From positions 1 to 64,000 of the forward strand of contig CAIVZZ010000003.1 in NCBI GenBank assembly GCA_903910555.1: a stretch of 64,000 nt of DNA, in the 5' to 3' direction. A program made the position numbers and the translations under genes. Below, one piece after another: positions 1 to 64,000 of this stretch; position 1 is the first letter of the stretch, and the number at the start of each line of letters is the position of its first letter. Below the pieces are notes generated by a model, which saw nothing but the letters and a program-made list of their open reading frames with translations, did no database searches and had not been told where the DNA came from. This DNA comes from an uncultured Gemmatimonadota bacterium (lineage in GTDB: Bacteria > Gemmatimonadota > Gemmatimonadetes > Gemmatimonadales > Gemmatimonadaceae).

Positions 1-50
1 ACCTTCGCCTTGAACTCGGGGGCATGGTTCCGGCGGGATCGTTTCGACAT
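1..50 (-). CDS. IS3-family transposase OrfA, N-terminal fragment (cut by window edge)
   Basis: The minus strand reads ATG followed by MSKRSRRNHAPEFKAKV, the characteristic basic start of IS3-type OrfA proteins (helix-turn-helix DNA-binding subunit that recognises the IS ends; OrfB, made by frameshifting, carries the DDE nuclease). Only 16 full codons lie inside the window, so it is absent from the ORF track. GGAGGAG sits six bases upstream of the ATG, which supports the start. Whether the element is complete and active cannot be judged from here. Confidence 0.75.
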   Translation of the reverse strand, partial: MSKRSRRNHAPEFKAK

Positions 51-138
51 CGGGGACTCCTCCAGTGGTGAGCAAACTTTCGCTCGGGGAGCCCGCTTGT
101 CCACCTATCTCAGCTGTTCAGAAAACCGGGGCCACTTC
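1..138 (-). mobile_element. End of an IS3-family insertion sequence (partial, continues left of the window)
   Basis: Read on the minus strand, this stretch has a GTGGCCCC-containing end, then GATAGGTGGACA, a GGAGGAG ribosome-binding site and the first codons of an IS3-type OrfA. A CCCC block near the tip followed by TGGACA is typical of IS3-family terminal repeats. The adjoining secreted-protein gene loses its C-terminus exactly here, relative to its neighbouring paralog. The exact IS tip is not resolved because the other end lies outside; I place it within a few bases of 138. The family call is from motif recognition, not a database match. Confidence 0.75.
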
Positions 139-1344
139 TGTGCGGACTTGGGCCGACGTACCCATCGGTATGTGGGTCACTCCGCGTGTTGAAACGATCG
201 ATCCGTTTCTGACCGTGAACCCGCGAAGCTGCCGAAAAAGATCCGTGATTTTAAAAGGGTCCGCCTTCGCGATCATGTCCTCGTTGATGTACTGCCCTTG
301 GCCGTGTGCGCTGCGGTCGTCGAATTCGCGACTCCACAGCGGTGTCGCCTGGCGCTTCGCAATAATCCTGATCGAGTCCAGCGTCCTCGCGACTTCGATC
401 ATGTGGATCGTCGCGTGTTCAGTGTTCGCTGCATGAACGTCGACTTCATAACGACGTGGATAGAAGCCGAGCGCGGTTACCTCGATCGACTGTGTACCAA
501 GCGGCACGTCATTCAAGTGAAACGATCCATCGGGAGCACTGAGCACTTCGCTTGAAGCGCCAAACAGTCGAACGTGCGCGGCGCCGATCGGGCCCTCGGA
601 TCCGTCGCGCTGCACAGTGCCTGAGAGCGACGCCGTGCCCACTATTGTCGCGTCGAGGCGCAGCGTTTCAACGAGCACGCCGCTTGATGGGATCGTTGCG
701 TCAATTGCGCCGGTCGCTTCGCGATCGCCAAACTGCGCCTGCATGAGCATGCTGCGCATGACGGGCAACCCGCAGACTCTAAACGTTCCGTCCCGCCCGG
801 TGACGACCGATGCCACGAGCTCGCGCGGCTTTGCCTGAGCCGTGCGCCGGTCGACGTCGAAATCGCTCCACTTGAACACGACGCGCGCACCCGCGACGCC
901 ATGATCGGAGTGGACATCCTTCACGTATCCAGCAACGAGCCCGATCGTGCTGTCGTGTGCAGCGATCGGGCAGTACGCCGCTCGAATCGTCGCGCCCGAT
1001 GGCACAGCAAGATTCACCGTCGCGGAGTGATCGCGCACGAGATCAGTGCGCTTCGCGGGAACTCCGAGCCCGGTCGAGTCGAGCCACGGATCCTCGACCG
1101 TGAGCACATACGCGCCAGGCGCGAGCGATGCGATCGCATACTTGCCATGCGCGTCGGTCGTTGCGCTGTAATCGCGCGCTTCACCGCTCGCGCTCGGCGC
1201 GCTCTGCGAAACGACGACCGTCGCACCTGCCAGCGGTTTGTGGCGGCTGCTGTCGGTGACCGTGCCGTGCAGCGACGCCGTCGGCTCCTGCGCGATCGCA
1301 AAGGCAAATGGCGCGACGATCAGCGCCGAAAGCCGGATCAACAT
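118..1344 (-). CDS. Secreted carboxypeptidase-regulatory-like protein, C-terminus truncated by the IS
   Basis: About 408 residues. The ATG at 1344 is preferred to the upstream one at 1383 because it follows GAGG by six bases, begins a signal peptide (MLIRLSALIVAPFAFAIAQ), and leaves only 8 nt after the previous stop. Three beta-sandwich carboxypeptidase-regulatory-like segments follow (about residues 20-100, 110-210, 225-315), then the start of a plug-like region (YINEDMIAKADPFKITDL). The paralog immediately upstream (1353-2753) continues for about 55 more residues to a CGVILIWTK end; here the frame ends at a TGA supplied by the IS. Likely co-transcribed with 1353-2753. Function unknown; probably periplasmic or outer-membrane associated and probably non-functional. 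Confidence 0.75.
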   Translation of the reverse strand: MLIRLSALIVAPFAFAIAQEPTASLHGTVTDSSRHKPLAGATVVVSQSAPSASGEARDYSATTDAHGKYAIASLAPGAYVLTVEDPWLDSTGLGVPAKRTDLVRDHSATVNLAVPSGATIRAAYCPIAAHDSTIGLVAGYVKDVHSDHGVAGARVVFKWSDFDVDRRTAQAKPRELVASVVTGRDGTFRVCGLPVMRSMLMQAQFGDREATGAIDATIPSSGVLVETLRLDATIVGTASLSGTVQRDGSEGPIGAAHVRLFGASSEVLSAPDGSFHLNDVPLGTQSIEVTALGFYPRRYEVDVHAANTEHATIHMIEVARTLDSIRIIAKRQATPLWSREFDDRSAHGQGQYINEDMIAKADPFKITDLFRQLRGFTVRNGSIVSTRGVTHIPMGTSAQVRTEVAPVF

Positions 1345-1352
1345 TGCACGCC

Positions 1353-2753
1353 TCACTTGGTCCAGATGAGAATCACCCCGCACAGCCCGCTCTTGTACTG
1401 CACCGGTATCACAGCGCCGCTCGCGTAAATTTCGATTCCGTGAATCGCGTCAGGCGCGATGTCGTTCATCGTGCGATCCGAGTAGCCGCCATCTACGTAG
1501 AGCTTCGGCTTGCACGCGCGGTCGGTCGAAGGCCTTGATGGGTCGTTGCTCCCCAACGCCGTCACCCCGCGCGATGAATACACCGTGTCCATCATCACGT
1601 AGTACCCGCGCACTTGTTGCATGAGCTGCGCGGTCTCCAGCGGGGCCGCTTTCTCGATCATCGCTTCAGTGATGTATTGACCGCTGCCGTGCGCGCTGCG
1701 CTCGTCAAACTCGTGATGGCGCGCGAGCGACGTGCTTCGCGCGCTGCGAATCTTTACAGAATCGAGAACAGTCCCGGTCTCGACCATCCCGATCACGATC
1801 TTCTCGACCTGGCCCGACTTCAGTTCGATCGCGTACCGGCGCGGCGCGTACCCAAGCGCGGTCACTTCGATCGACTGCGTTCCGAGCGGTACGTCGATCA
1901 AATGGAATGAACCGTCCGACGCCGTCACGACCTCGCCGCTCGCGCCGACGAGATGCACGTGCGCGCCGGCAATCGTGAACTGCGCCGCCTCGTCGCGCAC
2001 CGCGCCATTCACCGCGACGGTGCCGCTCGCGTTTGGATCAAACCGAATCGTCTGTACCAACACGCCGCTCGCCGGCACGGTCGTCTCGATAATTCCGGTC
2101 GCTTTGTGATCGCCGTACTGCGCTTGAAGCGAGAGCGAGCGGAGTACCGGCACGCCGCACATGCGGAACATGCCGTCGCGGTCGGTGGTCGCTGCGGCAA
2201 CGCGGTCGCGCGACGTCGCCTGTGCCGTAAGGCGATCGACGTCGAAGTCACTCCATGCAAAAACGACGCGAATGCCCTCGACCGGCCGGTCGGTGTGCGC
2301 GTCTTTCACGTAGCCCGCCACCAATCCAACCGAACTGTCGGCTGCGGTGCTCGAGCAAAACACCGAGCGAATCGTCGCGCCGGAGGGAACGGCGAGATTC
2401 ACCGTCGCCGAATGCTCTTTTATTAGATCGGCTTTCTGGGGAGGTACGCCGAATCCCGTCGAGTCGAGCCAGGGGTGCTCGACGGTGACCATGTACACGC
2501 CGGGCGGCAGTGCGTTGATCGCGAACTTGCCGCGGGAGTCGGTCGTCGCGCTGTAGTCACGCACGTCACCGCCGCTATTGCTCGCCGCGCGCAACGCAAT
2601 AACTGTCGCGCCAACGAGCGGGCCGCGCCGAATGCTGTCCGTGACGGTGCCTTTGAGCGACGCACTCGCGTCCTGCGCCGCCGCTATCGACAGCGGCACG
2701 CTCAGTAGCAAACAGGTAATCAACGCGCGAAGTGCCGACCGACGAGTGACCAA
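1353..2753 (-). CDS. Secreted carboxypeptidase-regulatory-like protein with C-terminal plug-like domain
   Basis: 466 residues. A signal peptide (cleavage near AAAQ, residue 26) is followed by carboxypeptidase-regulatory-like segments (SLKGTVTDSIRRGPLVGATV and GAHVHLVGASGEVVTASDGS are the clearest). A C-terminal region resembles a TonB-receptor plug (YITEAMIEKAAPLETAQLMQQ, later GIEIYASGAVIPVQYKSGLCG), but no beta-barrel follows. It ends CGVILIWTK, matching the end of the third paralog at 5755. First gene of a two-gene unit with the truncated copy downstream. Known families with this architecture present a plug-like module without a receptor; the ligand is unknown. Exact role is inference: an envelope-exposed binding protein. 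Confidence 0.8.
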   Translation of the reverse strand: MVTRRSALRALITCLLLSVPLSIAAAQDASASLKGTVTDSIRRGPLVGATVIALRAASNSGGDVRDYSATTDSRGKFAINALPPGVYMVTVEHPWLDSTGFGVPPQKADLIKEHSATVNLAVPSGATIRSVFCSSTAADSSVGLVAGYVKDAHTDRPVEGIRVVFAWSDFDVDRLTAQATSRDRVAAATTDRDGMFRMCGVPVLRSLSLQAQYGDHKATGIIETTVPASGVLVQTIRFDPNASGTVAVNGAVRDEAAQFTIAGAHVHLVGASGEVVTASDGSFHLIDVPLGTQSIEVTALGYAPRRYAIELKSGQVEKIVIGMVETGTVLDSVKIRSARSTSLARHHEFDERSAHGSGQYITEAMIEKAAPLETAQLMQQVRGYYVMMDTVYSSRGVTALGSNDPSRPSTDRACKPKLYVDGGYSDRTMNDIAPDAIHGIEIYASGAVIPVQYKSGLCGVILIWTK

Positions 2754-2888
2754 AGCGCGATCTCGCGTGACTCAAGTACCGACACCGTCGAACACAATTC
2801 AGCCACCGCTGCGCCGCGGCTCTCATTGAGACTGGCCTACTTGGTCTGGCGGTGCAAGTCCTAAGCGATCGCGCGGTTCTTCGCGCGG

Positions 2889-5309
2889 CTAATCACTGCG
2901 CAATGCCACCAGCGCCTCGATCCGCGATGCGCGCCACGACGGCACAAGGCACGCGAGCGCGGCGACGATCGCGAATAGCACGGTCACGCCGCCAAACACC
3001 CGCGGATCGAGCGGCTGCACGTTGTACAGGAGCGAAGTCAGCGCGCGCGCGCCGGCCGCCGCAGCGACAAGTCCGACCACCAGCCCGATGGCGACGAGTC
3101 GCATGCCCTGCGTGAGAATCAATCTGATCACGTCAGTGCGCTCGGCGCCGAGCGCCATGCGAATACCGATCTCGCCGGTGCGCTGCGTGACGGCGTATGC
3201 GAGCACGCTGTACAGCCCGAGCGCGGAGAGGAAGAGCGCGATGATCGAGAACGCACCTGTGAGCCAGGCGGTGATGCGCTGGATGCCGAGCGACTGCATG
3301 AGCTGAGTATCGAGCGTCGCGAAGAACGAAACCGCCTGACTCTTGTCGACCGATGCGACCGCGGAGCGGAGCACAGCCTGAAGCGCATTCGGATCGCCGT
3401 TGGTAGACGCGGCGATAACCTGTCCCACGCCGCCCTGCTGGCGCAGCGCCTGATAGAGCATGTCCGGTGGCGGCGTGTTGAGACCGATCGATTTTACATC
3501 ACCGACGATTCCGACGATCTCGAGTTTCTGATCGGCGAGCTGCCCGCGGAGCAAGAACTGTCCGAGTGCTTTTCCGTCGGGGAAGAGCCGCTTGGCGAAC
3601 GACGCGTTGATGATGCACACCTGCGGCGCGCCGTCGATGTCGGTCGAGAGAAATCCGCGTCCCGAAAGGAGCGGAACGTGCAGCAGCGCGAAGAAATCCT
3701 CGCTGATCGTGTTGATATACGCGACCGGTCTGTCCGACAGTGGTGGAATCGGCTGGCCGAACACCGCGTACACTGCGCGGCCATTTCCGCCTGCGAGCGG
3801 CAGCGCGCCGGCCGTCGCCGCGATCTTCACTGCGGGATTCGCGCGCAGTCTATCAAGAACCAGATTGTAAAAATTCACCTGCTGGGTTTTCCCGGGATAT
3901 GTCGACGGCGGCGCGTTGAGGAAAACGCTCGCGATGCCGTGCGACGAGAATCCGGCGTCTGTCGACTGAAGTTTCATGAAACTCACGAGCAGCAAGCTCG
4001 ATCCTATCAACAGCATCACCGAGAGCGACACCTCGGCAACAATCAAGAATCCGCGGAACCGCGTCCCGCGCGCGCCGCCAACCGTGCCGCGCGAGCTGTC
4101 TTTCAGCACGTCGGCGAGGTTCACATTCGACGCCTGCATCGCCGGTACAAAGCCGATGACGAGCGATGACAGCACCGAGAGACCCACCGTGAAACTGAGC
4201 GTGGCGGCGTCGAGCGAAAACGTGGTCGTGGATTGCAGCTGGCTCGCGAACACCGACTGCACCCCCTTCAATGCGAAGAGCGCGAGCACCACGCCGAGCG
4301 ATGCGGCGAGCATGCAGAAGATCAGCGTCTCGAGCAGGAACTGGCGGATTAGATGCTTGCGCGTGGCACCGAGCGAGAGGCGCACGCCGATCTCTTTGTG
4401 GCGCGCGGAGAGTCGGCCGAGAAACAGGTTCGATACGTTCGCGCAGGCGATCAAAAGCACGAAGCCGACGGCGGTGAGGAGCAGAATGAAAGTGGGCCGC
4501 ACCGGACCGACCGCTTCCTCGACCCACGTTTTCAGCTCGTTTTCGTTGTTGCCGTCGATGCGCGCGGTGAACTCCTGCTGATAGCGCTTTGAAATCGCAC
4601 GGATTTCGGATTCGGCCTGTGCGAATGACACGCCCGGTTTGATGCGCGCGGTGACCTGCATGAATCCCGCGCCGCTTTCTCGTTGGGCTTCGGTGAGATA
4701 CGGCGGCGAAAATGGCCACGGCTGCAATGCTTGCACGATCGAGATCGGCGCGGGGACTCCGGGCGCGAGGATCCCGACGACCGTGGTACCAACGCCGTCG
4801 AGTTGGATCGTTTGGCCGACGAGGTCGTCACGCTTACCGAAACGCGTCGCCCAGACTTCATATGTAAGGATGCAGACGTGTGGGCCGTTCTCTTTGTCTT
4901 CGTCCGCGGTGAAGTTGCGGCCGCGCGCGAGCGTGAGGCCGAGCGTGGGGACGAAGCTTTGTGTCACGTCGAGCGTGGTGAGCTGTTCCGGATCGGCGCC
5001 GTCGCGTGTGAGGACTCGGGTGTTGAACGCCGATGCGGTGATCCCGCTGAAGACTGTTTGCTCCGTACTGAAGATCCGGTATTTCGGAACCGACATCACC
5101 GGCGCGACGACGTTGCGCGTTTTGTTGTTCGTCCAGATTCGGACGAGCCGGCCCGCGTCGGGAAGATTGATCGGGTTGAGCACGATCGTGTTGAACACGC
5201 TGAACAGCGCCGTGTTCGCGCCGATGCCGATTGCGATCGTGAGGATCGCGACGGCGGTGAAGCCCGGAGATTTGAAGAGGCTTCGGAAGGCGTACTTGAG
5301 TTCGGTCAT
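2889..5309 (-). CDS. ABC transporter permease, MacB/FtsX-type (ADOP-like)
   Basis: 806 residues. It starts MTELKYAFRSLFKSPGFTAV with a transmembrane helix, then a large periplasmic MacB-like core domain (about residues 50-270), three helices, an FtsX domain, a second periplasmic domain and a terminal FtsX domain (QRTGEIGIRMALGAERTDV). This duplicated layout is that of ADOP permeases, related to MacB, which transmit ATP-driven movement across the membrane to move substrates or signals in the envelope. No ATPase gene adjoins it. Unlike the copy at 42336 it lacks the N-terminal cytoplasmic prefix and has no PadR partner. The substrate cannot be deduced. Flanked by secreted carboxypeptidase-like genes on the same strand. 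Confidence 0.9.
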   Translation of the reverse strand: MTELKYAFRSLFKSPGFTAVAILTIAIGIGANTALFSVFNTIVLNPINLPDAGRLVRIWTNNKTRNVVAPVMSVPKYRIFSTEQTVFSGITASAFNTRVLTRDGADPEQLTTLDVTQSFVPTLGLTLARGRNFTADEDKENGPHVCILTYEVWATRFGKRDDLVGQTIQLDGVGTTVVGILAPGVPAPISIVQALQPWPFSPPYLTEAQRESGAGFMQVTARIKPGVSFAQAESEIRAISKRYQQEFTARIDGNNENELKTWVEEAVGPVRPTFILLLTAVGFVLLIACANVSNLFLGRLSARHKEIGVRLSLGATRKHLIRQFLLETLIFCMLAASLGVVLALFALKGVQSVFASQLQSTTTFSLDAATLSFTVGLSVLSSLVIGFVPAMQASNVNLADVLKDSSRGTVGGARGTRFRGFLIVAEVSLSVMLLIGSSLLLVSFMKLQSTDAGFSSHGIASVFLNAPPSTYPGKTQQVNFYNLVLDRLRANPAVKIAATAGALPLAGGNGRAVYAVFGQPIPPLSDRPVAYINTISEDFFALLHVPLLSGRGFLSTDIDGAPQVCIINASFAKRLFPDGKALGQFLLRGQLADQKLEIVGIVGDVKSIGLNTPPPDMLYQALRQQGGVGQVIAASTNGDPNALQAVLRSAVASVDKSQAVSFFATLDTQLMQSLGIQRITAWLTGAFSIIALFLSALGLYSVLAYAVTQRTGEIGIRMALGAERTDVIRLILTQGMRLVAIGLVVGLVAAAAGARALTSLLYNVQPLDPRVFGGVTVLFAIVAALACLVPSWRASRIEALVALRSD

Positions 5310-5422
5310 CGGCGCGGGAGAAGGGCGGGGAACGACCTGTGTCTTGCTCGTTCACATTAGTCGCCCGAAACCGGCCAAAGCGTTGCTTGCGTGTTGCAAC
5401 GACGCGGCGAGATAATGGATGT

Positions 5423-5692
5423 GTGGAGCGCTACTCATGGCAGGTTCCCGCTGACCCGGTTGCGGCAGCCGACGCCGAGCGATTGGCTGCGGCAGACGAC
5501 GAAGATCGCGCGATCCAAATGCGGAGTTTCGTCGCGCTCGCGTGGGTGGCGGTTTTCGCTGGCGGTTTTGTGTGGCTCGTCTCGGCGTATTTGACCGAGA
5601 TGCGGACGGTGGGTTGTACTGAGTTCGTCTCAGCGCCGGCTCATGCGCCGCCTCCGGGGAGCTGCAAGCGCGAGCGGAAGGCGTTTCGATGA
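5423..5692 (+). CDS. Possible small single-pass membrane protein
   Basis: A tentative plus-strand gene in the gap between two leftward genes. From a GTG at 5423 it would encode 89 residues: an acidic, alanine-rich N-terminus (AERLAAADDEDRAIQ), one strong transmembrane helix (RSFVALAWVAVFAGGFVWLV) and a short proline-rich, basic tail. The track starts it further upstream at 5339, but the first 28 residues look non-coding. The helix flanked by charges is the only evidence; no recognisable family and no good ribosome-binding site. Otherwise this 445-base gap shows nothing but presumed promoters of the flanking genes. Confidence 0.35.
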   Translation: MERYSWQVPADPVAAADAERLAAADDEDRAIQMRSFVALAWVAVFAGGFVWLVSAYLTEMRTVGCTEFVSAPAHAPPPGSCKRERKAFR

Positions 5693-5754
5693 CGGCCGGG
5701 ACGAGAACGGTGCCTCGGTAGTGAAAGGGACTCTGTGTGTCCTTGCCGGACGGC

Positions 5755-7185
5755 TCACTTAGTCCAGATCACTACTGATCCACAGCCGGTCGACGAAAAC
5801 CGGTCATATTGTGCGGGGACGGTACCGGGGCCGGCATACACCTCGATGCCACGAATCATTTCAGGGCGCACGATCGAGCTTAACTCTTCGAAGCGAGCCG
5901 GATCGGCAGGAGGTTGCATTCCCTTAAGATCGCCCATCTTCGTCACAACGAACTCCACACCATCAAGAAAAACGTTCGGAACGCAGCGGCCGCGCAGATA
6001 CGGTACCGGTGTACATCCCATTGCTGAACCTCTCGTCGCATTACACTCCACTCGAACGCTCCCGACGCCTCGGAGAATGTCGGGAATGTTCGAAAAATTA
6101 TGCCGACTGATTTGTTCTGCAGTCACATAGCTGCCTAAGCCGTGCGATCGCCGCGTCTCGAACCCGTCGTCCATCGAGGGGATCGACGGTGCTTTGCCCT
6201 TCACTGTATCCGCTGCGAGGATCGGCGCGCGTCCGATCATCCACAGCGTCGTATCACGAACGCTATTGGTAGCGAAGTCCATAGCCGCCGTCACCGGCAA
6301 GAGTCCGATGGACTTGGCCTCAATCGCGCGCGTGCCAGCTGCAATGCTCGGAATCCGAAATACGCCAGTGGCATCCGTGCGTGCCGTGTCCGTCGTACCA
6401 AAGACGCCGAGCACAGCATCGCGTACCGGTCGACGGTCTGTACCGATGACCATCCCGTGCAATGACGCGGTGCCGCGTGCAATCTCCGAATCGCCGGATG
6501 CGCGGCGACGCGCGGCGCTGTCGCGCATGCTAATCGAAAAATCCATGCGGCGAATCCGTGCGTCGTCCAATAGCAGCGGCATCGGCCCCGCGGTAAAGCC
6601 CGCGCGCTCAGATACCAATTCGAGCGGCACTTTCGTTGGCACGCCGCACAGCCGGTAGACGCCGCTGGCATTCGCGCTGGTCGCTGCACCCACTCGGTGT
6701 CCGACCGTCCGCACTCCGGACAGCGTGAACTCCGTCCAGTCCGTACTGATAGTGGCGCCCGGTAACAGCGTTTGGTCGTCGACATCACGAATGCGTCCGA
6801 TCAAGACGCCCGTGTCCGGCTCGCGCGGCCCCGGACACAGGCGTGAAAGCATCGTCGCCATGCTCGGCGTGAACAGGTTGACGGTGCTGCGACGTCGGCC
6901 ATCGACATCGACTCGCACGAGCGGCAACGCGACGTCGAGTGAATCGACCACGGCGTGGGTGAAACCAATCGTGTAGTGGCCGTCCGCTACGCTGTCGAAC
7001 CGAAACCGTCCGTGCGAATCCGTCGTGGCGTATCGAGACGTCTCGACGAGGACAACGGTTGCTGTCGCGAGCGGCGCGTGCGTGCTCAGCGAATCGTAGA
7101 CAGTCCCCGCGATGCTGCCCTGGGCGCCTGCTCGCGTCGCGCTGAGTGCGAGCGTACCAAACGCAATGATGCGAGCTATCGTCAC
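5755..7185 (-). CDS. Secreted carboxypeptidase-regulatory-like protein with plug-like C-terminus (third paralog)
   Basis: 476 residues. Signal peptide (MTIARIIAFGTLALSATRAGAQ), then carboxypeptidase-regulatory-like segments (GTVYDSLSTHAPLATATVVL; LHGMVIGTDRRPVRDAVLGV) and a plug-like region (YVTAEQISRHNFSNIPDILR). It ends CGSVVIWTK, a near copy of the CGVILIWTK end of the 1353-2753 paralog, and the middle segment shares the W(S/T)(D/E)F and CGVP motifs with it. Four cysteines near the C-terminus may form disulfides. Diverged well beyond the tandem pair at 118-2753, so an older duplicate. Envelope location is well supported by the signal peptide; function unknown. Confidence 0.8.
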   Translation of the reverse strand: MTIARIIAFGTLALSATRAGAQGSIAGTVYDSLSTHAPLATATVVLVETSRYATTDSHGRFRFDSVADGHYTIGFTHAVVDSLDVALPLVRVDVDGRRRSTVNLFTPSMATMLSRLCPGPREPDTGVLIGRIRDVDDQTLLPGATISTDWTEFTLSGVRTVGHRVGAATSANASGVYRLCGVPTKVPLELVSERAGFTAGPMPLLLDDARIRRMDFSISMRDSAARRRASGDSEIARGTASLHGMVIGTDRRPVRDAVLGVFGTTDTARTDATGVFRIPSIAAGTRAIEAKSIGLLPVTAAMDFATNSVRDTTLWMIGRAPILAADTVKGKAPSIPSMDDGFETRRSHGLGSYVTAEQISRHNFSNIPDILRGVGSVRVECNATRGSAMGCTPVPYLRGRCVPNVFLDGVEFVVTKMGDLKGMQPPADPARFEELSSIVRPEMIRGIEVYAGPGTVPAQYDRFSSTGCGSVVIWTK

Positions 7186-7311
7186 GTTGCCTCCGGCGGG
7201 TCACGCCACGCTCAGAGTCGAATAGTGCGGTGGACGAGCTCTTACGGCAACTGGCCTATTCCCGCACCAGAATGTGCGTGTGTCGTTCCCCGAACCCGAC
7301 GCCGAGTTCGC

Positions 7312-7773
7312 TCAGCCCACCTTCTTCATAAAACAGTGCTTCTGACCCACCTCAATCTCGGTCTTATCGAGCTTCGTATACCGCGCAATCTTCTCCGGAT
7401 ACTTCGAAAGCTCCGCGTGCTCAAACCCGCACGACACAAACAGCTCGTCTGAAAACGAAACCGCAAAGAGCTGCTCATACCCGCGCGACTTCGCGAGTTT
7501 CTCCAGCGCACCGATCAGCGCCTTTCCGTATCCAAGCCCCTGCGCATCCTGCGTCACCGCGAGCGAGACGAGCTCCACAATAGTCGGCGAGTATTCATCG
7601 AGCGCCGCACATGCAACCACGCCGCCATCTGCATCCCTGATCACGCGATAGTCCGCGAGATGCCCGTACGCGAACTCCTCGGTGCGCAGCAGCGTCAGCC
7701 CCTGCGCGGCGTAGCTATTGTTGAGCGCGACCAGCGCTTGAATATCAGTTTCGTTCGCTCGTGAGACTCGCAT
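7312..7773 (-). CDS. GNAT-family N-acetyltransferase
   Basis: About 153 residues from the ATG at 7773 (MRVSRANETDIQAL); the track's extra 25 residues overlap the upstream permease and look spurious. GNAT acyl-CoA-binding motif A is visible as LAVTQDAQGLGYGKALIGAL (QxxGxG/A variant), and the C-terminal FYxxxGF-like strand as FVSCGFEH. The overall pattern resembles ArgA-type acetyltransferase domains (N-acetylglutamate synthase), but without arginine genes nearby I do not assign argA. The gene lies 8 nt after the ABC permease stop, so it is the last gene of the operon that begins at 12793. Confidence 0.8.
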   Translation of the reverse strand: MRVSRANETDIQALVALNNSYAAQGLTLLRTEEFAYGHLADYRVIRDADGGVVACAALDEYSPTIVELVSLAVTQDAQGLGYGKALIGALEKLAKSRGYEQLFAVSFSDELFVSCGFEHAELSKYPEKIARYTKLDKTEIEVGQKHCFMKKVG

Positions 7774-7781
7774 GTTTTGTC

Positions 7782-9479
7782 TTAGCGCTCCACCGCTTCG
7801 AGTCGCGTCAGCGCGATCCGAATCGGCAATATCGTGGCCAATGTGCACAGCGCGAACGCCGTGCCGAATCCAAGTACCATCTCAAAAATATCAGGCTGAG
7901 ATCCGTACAGCCGTGATGATAAGAAACTGAACACCGGCCGCGCTTCCATGATCACCACTCCGGCAATGACCGCGACCGACGACATCATGAACAGCAATCC
8001 GCCGAAGCTGGTCGGGATCTGCGCGGCGTTCTCCGTTTCAAACTGGGGAAAGACCGTCCCAAAACCGATGGCCAATCCACTGATCGCAAAGGTCATCATC
8101 GCGATCGTGAATGTGCTTACAACGAACATGAAGCCGCTCACTTTCAGCAAATAGTCCGTCACGCCGACGATCGCGAGCGCGAGAATCAGCAGCGGCGCCG
8201 TTCCAACCCAGAACTTCGCCCATAACAAATCGCGCATCGACATCGGGCTCGATTTGAGCAGCCAGAGCGTTCGCCCCTCGAGTGAAACTCCGGGGAAAAT
8301 GAATCGCGCGGCAATCGACGCCAATACAAATCCCGCCAGCACGAGATTCAAGAATGGCACCACGTTCACCAACCATAACGTGATCCCTTCGCCCTTGAGC
8401 GGCAGGAACTTGATGTTGAACACGTACACAACCACCAGCACGGCGAGCAGAATCAGCTGCGACCACTGCGTGGTATCGCGAAAGAACACGCGAATCTCTT
8501 TCATGATCAGTTCCTGCTTCAGCACGCCGAGCGGACGAAGCACGCGCATGATCATCCGCGTGAGGATTCCGCTGCGCGCCCAGCGCTGCGCGCTTTCTTG
8601 CGCCTTGCTGAATCCGGTCACATAGAGCGCGCGGTGGAGCAGGGCACCAAGCACGACGAACGCCGCCGCGGTTGTCCAGAGCATGTACACCGCAAGCCAG
8701 TCCGGTTTCTCGGAGAGCAGCCCCATAATGCTGCGCTGTACCCATTCAGACGGGAGCAGTGGGGAAGTCGGCGTGCGGAGCACCGCGACGAAGTCTACCA
8801 GGGACTTGAATCCCTCCGGCCGCGCGAGCTGCTCGGGCCGCACGAGCCGCACGACCAGCACGACACCGGCCGCGGCCATGACGGCGACGACGCTCAGAAT
8901 ATCGCGCGTGCGCCGCGCCGGAAAAATATTCACGAGCAACAGCGTCGACGCGCTCCCGATGACAGCCGGTATCACGAGGAAGGGAATCATCACGGCCGTG
9001 GCGAACAGTCCAAACGCCCACCCGCCGCGATACACCCACCCGTACGCGGCGAAAACCGGAATCGACATCAGCGCCACCATCCAGCTCGACGCGATCACCG
9101 TTTCCAGAAGTTTCGCGCCGTACAACCGCAGCCAGTCCACCGGACCCGACACGAGCAAATCGAGGTTTCGCGCAAGAAAGAAACTCGACAGCGCCGTGAT
9201 CACGTTCGACAGCAGCAGGATCGAAAAAAAACTCACGAGCATTAGCCCGAGCAGCTTGCCCGAAAGCAACGGCCCGATTTCCGGAATCCCGCGGAAGTAA
9301 TACAGGAGTTTGTACAGCACGCTGTAAATCGCGGCCCAGAAAATCGCACCGATAATCGCGAGCAGCGTGATCCGCGCCCCGCGCCCCTTCTTGTCGCTCA
9401 CCGACCGCGCACGCGCCGTCAGCACCTTCGGCGTGAGAAGGTGCAGCAACCGCGGGTTCGGCAGCAGCTCTTCAGGCAT
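7782..9479 (-). CDS. ABC-2-type transporter permease, two-domain
   Basis: About 565 residues from the ATG at 9479, which overlaps the ATPase stop by 8 nt (the track start adds four residues). Roughly twelve hydrophobic segments occur in two groups separated by a basic cytoplasmic linker near residue 290-320 (SKAQESAQRWARSGILTRM). The protein resembles large exporter permeases that pair with a single ATPase. The ATPase gene directly upstream and overlapping supports an ABC exporter. A motif similar to LEGRTLWLLKSSPMS, seen around residue 400, recurs in this permease class. Substrate unknown; the transglutaminase-like partner suggests an envelope role. Confidence 0.85.
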   Translation of the reverse strand: MPEELLPNPRLLHLLTPKVLTARARSVSDKKGRGARITLLAIIGAIFWAAIYSVLYKLLYYFRGIPEIGPLLSGKLLGLMLVSFFSILLLSNVITALSSFFLARNLDLLVSGPVDWLRLYGAKLLETVIASSWMVALMSIPVFAAYGWVYRGGWAFGLFATAVMIPFLVIPAVIGSASTLLLVNIFPARRTRDILSVVAVMAAAGVVLVVRLVRPEQLARPEGFKSLVDFVAVLRTPTSPLLPSEWVQRSIMGLLSEKPDWLAVYMLWTTAAAFVVLGALLHRALYVTGFSKAQESAQRWARSGILTRMIMRVLRPLGVLKQELIMKEIRVFFRDTTQWSQLILLAVLVVVYVFNIKFLPLKGEGITLWLVNVVPFLNLVLAGFVLASIAARFIFPGVSLEGRTLWLLKSSPMSMRDLLWAKFWVGTAPLLILALAIVGVTDYLLKVSGFMFVVSTFTIAMMTFAISGLAIGFGTVFPQFETENAAQIPTSFGGLLFMMSSVAVIAGVVIMEARPVFSFLSSRLYGSQPDIFEMVLGFGTAFALCTLATILPIRIALTRLEAVER

Positions 9480-10227
9480 CCAGCACGTCAACCAGATCGC
9501 GTGCCGCCGTCTGCCCGGTCAGGCGCATGAAGATCTCCTCGAGCCCGCCCTTATTCTCCGCGCCAGCGCGCAGTTCATCCATCGTCCCGCATGCCGCGAT
9601 CTTTCCGCCCGCGATAATCGCGATGCGATCGCACAGCGCCTCGGCCGCATCAAGCGTGTGCGTGCTCATCAAAATCGTATGCCCGCGCCGCACATATTCC
9701 TTAAACAGCTCGCGCAGAATCTTGATCGATTTCGGATCGAGCCCCACATGCGGCTCGTCAACGACAATCACCTGCGGCCGGTGCACGAACGCCGACGACA
9801 CAATCAGCTTCTGCCGCATCCCTTGCGAGTAGCTCTCAACCAACTCATCGCGCCACTCCTCAAGATCGAACAGCGCCATCAACTCGCGCGCACGATGCTC
9901 GACCTCTTTCCCCTGCTCGCCATACAACCCCGCCACAAAGCGCAGAAACTCCGCGCCCGTCAGTTTCTCGTAAATGAAAGGGCGATCGGGAATGAACCCA
10001 AGCTTCGACTTCGCCGCGATCGGATCCTTGGCGATATCAATCCCCGCAATCTCCACGGTGCCGGCCGTCGGCTTCAATATTCCGGCGATCATACGCAGCG
10101 TCGTCGTCTTTCCCGCGCCGTTCGGCCCGACGAACCCAAAGAGTTCGCCCGCCGGCACATGCAGATCAATCGAGTTGACTGCCGTGAAAGTCCCGTACTT
10201 CTTGGTCAGCTTCGTCAGCCGGATCAC
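9472..10227 (-). CDS. ABC transporter ATP-binding protein
   Basis: 251 residues from a GTG at 10227. This start overlaps the upstream stop as GTGA and has GGAGG five bases before it; the track's 117 extra residues are read-through of the transglutaminase gene in another frame. Walker A is GPNGAGKTT, the Q-loop region KLGFIPDRPFIYEKLTG, the signature SYSQGMRQK (Gln replacing the second Ser/Gly of LSGGQ, common in this subclass), Walker B VIVVDEPHVGLD and the H-loop STH. It powers the permease encoded immediately downstream. Cytoplasmic, membrane-associated. Complete. Confidence 0.92.
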   Translation of the reverse strand: MIRLTKLTKKYGTFTAVNSIDLHVPAGELFGFVGPNGAGKTTTLRMIAGILKPTAGTVEIAGIDIAKDPIAAKSKLGFIPDRPFIYEKLTGAEFLRFVAGLYGEQGKEVEHRARELMALFDLEEWRDELVESYSQGMRQKLIVSSAFVHRPQVIVVDEPHVGLDPKSIKILRELFKEYVRRGHTILMSTHTLDAAEALCDRIAIIAGGKIAACGTMDELRAGAENKGGLEEIFMRLTGQTAARDLVDVLDA

Positions 10228-11816
10228 TTCGCCTCCAGCACTTTGATCTTGAGGTTGCCCATCAGCTGCAGCAGTTCCGACTGCCGCGATAGTCCACCGA
10301 GCACGAACCGCAGATGCGCGGCGTCGGCGGGGAACTCGCCAAAGGTCGGGTCGACTGCCACCCAATCGCCGAGCCACACTTCCGCCCAGGCGTTGTAATA
10401 GAACTTTCCGTTCACGTACAGCAGCCCTGTCGCAACACGCGCCGGAATTCCGAGCGAGCGCACCAACGCCACGTACAGCTGCGTGTGCTCGTTGCAGTCC
10501 CCCTTCATCGAATGCAGCACTGCCAGCGCATTCGGCACGCCGCCGGTCACGACTTTCGCGACCGAATCGGAAACCCACCCGTGCAGTTTCTGCGCGATTG
10601 CCTTTGGGGCGCGTTCGTCGCCAACAATCGCGAGCGCCTTGCGAATGATCTCGGGATTGTGAGCCTGCAACAGCGGCTCCTCAGCGAGTTCATGCTTGAA
10701 TTGCACGCGCATTTCCTTCGAGTGCATTTCCCGCCAGCCCGGCTGGTTAACACCGATGGTCGCGTTTTTTTCGCGCGTCACCTTCAGTGTGTCACCGCTG
10801 AAATGCTGCCGGCCGCCGTCGAGATCGTAGCCTTTGAGGTTCGATCCGCCGAGTTCCACCGTGAATGAGAGCAGCTTCGCGCGCCCGAACTTCGCGCCCG
10901 CCGCAATCGCGGTGCGCTCGAGAATATCTCCGGTTCCAGCATTCGACGCCGTCGCGCGATCACGCGCGATACGCCAATTCTCAAACGCCAGTTCGTACGC
11001 GGTGCGCCGCAGCGTGATCCCATCGGGCTGCGAGACCTGCACCATCCGCCCCTGCGCGTCAAGCCACCCCGCGAATCCATCTTTCGCTTCTGGAACGGTC
11101 GCGTGCCATGCGCGCACGGTATCGGTGAGCACGCTCACCCATTCTCCCTTGTCGTCGTCGTACTTCGCGCTGTCCACCAGCGTGAACAGCGACTCGGCGT
11201 CGATCTTGAATGTCGTCGCCGCGGTGTTCATCGTCGCGGGATCGAACGTCGGCAGCGCGTATGAGCGCCCGACTTTTGGTTTGTCGCCGAGCGCGATTGC
11301 GATCGGTATCACCGGCGGCAGCACAACGGGGCCGTGCACGCTCACGCGCTGACTGTCGGTGGCGGCAGGCCCGGTGTACTTGGCATAAACAACTGCTGAA
11401 TCGCCGTCTGCGCGGCCGCCCGTGCGAATCGATGGATTCCGCGAGTCGATCTGCGTTTCGAACGACTTGAGCGAAAGTCCGCGCGAAAGCTTCACCACGG
11501 ATCGCTTCGACGTTCTCTCCAGCGCGCCGCCAACGGGAAAATCCGCGACGAAATAATCGACGGCGTCGATCTCGGTCGGAAGCGTGTCGATCGTCGTCGA
11601 CGCAAAACCGATCACTTTGCCGCCCTGCTCAACAGAGAAGTACGTCGCGCTCGGACTCAGCCGCAGCGCGGCCTCGGCAAGTTTCTGGGGGTGCCCCTGA
11701 TAGAACTCGCGCCGCACGAGCATCGTCAGCCCGCCGCTCCACGCGCCAAGAATTGCAATCGCGGTGAGAAGTCTGAGCTGGCCGCGGCGCGCAAACTGCC
11801 TTGTTGAAGCGGGCAC
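10224..11816 (-). CDS. Transglutaminase-fold membrane-anchored protein with substituted catalytic His
   Basis: 530 residues from a GTG. One N-terminal membrane anchor (LLTAIAILGAWSGGLTMLV), a long probably extracytoplasmic region, and a C-terminal transglutaminase core (about residues 420-510). The nucleophile Cys is visible in GDCNEHTQLYVALVRSLGIP and the Asp in WVAVDPTFG. The usual HAW(x)E histidine is Asn here (YYNAWAEVW; codon AAC), so classic Cys-His-Asp catalysis is doubtful. The gene overlaps the ABC ATPase by 4 nt and follows the TPR gene by 5 nt, a tight operon. It may act in envelope assembly or as a non-catalytic protein-binding module; the role is inference. Confidence 0.85.
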   Translation of the reverse strand: MPASTRQFARRGQLRLLTAIAILGAWSGGLTMLVRREFYQGHPQKLAEAALRLSPSATYFSVEQGGKVIGFASTTIDTLPTEIDAVDYFVADFPVGGALERTSKRSVVKLSRGLSLKSFETQIDSRNPSIRTGGRADGDSAVVYAKYTGPAATDSQRVSVHGPVVLPPVIPIAIALGDKPKVGRSYALPTFDPATMNTAATTFKIDAESLFTLVDSAKYDDDKGEWVSVLTDTVRAWHATVPEAKDGFAGWLDAQGRMVQVSQPDGITLRRTAYELAFENWRIARDRATASNAGTGDILERTAIAAGAKFGRAKLLSFTVELGGSNLKGYDLDGGRQHFSGDTLKVTREKNATIGVNQPGWREMHSKEMRVQFKHELAEEPLLQAHNPEIIRKALAIVGDERAPKAIAQKLHGWVSDSVAKVVTGGVPNALAVLHSMKGDCNEHTQLYVALVRSLGIPARVATGLLYVNGKFYYNAWAEVWLGDWVAVDPTFGEFPADAAHLRFVLGGLSRQSELLQLMGNLKIKVLEAK

Positions 11817-11821
11817 TCGCT

Positions 11822-12793
11822 CTAGCCGCTCTGCGCGTCGCGCGCGCGCCGGTAGAATGCTGCGGCGTCAACGGGGCGGCCCATGCGATCGAGCACGATC
11901 CCAACGCCTTTGAGCGCGCGCCAGTTCTCCGGCTCCAACTCCGACGCGCGTTCATACGCCTGAAGCGCATCCTTCAGGCGATCGAGTTTGTTCAGTGCCT
12001 CGCCAAGATAAAAATGCGCCGGCCCCGATTGCGGGCTGAGCTTCGCGACGTGCTCCAGCGGCTCAACGGCGTCGCGCCATTTCGCACGGCGGCAGGCGAG
12101 AATCCCCTGCTGCAGCAACACTTCCGGATCGTCGCCGCGCAGTTTGGCCGCGCGCTTCAACTCGGCTTCTGCGTCATCATATCGCAAACGGTTCGAAAGT
12201 ATCGTCGCGCGCGCGCAGCGCAGCACGACGCCATCCGCACCGGCATCAATGGCACGCATGAGAATGCTCAGCGCGCCCTCGATGTTGCCGCGCTTGTCGA
12301 GTGCATTCGCGAGTGCAATCGCCGTTTTCACGTCGCCCGGGTGTGCCTCATGCACGCTTTTGAGTTCTGCGAGCGCGGGGAGCGGCGTTGGCGGCGCGAC
12401 ATTGCGCTGACTGATGGCCGGCGTGCGAAGTGAGCGCAGCGGTGGTGCGGGCGAAACGGGCACAGCATTCGACGGCGCCGCAGCCGACGTGCTCCGGAGC
12501 GCAGCGTTGAGCGTATTCTCGCGCGGGCGCGATGTGGCGGAGGTCCCCGGACTCGGCTGCGCCTGATCGACAAAAGTCGCACCGCCGCGCGACTCGGCAT
12601 CGTCGCTGATATCGAACGACCATTCGCCGCAGACGGGCGGCTCGCGAACGGCAGTTGCCGCATCGGCGTCGCTGTCGTCACCGTCGCGGCCCTTCTCGCC
12701 GACGGGGACAAGCGGCATTCCCTCGAACACGCCGAGCGGGAGCTGCTCGGGGTCGATCGGAGAAATACCGAGGGGTGGGGTACGATCCGTCAT
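11822..12793 (-). CDS. TPR-repeat protein
   Basis: About 323 residues from the ATG at 12793 (MTDRTPPLGISPIDP); the earlier Met adds 13 unlikely residues. The N-terminal half is Pro/Ala/Ser-rich and probably disordered. The C-terminal half (about residue 145 onward) holds at least five tetratricopeptide repeats, e.g. GNIEGALSILMRAIDAGADG and GPAHFYLGEALNKLDRLKDA, which form a helical protein-binding surface. No signal peptide, so cytoplasmic. It opens the operon with the transglutaminase-like protein and ABC exporter, suggesting a scaffold for that complex. It diverges from uvrA; the 102-base gap between them holds both promoters, with TATGCT as a possible -10. Confidence 0.8.
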   Translation of the reverse strand: MTDRTPPLGISPIDPEQLPLGVFEGMPLVPVGEKGRDGDDSDADAATAVREPPVCGEWSFDISDDAESRGGATFVDQAQPSPGTSATSRPRENTLNAALRSTSAAAPSNAVPVSPAPPLRSLRTPAISQRNVAPPTPLPALAELKSVHEAHPGDVKTAIALANALDKRGNIEGALSILMRAIDAGADGVVLRCARATILSNRLRYDDAEAELKRAAKLRGDDPEVLLQQGILACRRAKWRDAVEPLEHVAKLSPQSGPAHFYLGEALNKLDRLKDALQAYERASELEPENWRALKGVGIVLDRMGRPVDAAAFYRRARDAQSG

Positions 12794-12895
12794 TGGTATT
12801 GAATCTATCGGGAGGCGGGGGCGGGCGGCCAACGGTGTATGCTATTACCCCGCCCGCTTGTTTCGGTGTGCCGTCCCCGTCAGTTTTATCAGGCT

Positions 12896-15726
<2,831 letters not shown>

Positions 15727-15727
<1 letters not shown>

Positions 15728-15767
15728 ATCCAGCGACGCGGCGCGCGCGAGCGCGCGCCGCGTTGGA

Positions 15768-15769
<2 letters not shown>
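15727..15769. terminator. Bidirectional intrinsic terminator between uvrA and the RCC1-like gene
   Basis: A perfect 12-bp stem, ACGCGGCGCGCG pairing with CGCGCGCCGCGT around a CGAG loop, is extended outward by AATCCA/TGGATT. It lies between convergent stop codons only 40 bases apart. The flanks are only weakly T-rich on either strand (outer stem supplies a few T residues), so termination strength is inferred from the stem. Confidence 0.75.
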
Positions 15770-17279
<1,510 letters not shown>

Positions 17280-17462
17280 GGTGGGGATGTGCGAAGAGAT
17301 GGTCGGGTTTCCCGGCGTCGGTGGCCCGATGAGGGAATGATACATGATGTGCGCGCCGCTGTTCCCAAGTTTCACGTTCCAGCCGTGCGAGGGCATCGGC
17401 GCGCGGTATAGCTTTCAGATAACCGCTTTCCCGGCACCGTCGTCATTTAATACCGCAAATAT

Positions 17463-18131
17463 ATGGTTTCTCTTCTCGACATTATCGGACCCGTCATGGT
17501 CGGGCCGAGCAGCAGCCATACCGCCGGGGCATGTCGGCTCGGCCTGCTCGCGCGCTGCCTTGTTGGCGGCACGCCGGACAAGGCACGCCTCGAACTGCAC
17601 GGCTCTTTTGCGCGCACGGGCGAAGGACACGGTACCGATAAAGCGCTCGCCGCCGGACTCATGGGGTTTCGACCTGACGACGAGCGCATTCGCACGGCAC
17701 TCGAGATAGCGGAGCGCGAGGGACTTCAGTACCGATTCGAAAAGACGACGCTCGGCGAAGAGCTTCATCCGAACAGCGTTCGTCTGACGGTGGAGCGTGG
17801 CCAGCATTCGCACGTGATGGTCGGCTCGTCGCTCGGGGCCGGCCGGGTCTTTGTCACCGAGATCGACGGCTACCCCGTGGAGGTTCACGGCAATTCGCAC
17901 ACGATCGTGTTGCTGGCCGAAGATGTGAAAGGATCGATCGCGCGTATCGCGGCGATTCTCGCCGAGGATGACTGCAACATTGCGACGCTGAGGCTGACAC
18001 GAAAAGAGCGCGGCGGCGATGCGTTTATGGTGATCGAAGTCGATGAAGAGCCCGGCGAAAATGTCCGCGATGAAATTCGGAAGTTGAAGTGGGTGCGTTG
18101 GACGCATCGGCTCGACAAGGTCTCGGCATAG
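17463..18131 (+). CDS. sdaAB: L-serine dehydratase, iron-sulfur type, beta subunit
   Basis: 222 residues. This enzyme deaminates L-serine to pyruvate and ammonia with a [4Fe-4S] cluster held by the alpha subunit. The N-terminal domain shows the family motif GPVMVGPSSSHTAGA and GSFARTGEGHGTDKALAAG. A C-terminal ACT domain follows (VLLAEDVKGSIARIAAILAE, about residues 148-220), as in the Bacillus/Clostridium-type two-subunit enzyme, where it probably senses an amino acid. One base separates its stop from the alpha-subunit GTG, so the two are translationally coupled. The upstream gap holds only presumed promoter sequence. Confidence 0.95.
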   Translation: MVSLLDIIGPVMVGPSSSHTAGACRLGLLARCLVGGTPDKARLELHGSFARTGEGHGTDKALAAGLMGFRPDDERIRTALEIAEREGLQYRFEKTTLGEELHPNSVRLTVERGQHSHVMVGSSLGAGRVFVTEIDGYPVEVHGNSHTIVLLAEDVKGSIARIAAILAEDDCNIATLRLTRKERGGDAFMVIEVDEEPGENVRDEIRKLKWVRWTHRLDKVSA

Positions 18132-18132
18132 A

Positions 18133-19017
18133 GTGTACTCGTCACTCGCTGCCGCAATCAGAGATGCTGAGTCGCAGGGAAAATCCCTCGGCGTCCTCGC
18201 GCTCGAAGTAGAATCCCGCGACCAAGCGCGCCCGGTCGCGGACATCCGCGCCGCACTCGGCCGCGCACTCGTGGTGATGCGCGGCGCAGTTGATCAGGGG
18301 ATGGTCGGCGATCTTCACTCGGCTAGCGGCCTCGTCGGCGGCGACGCCGCGAAGCTTCGGCACGGTCCGCCGGGCCCACTCGCTGGAACGCCGTTCCGCG
18401 ATGTTCTCGCGCGCGCGCTCGCCGTGCAAGAAGTGAATGCCGCGATGGGGGTGATTGTCGCCGCGCCAACCGCAGGTGGCGCAGGTGTTCTCCCCGCCGT
18501 GCTTACCGGCCTCGCCGCCGCGCGCGGAATTCCTGATGAGCAGATCATCACGGCACTCGCCACCGCCGGATTGATCGGTGCAGTCGTCGCCGAACGCGCA
18601 TCGCTTTCAGGAGCCGAGGGCGGCTGTCAGGCCGAGACCGGCGCTGCGGCGGGAATGGCCGCCGGCGCCGCGACCGAAATGCTCGGCGGATCACCCTCGC
18701 AAGTCGGCCACGCTGTCGCGCTCGCGCAGCAGGCCACACTTGGGCTGGTGTGCGATCCACTCGGCGGGCTCGTTGAGCTCCCGTGCGTTTTCCGAAATGC
18801 GACCGGCGCCGCAATTGCGCTCGCGGCAATCGAGATGGCACTCGCCGGAATCACATTCGCTATTCCCGCCGACGAAGTGATTGATGTAATGGGCGAGATC
18901 GGGCGCGAAATGGACGTGCGGTATCGGGAGACCGCGGGCGGCGGACTGGCCGCGACGCCAACGGGGAGGCGGCTGGCGAGAGAGAGAATGGTTCAGATCA
19001 AGCGATCCGGCGCATGA
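18133..19017 (+). CDS. sdaAA: L-serine dehydratase, iron-sulfur type, alpha subunit
   Basis: 294 residues from GTG. Carries the catalytic iron-sulfur domain: GVIVAAPTAGGAGVLPAVL near residue 105, and cysteines in SGAEGGCQAETGAA, GLVCDPLGGLVELPCVFRN that fit the three cluster ligands of the family. Length matches standalone alpha subunits. Cytoplasmic; forms the active enzyme with the product of the gene one base upstream. Directly after its stop begins a repeated intergenic element (19018-19071). Confidence 0.95.
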   Translation: MYSSLAAAIRDAESQGKSLGVLALEVESRDQARPVADIRAALGRALVVMRGAVDQGMVGDLHSASGLVGGDAAKLRHGPPGPLAGTPFRDVLARALAVQEVNAAMGVIVAAPTAGGAGVLPAVLTGLAAARGIPDEQIITALATAGLIGAVVAERASLSGAEGGCQAETGAAAGMAAGAATEMLGGSPSQVGHAVALAQQATLGLVCDPLGGLVELPCVFRNATGAAIALAAIEMALAGITFAIPADEVIDVMGEIGREMDVRYRETAGGGLAATPTGRRLARERMVQIKRSGA

Positions 19018-19071
19018 GTTTCGGACAGACAACCTTGCTTAACCGACCAACAGAAAACAGTTAACTCGTCG
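19018..19071 (+). repeat. Copy 1 of a dispersed intergenic element (30-nt core 19039-19068)
   Basis: Core TTAACCGACCAACAGAAAAC followed by AGTTAACTCG. Without gaps, 43 of 54 positions match copy 2 at 27979-28032 and 26 of 30 core positions are identical. A third core is at 62304-62333. TTAAC and GTTAA form an inverted pair inside the core. Lies about 150 nt upstream of the YbjN-like/pspA operon. Function unknown. Confidence 0.65.
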
Positions 19072-19102
19072 TACAGGTTGCCCTCGCATCGGCACCCTCG
19101 TC

Positions 19103-19121
19103 CCCTTTCTATATAGAAGGG
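19103..19121 (+). other. Hairpin upstream of the YbjN-like/pspA operon
   Basis: CCCTTTCTATATAGAAGGG folds into a short stem (CCCTT/AAGGG with inner CT/AG). It is in the 197-base gap between sdaAA and the next operon and is not followed by a T run, so it is more likely part of a leader or operator than a terminator. TATATA inside it could also serve as a -10 element. Confidence 0.4.
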
Positions 19122-19214
19122 AGCTCCCCGCTGGCGGTTTGTATGTGTCGGAGTGAAACTTCCGTGTGGCTCCAAACCGTATTGATCGCTGAAGCCCAAC
19201 TACCGAGAACTTCC

Positions 19215-19619
19215 ATGGTCACGCACGAAGACATTGTGAGCTTCCTGGACCGCCTTTCGGCGGACGGGGCGACACATTCAGAAGTGTCCGACGGAATCTG
19301 GAACGTCCGGCCCGCCGGCGCGCTCGATTTCGGCGTGGTGGTGCACTACTCGCCGCCGGTCGTTGTCCTGCGCATCAAGGTGATGGATCTTCCCGCCGCC
19401 GGCGCCCAGCGTTCGGCGCTGGAGCATCGCCTGCTCGAGCTCAATGGCAACGATCTGCTGCACGGTTCATACGGCATCCAGAAGAACGAAATCGTTCTGA
19501 CCGAGGCGCTCGAACTCGAGCATCTCGATTTTGAAGAATTCCTCTCCGCGTACGAAAGCATCACCCTGGCGCTCGCGTCGCACATTCGCGAACTGGCGTC
19601 GTTCCGCGAGGCTCGCTGA
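19215..19619 (+). CDS. YbjN / CesT-chaperone-fold protein
   Basis: About 134 residues from the ATG at 19215 (MVTHEDIVSFLDRLSADGAT); the track start 72 bases earlier adds an unlikely leader. The alternating strands and helices (GIWNVRP, VVVHYSPPVVVLRIKV, LLELNGNDLLHGSYGIQKNE) resemble the YbjN and type III chaperone (CesT) fold, which binds partner proteins as a dimer. No signal peptide. The next gene, pspA, starts two bases after its stop, so they are co-transcribed; this suggests a helper or regulator of the PspA membrane-stress response. Function is inference. Confidence 0.7.
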   Translation: MVTHEDIVSFLDRLSADGATHSEVSDGIWNVRPAGALDFGVVVHYSPPVVVLRIKVMDLPAAGAQRSALEHRLLELNGNDLLHGSYGIQKNEIVLTEALELEHLDFEEFLSAYESITLALASHIRELASFREAR

Positions 19620-19621
19620 CG

Positions 19622-20383
19622 ATGGGCATCTTTGATCGCATCGCCACGCTGTTCAAGTCCAACATCAACGACCTGATCTCCAAGGCGGAGAATCCGGAGA
19701 AGATGCTGGACCAGATTTTGATCGACATGCGCAATCAGCTTGCGCAGGCCAAGCAGCAGGTGGCCAGCTCGATCGCCGACGAAAAGCGCCTGAAGGATCA
19801 GGCCGATGCCGAGTATAAATCGGCGCAGGACTGGGAGGCGAAGGCGATGCTCGCGGTGAAGGAAGGACGCGACGATCTGGCCAAGCAGGCGCTGCTGCGC
19901 CATACGGAGAGCCTGCAGCACGCCAACCAGCTCGAAGAGACCTGGAACGCGCAGCAGGCGACGGTTGAGAAACTGAAAAATTCACTGCGCGACCTCAACG
20001 ACAAAATCGAAGAGGCCAAGCGCAAGAAGAATCTGTTGCTCGCCCGTCAGCGTTCCGCGCAGGCGCAGCAGCGCATCGCGCAGACGATGTCGGGGATGTC
20101 GGAGAAAAGCGCGTTCGAGGCGTTCGCGCGAATGGAAGAAAAGATCGCGAACAACGAACGGCAGATCAAAGCGTCTGTTGAGATCGACGAAGAATTTTCG
20201 GGCGATCGTCTGCAGAGCGACTTCAAGAAGCTTGAGCGCGTGGCCGGTTCTGCGAGCGCCGATCAGCAGCTCACCGCGCTCAAGGAAAAGATGGGACTCC
20301 TTCCGCCGGGGAGCTCGGCACCCGCGCGCCAGCTCGGCGCGGGTGAAGAGACCGTCAACGCTGAGATTCGGGAGAAGAAGTAG
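19622..20383 (+). CDS. pspA: PspA/IM30-family membrane-stress protein
   Basis: 253 residues. Begins MGIFDRIATLFKSNINDLIS, the amphipathic helix by which PspA/Vipp1 proteins bind stressed membranes, followed by NPEKMLDQILIDMRNQLAQA and a long coiled coil typical of the ESCRT-III-like superfamily. The C-terminal part (about residue 200 onward) has DRLQSDFKKLERVAGSAS and a short variable tail. No pspF-type sigma-54 activator is nearby. Middle gene of a three-gene operon with a YbjN-like protein and an AI-2E-type membrane protein, all likely concerned with membrane integrity. Confidence 0.92.
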   Translation: MGIFDRIATLFKSNINDLISKAENPEKMLDQILIDMRNQLAQAKQQVASSIADEKRLKDQADAEYKSAQDWEAKAMLAVKEGRDDLAKQALLRHTESLQHANQLEETWNAQQATVEKLKNSLRDLNDKIEEAKRKKNLLLARQRSAQAQQRIAQTMSGMSEKSAFEAFARMEEKIANNERQIKASVEIDEEFSGDRLQSDFKKLERVAGSASADQQLTALKEKMGLLPPGSSAPARQLGAGEETVNAEIREKK

Positions 20384-20385
20384 CG

Positions 20386-21528
20386 TTGAATAGCGACATG
20401 GGCGCGGTTCGCCGCGTTCAGCTGCTGCCGGGGTTCACGGTGGTTTTACTCACCGTGCTCCTGCTCTGGCTCGCGAAGACCGTCGCCGACGTCCTGCTGT
20501 TCTTTTTTCTCGCGGTGCTCGTCGCGGTGTATCTCGACGCGCTCGCCGCATTTGTCGCCAAGCGAACGAAGACCGGTCCGCGCAGCGCGTTCGCGCTTGC
20601 CGTGGTCATCACGATCGCCGCGGTTGCGGGAATCGGTGCGCTGCTCGTGCCGCCGGTGGTCGAGCAAACGCACCAGCTCGTCGCGAGACTGCCGGAGTAT
20701 GCAGCGGCGTGGAAAGCGAGTCTCGCCGGTCTTGGCGAGCAGTTTCCGGCACTGAAGGCGCTCGTCACACCGGACAATCAAGCGCAAATCGTTTCCGGTG
20801 CGCTCGATCAAGCGCAGGGATTTCTTGGCGGACTCCTGCCGAAAGTCTTTAACATCGCGCACGGTTTTATCGACGTCGCGTCGATTCTCGTGATGGCGCT
20901 GTACCTGGCGCTGCACCCGGGCACGTATCGCGATTTTGTCGTGTCGATCACGCCACCCAAGCATCGCGAGGCGACGCGCGACGTGCTCGCCACACTCGGC
21001 GAGACGCTGCGCTCGTGGGTTCTCGCGCAGCTCTTCACGATGGCCGTGCTCGGTGCGCTCACCGCGATCGGGCTCAAACTGCTCAACGTTCCGTACTGGC
21101 TGACATTCGGATTGTTCAGCGGGCTCGCGGCGATCGTACCGTTCTTCGGCACGCTAATTTCAACCGTGGTGCCCGCGCTCTTTGTGCTCGGCGGCGCGGG
21201 CGGGCCGATTGGCGCGCTGTTCGTTCTCATGCTCGGCGTGGTCGTGCATTTGATCGAAGCGAATGTCGTCGCGCCGATCATCATGTCACGCGGGGTGCAC
21301 CTGCCGCCGGTCTTTTCGATTATGGCCGTGCTGATCGCCGGCACGCTGCTCGGGCCGCTTGGATTGCTGGTTGCGGTGCCGACGCTGTGCGTCGTCATGG
21401 TGCTCATCAGAAAAGTTCTCATTGAGCGCGTGTATGGCGATGTCAGCACCAATGAGGAGAAGCGCGAGGATGCTGAGCTCGCGCTCGCGCCGGCGAACTC
21501 CGCGCCCGGAGATTCCAGCAGCGCGTGA
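20386..21528 (+). CDS. AI-2E-family (PerM-like) membrane transporter
   Basis: 380 residues from a TTG at 20386 that lies a suitable distance after GGAGAAG; an ATG at 20398 is the alternative. Seven to eight hydrophobic helices, with a soluble loop between helices 3 and 4 (TPDNQAQIVSGALDQAQGFL) and the family motif around LFSGLAAIVPFFGTLIS, then EANVVAPIIMSRGVHLPP. Members export small molecules or act as Na+/H+ antiporters; the AI-2 role is known for only some. Two bases after pspA, so in that operon. Substrate unknown. Confidence 0.9.
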   Translation: MNSDMGAVRRVQLLPGFTVVLLTVLLLWLAKTVADVLLFFFLAVLVAVYLDALAAFVAKRTKTGPRSAFALAVVITIAAVAGIGALLVPPVVEQTHQLVARLPEYAAAWKASLAGLGEQFPALKALVTPDNQAQIVSGALDQAQGFLGGLLPKVFNIAHGFIDVASILVMALYLALHPGTYRDFVVSITPPKHREATRDVLATLGETLRSWVLAQLFTMAVLGALTAIGLKLLNVPYWLTFGLFSGLAAIVPFFGTLISTVVPALFVLGGAGGPIGALFVLMLGVVVHLIEANVVAPIIMSRGVHLPPVFSIMAVLIAGTLLGPLGLLVAVPTLCVVMVLIRKVLIERVYGDVSTNEEKREDAELALAPANSAPGDSSSA

Positions 21529-21610
21529 TTTGAACGTGCGCGCGGGAATTCGGTAACGCGCGCGGTCTCATGGTGACACTTTTTGCGAGCCGCGGACGCA
21601 CTTTGCCGCC

Positions 21611-22333
21611 GTGCTCCATTTCGCGCTCGAACTCCGCAGCGTCACCAGACGCTATCGCGCCGGCGTCACCGGCTGCTCTGGCGAAATCATCGCGCTCGAT
21701 CGCGTGTCGCTCACCGTCGCGCCGGGCGAGTGCGTCGGTATCGCGGGCGCGCCAGGCTCCGGTAAAAGCACGCTGCTGCTGTGCGCCGCTGGAATTCTGC
21801 GACCGCACGAAGGCAGTGTGCACGCGGTTCCCGCGGCATTCGTCGCGCGCCGCGGCAGCAGTGAGGCGCAGCTCGGTTCGCACGCTGCGCTCACGCACGC
21901 GCTGCACGCCGCGCCGAAGCTGCTGTGTCTCGACGACCCGCTGGCCTTACTCGATGCCTCCGGTCGCGATCGCTACGTGTCGATCTTGCATGAGCTCCGG
22001 GGCGCGGGCGTCGCCGTACTCATCAGCGGGCGGAACGCAGAGACGATGGACAGCTGCACGTCGCGGTTGATCACGCTCGAGTCCGGGCGAATCTCCCGCG
22101 CTGTGCGGCGGCGGCGCACGCTGGAGCTCGAGGTCGGCATGCCGTCGTATGCGGCGATGGCGCTGGCGAATCGGATTCCAACCGTCCGCCGGCTTGGTCA
22201 GGCGCTCCGTGTCGCACTCGACGACATCACGGCCGAGGAAGTGCTCAGTGCGTGCCTCGCACTCGGCATTCGGGTGCACGGGTCGCGCGTCATTACAACC
22301 GGCGCGCCGGGGAGAGTCGCCGAGGCTGACTGA
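21611..22333 (+). CDS. Degenerate ABC-type ATPase domain protein
   Basis: 240 residues from GTG. Walker A (GIAGAPGSGKSTLLLCAAG) and a Walker B-like KLLCLDDPLALLD are clear, with the catalytic Glu replaced by Asp. The span between them is only about 75 residues and lacks a recognisable Q-loop and LSGGQ signature (the position reads SSEAQLGSHAALTHAL), so the helical subdomain is shortened. An H-loop-like position is ISGR rather than STH. The last 65 residues do not resemble an ABC domain. It may be a non-transport or inactive ATPase. A possible weak hairpin (GCGCGCG/CGCGCGC, 21539-21567) lies upstream. No permease adjoins it. Confidence 0.7.
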   Translation: MLHFALELRSVTRRYRAGVTGCSGEIIALDRVSLTVAPGECVGIAGAPGSGKSTLLLCAAGILRPHEGSVHAVPAAFVARRGSSEAQLGSHAALTHALHAAPKLLCLDDPLALLDASGRDRYVSILHELRGAGVAVLISGRNAETMDSCTSRLITLESGRISRAVRRRRTLELEVGMPSYAAMALANRIPTVRRLGQALRVALDDITAEEVLSACLALGIRVHGSRVITTGAPGRVAEAD

Positions 22334-22390
22334 CGGTGCGTTTGCGTGGTATCTTCGCACGAGTTCACACACGCCCTCACCAGCGCTCCG

Positions 22391-24739
22391 ATGGCCGACG
22401 TTCGCGACCAACTGCAGGCAGCGCTCGGGAGCGCGTTCACCATCGAGCGCGAGCTCCTGGGTGGCGCGATGAGCCGCGTGTTCGTCGCGACGGAGACTTC
22501 GCTGGGGCGCCGCGTGGCGATCAAAGTTTTGTCGCCGGAACTCGCGAACGCGATGAGCGCCGAACGTTTCCGGCGCGAAATCCAGATGGTCGCGCAGCTG
22601 CAGCATCCACACATCGTCCCGGTGTTCGCCGCCGGGGATGCCGACGGGCTGCTCTACTACACGATGCCGTTCGTAGAGGGCGAGACGCTTCGCGCGCGAT
22701 TGCTGCGCGACGGCAAGCTTCCGGTGGCGGAGGCGCTCTCACTTTTCATTGAGCTCGCGGACGCACTCGCCTACGCACATGGCCGCGGCGTCGTGCATCG
22801 CGACATCAAGCCTGAGAATGTTTTGCTCAGCGGGTCGAGCGGGCTGCACGCGACGCTTGCCGATTTCGGTGTCTCGCGCGCGCTCAGTGTGGCGACGGGC
22901 GCCGGGCGGCTCACGACGCAGGGTCTCGTACTCGGCACGCCCGCATATATGGCGCCCGAACAAATCGCCGGCGATTCAGGTGCCGACGAGCGCGCAGATA
23001 TTTACAGTCTCGGCCTGGTAGCGTACGAAATGCTCGGCGGTGGGTCGCCGTTCGAGGCGAAGTCACCGCAGGCACTGCTCGCGGCGCATGTCACCGTAGC
23101 GCCGCGTCCGCTCAATGCGCTGCGTGCCGACGTGCCGCCGGCACTCGGCGCGATTGTGATGCGGTGCCTGCAGAAAGATCCGGCGGACCGCCCGCAGTCG
23201 GCGGCCGATCTCGCCGCGCAGTTGCGCGCGGTGAGTTCCGGCGCGCACCCGGCACGCGTGCGCGCGACGCAGCAAAAGCGCGCGACGCTCGCGGTAATCC
23301 TCGTCACGTTTGTCGCGGCATTCTCCGCGGCGTACGCAGTCCGGCATCGCGCGCATCCGGGCGGGGCTGCGACGGCCTCCGCCTCGACTGCGTCGATATC
23401 GTCGATCGCAGTCACACCGCTCGTGAATGCCTCCGGAAACTCGGCCGATGATTATCTCGCCGACGGCATCACAGACGAGCTCAACTCGGCGCTCGGCAAA
23501 GCCGGGCTGAAGGTCATGTCGCGATCGTCAGCGTTCCGGTTCAGAGGGCGCAAGGATATCGACGACCGGCAGATTGGTGAAAGTCTCCATGTCGCGGCGG
23601 TGCTTGGCGGGACGATGTTTCGCGAAGGGAAAACGCTGCGGCTGACGGCGCATCTGACGAGAACCGCCGACGGCACGGAAATCTGGTCGGACAAGTTCGA
23701 CCGCCAGGCCAGCGGAATCTTTGCGATGCAGGACGACCTCACGCGCGAGATCGTTTCCAAGCTCAATGTCACGCTCAAAGGGAGCGCGCCAAGTCACGGC
23801 ACGGAGAACCTCGCCGCCTACGATTTGTATCTGCGCGGGCGCTACTTCTGGAATCAGCGGAGCAAGGCCGCGCTCGACTCGGCGATCAGAATTTTCAGCG
23901 AGGCCGTCGCGCTCGACTCAACCTACGCGCTCGCGTACTCCGGCCTCGCCGACAGCTGGACGCTGATGGGAACGTTCGGTTACGCGCCGGCGAAGGATGA
24001 ATTCCCCAAAGGCCGCGCCGCCGCCGAGCACGCGATTCGCCTCGACAGCACGCTCGCCGAACCGCACGTGTCGCTCGGCATGGTCGCGGAGTTCTACGAC
24101 TGGGATTGGGAGCGCGCACTGCGGGAGTTCGATCGTGCCGAGGCGCTGAATCCGAACTATGCGAGCACCTATCTGTTCCGCGGGTGGACCGTATCGCTCA
24201 CCGGCCATTACGCGGACGTGCTGCCTCTGTTCGAGCGCGCCAGGACGCTGGAACCGCTGTCGCTGACGATTAACGCCCGGGTCGGGACTATTCTGTTGAT
24301 TCTCGGCAGATATGACGATGCCGAGCGCCAACTGAAGGCCACGCTCGCGCTCGATTCGACCTTTGGCGTTGCCCGGATCGAGATGGCGAACTTGTACGCG
24401 ACAAAACGCAACTATGCGCGCGCTGTGCCGTTTCTTCCCGACATATCGCACGGGTTGGCGCTCGGATCCGCCTCGATTGCGGCATACGTGTACGGCCGCA
24501 CGGGGCGCCCCGATGAACTTCGTAAGCTCCTTGCCGATCTCACTGCCGCACGTGCGAAGCAGTATGTGCCGGCTGACGGATTCGTCGCTGCATACGCGCA
24601 GCTCGGGAATCTCGATGCCGCATTTGCCGAGCTTGAGCGCGCGGTGCAGGCGCGAGACTGGAGCGCGCTGATGATCGGGATGTATCCGGAATACGCGCCG
24701 CTTCGGGCGGACCCGCGCTATAAAAAAAATTCGGAGTGA
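22391..24739 (+). CDS. Ser/Thr protein kinase with transmembrane segment and TPR sensor region
   Basis: 782 residues from the ATG at 22391 (MADVRDQLQAALGSAFTIER). Kinase domain about residues 20-280: glycine loop LLGGAMSRVFVA, Lys in VAIKVL, catalytic loop VVHRDIKPENVLL, DFG in LADFGVSRA, and APE in YMAPEQ, so it should be active. A single transmembrane helix (LAVILVTFVAAFSAAYAV) follows. The outer part has a FlgO/TolB-N-like domain (ITDELNSALGKAGLKVMSRS) and then several TPRs from about residue 475 on. This kinase-TM-TPR layout is common in Gemmatimonadota and Acidobacteriota. Likely senses an envelope signal. Targets unknown. Confidence 0.9.
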   Translation: MADVRDQLQAALGSAFTIERELLGGAMSRVFVATETSLGRRVAIKVLSPELANAMSAERFRREIQMVAQLQHPHIVPVFAAGDADGLLYYTMPFVEGETLRARLLRDGKLPVAEALSLFIELADALAYAHGRGVVHRDIKPENVLLSGSSGLHATLADFGVSRALSVATGAGRLTTQGLVLGTPAYMAPEQIAGDSGADERADIYSLGLVAYEMLGGGSPFEAKSPQALLAAHVTVAPRPLNALRADVPPALGAIVMRCLQKDPADRPQSAADLAAQLRAVSSGAHPARVRATQQKRATLAVILVTFVAAFSAAYAVRHRAHPGGAATASASTASISSIAVTPLVNASGNSADDYLADGITDELNSALGKAGLKVMSRSSAFRFRGRKDIDDRQIGESLHVAAVLGGTMFREGKTLRLTAHLTRTADGTEIWSDKFDRQASGIFAMQDDLTREIVSKLNVTLKGSAPSHGTENLAAYDLYLRGRYFWNQRSKAALDSAIRIFSEAVALDSTYALAYSGLADSWTLMGTFGYAPAKDEFPKGRAAAEHAIRLDSTLAEPHVSLGMVAEFYDWDWERALREFDRAEALNPNYASTYLFRGWTVSLTGHYADVLPLFERARTLEPLSLTINARVGTILLILGRYDDAERQLKATLALDSTFGVARIEMANLYATKRNYARAVPFLPDISHGLALGSASIAAYVYGRTGRPDELRKLLADLTAARAKQYVPADGFVAAYAQLGNLDAAFAELERAVQARDWSALMIGMYPEYAPLRADPRYKKNSE

Positions 24740-24791
24740 GACGCACCTCGCGGGAGTGCCGTCCAGCCTTGTCCCGCCCTAAGTTTCACTC

Positions 24792-26201
24792 GTGCCCGAT
24801 TTCCTTCTCCATAACTCGCTGACGCGCGAGACCGAACCGTTCGCGCCAGCGGACGGCCGCACGGTGCGGCTATACACGTGCGGCCCGACGGTCTACAACG
24901 CCGCGCATCTCGGAAATTTCCGCACCTTCCTCTTTGAGGATCTGCTGCGGCGCGTGCTGCGCCTGCGCGGATGGGGCGTGGAGCAGGTGATGAACCTGAC
25001 CGACGTCGACGACAAAATCATCAAGCGTGCGACCGAGCAGGGAAAGACGATCCGGCAGCTGACCGATCCGGTTATTGAAGTCTTTCACGAGGATCGCGAG
25101 TTCTTGCGAATTCAGCGCGCCGAGCATTATCCGCGCGCGACGGATTTCATCAAGGAAATGATCGCGCTCGTAAAGCGGCTCGTGAAAAAGAAGGTCGCGT
25201 ACAAAGCGGATGATGGATCCGTCTACTTCGCGATCGATAAATTTCCGACGTACGGAAAACTCTCGCGGCTGGATACGCGCGAGCTGAAGACCGGCGCGCG
25301 CGTTGCGCAGGACGAATACGCGAAAGAGAACGCACAGGATTTCGCTCTCTGGAAAGCGGCGAAACCCGAGGATGAAGCGTGCGCCGCGGCGTGGGATTCA
25401 CCGTGGGGACGCGGCCGTCCCGGCTGGCATCTCGAGTGCTCGGCGATGGCGATGACGATCCTCGGCGAGACGATCGATCTGCATTGCGGCGGCGTCGATC
25501 TGATCTTTCCGCATCACGAAGATGAAATCGCGCAGAGCGAAGCCGCGACGGGAAAAACGTTTTCGCGTGTCTGGTGCCACGGCGAGTTTTTGCTGACTGA
25601 TGGATCGAAGATGGCGAAGCGTGTCGGCAACGTGAGCACGGTTTCGGATTTGCGCGCGAACGGCGTGAGTGCGGCGGCGCTGCGGCATTTCGTGTTCTCG
25701 ACGCATTATCGCAAGCAGCTGAATCTTTCGGGCGATGCGCTCGAGGCTTCGTCTGAAGCGGTCCGAAGGGTCGGCGATTTTGCGGACCGATTGGACCGCG
25801 AATCGGCGGGGACGCCGGCGCTGGCCGAGGCGGCGGAGACGCTTTTGATCGAGGCGACCGCGGCATTTTCAGACGATTTGAACGCGCCGCGGGCGATGGG
25901 GTCGCTGTTTGAGTTCATCACGGCGGCGAACCGTGAGTTTGATGCCCGGGGGACGTCGACGGAGGCGGTGGTTCGGGCACGGGAGGCGTTCAGGCAGGTG
26001 AACGCGGTACTGGATATTGTGCCGGACCGGGGGACTGAGGATGGCGAGCTGGCGGCGTGGGTTGAGGGGCAGCTGGCGGAGCGGGCGGCGGCGCGGCAGC
26101 GGCGGGATTTTGCGGCGGCGGATGCGGTGCGTAAAGGGTTGGAGGAGAAGGGGATAGCTATTGAGGATTCGGCTTCGGGGACTCGGTGGAAAAAACTGTG
26201 A
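24792..26201 (+). CDS. cysS: Cysteinyl-tRNA synthetase
   Basis: 469 residues from GTG. Charges tRNA-Cys with cysteine. Class I motifs: AHLGNFR in the HIGH position, and DGSKMAKRVGN as the KMSKS loop. Zinc ligands include YTCGPTVYN (Cys 29 region), LECSAMAM and FPHHEDE. Length is normal. The last 170 bases are strikingly G-rich and lead into a tandem GTGAGGGG repeat that overlaps the stop codon. The tRNA cluster follows in the same direction. Confidence 0.97.
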   Translation: MPDFLLHNSLTRETEPFAPADGRTVRLYTCGPTVYNAAHLGNFRTFLFEDLLRRVLRLRGWGVEQVMNLTDVDDKIIKRATEQGKTIRQLTDPVIEVFHEDREFLRIQRAEHYPRATDFIKEMIALVKRLVKKKVAYKADDGSVYFAIDKFPTYGKLSRLDTRELKTGARVAQDEYAKENAQDFALWKAAKPEDEACAAAWDSPWGRGRPGWHLECSAMAMTILGETIDLHCGGVDLIFPHHEDEIAQSEAATGKTFSRVWCHGEFLLTDGSKMAKRVGNVSTVSDLRANGVSAAALRHFVFSTHYRKQLNLSGDALEASSEAVRRVGDFADRLDRESAGTPALAEAAETLLIEATAAFSDDLNAPRAMGSLFEFITAANREFDARGTSTEAVVRAREAFRQVNAVLDIVPDRGTEDGELAAWVEGQLAERAAARQRRDFAAADAVRKGLEEKGIAIEDSASGTRWKKL

Positions 26202-26252
26202 GGGGTGAGGGGGAACATCGGTGAGGGGTGAGGGGGAAGGTCGGTGAGGGGT
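26198..26252 (+). repeat. Tandem 23-bp G-rich repeat overlapping the cysS stop codon
   Basis: Two complete units of GTGAGGGGTGAGGGGGAACA-TCG type (second has GG for CA) and a partial third begin at the cysS TGA. Each unit is itself internally repetitive (GTGAGGG). GTGAGGGGTGAGGAGTGGG recurs at 26669 between tRNA genes. Probably replication-slippage product; could form G-quadruplexes on the coding strand. Confidence 0.7.
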
Positions 26253-26293
26253 TGGTTTTTGGGATGGATGTGCGAGATTTTGGTGTTGGAATT

Positions 26294-26365
26294 GCCTGCT
26301 TAGCTCAGCGGTAGAGCACTCGATTTGTAATCGAGCGGTCGTCAGTTCAATCCTGACAGCAGGCT
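26294..26365 (+). tRNA. tRNA-Thr (TGT)
   Basis: 72 nt. Acceptor GCCTGCT pairs with AGCAGGC; D-arm TAGCTCAGCGGTAGAGCA; anticodon loop TTTGTAA with anticodon TGT; T-arm GTTCAATCC. CCA is not encoded. First of the four-tRNA cluster whose order Thr-Tyr-Gly-Thr is the same as upstream of tufB in Escherichia coli. Confidence 0.96.
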
Positions 26366-26578
26366 CTTGGAAATCAGGTGGCGCGACCCCAAACGCGCCG
26401 ATCGGGCCGCGCTCCGGCGGCCATTGACTAAGCCTTTGAGCCCGCCTATTTTACGAGGCTCGCGGAGAACTTTTCCAATTCCCTCCGCCAGCTTTGCTGT
26501 CCGCGGGAGTTTTCTGTCGTTTTCAGCGGGCGAATGGCGACTTGAGACTAGAACAGAAGTGGTCGTGAAGGATCGAGC
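26366..26578 (+). other. Spacer between tRNA-Thr and tRNA-Tyr, no gene seen
   Basis: 213 bases with no credible ORF on either strand. Contains GCGCGACCCCAAACGCGCC and CGGGCCGCGCTCCGGCGGCC, which could fold weakly. The cluster may be transcribed through it and processed, or it may hold a second promoter. Confidence 0.4.
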
Positions 26579-26661
26579 GGTGGGGTACCCAAGTGGCCAA
26601 CGGGAGCAGACTGTAAATCTGCCGGCTCACGCCTTCGAAGGTTCGAATCCTTCCCCCACCA
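26579..26661 (+). tRNA. tRNA-Tyr (GTA)
   Basis: 83 nt. Acceptor GGTGGGG pairs with CCCCACC, followed by discriminator A. Anticodon loop CTGTAAA gives anticodon GTA. A long variable arm (CCGGCTCACGCCTTCG region) marks it as a class II tRNA, as expected for bacterial Tyr. T-loop GTTCGAATCC. Confidence 0.95.
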
Positions 26662-26728
26662 TGACGCAGTGAGGGGTGAGGAGTGGGACGGGTGGGATTG
26701 CGTGAAGGGATAGAGGAGAGAGGGCAAC

Positions 26729-26801
26729 GCGGGAGTAGCTCAGCTGGTAGAGCGCAAGCCTTCCAAGCTTGATGTCGCGGGTTCGAGCCCCGTCTCCCGC
26801 T
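26729..26801 (+). tRNA. tRNA-Gly (TCC)
   Basis: 73 nt. Acceptor GCGGGAG pairs with CTCCCGC; D-arm TAGCTCAGCTGGTAGAGC; anticodon loop CTTCCAA with TCC; T-arm GTTCGAGCCCC. Discriminator T, as usual for bacterial tRNA-Gly. CCA not encoded. Confidence 0.96.
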
Positions 26802-26833
26802 CTGGTAGTGAGAACGTGCTGGGTTTCTAGAGT

Positions 26834-26906
26834 GCACGCATAGCTCAGTCGGTAGAGCACCCCCTTGGTAAGGGGGAGGTCATCGGTTCAATCCCGATTG
26901 CGTGCT
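26834..26906 (+). tRNA. tRNA-Thr (GGT)
   Basis: 73 nt. Acceptor GCACGCA pairs with TGCGTGC; D-arm TAGCTCAGTCGGTAGAGC; anticodon stem CCCCC/GGGGG with loop TTGGTAA and anticodon GGT; T-arm GTTCAATCC. In many bacteria tufB follows directly; here rpmG follows after 49 bases beginning with a T run. Confidence 0.96.
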
Positions 26907-26955
26907 TTTTTTGTACACGGCAGAAGGCAGACGACAGACGACAGGTTGAGGAACC

Positions 26956-27108
26956 ATGCCCCGCGAAAAAATCATTCTTGCGTGCAGCGACTGCAAGAAC
27001 AGGAACTATTTCACGACGAAGAACAAGCGCGTGCATCCCGAGCGCGTTGAGTGGAAGAAGTACTGCCCGCGCTGCGACAAGCACGTGCTCCACAAGGAGA
27101 CGAAGTAA
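26956..27108 (+). CDS. rpmG: 50S ribosomal protein L33
   Basis: 50 residues, too short for the ORF track. [20 protein letters not shown] followed by a second CPRC pair gives the four-cysteine zinc-binding form of L33 (C-x2-C ... C-x2-C), located near the E-site of the 50S subunit. GAGG lies five bases before the ATG. The secE GTG starts immediately after its TAA, with no tRNA-Trp in between as found in many bacteria. Having the zinc form here implies zinc-replete growth as the norm, though a zinc-free paralog elsewhere cannot be excluded. Confidence 0.95.
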
Positions 27109-27339
27109 GTGACCGACGTTCAGGTCAAGGAACCGTCGCTTCCGGAGCGGACCGTCGCGTTTTATCACGACGTGATGGCCGAAATGAAGAAGGTGACGTG
27201 GCCCGATTTTCCGCAGGTGAGGCAGCTCTCGATCAGCGTGATTCTTCTCTCGCTGTTCATCGGCGGCGTCATCGCGATCATGGACGTCATCCTGCAGCAG
27301 GTGCTCGTTCGTTGGATTCCGTCTCTGTTCGGAGGGTGA
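27109..27339 (+). CDS. secE: Preprotein translocase subunit SecE
   Basis: 76 residues from GTG, directly abutting the rpmG stop with AAGGAGA as ribosome-binding site. The short single-helix form: amphipathic EMKKVTWPDFPQVRQLS is the conserved SecE motif, followed by one transmembrane helix (VILLSLFIGGVIAIMDVIL). Clamps SecY in the SecYEG translocon. Followed by nusG after one base, the usual order. Confidence 0.97.
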   Translation: MTDVQVKEPSLPERTVAFYHDVMAEMKKVTWPDFPQVRQLSISVILLSLFIGGVIAIMDVILQQVLVRWIPSLFGG

Positions 27340-27340
27340 G

Positions 27341-27883
27341 GTGACGCATCACTTTTACGCGGTCCAGACGACCTCTGGCCACGAGAACAAGGTGCGCAAC
27401 CTGATCCAGCGAAAAATCGACGCTGACACCACGCCGGCTGCCGAGCGCGTAATCCGCCAGGCACTCGTGCCGACGGAACAGGCGGTCGAGATCAAGAACG
27501 GCAAGAAGGTCACGGTGGAGCGGAAGGTGTATCCCGGCTACGTGCTCGTCGAAATGGTCATCGATCAAGAGACGCTGCACACGATCAACGGGATTCAGGG
27601 CGTGATCAAGTTCGTCGGAAAAGATCGCGACCCGCAGGCGCTGCGCCCGGATGAAGTCAATCGCCTGCTCGGCATCGCAGACGAGACGGTTGAAGAAGCA
27701 CCGAAAGAAGAGATTCCGTTCCTGGTTGGTCAGGCGGTGGCGATCACGGAAGGACCGTTCACGGATTTCAATGGGACGGTTGAGGACGTGATGGCGGATA
27801 AGGGGAAGGTTCGGGTTTCGGTCTCGCTGTTTGGCAGGCCGACTTCGGTTGAACTGGATTACTTGCAGCTGAAGGCGCATTAG
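27341..27883 (+). CDS. nusG: Transcription termination/antitermination factor NusG
   Basis: 180 residues from GTG. NGN domain: FYAVQTTSGHENKVRNLIQR to GVIKFVGKDRDPQAL, including KVYPGYVLVEM. The C-terminal KOW domain (about residue 127 onward) reads GQAVAITEGPFTDFNGTVED. Binds RNA polymerase clamp and couples to Rho or ribosomal S10. A short internal insertion (ADTTPAAERVIRQALVPTEQ...KNGKKVTVERK) is within the usual range. Third gene of the rpmG-secE-nusG unit; transcription may stop or restart in the 315-base gap that follows. Confidence 0.97.
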   Translation: MTHHFYAVQTTSGHENKVRNLIQRKIDADTTPAAERVIRQALVPTEQAVEIKNGKKVTVERKVYPGYVLVEMVIDQETLHTINGIQGVIKFVGKDRDPQALRPDEVNRLLGIADETVEEAPKEEIPFLVGQAVAITEGPFTDFNGTVEDVMADKGKVRVSVSLFGRPTSVELDYLQLKAH

Positions 27884-28198
27884 TTCTTCGCTGCTTTGCA
27901 GACGTGTACTGTTTTTTGTTGGTCGGTGTTCTGTAAGAGAATTTGTCCGGGCCGTTGATCGTTTCGACGCGCTTCGATTTTAGGACGGAAAACCTTCGTT
28001 AACCGACGCACGGAAAACAGTTCACTCGCGGTTTGTTTCTGTTTTTGTAGATGCCCTTGCGCGGGGCAGCCTAGTCAGGCGAGGAGCGCCCCGTCGGATA
28101 CCACTACGACGCTAAACACACCGTGGTAGTCAGCAACCAACATCCCGCAGAGTGCTTCGCGGCTGGTGAGTTGCTTCACGCACCCCAAGAGGAGCCAC
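27884..28198 (+). promoter_or_regulatory. Structured leader region upstream of rplK
   Basis: 315 bases without a gene. It has an inverted pair (CTGTTTTTTGTTGGTCGGTG at 27909 and the CCGACGCACGGAAAACAG at 28003) with a possible promoter between (TTGATC at 27956, TTTTAG 17 bases on). Downstream, CGGGGC...GCCCCG encloses GCCT/AGGC, and TACCAC pairs with GTGGTA. In many bacteria L1 represses its own operon by binding the rplK leader, so this is the place for such a site, but I cannot identify it. GAGGAG precedes the rplK ATG. Confidence 0.5.
27979..28032 (+). repeat. Copy 2 of the dispersed intergenic element (core 27999-28028)
   Basis: Core TTAACCGACGCACGGAAAAC followed by AGTTCACTCG. Matches copy 1 at 43 of 54 positions without gaps. 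It also pairs imperfectly with CTGTTTTTTGTTGGTCGGTG at 27909-27928 (15 of the first 19 positions), so it is the right arm of a palindrome-like structure. Lies 170 nt before rplK. Confidence 0.65.
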
Positions 28199-28621
28199 AT
28201 GGCAAAGAAGGTCACGGGTTTCGTCAAACTGCAGATCCCTGCAGGAAAGGCGAATCCGGCCCCGCCGGTCGGTACAGCGCTCGGACCGCAGGGAATCAAC
28301 ATCATGATGTTCTGCAAAGAGTTCAACGCTCGGACGCAGGGCCAGGATACGATTCTCCCGGTTGAGATCACGATCTACGGCGACAAATCCTTCACCTTCA
28401 TCCTGAAGACACCGCCAGCCGCGGTGCTCATCAAGAAGGCTGTTGGAATTGAAAAGGGCTCGGGTCAGCCGAATCGCAACAAAGTTGGCAAGATCACCAA
28501 GGCACAGATCCGCACGATCGCGGAGCTGAAAATGCCCGATCTCAACTGCGAATCAATCGAGTCGGCAATGGCGATGGTCGCCGGTGCCGCACGATCGATG
28601 GGCGTGGAGGTCGCAGACTGA
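28199..28621 (+). CDS. rplK: 50S ribosomal protein L11
   Basis: 140 residues from the ATG at 28199 with GAGGAG just upstream; the track's 11 extra residues are spurious. [20 protein letters not shown] and GPALGQxG-equivalent [20 protein letters not shown] are the conserved N-domain that binds the thiostrepton/GTPase centre of 23S rRNA; the C-domain has [20 protein letters not shown]. Overlaps rplA by one base (TGATG). Confidence 0.98.
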
Positions 28622-29310
28622 TGCGCACACACGGAAAGAAGTATCGCAAGGCCGTCGAAGGCCGCGAGATCTCCGCGGTCGTCCAGCCGAAGCAGGCGCT
28701 GGAGATCGTCAAGACCAAGGCGTATGCGAAGTTCGATGAAACTGTCGACGTCGCCGTCCGCCTCGGTGTCGATCCGCGCCACGCGGACCAGATCGTGCGC
28801 GGCACCGTCGTTCTCCCGGCTGGTTCGGGTACGACGGTTCGCGTGCTCGTCATCGCAGTCGGTGACAAGGCCAAGGAAGCCGAAGCCGCCGGCGCCGATT
28901 TCGTCGGCACCGAATATCTGGCCAAGGTCAAAGAAGGCTGGCTGGATTTCGATATCATGATCGCAACGCCGGACCAGATGGGACAGATCGGCGCACTCGG
29001 ACGCGTGCTCGGCCCCCGCGGGTTGATGCCGAATCCGAAGGCCGGAACCGTCACGTTTGACGTCGCGCGTGCTGTGAAAGAAACCAAAGCGGGCAAGATC
29101 GAGTTCCGCGTCGATAAAGGCGGCAACATTCACGCTGCTATCGGCAAGGTCTCGTTCGCGCTCGAATCGCTCGAACAGAACTTCCAGGCCCTGATGGACA
29201 CCATCGTCCGCTCGAAGCCGAGCGCGTCGAAGGGCGTGTATGTGAAGACGGTCGCCGTCTCCAGCACGATGGGCCCGGGCGTGCGTGTCGACACCACTCC
29301 CTACCGGTAA
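28621..29310 (+). CDS. rplA: 50S ribosomal protein L1
   Basis: 229 residues, normal length. Conserved segments [20 protein letters not shown]-like ([20 protein letters not shown]), [19 protein letters not shown] and [20 protein letters not shown] are present. L1 forms the mobile stalk at the E site and in many bacteria represses rplK-rplA translation. Coupled to rplK by a one-base overlap. Confidence 0.98.
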
Positions 29311-29315
29311 GAGCG

Positions 29316-29840
29316 ATGAAACGAACCGATAAAGAGGAGCTCGTCCGCGGGCTCAAGAAGAAGATGGAGGGCGCTGACGCGCTCTACTACACCGACTTCA
29401 CCGGCCTGAGCGTGAAGAACATGACCGCACTGCGCCGCAGTTTCCGTAAGGCGGGCGTGGAATACGTGGTCATCAAGAACTCGCTCGCGTTGCGCGCGGT
29501 GAACGAGAGCGGTCTGCTCGCGCCGAAGCTCAAGGGACCGACCGGCGTCGTGATCGCGAAGGACGCGATCAGCGCTGCGAAGGCGCTGACCGACTTCGCC
29601 AAGAAGAACGAAGACCGGCCGTCCGTGAAGGGTGGACTGTACGAAGGCGCGGAGATCGATGCCGCGACCGTGAAAAAGCTCGCGCTGATGCCGACTCGTG
29701 ATGAGGCGCTCAGCATGTTCCTCGGATATCTCAACAGCGTGCTCTCCGGATTCGCGGGAGTACTCGACGCACGTAAGGTCCAACTCGAAGCCGCCGCACC
29801 GGCAGCCGACAACGCAACGGAGAACGTTTCAAATGGCTAA
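29316..29840 (+). CDS. rplJ: 50S ribosomal protein L10
   Basis: 174 residues. Begins [20 protein letters not shown]; the N-domain binds the L11 region of 23S rRNA and the C-terminal helix ([20 protein letters not shown]) recruits L7/L12 dimers. Only five bases separate it from rplA, so there is no long L10-leader of the kind seen in E. coli before rplJ. Its last 8 bases overlap rplL. Confidence 0.97.
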
Positions 29841-30222
29841 CGCAACGCTGAGCAAGGACGAAATCCTCGACGCGATCGGCAACATGTCGGTCCTCGAACT
29901 CGTCGACCTGATTGACACGTTCAAGACGAAGTTCAACGTCACCATCGCAGCAGTCGCAGCGGCTCCGGCCGGCGGCGCTGGTGCGGGCGGCGCAGCGGCA
30001 GCCGAAGAGCAGACCGAGTTCTCGGTTGTGCTCAAGGAAGCCGGCGGCAAGAAGATTCAGGTCATCAAGGTCGTCCGCGAGATCACGGGTCTTGGCCTGA
30101 AGGAAGCCAAGGACATGGTCGACGGCGCACCGCAGGTCGTGAAGGCCGGCGCAACGAAGGACGAAGCAGCCGCCATCAAGGCCAAGCTGGAAGAGCAGGG
30201 CGCAGTCGCCGAGATCAAGTAA
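29833..30222 (+). CDS. rplL: 50S ribosomal protein L7/L12
   Basis: 129 residues from the ATG at 29833, which overlaps rplJ by 8 nt; the track's earlier start is in the rplJ region. N-terminal dimerisation domain ([20 protein letters not shown]), an Ala/Gly hinge ([16 protein letters not shown]) and the conserved C-domain ([20 protein letters not shown]) that contacts translation factors. Followed by a hairpin before rpoB. Confidence 0.97.
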
Positions 30223-30237
30223 GAGCTGGTTTTTGCT

Positions 30238-30271
30238 GCCGGCGCGCGGAGGTTCGTCCTCACGCGCCGGC
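30238..30271 (+). terminator. Hairpin between rplL and rpoB (attenuator or processing site)
   Basis: GCCGGCGCG pairs perfectly with CGCGCCGGC, with an inner GAGG/CCTC stem and a TTCGT loop. The downstream sequence is not T-rich, so partial termination or RNase III cleavage is more likely than full termination. Position matches the rplL-rpoB attenuator known in E. coli. Confidence 0.6.
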
Positions 30272-30354
30272 GGTAACACCACCTCTCACTTGGTCTCGTC
30301 AATGCCGTCATTCGCACCGCACCACAACTGAAGTCCCTTTCCGTCGGTTCCGCC

Positions 30355-30397
30355 GCGCGAAATTTCGCGCACGCGGGACGGGCGGTTTTCGCCTGTC
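30355..30397 (+). promoter_or_regulatory. Palindrome and hairpin just upstream of rpoB
   Basis: GCGCGAAATTTCGCGC (30355-30370) is a perfect 16-bp palindrome. It is followed by GACGGGCG-GTTTT-CGCCTGTC (30377-30397), a stem with one wobble pair. Both lie in the 196-base rplL-rpoB gap, in the likely rpoB leader. They may be an operator and a leader stem, respectively; no regulator is known to me. Confidence 0.4.
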
Positions 30398-30418
30398 ATC
30401 GGGTGAGCCCAGGTTGAT

Positions 30419-34996
<4,578 letters not shown>

Positions 34997-35000
34997 ACAC

Positions 35001-39325
<4,325 letters not shown>

Positions 39326-39326
<1 letters not shown>

Positions 39327-39355
39327 CTGAAAGCTGCTGTACTGAAAGCTGCTGT
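39326..39355 (+). repeat. Perfect 15-bp tandem repeat at the rpoC stop
   Basis: ACTGAAAGCTGCTGT occurs twice in direct succession, the first copy starting on the last base of the rpoC TAA. Looks like a slippage duplication. Confidence 0.85.
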
Positions 39356-39371
39356 TATGAGTTTTCGGTTA

Positions 39372-39533
39372 TGACAACAAAAGGTGTGCGTTAACGGTCG
39401 TTGGTTGGCCGGGTACTGAACTAACTGCGACGGGACAGGTCGGTGCGGTGAAGGAACCGCAAACGACCTGTCCCGTCGTCGTTAGTTCATTAATTCGTTA
39501 CCAACGACTGTTAACGCACACCTTTTGTTGTCA
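39372..39533. repeat. 162-bp imperfect palindrome downstream of rpoC (MITE-like)
   Basis: The ends are 24-bp perfect inverted repeats (TGACAACAAAAGGTGTGCGT-TAAC). Inside these, GTCGTTGGT, TGAACTAAC and CGACGGGACAGGTCG are also repeated in inverse order on the other arm. At the centre TGCGGT-GAAGGA-ACCGCA forms a small hairpin. No coding capacity. The terminal CCTTTTGTTGTCA is repeated once more at 39556-39568. No target-site duplication is evident. It could be a miniature inverted-repeat element or a very large terminator. Confidence 0.8.
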
Positions 39534-39622
39534 CACCTCACGACCGTCTACACGTCCTTTTGTTGTCAGTACCGGCAGCCGGTAACTCGCTTTTACTCGT
39601 GTCTGTCCTCACATTCCAGAGG

Positions 39623-40945
39623 ATGACCGAGCCCACCCGCGTAATCCCGAGAAAGGCCGTATTGAGCTGGATGCTCTACGATCTAGCCAACGTGATCTTC
39701 TCGATGGGCGTCATCTCGAGCTACTTCTCGTTTTTCGTCCACGATGAAGTAGGCGCCGCGAGAGCCGATTCCATGCTCGGCCGCATCAGCGCCATCTCGA
39801 TGGGCATCATGTTCCTCGGCTCGCCGCTCCTGGGCGCGATGACCGACCGCGCTCGCAAACGCATGCCCTTTTTGATCTGGGCTACGCTGATCTGCTGCGC
39901 GTGTACCGCGCTGATCGCCCGCGGTCCGTTCATGGTGAGCGCGCTGCTGTTCATCGTCGCGAACGGCGGCTATCAGGCCGGCGTGCAGTTCTACGATTCG
40001 CTGCTGCCCGAGGTGACGACCGAAGAGAATCGCGGCCGTATCAATGGAACTGCGGTTGGCCTCGGCTACATGGGCTCTTACATCGCGGTGGGTGTCGGTC
40101 TCTTGATGACGGTGAAGGGGCAGCCGTTTCCGTATACGACGTATTTCTTGTTCATTGCCGCCGCATTCATGCTGCTCGCGCTCCCGTGCTTTCTCTTTGT
40201 GGGAGAGCAGGGGAACCCCAATCCGCGTCCGATTTTCACCTGGGGCGCTGTGACGGAATCGCTGAAGCAGACCGTGCATACGCTGAAATCCGGAAACAAA
40301 TATCCGGGGCTGCTGAGATTTCTGCTGGGTCGCGCGTTTTATACCGACGCGATCAATACCGTCATTCTGTTCATGTCGATCTACACGGTGAACGTCGCGG
40401 TGTCGACGGGGCTCACCGAGCAGGACGGTAAACAGAAGGCACAGCTCGTTCTGCTCTCGGCCATCACCGCGGCGATTTTCGGCGGCATCATCTGGGGTGT
40501 TGTCGTCGATAAGCTCGGACCGAAGAAGACGCTGACGATCGTACTTTCCGGCTGGATCTGCACATTCATCCTCGCGTCGTTCGTTGGATTTCTCCATCTG
40601 CACATCGGCTGGCTTTTCGTGGTCGCCTGTTCGGCGGGAATTTGCCTTGGCGGAACGTGGGCGTCGGATAGACCGCTGATGCTCCGGCTCACGCCGCCGG
40701 ATCGCGTCGGTGAGTTCTACGGACTCTACGGAATGGTCGGCCGCTTTTCGGCGGTGACCGGCCCGTTGCTCTGGGGATTCACCACCTGGCTGACCGTGGA
40801 GCAGGGCCATATGCCCGAGGTCAAAGGTGAGGCGTTCGCGATTCTCTCGCTGTTGGGGATGATGCTGGTCGCGTTCGCGATTCTGAGGAGCGTCTCCGAC
40901 GAGCCGCGCGACTGGAAGGCGCTCGGCGCGATCGCGCAGAGCTGA
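39623..40945 (+). CDS. Major facilitator transporter, UMF1 family
   Basis: About 440 residues from the ATG at 39623 (MTEPTRVIPRKAVLSWMLYD); the track begins at a TTG inside the repeat element. Eleven to twelve hydrophobic helices. SWMLYDLANVIFSMGVISSY and the loop GAMTDRARKRMPFLIW match the UMF1/Atg22-like MFS group, and EVTTEENRGRINGTAVGLGY the central motif. Members are proposed to export amino acids or similar small molecules. The acyltransferase gene follows after two bases, hinting at co-transcription. Substrate unknown. Confidence 0.88.
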   Translation: MTEPTRVIPRKAVLSWMLYDLANVIFSMGVISSYFSFFVHDEVGAARADSMLGRISAISMGIMFLGSPLLGAMTDRARKRMPFLIWATLICCACTALIARGPFMVSALLFIVANGGYQAGVQFYDSLLPEVTTEENRGRINGTAVGLGYMGSYIAVGVGLLMTVKGQPFPYTTYFLFIAAAFMLLALPCFLFVGEQGNPNPRPIFTWGAVTESLKQTVHTLKSGNKYPGLLRFLLGRAFYTDAINTVILFMSIYTVNVAVSTGLTEQDGKQKAQLVLLSAITAAIFGGIIWGVVVDKLGPKKTLTIVLSGWICTFILASFVGFLHLHIGWLFVVACSAGICLGGTWASDRPLMLRLTPPDRVGEFYGLYGMVGRFSAVTGPLLWGFTTWLTVEQGHMPEVKGEAFAILSLLGMMLVAFAILRSVSDEPRDWKALGAIAQS

Positions 40946-40947
40946 CG

Positions 40948-42315
40948 ATGTCCGCGCCCAGCGGAACGGCGCAGCAGACAACACCGCGGTTCGACCGGTT
41001 CAAGTTCACAAAAAAGAGATTTATCGCGCCAGCGCTGCTGGCCGACGAGGCGGTCATCGCTGCGGTGCGCGAGCACGCGGCACTGCACGGACTGCCCGAA
41101 GCCACCGTCTGGCGCGCGGTGCGCAAATACATCGACGAGATCGTGCCCGCGTTCAATCCGCTGGCCTACGCGTGGATCGGAATCGCCGCCTCGCGCGCGC
41201 TGCTGAATCTGTTCTATCGTGTGAACGTCTCGTACATACGACGCGATAGTTTCGACGATCTGCCGCCCGACAGCATCGTCATCTATTTAATCAACCACCG
41301 CTCGAACGCGGACTATGTGTTTTCGGGGTATGCGCTCGCAGGGCAGGTCGCGATTTCGTATGCCGTGGGCGAGTGGGCTCGCGTCTTTCCTCTAGAATAT
41401 CTGTTCAAGAGTTTCGGATCGTATTTCATTCGCCGGCGGTTTCGCGAGCCGCTCTATCACACGGTGCTCGAGCGCTACGTGCAGCTCGTCACGCGCAACG
41501 GCGTAACGCAGGGGATTTTTCCCGAAGGCGGCCTGACACGCGATGGCAAACTTCGTCCGGCTAAAATTGGCCTGCTCGATTATGCGCTTGGCATAGCGCG
41601 CGAACCCGGGTTTGCGGAGCGGATGTATCTCGTGCCGGTCGGAATCAACTTCGATCGTGTGCTGGAGGACCGCTCGCTGTTGCGCGAACTCGGCGCGAGT
41701 GAAGGGAAGGGACGAACCGGACGGCTCACGCAGCTCAGCGAGGTGCTCGGCTACGCCGTGTGGAATACCGGACGCCTCCTCTCGCGCACATGGAAACGCT
41801 ACGGCGAGGCCGCGCTCGTTGTGGGTGAGCCGATCGCACTCGCGCCCTGGTTCAATTCATTGGAGAAATCCGGGCGCGGCCTGTTCGCGATGTCGCGTAC
41901 CGACCGGCTCGGCGTGATTCAAGCGCTCACCGATGACGTGATGGAGCGCGTCGGCGAAATCATTCCCGTGACGCCCGTTCCGCTCGTGTGCGCCGCGATC
42001 CAAACGTTCGACGCGGATTTCATCACGCGTGCGAGTCTTCTCGAGCGCATGCTCGAAGTGCGCGAATCACTGCTGGATCGCCATTGCCAGGTTCTCGATG
42101 CCACGGAGGAAATCGGCGATACACTCGATCGCGCGTACGAGTTGCTGCGCTTGCGCCGCGTCGCGCTGCGCGAGGGGGCGGGCTACTTCGTGCTCCCTCG
42201 CGGGCGCGAGCTGATCAGCTACTACGCCAACTCGATCGCCCACCTGCTCGGCGAGTTCGCATCCGCCGTGCGCGCGCGTGACGCGCTTCCGGTCCACGCA
42301 ATAATCGATTTCTAG
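40948..42315 (+). CDS. PlsB-like glycerol-3-phosphate acyltransferase
   Basis: 455 residues. The four acyltransferase blocks of the GPAT/DHAPAT family are seen: NHRSNADYV (block I, HX4D), FGSYFIRRRF (II), FPEGGLTRDGKLRP (III) and VPVGINFDRVLE (IV). Such enzymes add the first fatty acyl chain to glycerol-3-phosphate (PlsB type) at the inner membrane. It is shorter than E. coli PlsB (about 800 residues), lacking much of the flanking regions, so I do not give the symbol. Its stop codon lies inside a perfect tandem 13-bp repeat. Confidence 0.85.
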   Translation: MSAPSGTAQQTTPRFDRFKFTKKRFIAPALLADEAVIAAVREHAALHGLPEATVWRAVRKYIDEIVPAFNPLAYAWIGIAASRALLNLFYRVNVSYIRRDSFDDLPPDSIVIYLINHRSNADYVFSGYALAGQVAISYAVGEWARVFPLEYLFKSFGSYFIRRRFREPLYHTVLERYVQLVTRNGVTQGIFPEGGLTRDGKLRPAKIGLLDYALGIAREPGFAERMYLVPVGINFDRVLEDRSLLRELGASEGKGRTGRLTQLSEVLGYAVWNTGRLLSRTWKRYGEAALVVGEPIALAPWFNSLEKSGRGLFAMSRTDRLGVIQALTDDVMERVGEIIPVTPVPLVCAAIQTFDADFITRASLLERMLEVRESLLDRHCQVLDATEEIGDTLDRAYELLRLRRVALREGAGYFVLPRGRELISYYANSIAHLLGEFASAVRARDALPVHAIIDF

Positions 42316-42328
42316 AATCGATTTCTAG
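42303..42328 (+). repeat. Perfect 13-bp tandem repeat including the acyltransferase stop
   Basis: AATCGATTTCTAG appears twice in direct succession; the first copy contains the in-frame TAG, and the second lies just beyond. A frameless duplication that leaves the protein intact. Confidence 0.85.
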
Positions 42329-42335
42329 CCGCCGC

Positions 42336-45023
42336 TCATTCCGCGTGCATGGCGATGAGCGGATCGACACGGGTCGCGCGGATCGCGGGTAATAAACTGG
42401 AGACCACCGCAGCGAGTCCCAGAAGTCCGATCGACGCGGCCAACGCGGCCGCATCGAATGGCGTAACGCCGTACAGCAGGGTGCGCAGCGCCTGCGCAGT
42501 TCCCGCGGCAAGCAGCGCGCCCGCCGCGAGTCCGGGGATCACTGCGCGCATGGCTGACGCGAGCACCAGACGGCGCACCTGCCCCGCGGTCGCACCGAGC
42601 GCGAGGCGCACACCGATCTCGCGCGTGCGCTGCGCCACCGCGTATGACACCACGGCGTAGATCCCGACCACCGCGAGCAGCAATGCAACGGCGGCGAACG
42701 CGCCGAGCACGAGCATCGTGAAGCGGCGGTCAGCGACCGACTGCGCGACGAGGTCGTTCATCGTGCTGATTTCCACCGGTACCTCGCGATCGATCGCGGC
42801 GACTTCGCGCCGGATCAGCGGTGCGATCACCGCTGCGGGCAGCGAAGATTTCACCACGTAGTTCGCGCGCCGCGACCGGTATGAAGGCCGCGTGCGATAG
42901 TCGAAGTAGTAGGTGGCGCGATACGGACCCGTGACGGTTTGCCCGCGAATGTCTCCGACAACGCCGACGATCGTATACCAGGGCTCAAGCGTTCCCGCGC
43001 GATCCATGCCCGACACTTTCAGCCGGCGTCCGATCGGATCCTCTCCGCCGGGATATTGCTCCTTCACCCATTGTTCGCTGACCAACACGCCGGGTGCGGT
43101 GAAACTTCCGTCCTCGTCACGCAGCGCGCGTCCTTTAATGACGGGAATTTCGAGAGAATTGAAAAAGTCTCCGCCGAGCACGCGATACACCGCGTATCCC
43201 GTCGACGCCCCGCCCGGAACTGCGGGCTTTCCTTCGACGATCATACCCCCGTTTGGATAATTTCCGGTGAGCGGAAGCATGTTCGTAAATCCAACCGACT
43301 GGATTCCGTTTGCATGACCGAGCCGGTCGAGCAGCTTCTGGTGGAACGCCGTGATCGTGCCGGACGAATCTACGTAGTTGATGCTCGGGAGCTCGAGCGC
43401 TACGGTGTAAACGTTCGTCGCGTCGAATCCCAGCCGCGTTTCCATGACATTCGCAAATGAGCGGATCAGCAGTGCGGATCCCGAGAGGAGAACAACCGCG
43501 AGCGCGATCTCCGCGCCGACGAGCACATTCCATGCGCGCATTCTCTTCGCCCCGGCGGTTCCACCGCGCGAGCCTTCGCGCATTGCGATTGCTGCGTTGC
43601 TGTCAGCGATGCGCAGCGCAGGGAGCAATCCAAACAACACAGCGGTGAGCCCGGCGACTGCGAGTGCAAATCCCTGAACCCAAAGGTCGACATGCACGCG
43701 CTCGACGTGCAGCGAAGGCGGTGCGAAGTAGCCCAGCACTTTCAACAGGAGTGCAGCCAGGGCGAGGCCGGCACCGCACCCGATCAGCGCAAGCAGCGCA
43801 CTTTCGGTGAACAGCTGCCGCACGAGCCTCGTGCGCGTCGCGCCGAGCGCGGATCGCACCGCGAACTCCGATGCGCGCGCTGTGCCGCGCGCCAGCATCG
43901 CGCTCGCCAGATTCACGCACGCGCCGAGCAGCAGCACTGCGGACGCAGCGAGCAGAAGATAGAGCGGCGTTTTAACCGACGCAGTCATCTGTGCCTGCAG
44001 CGGCGTGATCTCAGTGCCCGCGCCGGTGAAATCCGGTGCGTAGAGCGGCGCGAGTCGCGCGTAAATCCCCGCGGTCTCGCGCTCTGCGTCCGCGACAGAT
44101 ACGCCCTCGTGCAACTTGCCGATGACCTCCCAGTTGTGCGCCGTGCGACTCTGGGTTTGGCGTTCCCGTTCCATCACGAGGTAGATCTGGTTGGCGTTGG
44201 GGAAATCGAACCCGTTCGGGAGTACGCCGATCACGGACGTCGGTTTGTCGAGCATGATGTGCACGGTATCAAGCGATGCCGGTGCACCGAGGCGGTCGCG
44301 CCAGAATGCGTACGAGACCACCGCGACCGGATTCGCACCCAGCTGGCGTTCATCGTCTGTCGGCAGACGCCCGATCACGGGTTTCAGCGGGAAGACTTTG
44401 AAGAACCCGGCGCTGAAGGAGCCCGCGCTTACGCGAAGCGCCGCGCCGTTCGCGATGACCGTCGTAACCGCGGTGCCGTATGCGCCGAGTCCGTCGAATG
44501 AATGCGACTGCGCCTGAACGTCGAGGAAATTGAGCCACGGTACGGGTCCCGATCCGCCCGTTTTATGGTCAGCACTTTCGTAGCGCTCATAGACGGTGAC
44601 GATGCGGTCGGCGTTTTCATAGGACAACGGCTGCAGTATGACTCCGTTCACGATCGAAAAAACCGCGGCGTTAGCGCCGATGCCCAGCGCGAGCGTGAGA
44701 ATCGCCGACAGTGTGAATCCGGGATTTTTTCGCAGCACCCGCGCACCGATCTTCAGATCCTGCCAGAGTTCGCCAAGGCGATCCGCGCGCTGCCTGGTTG
44801 AACGGCGGCGCTGCTCGATTTCGCGGCACTCCGCTTCGACGGCCGCGCGATCGCCAAACGACGCACGCGCATTTGTCGTCGCCTGCTCGCGCGACATTCC
44901 GCGTGCAACGAGATCGTGGATTCGCTGCTGCAAGTGAAACTCGAGCTCGCCGCGCACGTCCTCGTTCACCGGACGGCCGCCGGAAAGCGGAAGTTCCTCG
45001 TCGTCACGCGGGCGGTCGCTCAT
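42336..45023 (-). CDS. ABC transporter permease, ADOP type with PadR-associated prefix
   Basis: About 895 residues from the ATG at 45023, which overlaps the PadR stop as ATGA and follows GGAGG by six bases. The N-terminal 90 residues form the soluble prefix typical of ADOP permeases (DVRGELEFHLQQRIHDLVAR). Then comes the MacB-like core (LRKNPGFTLSAILTLALGIG), FtsX domain 1 (ARASEFAVRSALGATRTRLV), a second periplasmic domain and FtsX domain 2 (QRTREIGVRLALGATAGQVR). The pairing with a PadR repressor is the hallmark of this family. Which ATPase it uses, and its substrate, are unknown. Confidence 0.93.
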   Translation of the reverse strand: MSDRPRDDEELPLSGGRPVNEDVRGELEFHLQQRIHDLVARGMSREQATTNARASFGDRAAVEAECREIEQRRRSTRQRADRLGELWQDLKIGARVLRKNPGFTLSAILTLALGIGANAAVFSIVNGVILQPLSYENADRIVTVYERYESADHKTGGSGPVPWLNFLDVQAQSHSFDGLGAYGTAVTTVIANGAALRVSAGSFSAGFFKVFPLKPVIGRLPTDDERQLGANPVAVVSYAFWRDRLGAPASLDTVHIMLDKPTSVIGVLPNGFDFPNANQIYLVMERERQTQSRTAHNWEVIGKLHEGVSVADAERETAGIYARLAPLYAPDFTGAGTEITPLQAQMTASVKTPLYLLLAASAVLLLGACVNLASAMLARGTARASEFAVRSALGATRTRLVRQLFTESALLALIGCGAGLALAALLLKVLGYFAPPSLHVERVHVDLWVQGFALAVAGLTAVLFGLLPALRIADSNAAIAMREGSRGGTAGAKRMRAWNVLVGAEIALAVVLLSGSALLIRSFANVMETRLGFDATNVYTVALELPSINYVDSSGTITAFHQKLLDRLGHANGIQSVGFTNMLPLTGNYPNGGMIVEGKPAVPGGASTGYAVYRVLGGDFFNSLEIPVIKGRALRDEDGSFTAPGVLVSEQWVKEQYPGGEDPIGRRLKVSGMDRAGTLEPWYTIVGVVGDIRGQTVTGPYRATYYFDYRTRPSYRSRRANYVVKSSLPAAVIAPLIRREVAAIDREVPVEISTMNDLVAQSVADRRFTMLVLGAFAAVALLLAVVGIYAVVSYAVAQRTREIGVRLALGATAGQVRRLVLASAMRAVIPGLAAGALLAAGTAQALRTLLYGVTPFDAAALAASIGLLGLAAVVSSLLPAIRATRVDPLIAMHAE

Positions 45024-45355
45024 GAGATCGCCTCCTGCGGTTTCGTCTGGAGTACGCGTGTGAATGCGGTGACGTATTTTTCCCACGCGGCGAGCTCGCG
45101 ACGAAGCGCGCGGCGCCCGTCATCGGTGAGCGAATACACGCGCGCGTCGCGCCCCGTCTCAGTCGTTTTCCACTTGGCGGAAAGCCACCCCTTTGCTTCG
45201 AGCCGGCGCAGTGCGGGGTAGAGCGCGCCCTCTTCTATCGTAAGGTCGTCGCCCGACGTTTGTCCGATCCAGCGCGAGATCGCGTAGCCGTGCGCGGGCC
45301 CCCAGCTGAGGGTCTTGAGAATCAGGACGTCGAACGTTCCTTTGAAGAGATGCAT
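45020..45355 (-). CDS. PadR-family transcriptional regulator
   Basis: 111 residues from the ATG at 45355 (MHLFKGTFDVLILKTLSWGP); the track's long upstream extension is read-through. Winged helix-turn-helix with the PadR signature GHGYAIxR-like PAHGYAISRWI and EEGALYPALRRLEAKGWLSA, plus a C-terminal dimerisation helix. Probably represses itself and the overlapping ADOP permease gene. An inverted repeat ATACAT-N9-ATGTAT lies 44 bases upstream and fits known PadR operator half-sites. Confidence 0.93.
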   Translation of the reverse strand: MHLFKGTFDVLILKTLSWGPAHGYAISRWIGQTSGDDLTIEEGALYPALRRLEAKGWLSAKWKTTETGRDARVYSLTDDGRRALRRELAAWEKYVTAFTRVLQTKPQEAIS

Positions 45356-45398
45356 CGCCGTCGCGGAGGAGGGAGCGCACAGTATGCCAAATAGACTC

Positions 45399-45419
45399 AT
45401 ACATAAGACACTCATGTAT
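45399..45419. promoter_or_regulatory. Candidate PadR operator
   Basis: ATACAT and ATGTAT form an inverted repeat with a 9-base spacer in the divergent region between padR and the rightward carboxypeptidase-like gene. ACTCAT precedes both half sites (ACTCATACAT and ACTCATGTAT), so it also reads as a direct repeat. PadR-type proteins are known to bind ATGT/ACAT half-sites. It could control genes in both directions. Confidence 0.55.
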
Positions 45420-45469
45420 AGCAAATGGTTTAGCCCGGCCGCGAAGGATTCCGGCCGGGGCGCCGGCCA

Positions 45470-46993
45470 TTGCCCGGTCATGCGGCCTGTTCGTATAGTG
45501 AACAGCTGAACTTTCGTATCCGCTTGACCGGTGCGCTCACCGCGCTGCTGCTCGGCACCACCGCCGCAGCGCACGCGCAAACCGTCCGCGGCGTCGTCAT
45601 GCTTCCCGACAGCTCTCGGGCGGCTGGCGTGATCGTCGTCGCGCGCGATGCAAATGGCGCCACTGCGGCGCGCGCGCTGACCGGCGAAACGGGGAGCTAC
45701 GAACTGCGGCTCCCCGCCGCGGGCAACTACGCGCTGCTCGTGCTGCGAATCGGATTCCACCCGACGAGCGTCCCCGCATTTGATATCGGTGCGGGCGAAT
45801 CGAAAAATATCGCGATCGTGTTGCGCGGCGATGCGATTGTGCTCGAAGCCGTTTCAGTGCGCGGAAAAAGCGTGTGCCGCGTGCAGCAGGATTCCGGACA
45901 GGCCGTCGCACATCTATGGGAAGAGGCTCGCAAGGCGATCACCGCCACGCAGCTTTCGCCATCGGGCAGGAAGCAGACGGTGAGTTGGATCGTATACGAT
46001 CGGAACACAGATCTCGCCGGCAGAGATGCGGGCACGCAGTCCACGCGCAGCTACAGCGCCGAGGCTGTGAAAGCATTCGTCAGCCTCCCTCCCGACTCGC
46101 TCGCGAAGGTCGGTTATATGAGCGACGACGCGACGGGCACGATCTACCGCGCGCCGGACGCGGACGCGCTCCTCTCCGACCCGTTCGCGTCGCTGCATTG
46201 TTTTCGCGCCGAACCGCCGACGAAAGAAAGAAGCGACTGGGTTGGAATTGGTTTTTATCCCGCCAAGGATCGCGGCGAGATCGTCGACATACAGGGCACG
46301 CTCTGGCTCGATCAGAAAACGCTCGAACTTCGCGAGCTCGACTTCCGCTACACGAATCTTTCGGAAGACTTTGCGCATACGAAAGCCGGCGGCACGGTTG
46401 AGTTCATGCGGCTCTCCACCGGAAGCTGGCTTGTCAGCCGCTGGCAGCTGCGCATGCCGCGCGGATCACGGCAGCTCGTCCCGCACTATACGGCCAGCCT
46501 CGGCGCGCGCGATGAGTACAAAACGGTAGTCGAGGGACTGCAGCTCACCGGCGGTGAAGTGACCGCAGTGAACCGCGGCGCCGAAGTGCTCTTCAGCAGC
46601 GGCGGGTCCACGCACGATTTCACGCCCGCTCTTCTTGCAGAGGACGCGAAGCTCGCTGCGTCATGCAAAGCGGACTCTGCGCAAGGATTGCCGCTCGCAT
46701 TGCTGCGGGGCACGGCGTTCGAGGGCGAGCACATCGGTGTGGCCGGCGCGTCGATCCGCGTGACCTGGCGCGGCGAATTCAAGGCGGCCGGACAAAACAG
46801 CTTCACCTACACGAGCGAGCAGCGCAATCTGAAATCGGATGCCACGGGCAACTGGTATGTGTGCGGCATCCCGCGCGAGCGCATCATCACGGTGCGCGCG
46901 ACCGTTGGCACTCGTACATCCGCGCTGGTGACGGTTCGCATCCCGAGGGATCGTCCCTCGGCTGGAGTGGATGTCGAGGTGCCGCCGGCGTAG
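45470..46993 (+). CDS. Secreted carboxypeptidase-regulatory-like protein (PDAD-motif paralog A)
   Basis: 507 residues from a TTG; no ATG or GTG is available before the signal peptide (LTGALTALLLGTTAAAHAQ), so the start is unusual and uncertain. An N-terminal carboxypeptidase-regulatory-like domain (RGVVMLPDSSRAAGVIVVAR, residues 38-120) is followed by a large domain shared with the next gene. That domain is marked by APDADALLSDPFASLHCF and DIQGTLWLDQKTLELRELDF. A second regulatory-like segment is near the C-terminus. The domain resembles no enzyme I can name. The gene is divergent from PadR-ADOP and is separated by three bases from its paralog, so all may form one regulated locus. Confidence 0.75.
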   Translation: MPGHAACSYSEQLNFRIRLTGALTALLLGTTAAAHAQTVRGVVMLPDSSRAAGVIVVARDANGATAARALTGETGSYELRLPAAGNYALLVLRIGFHPTSVPAFDIGAGESKNIAIVLRGDAIVLEAVSVRGKSVCRVQQDSGQAVAHLWEEARKAITATQLSPSGRKQTVSWIVYDRNTDLAGRDAGTQSTRSYSAEAVKAFVSLPPDSLAKVGYMSDDATGTIYRAPDADALLSDPFASLHCFRAEPPTKERSDWVGIGFYPAKDRGEIVDIQGTLWLDQKTLELRELDFRYTNLSEDFAHTKAGGTVEFMRLSTGSWLVSRWQLRMPRGSRQLVPHYTASLGARDEYKTVVEGLQLTGGEVTAVNRGAEVLFSSGGSTHDFTPALLAEDAKLAASCKADSAQGLPLALLRGTAFEGEHIGVAGASIRVTWRGEFKAAGQNSFTYTSEQRNLKSDATGNWYVCGIPRERIITVRATVGTRTSALVTVRIPRDRPSAGVDVEVPPA

Positions 46994-46996
46994 CGC

Positions 46997-48748
46997 ATGT
47001 TTGGACGCTCAGCCGTGACGCGGCGCAGGTTCTCGCTGTTGCCGGCCGTGCTCTTCGTGGTCGCCGCGCTCGCCGGTGTCACCGCGCTGGCGCGCGATGC
47101 CGCTGCGCAAAGTTTGACGGGAACGGTTCGCGATAGCGTGAGCCGCGCGAGCGTCCCGGGTGTAATCGTCATCCTCCTCGACTCCGCCGGCGGAACGGTC
47201 GCGCGCAATCTTGCCAACGAGCGTGGAGAGTATCGCGTGCTGATCGGCGCTGCTGCGCGAACCGTGCGCTTCGTGCGCATTGGATTCCAGCCGCGCGAGC
47301 TGGCGATTCCGCCTCACCGCGGCGCCGACGTGACGCTCGACGCAACGATGTTCGCGCTGCCAAACATGCTCCAGCCCGTGCGCGTGATCGCGAGCTCGCT
47401 CTGCGCCGGGCGGAAAGACAACGCATCTGCGATGGGGCTGTGGGAGCAGGTTCGCGCTGGATTGCTCGCGACGGTTGTGGCGCGTGAGTCGAATCCTGCA
47501 GTGCTGCACCGGCTCGGTTACGAGCGCGTGATGGATGGCAACAGCTCGCGCATCGAGATGATGCGCGTTCGCGCCGACTCCGCCGACACCACTGCGACGA
47601 CTTTCTTTGCGGCACATTCGGCCAAAGATCTTGTGCGTTACGGTTTCTCGACCGACAGCGGGAGCGCCGGAACGTTTTTCGGCCCCGATGCCGATGTGCT
47701 GCTCAATGACTATTTCGTGGGCGCGTATTGCTTCGATGTGTCGGGCGCGCCGCGTTCACGTCCCAATCAGGTGGGACTGCACTTTGCGCCGGCGGAGCAT
47801 CGCCGCGAGCGCATCGACATCGACGGTACACTGTGGATCGACACGCTTGCGCGCGCGCTGAAAGAAGTCGAGTTCAAATATGTCGGGATGTCGGTGGGCG
47901 CGATGCGATTCAGTCCGGGCGGCAGAATTTCATTTCGCGCGATGCCGAATGGTGTTGTGCTCATCGATCAATGGTCGCTGCGATTGGTGAGCGCGCGGCC
48001 GGATACCGTTCTGAATCCGAAAGGCGTGCTTGAATTCCGTAACTGGCTCTACGCTGACGAGACCGGCGGCGAGCTCGCGCGAGCGTCGTGGCGCGACGGC
48101 ACACATTGGAAGGCGCCGCTCGGCGCGCTGCGTGTTCAGGCGCAGAATCGAGATGGTACGCCGGCGTCAGGTGTCGTGATTGCACTCGCAGCGACGGACT
48201 ATTTCGGCATCACTGATGCGACCGGCGCTGTCGAGATCAAAGAGCTGGTGCCGGGGCCGTACGCAGTGCGCGTCGTCGACCCGCGTGTCGCGGCGCTTGG
48301 CATTGGACTATCGACGCCGCTGAAGTTCACGGCCACGCGCGATACGACCACCGTCGCGAAGCTCACGATTTCGACGGCGGAGCTGTTCGTCGCAGATCGT
48401 TGTGTGGCGTCGCACCAGGTGAAGACGGTGCCCCCGGGTGCATCGTTCGTGATTGGACGCGCGATCATGCCGGACGGGTCGGCCGTGGTCGGCGCCACGG
48501 TTTCGTTTGCGATTCGTCCAAAGGGCGGCAGCGACAACACGGCGCCGTGGCAGTGGATCAAGGAGGACGTGAAAACGGGTGACGACGGCATGTTCCAGGC
48601 CTGCTACGGCTGGACACCCCAGAGCGAAGTACTGATTCGCGTGCATCTCGGGGAGGGGCTCGTTGATATAGATGTAACCGAGCCGTTCGTCTCGGATCTT
48701 GTCGTTCTCAAGATTCCGGTCTTTCCCACGGCACGGTCGAATCCGTGA
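46997..48748 (+). CDS. Secreted carboxypeptidase-regulatory-like protein (PDAD-motif paralog B)
   Basis: 583 residues from ATG. Signal peptide with a twin-Arg-rich n-region (MFGRSAVTRRRFSLLPAVLF), though no proper Tat motif follows. Carboxypeptidase-regulatory-like domain (LTGTVRDSVSRASVPGVIVI), the shared large domain (GPDADVLLNDYFVGAYCFDV; DIDGTLWIDTLARALKEVEF) and two more Ig-like segments (LRVQAQNRDGTPASGVVIAL; RAIMPDGSAVVGATVSFAIR). It differs from the paralog at 45470 by an extra C-terminal domain. Probably exported to the periplasm or surface. Function unknown. Confidence 0.8.
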   Translation: MFGRSAVTRRRFSLLPAVLFVVAALAGVTALARDAAAQSLTGTVRDSVSRASVPGVIVILLDSAGGTVARNLANERGEYRVLIGAAARTVRFVRIGFQPRELAIPPHRGADVTLDATMFALPNMLQPVRVIASSLCAGRKDNASAMGLWEQVRAGLLATVVARESNPAVLHRLGYERVMDGNSSRIEMMRVRADSADTTATTFFAAHSAKDLVRYGFSTDSGSAGTFFGPDADVLLNDYFVGAYCFDVSGAPRSRPNQVGLHFAPAEHRRERIDIDGTLWIDTLARALKEVEFKYVGMSVGAMRFSPGGRISFRAMPNGVVLIDQWSLRLVSARPDTVLNPKGVLEFRNWLYADETGGELARASWRDGTHWKAPLGALRVQAQNRDGTPASGVVIALAATDYFGITDATGAVEIKELVPGPYAVRVVDPRVAALGIGLSTPLKFTATRDTTTVAKLTISTAELFVADRCVASHQVKTVPPGASFVIGRAIMPDGSAVVGATVSFAIRPKGGSDNTAPWQWIKEDVKTGDDGMFQACYGWTPQSEVLIRVHLGEGLVDIDVTEPFVSDLVVLKIPVFPTARSNP

Positions 48749-48765
48749 TGTAGGGTTGTTGGAGG

Positions 48766-48794
48766 TTGACCAGAGGCACCTGCCCGGGTAGCTT
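48766..48794 (+). promoter_or_regulatory. Candidate promoter of the str operon
   Basis: TTGACC and TAGCTT are 17 bases apart, a good sigma-70-type match, 70 bases upstream of the rpsL ATG. It is the best promoter-like sequence in the 115-base gap. AGGGAAG precedes rpsL as ribosome-binding site. Confidence 0.6.
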
Positions 48795-48863
48795 GTGAGA
48801 CTGTTCCGTGCCGCCCGCCGGGCGATCCACGTATGAAGCAGATGGACGAATACAGGGAAGTAG

Positions 48864-49250
48864 ATGCCGACGATTAACCAGCTCGTTCGTCAGAGCCGGC
48901 GCGACGTTGCCCGCAAGGACAAAGCGCCCGCTCTCAAGGCGAACCCGTTCAAGCGCGGTGTATGTACCCGCGTGTACACCACCACTCCAAAGAAGCCGAA
49001 CTCCGCGTTGCGTAAGGTCGCGCGCATTCGGCTCACGAACAGCTTCGAAGTCACCGCCTACATCCCGGGTGAAGGCCACAATCTGCAGGAGCACTCGATC
49101 GTGCTCATTCGCGGCGGCCGTGTGAAGGATCTTCCGGGTGTTCGCTACCACATCGTTCGCGGCAAGCTCGATGCATCCGGCGTCGCCGGGCGCAACAAGA
49201 GCCGCTCCAAGTACGGCACCAAGAAGCCCAAGAAGGGAGGCGCCAAGTGA
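48864..49250 (+). CDS. rpsL: 30S ribosomal protein S12
   Basis: 128 residues. [20 protein letters not shown] and the decoding-centre loops [18 protein letters not shown] and [16 protein letters not shown] are intact; the lysines at which streptomycin-resistance changes occur are the sensitive type. C-terminal basic tail of normal length. Overlaps rpsG by four bases (GTGA). Confidence 0.98.
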
Positions 49251-49717
49251 GCCGCCGTAAAAAGAGCGTAAAGCGCACGATTCTCGCCGATTCGCGCTAC
49301 GACAGCCAGACTGTCTCGAAGTTCATCAACGTCCTGATGTATCAGGGCAAGAAGTCGACGGCGGAGCGCATTTTCTACGCCGCGATGGATCTCGTCGAGG
49401 CGCGCACATCGCAGCCGGGCGTGAATGTGTTCAAGCAGGCGCTGACGAATCTCAAGCCGGTCGTCGAAGTGAAGAGCCGCCGAGTTGGTGGTGCGACGTA
49501 CCAGGTTCCAGTCGAAGTTCGTCCCGAGCGCCGCACGGCACTCGCGATGCGCTGGCTCATCGAGTATTCGCGTGAGCGCAACGAAAAGTCGATGAACGAA
49601 AAGCTTGCGGCCGAAGTGATCGCCGCGTCGAAGGGCGAGGGCAACGGCGTGAAGAAGAAGGAAGACACGCACCGCATGGCCGAGGCGAACAAGGCCTTTG
49701 CGCACTATCGCTGGTAG
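49247..49717 (+). CDS. rpsG: 30S ribosomal protein S7
   Basis: 156 residues from the GTG that overlaps the rpsL stop. [20 protein letters not shown] starts the 16S rRNA-binding helical domain; [20 protein letters not shown] is the conserved central motif; ends with [12 protein letters not shown]. In E. coli S7 represses its operon by binding the rpsL-rpsG junction, but here the two overlap, leaving no spacer for such a site. Followed not by fusA but by an inserted gene. Confidence 0.98.
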
Positions 49718-49739
49718 TCGCGCGATCAGCGCACCACGC

Positions 49740-51032
49740 GTGACGGACACGCGCCAGGGCGCGTTGGCAGCATACGGAACGCCTCGCCGAGTTTTCGGCG
49801 GGGCGTTCTGCGTTTTGCTTGCCTTTCTCTCCGGGCTGCCGGTGTTGAGAGCGAGTGCGCAGGACGCGACCGAAATCAACGTCGCTCGCAATGTGAAAAT
49901 CAGCATGCGCTCCGGCGGGCCGCTGCTCGCGCGAATTTTCCGGCCTGTGGGAACGACACTCCGGCCGGCGGTATTCTCTCTCGAGAACGACTCGACTGCA
50001 GCGCGTGAAGACAATGCGCGCGCGCTCGCTGCCGCTGGATACGCCGTGGTAATCGCCGCACCGCGCGCCGGTGACGACAAACATGTCGGCCGCGACGGTG
50101 CGGACGCGATCGAATGGATCAACGATCAGTCGTGGAGCGATCGGCGGATCGTCATGACCGGGACTGGCGAAGGTGCGAATGCCGCGTGGAACGCAGCGCG
50201 CGAGCATCCTCCGCATCTCGCTGCGATTCTCTCGAACGCCCCGGCGCGTCCGCTCGGCTGGACCGACACAGACGTGCGGCGTGTGGTGATTCCCGTGCTC
50301 TCGATTGCGGGATCAGCGAGCGACGCGCAGGGATTTGCAATCGACAGCCACACGCTGTACGTGCACGGGCAGCGTGAAGGAGCGACACCGAATGCGTTTC
50401 TCGTCATCGGCACGCTGAAGCAGCCGGAGCTCGATCTGTTGGAGCGGAGCTGTTTCGGCTGGGCTGTGGGGCGCGGCCCGCTGCCGCCGTTGCTGCGAAA
50501 GCGCGTGAATTATTTGGTGGTGAACGATGGGATCTGGCTCGGTGCGGATTCGCTCGAAGCGACCGGTGCGAAGCCGACGAGTTTTCCGCTGCACACAAAT
50601 GCGGGGCCGCGCGCGGCGCCGGGTGGATTCTTGGGCGAAGCGCCGCGCGATGAGGAGCCCGCGGATACGATCGCGCACGAGAAAGCGTATGAAACGCTGC
50701 TTGGTTCCGCGGTTCAGCTCGCCGGCCGGCCGACGGTTACCCTCTGGCTGAAGCACGAGGGCTCGAAACCGGTTCGCGAAGTTTCGCTGGCCGAAAAACT
50801 GGCAGACGGTACCCTCGTTCCACTCGGGGTGAGTTCAGGGGCATTGCATGCCGTCGATTCCACCGCCGCGCCCGGCAGTCCGGATCGATGGGATTTCGGC
50901 TCATTTCCGTGGATTGCGCGGCGGCTTGCGGCAGGGAGCAAGCTCGAGCTCACCATCGACGGCCCGCCGACGATTATTTACCACGATATCGAGCGCTATT
51001 CCCGGGTCATTCTCCCAGTGGTAAAGCCGTGA
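49740..51032 (+). CDS. Secreted alpha/beta-hydrolase-like protein (CocE/NonD-type), apparently without nucleophile Ser
   Basis: About 430 residues from a GTG at 49740; the TTG at 49698 (track) overlaps rpsG. Signal peptide GAFCVLLAFLSGLPVLRASAQ. The fold resembles CocE/NonD X-Pro dipeptidyl-peptidase-like hydrolases: RIFRPVG, AAGYAVVIAAPRAGDDKHVG, DAIEWINDQSWSDRRIVMTG and a C-terminal jelly-roll (WDFGSFPWIARRLAAGSKLE). The nucleophile elbow, usually GxSxG, reads GTGEGA, so Glu stands where Ser is expected. Unusual position between rpsG and fusA. Its first codons coincide with a terminator-like hairpin. Probably an exported non-catalytic relative. Confidence 0.75.
   Translation: MTDTRQGALAAYGTPRRVFGGAFCVLLAFLSGLPVLRASAQDATEINVARNVKISMRSGGPLLARIFRPVGTTLRPAVFSLENDSTAAREDNARALAAAGYAVVIAAPRAGDDKHVGRDGADAIEWINDQSWSDRRIVMTGTGEGANAAWNAAREHPPHLAAILSNAPARPLGWTDTDVRRVVIPVLSIAGSASDAQGFAIDSHTLYVHGQREGATPNAFLVIGTLKQPELDLLERSCFGWAVGRGPLPPLLRKRVNYLVVNDGIWLGADSLEATGAKPTSFPLHTNAGPRAAPGGFLGEAPRDEEPADTIAHEKAYETLLGSAVQLAGRPTVTLWLKHEGSKPVREVSLAEKLADGTLVPLGVSSGALHAVDSTAAPGSPDRWDFGSFPWIARRLAAGSKLELTIDGPPTIIYHDIERYSRVILPVVKP
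49778..49820 (+). terminator. Intrinsic-terminator-like hairpin after rpsG, inside the signal-peptide codons of the next gene
   Basis: AACGCCTCGCCGA pairs with TCGGCGGGGCGTT around a GTTT loop (13 pairs, one G-U), followed by CTGCGTTTTGCTTG. It begins 60 bases after the rpsG stop. It would let most transcripts end after rpsL-rpsG, with only read-through reaching the inserted gene. Confidence 0.65.
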
Positions 51033-51043
51033 CCATCGCGCAT

Positions 51044-51154
51044 GAGTCTGAGGTCTAAGTCCTTTGTCTAACGTCTGAAAACCCGCAGTACGCAGTTCGC
51101 AGCTGTGAACCGACAACAGCGGGTTTTCAGACGCTAGACTGGAGACCTAGACTC
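51044..51154. repeat. 111-bp palindromic element between the hydrolase-like gene and fusA
   Basis: CGTCTGAAAACCCGC at 51072-51086 is a perfect inverse of GCGGGTTTTCAGACG at 51119-51133. The arms extend outward imperfectly (GAGTCTGAGGTCTAAGTC against the inverse of GGAGACCTAGACTC). At the centre GTTCGCAGCTGTGAAC is a further hairpin. Not followed by a T run. AACCGACAACAG inside it resembles the TTAACCGACCAACAG motif of the dispersed element. Confidence 0.75.
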
Positions 51155-51177
51155 AAGAAAACAGCGCTTCCTGCCGG

Positions 51178-51205
51178 TTGACAAATGCGCCGCTCCGACT
51201 ATCTT
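51178..51205 (+). promoter_or_regulatory. Candidate promoter of fusA-tuf-S10
   Basis: A perfect -35 TTGACA and a -10 TATCTT, 16 bases apart, just past the palindrome and about 400 nt before fusA. Predicts a long 5' leader. Confidence 0.65.
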
Positions 51206-51603
51206 CTTAAGGCTCTGGCCGAACTGTACTTAGATCGGTTCAGAGGCATCGCAAAACCCGGCTAGCTGCGAGCCGGTTCTTATGGGTCCGCCAACGTCGG
51301 TTTTAATAAACGCGACGCGCGGAGATTGTGGGATCAATCGACCGACAGCAGCCGTCTTGTACGGCCGCCGAGGCTCCCGAAAAGAAACGCAGGAAAATTC
51401 AACGTCAGGAGCTGTCAGCCTGACGCGCCGAGGGTCCCCAACCGCGCAGCAGTGGCGGCTGTACCCGGCGAGAGCGGATGGAAACCGGCTTCAGCGTTGC
51501 GCGAGCAATGCATGGAGCGCCTGGTCCAGCCGCGTTTTTGCTCCCATCAGTTCCGACTTTTGTTGCGAAGATTGCTCAAATACTGACGAGATAAAACCAG
51601 ACG
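51206..51603 (+). promoter_or_regulatory. Long structured leader of fusA, possible regulatory RNA
   Basis: 398 bases without a credible gene (the ORFs at 51282 and 51326 are Arg/Ser-rich and unlike any protein I know). Several hairpins lie in sequence: CCGGCT/AGCCGG (51258-51276), GCCGT-CTTGT-ACGGC (51351-51365), GTCAGG/CCTGAC (51404-51422), and GCGTTGC-GCGA-GCAATGC (51494-51511). None matches tmRNA, RNase P, SRP, T-box or a riboswitch I recognise. It may be a leader controlling EF-G/EF-Tu or an independent small RNA. Confidence 0.5.
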
Positions 51604-53733
<2,130 letters not shown>

Positions 53734-53793
53734 GACCGAAGACCGAAAAGACTTTACCAACGCAGTTCCAACATTCTTTCGCAGGATTCAACA

Positions 53794-54996
53794 ATGGCCA
53801 AGGCAAAGTTCGAGCGCACCAAGCCGCACGTGAACGTCGGGACGATCGGTCACGTGGACCACGGCAAGACGACCCTCACGGCTGCACTTACCAAGGTGTC
53901 GGCGGACAAGGGCTATGGTACCAAATACATCTCCTATGACGAAGTCGCGAAGGCGTCTGCGTCACAGGGCCGTCGTGACCCGTCGAAGATCCTGACGATC
54001 GCGACTTCGCACGTCGAGTACGAGTCGAAGAACCGCCACTACGCGCACGTCGACTGCCCGGGACACGCAGACTACGTGAAGAACATGATCACGGGTGCCG
54101 CGCAGATGGACGGCGCGATCCTGGTCGTGAGCGCAGTCGACGGTCCGATGCCGCAGACGCGCGAGCACATCCTGCTGGCAAAGCAGGTCAACGTGCCGCG
54201 TATCGTGGTGTTCCTGAACAAGTGCGACCTCGTTGACGATCCCGAGCTCCTCGACCTGGTCGAGCTCGAAGTTCGTGAACTGCTCTCGAAGTACAACTTC
54301 GACGGCGACAATGCACCGGTCGTTCGCGGCGCAGCGATGCGCGCGATCGACGGCGAGCAGAAGTGGGTCGATCAGATCGACGCGCTGCTCGAGGCGCTCG
54401 ACACGTTCATTCCGGAGCCGGTTCGCGAAGTCGACAAGCCGTTCTCCATGCCGGTCGAAGACGTGTTCTCGATCACGGGCCGCGGCACGGTTGCCACGGG
54501 TCGTATCGATCGCGGCAAGATCAAGACGGGCGAGGAAATCGCGCTGATCGGTTTCGGTTCCGACAAGAAGGCGGTCGTCACCGGCGTCGAAATGTTCCGC
54601 AAGCTGCTGGATGACGGACAGGCCGGCGACAACGTCGGACTGCTGCTCCGCGGCCTCGACAAGAAGGACATCGAGCGCGGAATGGTGCTGGCGAAGCCGG
54701 GTTCGATGACGCCGCACACGAAGTTCGAAGCCGAAGTCTACGTCCTCACGAAGGACGAGGGCGGACGTCACACGCCGTTCTTCAAGGGCTATCGCCCGCA
54801 GTTCTACTTCCGCACGACAGACGTGACGGGTTCGATCGAGTTGCCGGCGGGCACGGAGATGGTGATGCCCGGTGACAACATCCAGATGGTCATCGAGCTC
54901 ATCAATCCGATCGCGATGGAAACGACGCTGCGCTTTGCGATCCGCGAGGGCGGACGCACGGTTGGCGCCGGCGTGGTAACGAAGATCCTGGCGTAA
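53794..54996 (+). CDS. tuf: Elongation factor Tu
   Basis: 400 residues. Brings aminoacyl-tRNA to the ribosome. G-motifs: [32 protein letters not shown]; effector region has [19 protein letters not shown], where the usual threonine loop (GITI) reads KILTIA, a sequence variant worth noting. Domain II contains [16 protein letters not shown], domain [23 protein letters not shown]. Only tuf copy in the window; the position beside the tRNA cluster at 26.9 kb, where many bacteria keep a second tuf, is empty. AGGATT precedes the ATG. Confidence 0.97.
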
Positions 54997-55025
54997 TCGC
55001 TACTCGCCTTTCAAAGGAAGTTCAT

Positions 55026-55334
55026 ATGGCTGGCAGAATCCGAATCAGACTGAAGGCCTTCGATCACGCTGTGATCGATCAGGCCGCGGGTGACATCGTG
55101 CGCACCGCCGAGAAGACGGGCGCACAGGTGTCGGGCCCGATTCCGCTTCCGACGAAGACGCAGCGCTGGACGGTTCTCCGTTCGCCGCACGTCGACAAGA
55201 AGTCGCGGGAACAGTTCGAACTGAAGACGCACAAGCGCATGATCGACATCCTCGACACGCGCTCGCAGACGGTGGACGCGCTCACAAAGCTCGACCTCCC
55301 GGCTGGCGTGGACGTCGAAATCAAAGTGGAGTAG
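55026..55334 (+). CDS. rpsJ: 30S ribosomal protein S10
   Basis: 102 residues. [20 protein letters not shown] and [20 protein letters not shown] are the conserved S10 core; S10 is also NusE, the partner of NusG and NusB. Only 29 bases follow tuf, so the S10 operon is probably fused to the str operon, with no S10-type leader for L4 control. AAGGAAG precedes the ATG. Confidence 0.98.
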
Positions 55335-55339
55335 GTGCG

Positions 55340-56023
55340 ATGATCGGCATCATCGGTAGGAAACTGGGCATGACCCAGATCTTCAATGCAGAGGGCCAGC
55401 AGATCCCGGTGACGGTGGTCGAGGCTGAGCCGAATCCAGTGACGAAAGTCATGTCCAAGGATTCGGCCGGATTCGATTCCGTCGAAATGGGGCTCGGTTC
55501 TCAGAAACTCGCGCGCGAATCCAAGAAGGGTGAGCGCACGCCACGTGGACGCCGCGCGACGAAGGCGGAAGTTGGCCATGCCGCAAAGGCCGGGCTCAAC
55601 GCTCCTCCGACAGTCCTGCGCGCGTTCCGCCTCGACGACGCTCCGGGCAAAAACCCGGAGATCCCGGCTTACAAAGTCGGCGATGTCATCACCGTCGGTG
55701 TTTTCGCCGTCGGCGACACGGTCAAGGTCACGGGCACGAGCAAGGGCCGCGGATTCCAGGGCGTCGTGAAGCGCTGGAACTTCGGCGGCGGACCGAACAC
55801 GCACGGCAACACGAAGCATCGCCGTCCGGGTTCGATCGGACCTGGCACGGACCCGTCGCGTGTTATCAAGGGAAAGAAGATGCCCGGCCATTTTGGAGCC
55901 GAGCGCTGCACCCAGACGCATCTCCGCGTGGAAAAGATCGACGCAGAGCGCAATCTGATTTACATCCGCGGTTCGGTTGCCGGTCCGAAGAATGGGATCG
56001 TGCTCGTCCGCAAGCAGGGATAA
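55340..56023 (+). CDS. rplC: 50S ribosomal protein L3
   Basis: 227 residues, slightly longer than the usual 205-210. [20 protein letters not shown] and the rRNA-core loop [20 protein letters not shown] (W-finger region) followed by [14 protein letters not shown] are conserved. A basic internal stretch ([19 protein letters not shown]) is typical. Five bases after rpsJ. Confidence 0.98.
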
Positions 56024-56026
56024 CTC

Positions 56027-56908
56027 ATGGCTGAAACCACAACGACAAACGTCGACGCGGCCGCGTACTCCGCGCAGGGAACTCCGCGTGATCGCGTAGC
56101 CCTGCCGGCGGAAACGTTCGACGGCACGGTGAATCTTCCCGTGATGCACCAGGCCGTGAAGGCCTTCCTTGCCAACCAGCGCCAGGGCAACGCGTCGACC
56201 AAGACGCGCGGCGAGGTGGTCGGTGGCAACCAGAAGCCGTGGAAGCAGAAGGGCACCGGCCGCGCGCGCCAGGGCTCGATCCGCGCGCCAAACTGGGTCG
56301 GCGGCGGCACCGTGTTCGGTCCGCGCCCGCGCAAATACACCGAAGTCGTGCCAAAGCAGATTCGTGCACTCGCTCGCAAGAGCGCGTTCAATGCACGTGC
56401 ACGCGAAGGCGCGCTCTTCGTGATCGACGCATTCGAATACGATGTGCCGAAGACCTCGAAGCTGCAGCAGCTGCTCGCGCGCCTCGAGCTCGCGCATCGC
56501 AAAGTGCTCATCCTCACGGACGGCGTGAAGCCGAACGTGTTTCTCTCCGGACGCAACCTGCCGCTCGCGCACGTGATGCCGTTCAGCGACGTCTCGACGT
56601 ACAACATCCTCTGGTCGGATGTCGTGCTCATCGAGTCGGCCGCACTCGGCGAGGCGATGGCACCGATGAAGGAAAAGGTTTTGTCGAAAGTGAAAGTGGT
56701 GCGGTATGTCGAGCGCTCGGCGAAAGCCGGAAGCGATGACGCCGAAGGCGTGAAGGCGCCAAAGGCGAAGGCCGCCAAGAAGACTGCAGCGAAAGCCGCG
56801 GCGAAAAAGGCGCCGGCCAAGAAAGCCGCTGCCAAGAAGCCGGCGGCGAAGGCTGCGGCCAAGAAAGCTCCGGCCAAGAAATCGGCCCCCAAGAAGAAGG
56901 GGAAGTAA
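56027..56908 (+). CDS. rplD: 50S ribosomal protein L4 with histone-H1-like C-terminal tail
   Basis: 293 residues against about 205 usually. The conserved core runs to about residue 230 and includes the exit-tunnel loop [25 protein letters not shown] and [11 protein letters not shown]. There is an extra N-terminal 20 residues ([20 protein letters not shown]). The last 60 residues are Lys/Ala/Pro repeats ([20 protein letters not shown] ...), as in histone-H1-like tails, and probably bind rRNA. In gammaproteobacteria L4 also represses the S10 operon. The tail codons alternate AAG/AAA and GCC/GCG, so it is not a simple DNA repeat. Confidence 0.96.
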
Positions 56909-56911
56909 TCA

Positions 56912-57202
56912 ATGCCGACTCTTCTCCGTACCATCGTGCGGCCGATCGTCACCGAAAAATCTTCGGCGGCGTTTCAGGACCGCGGTGAATACACGTTCGA
57001 AGTGCACCCGGAAGCGAACAAGCAGTCGATCAAGCAGGCGATCGAGTCGCTGTTCGGTGTGCACGTCACCGGCGTCTGGACGTCGCAGCAGCGCGGGAAA
57101 CTGCGCCGCGTCGGCGGAAAGGCCGGGCTTCGTCCGCGCTGGAAAAAGGCAATCGTGAAGCTGAAGGCCGGCGACACGATCGAGATCTTCGAGGGCGCAT
57201 AA
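56912..57202 (+). CDS. rplW: 50S ribosomal protein L23
   Basis: 96 residues. [20 protein letters not shown] at the N-terminus, and [20 protein letters not shown] in the core are typical. Located at the tunnel exit, where it docks trigger factor and SRP. Three bases after rplD and one base before rplB. Confidence 0.97.
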
Positions 57203-57203
57203 C

Positions 57204-58034
57204 ATGGGAATCCGTCAATTCAAACCCGTTACCAAGAGCTCGCGTTTCCGCTCGGTCTCGGATTTCGACGTCATCACACGCACGACGCCTGAGAAGTCGC
57301 TGCTCGAGCCGATCAAGAAGAGCGGCGGCCGCGACAATCATGGCCATATATCAATGCGCCGCATCGGCGGCGGTCACAAGCGTCAGTATCGCATCATCGA
57401 TTTCAAGCGCAACAAGTTCGGCATTGTCGGCACGGTGAAGGAGATCGAGTACGATCCGAACCGTACCGCACGCATCGCGCTCATTGAATATCCGGACGGC
57501 GAGAAGCGTTACGTGCTGCACTGCAAGGGACTCTCGCAGGGCGACTCGATCGTGTCCGGCCCGGGCTCCGATGTCCGCACGGGCAACGCGATGCCGCTGA
57601 AGGAAGTTCCGCTCGGCACCGACGTGCACAACGTCGAGCTCATTCCGGGGAAGGGCGGCCAGATCGCGCGCTCAGCCGGCACGAGTGTTCAGGTTGTCGC
57701 GAAAGAAGGCGACTACGTCACGCTGCGCATGCAGAGCACGGAAATGCGCATGGTGCATGGCAACTGCATGGCCACGATCGGTGTGGTTGGAAATGCGGAG
57801 CACGAACTGCTCAGCGCAGGCAAGGCAGGCGCATCGCGCTGGGCCGGCAAGCGTCCGAAGGTTCGCGGCGAAGTTATGAACCCGGTCGACCACCCGCACG
57901 GCGGACGCACACGCGGCGGACGCAACGTGGTGAGCCCCTGGGGCAAGAAGGAAGGCGTCAAGACGCGCGACAAGAAGAAAGCCTCGCAGCGGTTGTTGGT
58001 GCGCGGCCGGAAGCGCGGCAAAGCCACGCAGTAA
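57204..58034 (+). CDS. rplB: 50S ribosomal protein L2
   Basis: 276 residues, normal. [20 protein letters not shown] at the N-terminus; the peptidyl-transferase-associated loop is [20 protein letters not shown], including the essential His. C-terminal basic tail [15 protein letters not shown]2 links the subunits and shapes the catalytic centre. Confidence 0.98.
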
Positions 58035-58058
58035 CGCGATATCTAAGGACTCGAGACT

Positions 58059-58421
58059 ATGGCAAGAAGCATTCGAAAGGGGCCCTTCGTTCAGGACAGC
58101 CTGCTGAAGCGCGTGCAGGGACTGAACTCGAGGAGCGAGAAGAAGGTCGTAAAGACCTGGTCGCGCGCGAGCACCGTGCTTCCCGATTTTGTCGGGCACA
58201 CGTTCGCCGTGCACAACGGGAACAAGTTCATCCCGGTGTACGTGACCGAAAATATGGTCGGGCACAAGCTCGGCGAATTCGCACCGACGCGACTCTTCCG
58301 CGGTCACACCGCGGCGGGTGGCAAGGCTGCGCCGGCAGACGCAAAGGCGACGGACCAGAAGGCGCGCCCAGGCGCACCGGCTGCCGCCGCTGCGGCGCCT
58401 GCCGCCAAGGGAGGCAAGTAA
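58059..58421 (+). CDS. rpsS: 30S ribosomal protein S19 with Ala-rich C-terminal extension
   Basis: 120 residues against about 92. The core [20 protein letters not shown] to [16 protein letters not shown] is conserved; the next 35 residues, [20 protein letters not shown]..., are low complexity and end in GGK. S19 lies at the head of the 30S near the A-site tRNA. The extension parallels those on L4 and S5 in this cluster. Confidence 0.97.
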
Positions 58422-58424
58422 GCC

Positions 58425-58784
58425 ATGTCTGAAGCCCGCGCGATACAGCGCACGGCGCGCCAGTCGCCTTACAAGATGCGGCTGGTGATCGACCAGGTGC
58501 GCGGCATGAACTGCAATGAGGCGCTCGCGCTCCTCAAGTTCTCCAAGAAGCACGCAGCGAAGCAGATCGAGAAGGTTCTCCGGAGCGCTATCGCGAACGC
58601 CGAGCAGGCGTCACGCAACTCCAACGAATCGATCGACGTCGACGCGCTGTTCGTGAAGAAGGCGATCGTGAACGAGGGACCGCCGCTCAAGCGTTTCATG
58701 CCGGCGGCGATGGGACGGGCGACACCAATCCGTAAACGTACCAGCCACATCGAGATCATCGTGGGCGAGAAGGAAGGTCGATAA
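58425..58784 (+). CDS. rplV: 50S ribosomal protein L22
   Basis: 119 residues. [20 protein letters not shown] at the N-terminus; the tunnel-lining hairpin region contains [20 protein letters not shown] and then [17 protein letters not shown]. Macrolide-resistance changes occur in that hairpin in other species; nothing abnormal here. Overlaps rpsC by one base. Confidence 0.97.
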
Positions 58785-59443
58785 TGGGACAGAAAACCAA
58801 TCCGATCGGTTTCCGCCTCGGCGTCTCGAAGCAGTGGCGCTCGAAGTGGTACGCCAAGCGCGATTTCCCGGCGCTGCTCAAGGAAGACGAGCTGCTCCGC
58901 AAATATTTGAAGGCACGCCTCGCGAGCGCGGCGATCGCCGACATCACGATCGAACGGAAGCCGGGGAAGGTCGTTGTGACCATCCACACGGGCCGTCCGG
59001 GCGTTGTGATCGGGAAGAAGGGCGCTGCGGTCGAGGAACTGAAGAATGAGCTCCAGCAGCTGAGCGGCAAGGAAGTCGGCATCAATGTCGAAGAGATCAA
59101 GCGCCCGGAAATCGAAGCGCAGCTCGTCGCCGACAACATTGCGGCGCAGCTGGCACAGCGTATCTCGTTCCGCCGCGCGATGAAGCGTGCGGTGCAGAGC
59201 GCGATGCGCATGGGCGCTGAAGGAATCAAAGTGAAGTGCGGCGGGCGCCTTGGTGGCGCTGAAATCGCGCGCGTTGAGGGCTACCACGAGGGTCGTGTGC
59301 CGCTTCATACGCTTCGCGCGAATATCGACTACGCGGTCAGCACCGCGAAGACCACCTTCGGCACCATCGGTGTGAAGGTTTGGATCTTCAAGGGTGAGAT
59401 CGTGGAAGATCGCCGTGGCAAGACGTACTCGACCGACGCGTAA
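58784..59443 (+). CDS. rpsC: 30S ribosomal protein S3
   Basis: 219 residues. [20 protein letters not shown] at the start; KH domain with [20 protein letters not shown] (GxxG loop) at about residues 65-85; C-domain [20 protein letters not shown] and [21 protein letters not shown]3 lines the mRNA entry tunnel. Coupled to rplV. Confidence 0.98.
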
Positions 59444-59459
59444 GGGAGACGACTGACCA

Positions 59460-59882
59460 ATGCTCGCACCGAAGCGCGTCAAGTTTCGCAAAATGTTCAA
59501 GGGCCGCATGACCGGCATCGCCACGCGCGGCGCCGAAGTGTCGTTCGGAACGTATGGATTGCAGGCGCAGGAGCCGGGTTGGGTGACGGCGCGCCAGATC
59601 GAAGCCGCCCGTGTCGCGCTCACGCGCCACATCAAGCGCGGCGGCAAGGTCTGGATCCGCGTCTTTCCGGACAAGCCTGTAACGAAGAAGCCCGCGGAAA
59701 CCCGAATGGGAAAAGGCAAAGGCTCGCCAGAACTCTGGGTGGCCGTCGTGAAGCCGGGCCGCGTGATGTTCGAGATCGAAGGCGTCACCAAGGAGATCGC
59801 GCAGAAGGCGCTCGGTCTCGCGGCCGCAAAGCTCGGCATCAAATCGAAGTTCGTTGCCCGTGAGGAGGCGCACACCGAATGA
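59460..59882 (+). CDS. rplP: 50S ribosomal protein L16
   Basis: 140 residues. [20 protein letters not shown] and [20 protein letters not shown] are the conserved parts; the latter loop carries the Arg that is hydroxylated in some bacteria. Binds 23S rRNA near the A-site tRNA. AGGGAG precedes the ATG and the stop overlaps rpmC as ATGA. Confidence 0.98.
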
Positions 59883-60109
59883 TGAAGCCAGGACAGATTC
59901 GCGAGCTCTCGGTTGACGAGATGTCGGCTCGCATCGTGGAGCTCGAGGAGGAGCGTTTCCGCCTCAAGTTCCGCAGCGCGACGGAGACGTTGGAAGATCC
60001 GCTTCGCTTGCGGGTGATTCGCCGCGACATCGCGCGGATCAAGACTGTGTTGCTCGAGCAGAAGACCAAGCAGACCAAGGCCGGCGCAGTTCGCGCAGGT
60101 GGGAGATAG
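59879..60109 (+). CDS. rpmC: 50S ribosomal protein L29
   Basis: 76 residues (or 75 from the second ATG at 59882). Helical hairpin protein: [20 protein letters not shown] and [20 protein letters not shown]. Sits at the tunnel exit with L23. Followed after two bases by rpsQ. Confidence 0.96.
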
Positions 60110-60111
60110 GT

Positions 60112-60396
60112 ATGGCGATGCAGAATGCAGAGGCGGGGACGCCGGATCGCAACAGTCGCAAGACGCGCACGGGAATCGTCGTGAGCGACAAGATGCAGAA
60201 GACGGTGGTCGTCGCGATCGAACGTCGCGTCGCGCATCCCGTTTACGGCAAGATGATCACGCGGACGAAGCGCCTGAAGGCGCACGACGAGGAGAACTCG
60301 GCGAAGACCGGTGACACCGTGCGCATCGTCGAAACCCGTCCGCTTTCGAAAGACAAGCGGTGGCGTGTGGTCGAAATCGTCGATCGCGCGCGCTAA
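60112..60396 (+). CDS. rpsQ: 30S ribosomal protein S17
   Basis: 94 residues. OB-fold: [40 protein letters not shown], and [20 protein letters not shown] are the conserved segments. The first 12 residues are an extra polar leader. Primary 16S rRNA binder. Confidence 0.97.
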
Positions 60397-60408
60397 GAGG
60401 ATAAGCCA

Positions 60409-60777
60409 ATGATCCAGCAGGAATCGATGGTCAAGGTGGCGGACAACTCGGGTGCTAAAACAGCACTCGTGATCCGCGTGCTTGGCGGAACGCGCCGGCG
60501 ATACGCCGGGCTCGGTGACATCGTCATCGTGGCCGTGAAGCACGCGCTTCCCAACGGACAGGTAAAGAAGTCGGACGTGGCGCGTGCCGTGGTGGTGCGC
60601 ACCGTGAAGGAAACGCGGCGCAAGGATGGCAGCTACATCCGGTTCGACGAGAACGCCGTCGTAATCATCAACGAAGATGGCGAGCCGAGGGCGACGCGTA
60701 TTTTCGGGCCGGTGGCTCGTGAACTGCGCGAGAAGAAGTACATGAAGATCGTCTCGCTCGCGCCGGAGGTTTTGTAA
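60409..60777 (+). CDS. rplN: 50S ribosomal protein L14
   Basis: 122 residues, canonical. [20 protein letters not shown] and [20 protein letters not shown]. Bridges the 50S and 30S subunits and is the docking site of the silencing factor RsfS. Twelve bases after rpsQ, one base before rplX. Confidence 0.98.
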
Positions 60778-60778
60778 C

Positions 60779-61183
60779 ATGCGCATCCTGACGCACAGAA
60801 AGACACGCGGCAAGCGTAACCGTACGCGGCACGAGATCAACGCCGAGCGCGAGAAGCTTCACGTCGTGAAGGGCGACACCGTGCGCGTGGTGCGCGGCGA
60901 CGACAAGGGGAAGGAAGGGAAGATCATCCGCGTCCTCACGAAGACGGGCCGCGTGGTGATTGAAGGTGTGAACATCGTCAAGAAGCACCGCAAGGCGCGC
61001 CGTGCGGAAGAGCAGTCCGGGATCATCGAGATGCCGGCTCCGATGCACGCGTCCAACGTGATGTTGCTTGACCCGAAGTCTGGCGCGCCGACGCGCATTC
61101 GCGCGAAGATCGACGCCGACGGAACGAAGGAGCGCATCAGCCAAAAATCGGGCGACGCAATCGCGCGTCCCGGCAAGAGCTGA
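60779..61183 (+). CDS. rplX: 50S ribosomal protein L24
   Basis: 134 residues, longer than the usual 100-110. KOW motif in [20 protein letters not shown], then [20 protein letters not shown] and [20 protein letters not shown]. Extra residues are at the N-terminus (basic [20 protein letters not shown]) and C-terminus. Initiates 50S assembly. Confidence 0.97.
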
Positions 61184-61197
61184 GCGAGGACTGACAG

Positions 61198-61899
61198 ATG
61201 GCTACTACTGACGACAAAAAGAAAGAAGGCGGCGGCAAAAAGAAGACGGAAGGCGGCAGCAAGAAGCGCCAGGCCGCCGCGGCCGCACCGCCGAAGGAGC
61301 ACACGGGAGTCGGCCAGCCGGCACCCGAGCCGCGCCTTCGCAACTATTATGTGAAGACCGTGCGCGGAAATCTGGCCAAGCAGTTCGGCCTGAAGAACGT
61401 GCACGAGATTCCGAATCTCGAGAAGATCGTTCTCAACGTCGGCATGAGTGAGGCGATCAAGCAGCCCAAGGTTCTCGACGCGGTTGTCGAGGAGCTCGGC
61501 ATCATCACCGGTCAGCGGCCGACCAAGAAGAAGGCGAAGAAGTCGATCGCCAACTATGGTTTGCGGCAGGGACAGGAGATCGGTGTGGCTGTGACGCTCC
61601 GTGGCGCGCGGATGTGGGAGTTTGCCGACCGTTTCATTTCGACGGCGATCCCGCGCATTCGCGACTTCCGCGGGCTCTCGACGCGCGCGTTCGACGGACG
61701 CGGCAACTACAGCATGGGCGTCAAAGAACAGATGATCTTCCCGGAGATCAACTACGACCAAGTAGAACAGATCCACGGCATGGACATCACGTTCGTCACG
61801 ACGACGAACAAGGATGACCAGGCGTTCGCGCTGCTGCGCGAGTTGGGCATGCCGTTCCGTGGTGATGACAAGCCGATCGTTGTTCAGGCTGCGCAGTAA
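61198..61899 (+). CDS. rplE: 50S ribosomal protein L5 with Lys-rich N-terminal extension
   Basis: 233 residues against about 180. The first 45 residues are low complexity ([20 protein letters not shown], then AAAAAPP). The core starts near [20 protein letters not shown] and contains [40 protein letters not shown] and the P-site loop [21 protein letters not shown]5 binds 5S rRNA. The extension is another charged tail in this operon. Confidence 0.97.
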
Positions 61900-61925
61900 A
61901 CGAATACCAAACTCACGAGACCCCG

Positions 61926-62231
61926 ATGGCGAAAAAGAGCAGCATCGAGAAGAACGAGCGCCGGAAGCGGATGACCGCGCAGTACGCGGCCAAGCGGAAG
62001 GCATTCAAGGTGGTCATGCACGATCCGAAGTCGACCGAGGCGCAGAAGCTCGCGGCGCAGGCCGGACTTCAGAAACTGCCGCGCAACTCGGCCAAAGAGC
62101 GCGTTCGTAATCGTTGCTCGATGACCGGCCGCGCACGTGGCTACGTCGCGACGTTTGGACTTTCGCGTATCGCATTCAGGGAAATGGCTCTTATGGGACT
62201 TATCCCCGGCGTACGAAAAGCATCTTGGTAG
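61926..62231 (+). CDS. rpsN: 30S ribosomal protein S14 (zinc-independent long form)
   Basis: 101 residues. [20 protein letters not shown] at the start; core [20 protein letters not shown] and [20 protein letters not shown]. The CxxC pairs of the zinc form are absent, so this is the long C-minus type. A 174-base gap follows, unusual within the spc operon. Confidence 0.97.
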
Positions 62232-62258
62232 TGAAGGGAAGGGCGTAGGAAATGTTTC

Positions 62259-62318
62259 TTGTTGGCTGGTTAAGAAAGGTTAGTGGTTAAAACCAGTAAC
62301 GAATTAACCAACCAACAA
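62259..62318. repeat. 60-bp palindrome between rpsN and rpsH
   Basis: Outer arms TTGTTGGCTGGTTAA and TTAACCAACCAACAA pair at 14 of 15 positions. Inner arms GTTAGTGGTT and AACCAGTAAC pair at 9 of 10 around AA. GTAACGAATTAA inside it also occurs, inverted, in the 39372-39533 palindrome. Confidence 0.8.
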
Positions 62319-62333
62319 AAAAACAGAAACTCG
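62304..62333 (+). repeat. Copy 3 of the dispersed 30-nt core
   Basis: TTAACCAACCAACAAAAAAA followed by CAGAAACTCG. It agrees with copy 1 at 23 of 30 ungapped positions, and more with a one-base gap. It is also the right arm of the 60-bp palindrome and lies 73 nt before rpsH. Confidence 0.6.
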
Positions 62334-62405
62334 CAGGTACAGCACTCTCACTTTCCAGAAGTCCGCCGCTAGAGCGGAAACCATGGGAAAAACCGGAAGC
62401 AATCC

Positions 62406-62807
62406 ATGAGTATGACCGACCCGATTGCCGACATGTTGACGCGGATCCGCAATGCGTGCGGATCGAAGCATCGCCGCGTTGATATGCCGTCATCGAAAAT
62501 GAAAATTGAAATCGCGCGCGTGCTGAAGTCCAACAACTTCATCACGGATTACAAGACTGTCGCGGCGGCCGATGGCCGTCCGCTGCTCCGCGTCGTACTC
62601 AAGTACGCGCAGGGTGGACAGCCGGTGATCCGCGAGTTGAAGCGCGTGTCGAGCCCCGGCCTCCGGAAGTACGTCGCGGTGACGGAAATCCCGCGCGTGC
62701 GCAACGGCCTCGGCGTCGCAATCCTCAGCACCTCAAAGGGGCTGATGACCGATCGCGAGGCACGCGCACAGCGTACCGGCGGCGAACTTCTCGCTCTCGT
62801 CTGGTAA
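62406..62807 (+). CDS. rpsH: 30S ribosomal protein S8
   Basis: 133 residues from ATG (MSMTDPIADMLTRIRNACGS). KHRRVDMPSSKMKIEIARVL and the C-terminal GLGVAILSTSKGLMTDREAR are typical. S8 binds helix 21 of 16S rRNA and is the translational repressor of the spc operon in E. coli. Preceded by the palindrome-bearing gap. Confidence 0.98.
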   Translation: MSMTDPIADMLTRIRNACGSKHRRVDMPSSKMKIEIARVLKSNNFITDYKTVAAADGRPLLRVVLKYAQGGQPVIRELKRVSSPGLRKYVAVTEIPRVRNGLGVAILSTSKGLMTDREARAQRTGGELLALVW

Positions 62808-62820
62808 GGAGACCGAGACT

Positions 62821-63360
62821 ATGTCACGTATTGGAAAGATTCCGATCCAGATCCCCGCGGGCGTCACAGTCACTGTGAGCGGCAGTTCCGTCACGGTGAA
62901 GGGACCCAAAGGTGAGCTCCATCGGAACATGCATGTCGATATCGGCGTTGCGGTCGACGGCGCGGTCGTCACCGTTTCGCGTCCGTCCGACGAACCGGTT
63001 CACAAGTCGCTTCACGGTCTCTCGCGTACGCTCGTCGCCAACATGGTCGAGGGCGTCACGAAGGGTTACTCGAAGCAGCTCGAGATCACGGGCGTCGGTT
63101 ACAAGGCGGAAGTGAAGCCTTACGGTCTGCAGCTCGCACTCGGTTTTTCGCATCAGATCGAGTACAAGGCACCGAAGGGGATCAAGCTGCTCGCACCGCA
63201 GCCGACACAGGTTGTGATCGAAGGCGCTGACAAGCAGGTCGTTGGACAGGTGGCCGCCGAGATTCGCTCGTTGCGTCCGCCCGAGCCGTACAAGGGCAAG
63301 GGAATTAAATACGCCGGCGAAGTGATTCGCAGAAAGGCCGGAAAGGCGGGAGGTAAGTAA
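62821..63360 (+). CDS. rplF: 50S ribosomal protein L6
   Basis: 179 residues. [30 protein letters not shown], and the C-terminal rRNA-binding [20 protein letters not shown] are conserved. Near the sarcin-ricin loop and factor-binding site. AAGGAG precedes the ATG. Shares its last base with rplR. Confidence 0.98.
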
Positions 63361-63716
63361 TGCCGGGACAACGTGTACCCAAGACGCGCGATGGGCTGCG
63401 CACACGCCGTCACATTCGCGTTCGCGCGAAGGTGAAGGGAACGCTCGAGCGTCCGCGCCTCGTCGTCTTCCGTTCAGACAAGCACATCTACGCCCAGCTC
63501 GTGAACGACACCACACAGCGCACGATCGTGACGGTGACGGACAAGGGCTTTACGGGCAAGAAGAGCGAGAAGTCAGTCGAAGTTGGGAAGAAGATTGCCG
63601 AGAAGGCCAAGGCCGCCGGCATCAGCAAGGTCGTGTTCGACCGCGCTGGTTACCAGTATCACGGCCGCGTGAAAGCGGTGGCCGACGGAGCCCGCGAAGG
63701 CGGGCTGGAGTTCTAA
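63360..63716 (+). CDS. rplR: 50S ribosomal protein L18
   Basis: 118 residues. [40 protein letters not shown], and [28 protein letters not shown] are the conserved parts. Binds 5S rRNA with L5. Overlaps rplF by one base; the rpsE ATG overlaps nothing and begins right after its TAA. Confidence 0.98.
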
Positions 63717-64000
63717 ATGGCAGAGAACGAGGGAACAACAGGCGAGCCGGCGGCAGCAGCGCCGTCCGAATCTGGTGAAGCGCCGCGTCAGGCGCCGCGC
63801 ACGGGCGGCAGCGCTCGCAGCGGTGGCGGCAGCGCGCGCAGCGGCGGCGGCCCGGGTGGCCGTGGTCGTGGCGGGCCGGGTGGTGGTCGCGGTGGTCCGG
63901 GCGGTGGACGTGGTGGCCCGGGCGGTGGTGGCGGACCAGGCGGCGGTGGTGGCGGTCGCGGACGCGGCGGCCCGGGCGGCGGTGCGCCTGGTGGTCGCGG
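63717..64000 (+). CDS. rpsE: Probable 30S ribosomal protein S5 with long Gly/Arg-rich N-terminal extension (cut by window end)
   Basis: An open frame from the ATG at 63717 runs off the window, so it is missing from the ORF track. Position directly after rplR is where rpsE is found in nearly all bacteria. The visible 94 residues do not reach the conserved S5 core. They begin MAENEGTTGEPAAAAPSESG and turn into a glycine-rich, arginine-spaced tract (GGPGGRGRGGPGGGRGGPGG ...) like eukaryotic RGG RNA-binding regions. Normal S5 has about 10-30 residues before its double-stranded-RNA-binding domain. Identity as rpsE rests on synteny only. Confidence 0.7.
   Translation, partial: MAENEGTTGEPAAAAPSESGEAPRQAPRTGGSARSGGGSARSGGGPGGRGRGGPGGGRGGPGGGRGGPGGGGGPGGGGGGRGRGGPGGGAPGGR

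Follow-up and report, generated by a model that had tools for sequence, protein, structure and literature searches.

Palindrome behind the rpoC gene

What is the long palindrome located directly behind the rpoC gene of this uncultured Gemmatimonadota bacterium: the end of a transcript, retained for its function, or a copy of something that moves? In the window (the whole analysed stretch of DNA, 64,000 nt), the 162-bp palindrome occupies positions 39372–39533 and starts 45 bases past the rpoC stop codon. The range 39327–39568, in which it was noticed by a sequence-only reading, is wider than the palindrome and also spans two 15-bp direct repeats and a stray third copy of its tip. The features of the locus are listed in Table 1.

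Table 1. Features of the rpoC locus and the second S23-type hairpin of the window
Feature	Position	Strand	Evidence or remark
rpoC, upstream host gene	34941–39326	+	TIGR02386, 1734 bits (cut-off 963.5)
Two 15-bp direct repeats ACTGAAAGCTGCTGT, between rpoC stop and palindrome	39326–39355	+	Missing in other copies
Left outer arm, perfect 24-bp tip TGACAACAAAAGGTGTGCGTTAAC	39372–39405	+	Kept in 17 copies of three genomes
Left inner arm, core GCGACGGGACAGGTCG, best-conserved portion	39414–39442	+	Arm pairing, copy alignment
Apical loop, sequence and length vary among copies	39443–39463	+	Copy comparison
Right inner arm	39464–39492	+	Arm pairing
Right outer arm	39500–39533	+	Arm pairing
Additional 13-nt copy of the right tip CCTTTTGTTGTCA	39556–39568	+	22 bases past palindrome
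Downstream MFS-type transporter gene (Atg22-like)	39623–40945	+	PF11700, 97 bits; PF07690, 91 bits
Gene-less S23-hairpin copy, family B, second in window	51045–51158	.	84% identity over 116 bp to family B arm

The outer arms are 34 nt each, with a level of complementarity of 97% and perfect 24-bp tips; the inner arms are 29 nt each, with a level of complementarity of 90%, and enclose a loop of 21 nt. The palindrome is real and well beyond chance expectation: its fold as single-stranded DNA has an energy of −86.9 kcal/mol vs. −38.8 ± 3.9 kcal/mol in shuffled sequences (z = −12.4), and none of 200 shuffles gave an equally stable fold. No coding capacity was found inside it. The near-perfect palindrome with perfect terminal repeats, the lack of coding capacity, and the third tip copy 22 bases beyond, all claimed by the sequence-only reading, were borne out. 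The stray tip is likely a remnant or a partial duplication, and the 15-bp direct repeats lie outside the element to which the palindrome belongs, referred to below as family A. As for the identity of the palindrome in Rfam, only microRNA-precursor matches were obtained; all of them are under the gathering scores and are generic hairpin matches.

It had also been claimed that the palindrome shares a sequence with another one at 62259. The shared 12-mer GTAACGAATTAA is present at 39490–39501 on the minus strand and at 62296–62307 on the plus strand; however, a link between the two hairpins was rejected, as the arms of the 62259 hairpin match neither family A nor any fetched S23 element. The region 62250–62330 of the window is a third hairpin with a separate arm family and without an S23-bearing partner among the loci fetched. 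In its outer arm, it shares 20 of 20 bases with the hairpin located behind rpoC in the relative G002.

Copies of family A and S23 genes in the same genome

The genome has a size of 3.2 Mb, in 32 contigs, with a completeness rating of 100%. Further family A matches were found in it at C2, C17 (two matches), C13, C8, C31, and C15, and a remote relative was found on C6. There are at least eight main family A copies, seven of which, including the rpoC copy, are gene-less, while the C15 copy has an S23 gene; these copy numbers, obtained from fetched stretches and searches, are lower bounds. The palindrome copies are sited between protein genes. The arms of the C15 copy are separated by about 400 bp containing an ORF of the four-helix-bundle S23 family. 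The apical loop of the rpoC palindrome corresponds in position to the place of the S23 gene in the C15 copy and in the copies of two relatives, G010 and G012. Six S23 proteins of the genome, the C15 protein included, match PF05635 (“23S rRNA-intervening sequence protein”) and TIGR02436, and the solved structures related to S23 proteins are 2gsc (XCC0516) and 2rld. Longer copies with family A ends carry the S23 gene alone, and no transposase gene was found in them. The S23-bearing full form could not be seen by the sequence-only reading, since it lies outside the window.

The C6 palindrome (L028, 4951–5131) is long; the GCGACGGGAC core is all that it has in common with family A, its outer arms being composed of different GAGCTGA-type heptads. 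Judging by this mosaic, an exchange of arms or cores between families is suggested.

There are 11 TIGR02436 genes in the genome, and inverted arms were found around all 11, their sequence being different from gene to gene; the control genomes yielded no S23 match. The arms are mostly 42–118 bp in length; the weakest case is L032, with a 17-bp arm only. At most of these loci, roughly 100–215 nt separate the end of the left arm from the matched part of the gene, which is soon followed by the right arm. A search of the genome with the arms of the other ten S23 elements revealed dispersed gene-less loci for two of them: about 20 for family B and about 10 for family C, which are lower bounds, since 40 of 193 candidates were scored. 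The S23 element from which the family B arms were taken is located at C5:83566–84257. An alignment of 14 family B sequences outlined a discrete element of ~117 bp with unrelated flanks; no clear target-site duplication was found in these 14 copies. Family B copies are also found between divergent genes.

The family B hairpin of the window has GTCT-based heptad arms. In the family B S23 element (L033, 1286–1977), each arm is a whole palindrome by itself; thus, the S23 gene is placed between two gene-less copies, resembling a composite transposon.

Distribution and evolution of the copies in related genomes

The rpoC-type palindrome was found in three of the 61 genomes searched, namely in the genome under study and in the public MAG fen_1231 (G012) and Chersky.15_25 (G010), both of Gemmatimonadota. 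In all three, a single copy with matching arms bears the S23 gene, and several others are gene-less. The three S23 orthologues have a level of identity of 79–82% to the protein of the genome under study and dN/dS values of 0.08–0.09; therefore, the protein is under purifying selection.

When comparing the sites with those of G002, the closest relative by rpoC, spacers of 9–23 bp can be noted at the C17b, C31, and C6 sites vs. ~190–210 bp in the genome under study. Some relatives also lack the S23 elements at g033 and g039. Empty sites are thus present in relatives, but their flanks are too diverged, and no exact junctions or target-site duplications could be read from these comparisons. In most relatives, rpoC is followed by a compact GC-rich hairpin, in G010 and G012 by diverged family A palindromes, and in G002 by a different palindrome; at the C2 and C15 sites of G002, other hairpins are found in the same place. 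Apparently, some sites are therefore refilled by different hairpin families.

At the C13 site (L023, 5009–5167), the spacer of G010 (L238) is 120 bp long and contains GTCGTTG-type heptads in a run on one side only; this is perhaps half an element.

In the tree of 17 gene-less copies, the seven copies of the genome under study form one group (none of 500 label shuffles gave a value as low; the support, 73/73, is modest). The relatives occupy the same rpoC and C31 sites, yet the copies of this genome cluster by genome and not by site, which fits either a recent spread within the genome or homogenisation. In 15 of the 48 predicted pairs, there is at least one change on both sides with the pairing kept. 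These compensatory changes could originate either from selection on the hairpin or from template-switch correction.

The sequence-only reading had taken the palindrome for a possible miniature inverted-repeat element or an oversized terminator and had proposed checking the former by a genome-wide search for copies and for empty sites in relatives; a single copy with no structural conservation in relatives would have counted against it. Several dispersed copies, element-free sites in relatives, and a matching gene-bearing copy were found instead. The mobile-element part of that interpretation stands, while the partner appears to be an S23 protein and not a known transposase.

S23 loci in distant phyla

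A scan of species genomes covered 80 S23 loci of Gemmatimonadota, Chloroflexota, Bacteroidota, Poribacteria, Planctomycetota, Verrucomicrobiota, Acidobacteriota, and other phyla. Ungapped inverted arms with a score of at least 15 were detected at 39 of them, whereas such arms appeared at none of 400 shuffled flanks, at none of 400 random window positions, and at other positions of the same loci in 1 of 438 cases. Gapped inverted arms exceeded the 99.9% shuffle level at 57 of the 80 loci. The other 23 lack inverted flanks above this level; this can be explained either by an association that is not universal or by decay of the arms. In relatives from the same order, such arms were found at 20 of the 28 loci with a reported pair. 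The same architecture is thus found across many phyla.

The flanks of S23 genes (up to 170 bp) show a sharp 7-bp periodicity: the identity at lag 7 is 0.354 vs. ~0.26 at most other lags. This periodicity is absent 400–900 bp away and inside the S23 gene. Within the arms, the lag-7 identity reaches 0.61, and the heptamer sequences vary from element to element. None of 91 S23 loci has an rRNA match, a result that should be read bearing in mind that rRNA operons are often lost from MAG assemblies.

In a Bacteroidetes MAG, a SAM_alpha riboswitch match (L121, 1333–1410; 44.1 bits, gathering score 36) is located shortly ahead of the S23 gene.

Origin of the palindrome and alternative explanations

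The palindrome behind rpoC is probably non-autonomous: a copy, without the gene, of a mobile hairpin element that carries an S23 gene in its full form. The full element consists of the left arm, a leader of roughly 75–140 nt, the ORF of the S23/23S_rRNA_IVP four-helix-bundle protein, and the right arm. In the genome under study, no matches to RVT_1 (reverse transcriptase) or Y1_Tnp (PF01797) were found; since these two families, the only ones searched, are unmatched, a REP-type transposase or an encoded reverse transcriptase is unlikely to be the mover here. As no other protein is consistently associated with the hairpins, S23 is the leading candidate for their partner. We infer its role in the spread of hairpins: the S23 protein may recognise hairpins of its own arm family when these are folded, either as RNA or as single-stranded DNA, and help to copy the cognate hairpin into new sites in trans, by analogy with RAYT proteins, which are thought to act likewise for REPINs. 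The gene-less copies would then be parasites of the S23 protein. As for the rpoC copy, it would have replaced a compact terminator-like hairpin present in relatives, and its transcript would fold into a long hairpin that could set the 3′ end of the mRNA or be cut by RNase III. A terminator role of this copy is plausible: the convergent genes around five of the seven sister copies and the swap for the compact hairpin suggest that it is either tolerated at a transcript end or used as one, although no U-tract follows its stem.

A broader proposal, which we put forward tentatively, is that S23/IVP proteins may define bacteria-wide transposable hairpin elements having neither a classical transposase nor a reverse transcriptase. 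An S23 oligomer would recognise the heptad-patterned arms and spread copies with and without the gene. The intervening sequences of 23S rRNA would be those few copies that had inserted into rRNA, and remains of such elements would make up a large part of the unexplained intergenic excess of heptamer repeats.

It is unlikely that the palindrome is an oversized (bidirectional) transcription terminator, retained at gene ends for its function and not mobile. Convergent genes flank five of the seven family A copies, all seven lie 3′ of at least one gene, the rpoC copy stands in place of the compact GC-rich hairpin of most relatives, and the arm pairing is kept through change. However, most relatives have no copies, the sites can be empty, family B copies occur between divergent genes too, and the S23 gene within matching arms is left unexplained. 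The combination of a GC-rich stem and an immediate U-tract characteristic of an intrinsic terminator was not found at the rpoC palindrome, as a U-tract directly behind the stem is absent; the sole match resembling a terminator, at 39570–39584, is a weak hairpin of 6 pairs, which is not above shuffles. An ordinary MITE that is mobilised in trans by some conventional transposase encoded elsewhere in the genome, S23 being cargo only, is a quite unlikely explanation. The rpoC-type palindrome is short, multi-copy, non-coding, and bounded by terminal inverted repeats, as MITEs are; its size, intergenic sites, and copy number also match known bacterial MITEs (PMC2229807), and the search for a mover in the genome covered RVT_1 and Y1_Tnp only. 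On the other hand, the sole longer copy found with these ends bears S23 and nothing else, Y1_Tnp is unmatched, whole-length palindromy and 7-bp periodicity are atypical of MITEs, and the identical arrangement of S23 genes in unrelated arm families is hard to expect of chance cargo.

The hairpins might also be made and kept by replication itself, through slippage at heptamers and switching of the template from one arm to the other, S23 being passively carried along. The arms are indeed 7-bp periodic, the over-representation of heptamer repeats in bacteria has been attributed to polymerase slippage (cited in PMC4692102), and template switching would likewise yield paired changes in both arms. 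This explanation is nevertheless improbable: it leaves unexplained both the copies with 80–90% identity at unrelated sites and the pairing of gene-less copies with an S23-bearing copy in three of three cases. Movement by reverse transcription of the folded RNA, in which S23 would play the part of Avd, its distant homologue from diversity-generating retroelements, is highly improbable. Two of the six S23 proteins match the Avd model weakly (best E-value 0.0027), and a published structural comparison ties PF05635 (2GSC) to Avd (PMC10053308); however, besides being unmatched in the genome under study, RVT_1 has matches in no more than 4 of 41 relatives, none of them among those with 10–12 S23 genes.

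Significance

S23 proteins have been known for decades, mainly from odd insertions in 23S rRNA; to our knowledge, no function has been assigned to them. Among open-licence papers, none was found that describes S23 genes located in hairpins outside rRNA. If S23 genes reside mainly in mobile hairpins outside rRNA, these proteins are given both a context and an activity that can be tested. One origin for a class of heptamer repeats and large intergenic palindromes would then be at hand, and a second system of a hairpin plus a partner protein, derived from an unrelated protein, would stand beside REPIN–RAYT. The one-to-one pairing of arm family and S23 gene lends itself to simple deletion and binding tests.

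Comparison with known systems

S23 proteins resemble Avd of diversity-generating retroelements in their distant homology and similar fold (PMC10053308), also reflected in the weak Avd-model matches; unlike in Avd systems, a reverse transcriptase (RVT_1) was not found in the genome under study. Bacterial MITEs, such as ERIC, Correia/NEMIS, and RUP (PMC2229807), are likewise shorter than 200 bp, have terminal inverted repeats, are intergenic, and give transcripts able to form long stem-loops. In contrast to them, the element described here is palindromic over nearly its whole length, and its gene-bearing partner encodes S23 and not an IS transposase. A MITE has ends in common with a transposase-bearing element, whereas the gene-bearing copies with these ends have S23.

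In REPIN–RAYT systems, every family of gene-less palindromes is tied to one protein gene, which is present in a single copy and has the same palindrome on its flanks (PMC3116915). The hairpins studied here share with them the tie of gene-less palindromes to one gene, the compensatory changes, and the extragenic sites. The differences are that the protein is S23 and not a Y1 tyrosine transposase, that the gene is inside the hairpin loop, and that the hairpins are longer. In its population structure, the element is like REPIN–RAYT; however, since the defining Y1 transposase was searched for (PF01797) and not found, it is not a member of REPIN–RAYT.

The intervening sequence (IVS) of Coxiella burnetii 23S rRNA is 428 nt in length and has an S23p ORF in the loop, terminal inverted repeats, and a 28-bp stem (PMC4990558). 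The elements described here have a PF05635 protein, an ORF between terminal inverted repeats (11 of 11 in the genome under study), and a similar size. Unlike the IVS, they are located outside rRNA (0 of 91 loci with an rRNA match) and are many per genome; their arms differ, are often 7-bp periodic, and have dispersed gene-less derivatives. The rpoC copy differs from the IVS in that the S23 gene is lost, the PF05635/TIGR02436 ORF being present in C15 and ten other loci. Architecturally, the S23 hairpin elements and the intervening sequences of 23S rRNA with an S23 ORF are of one kind.
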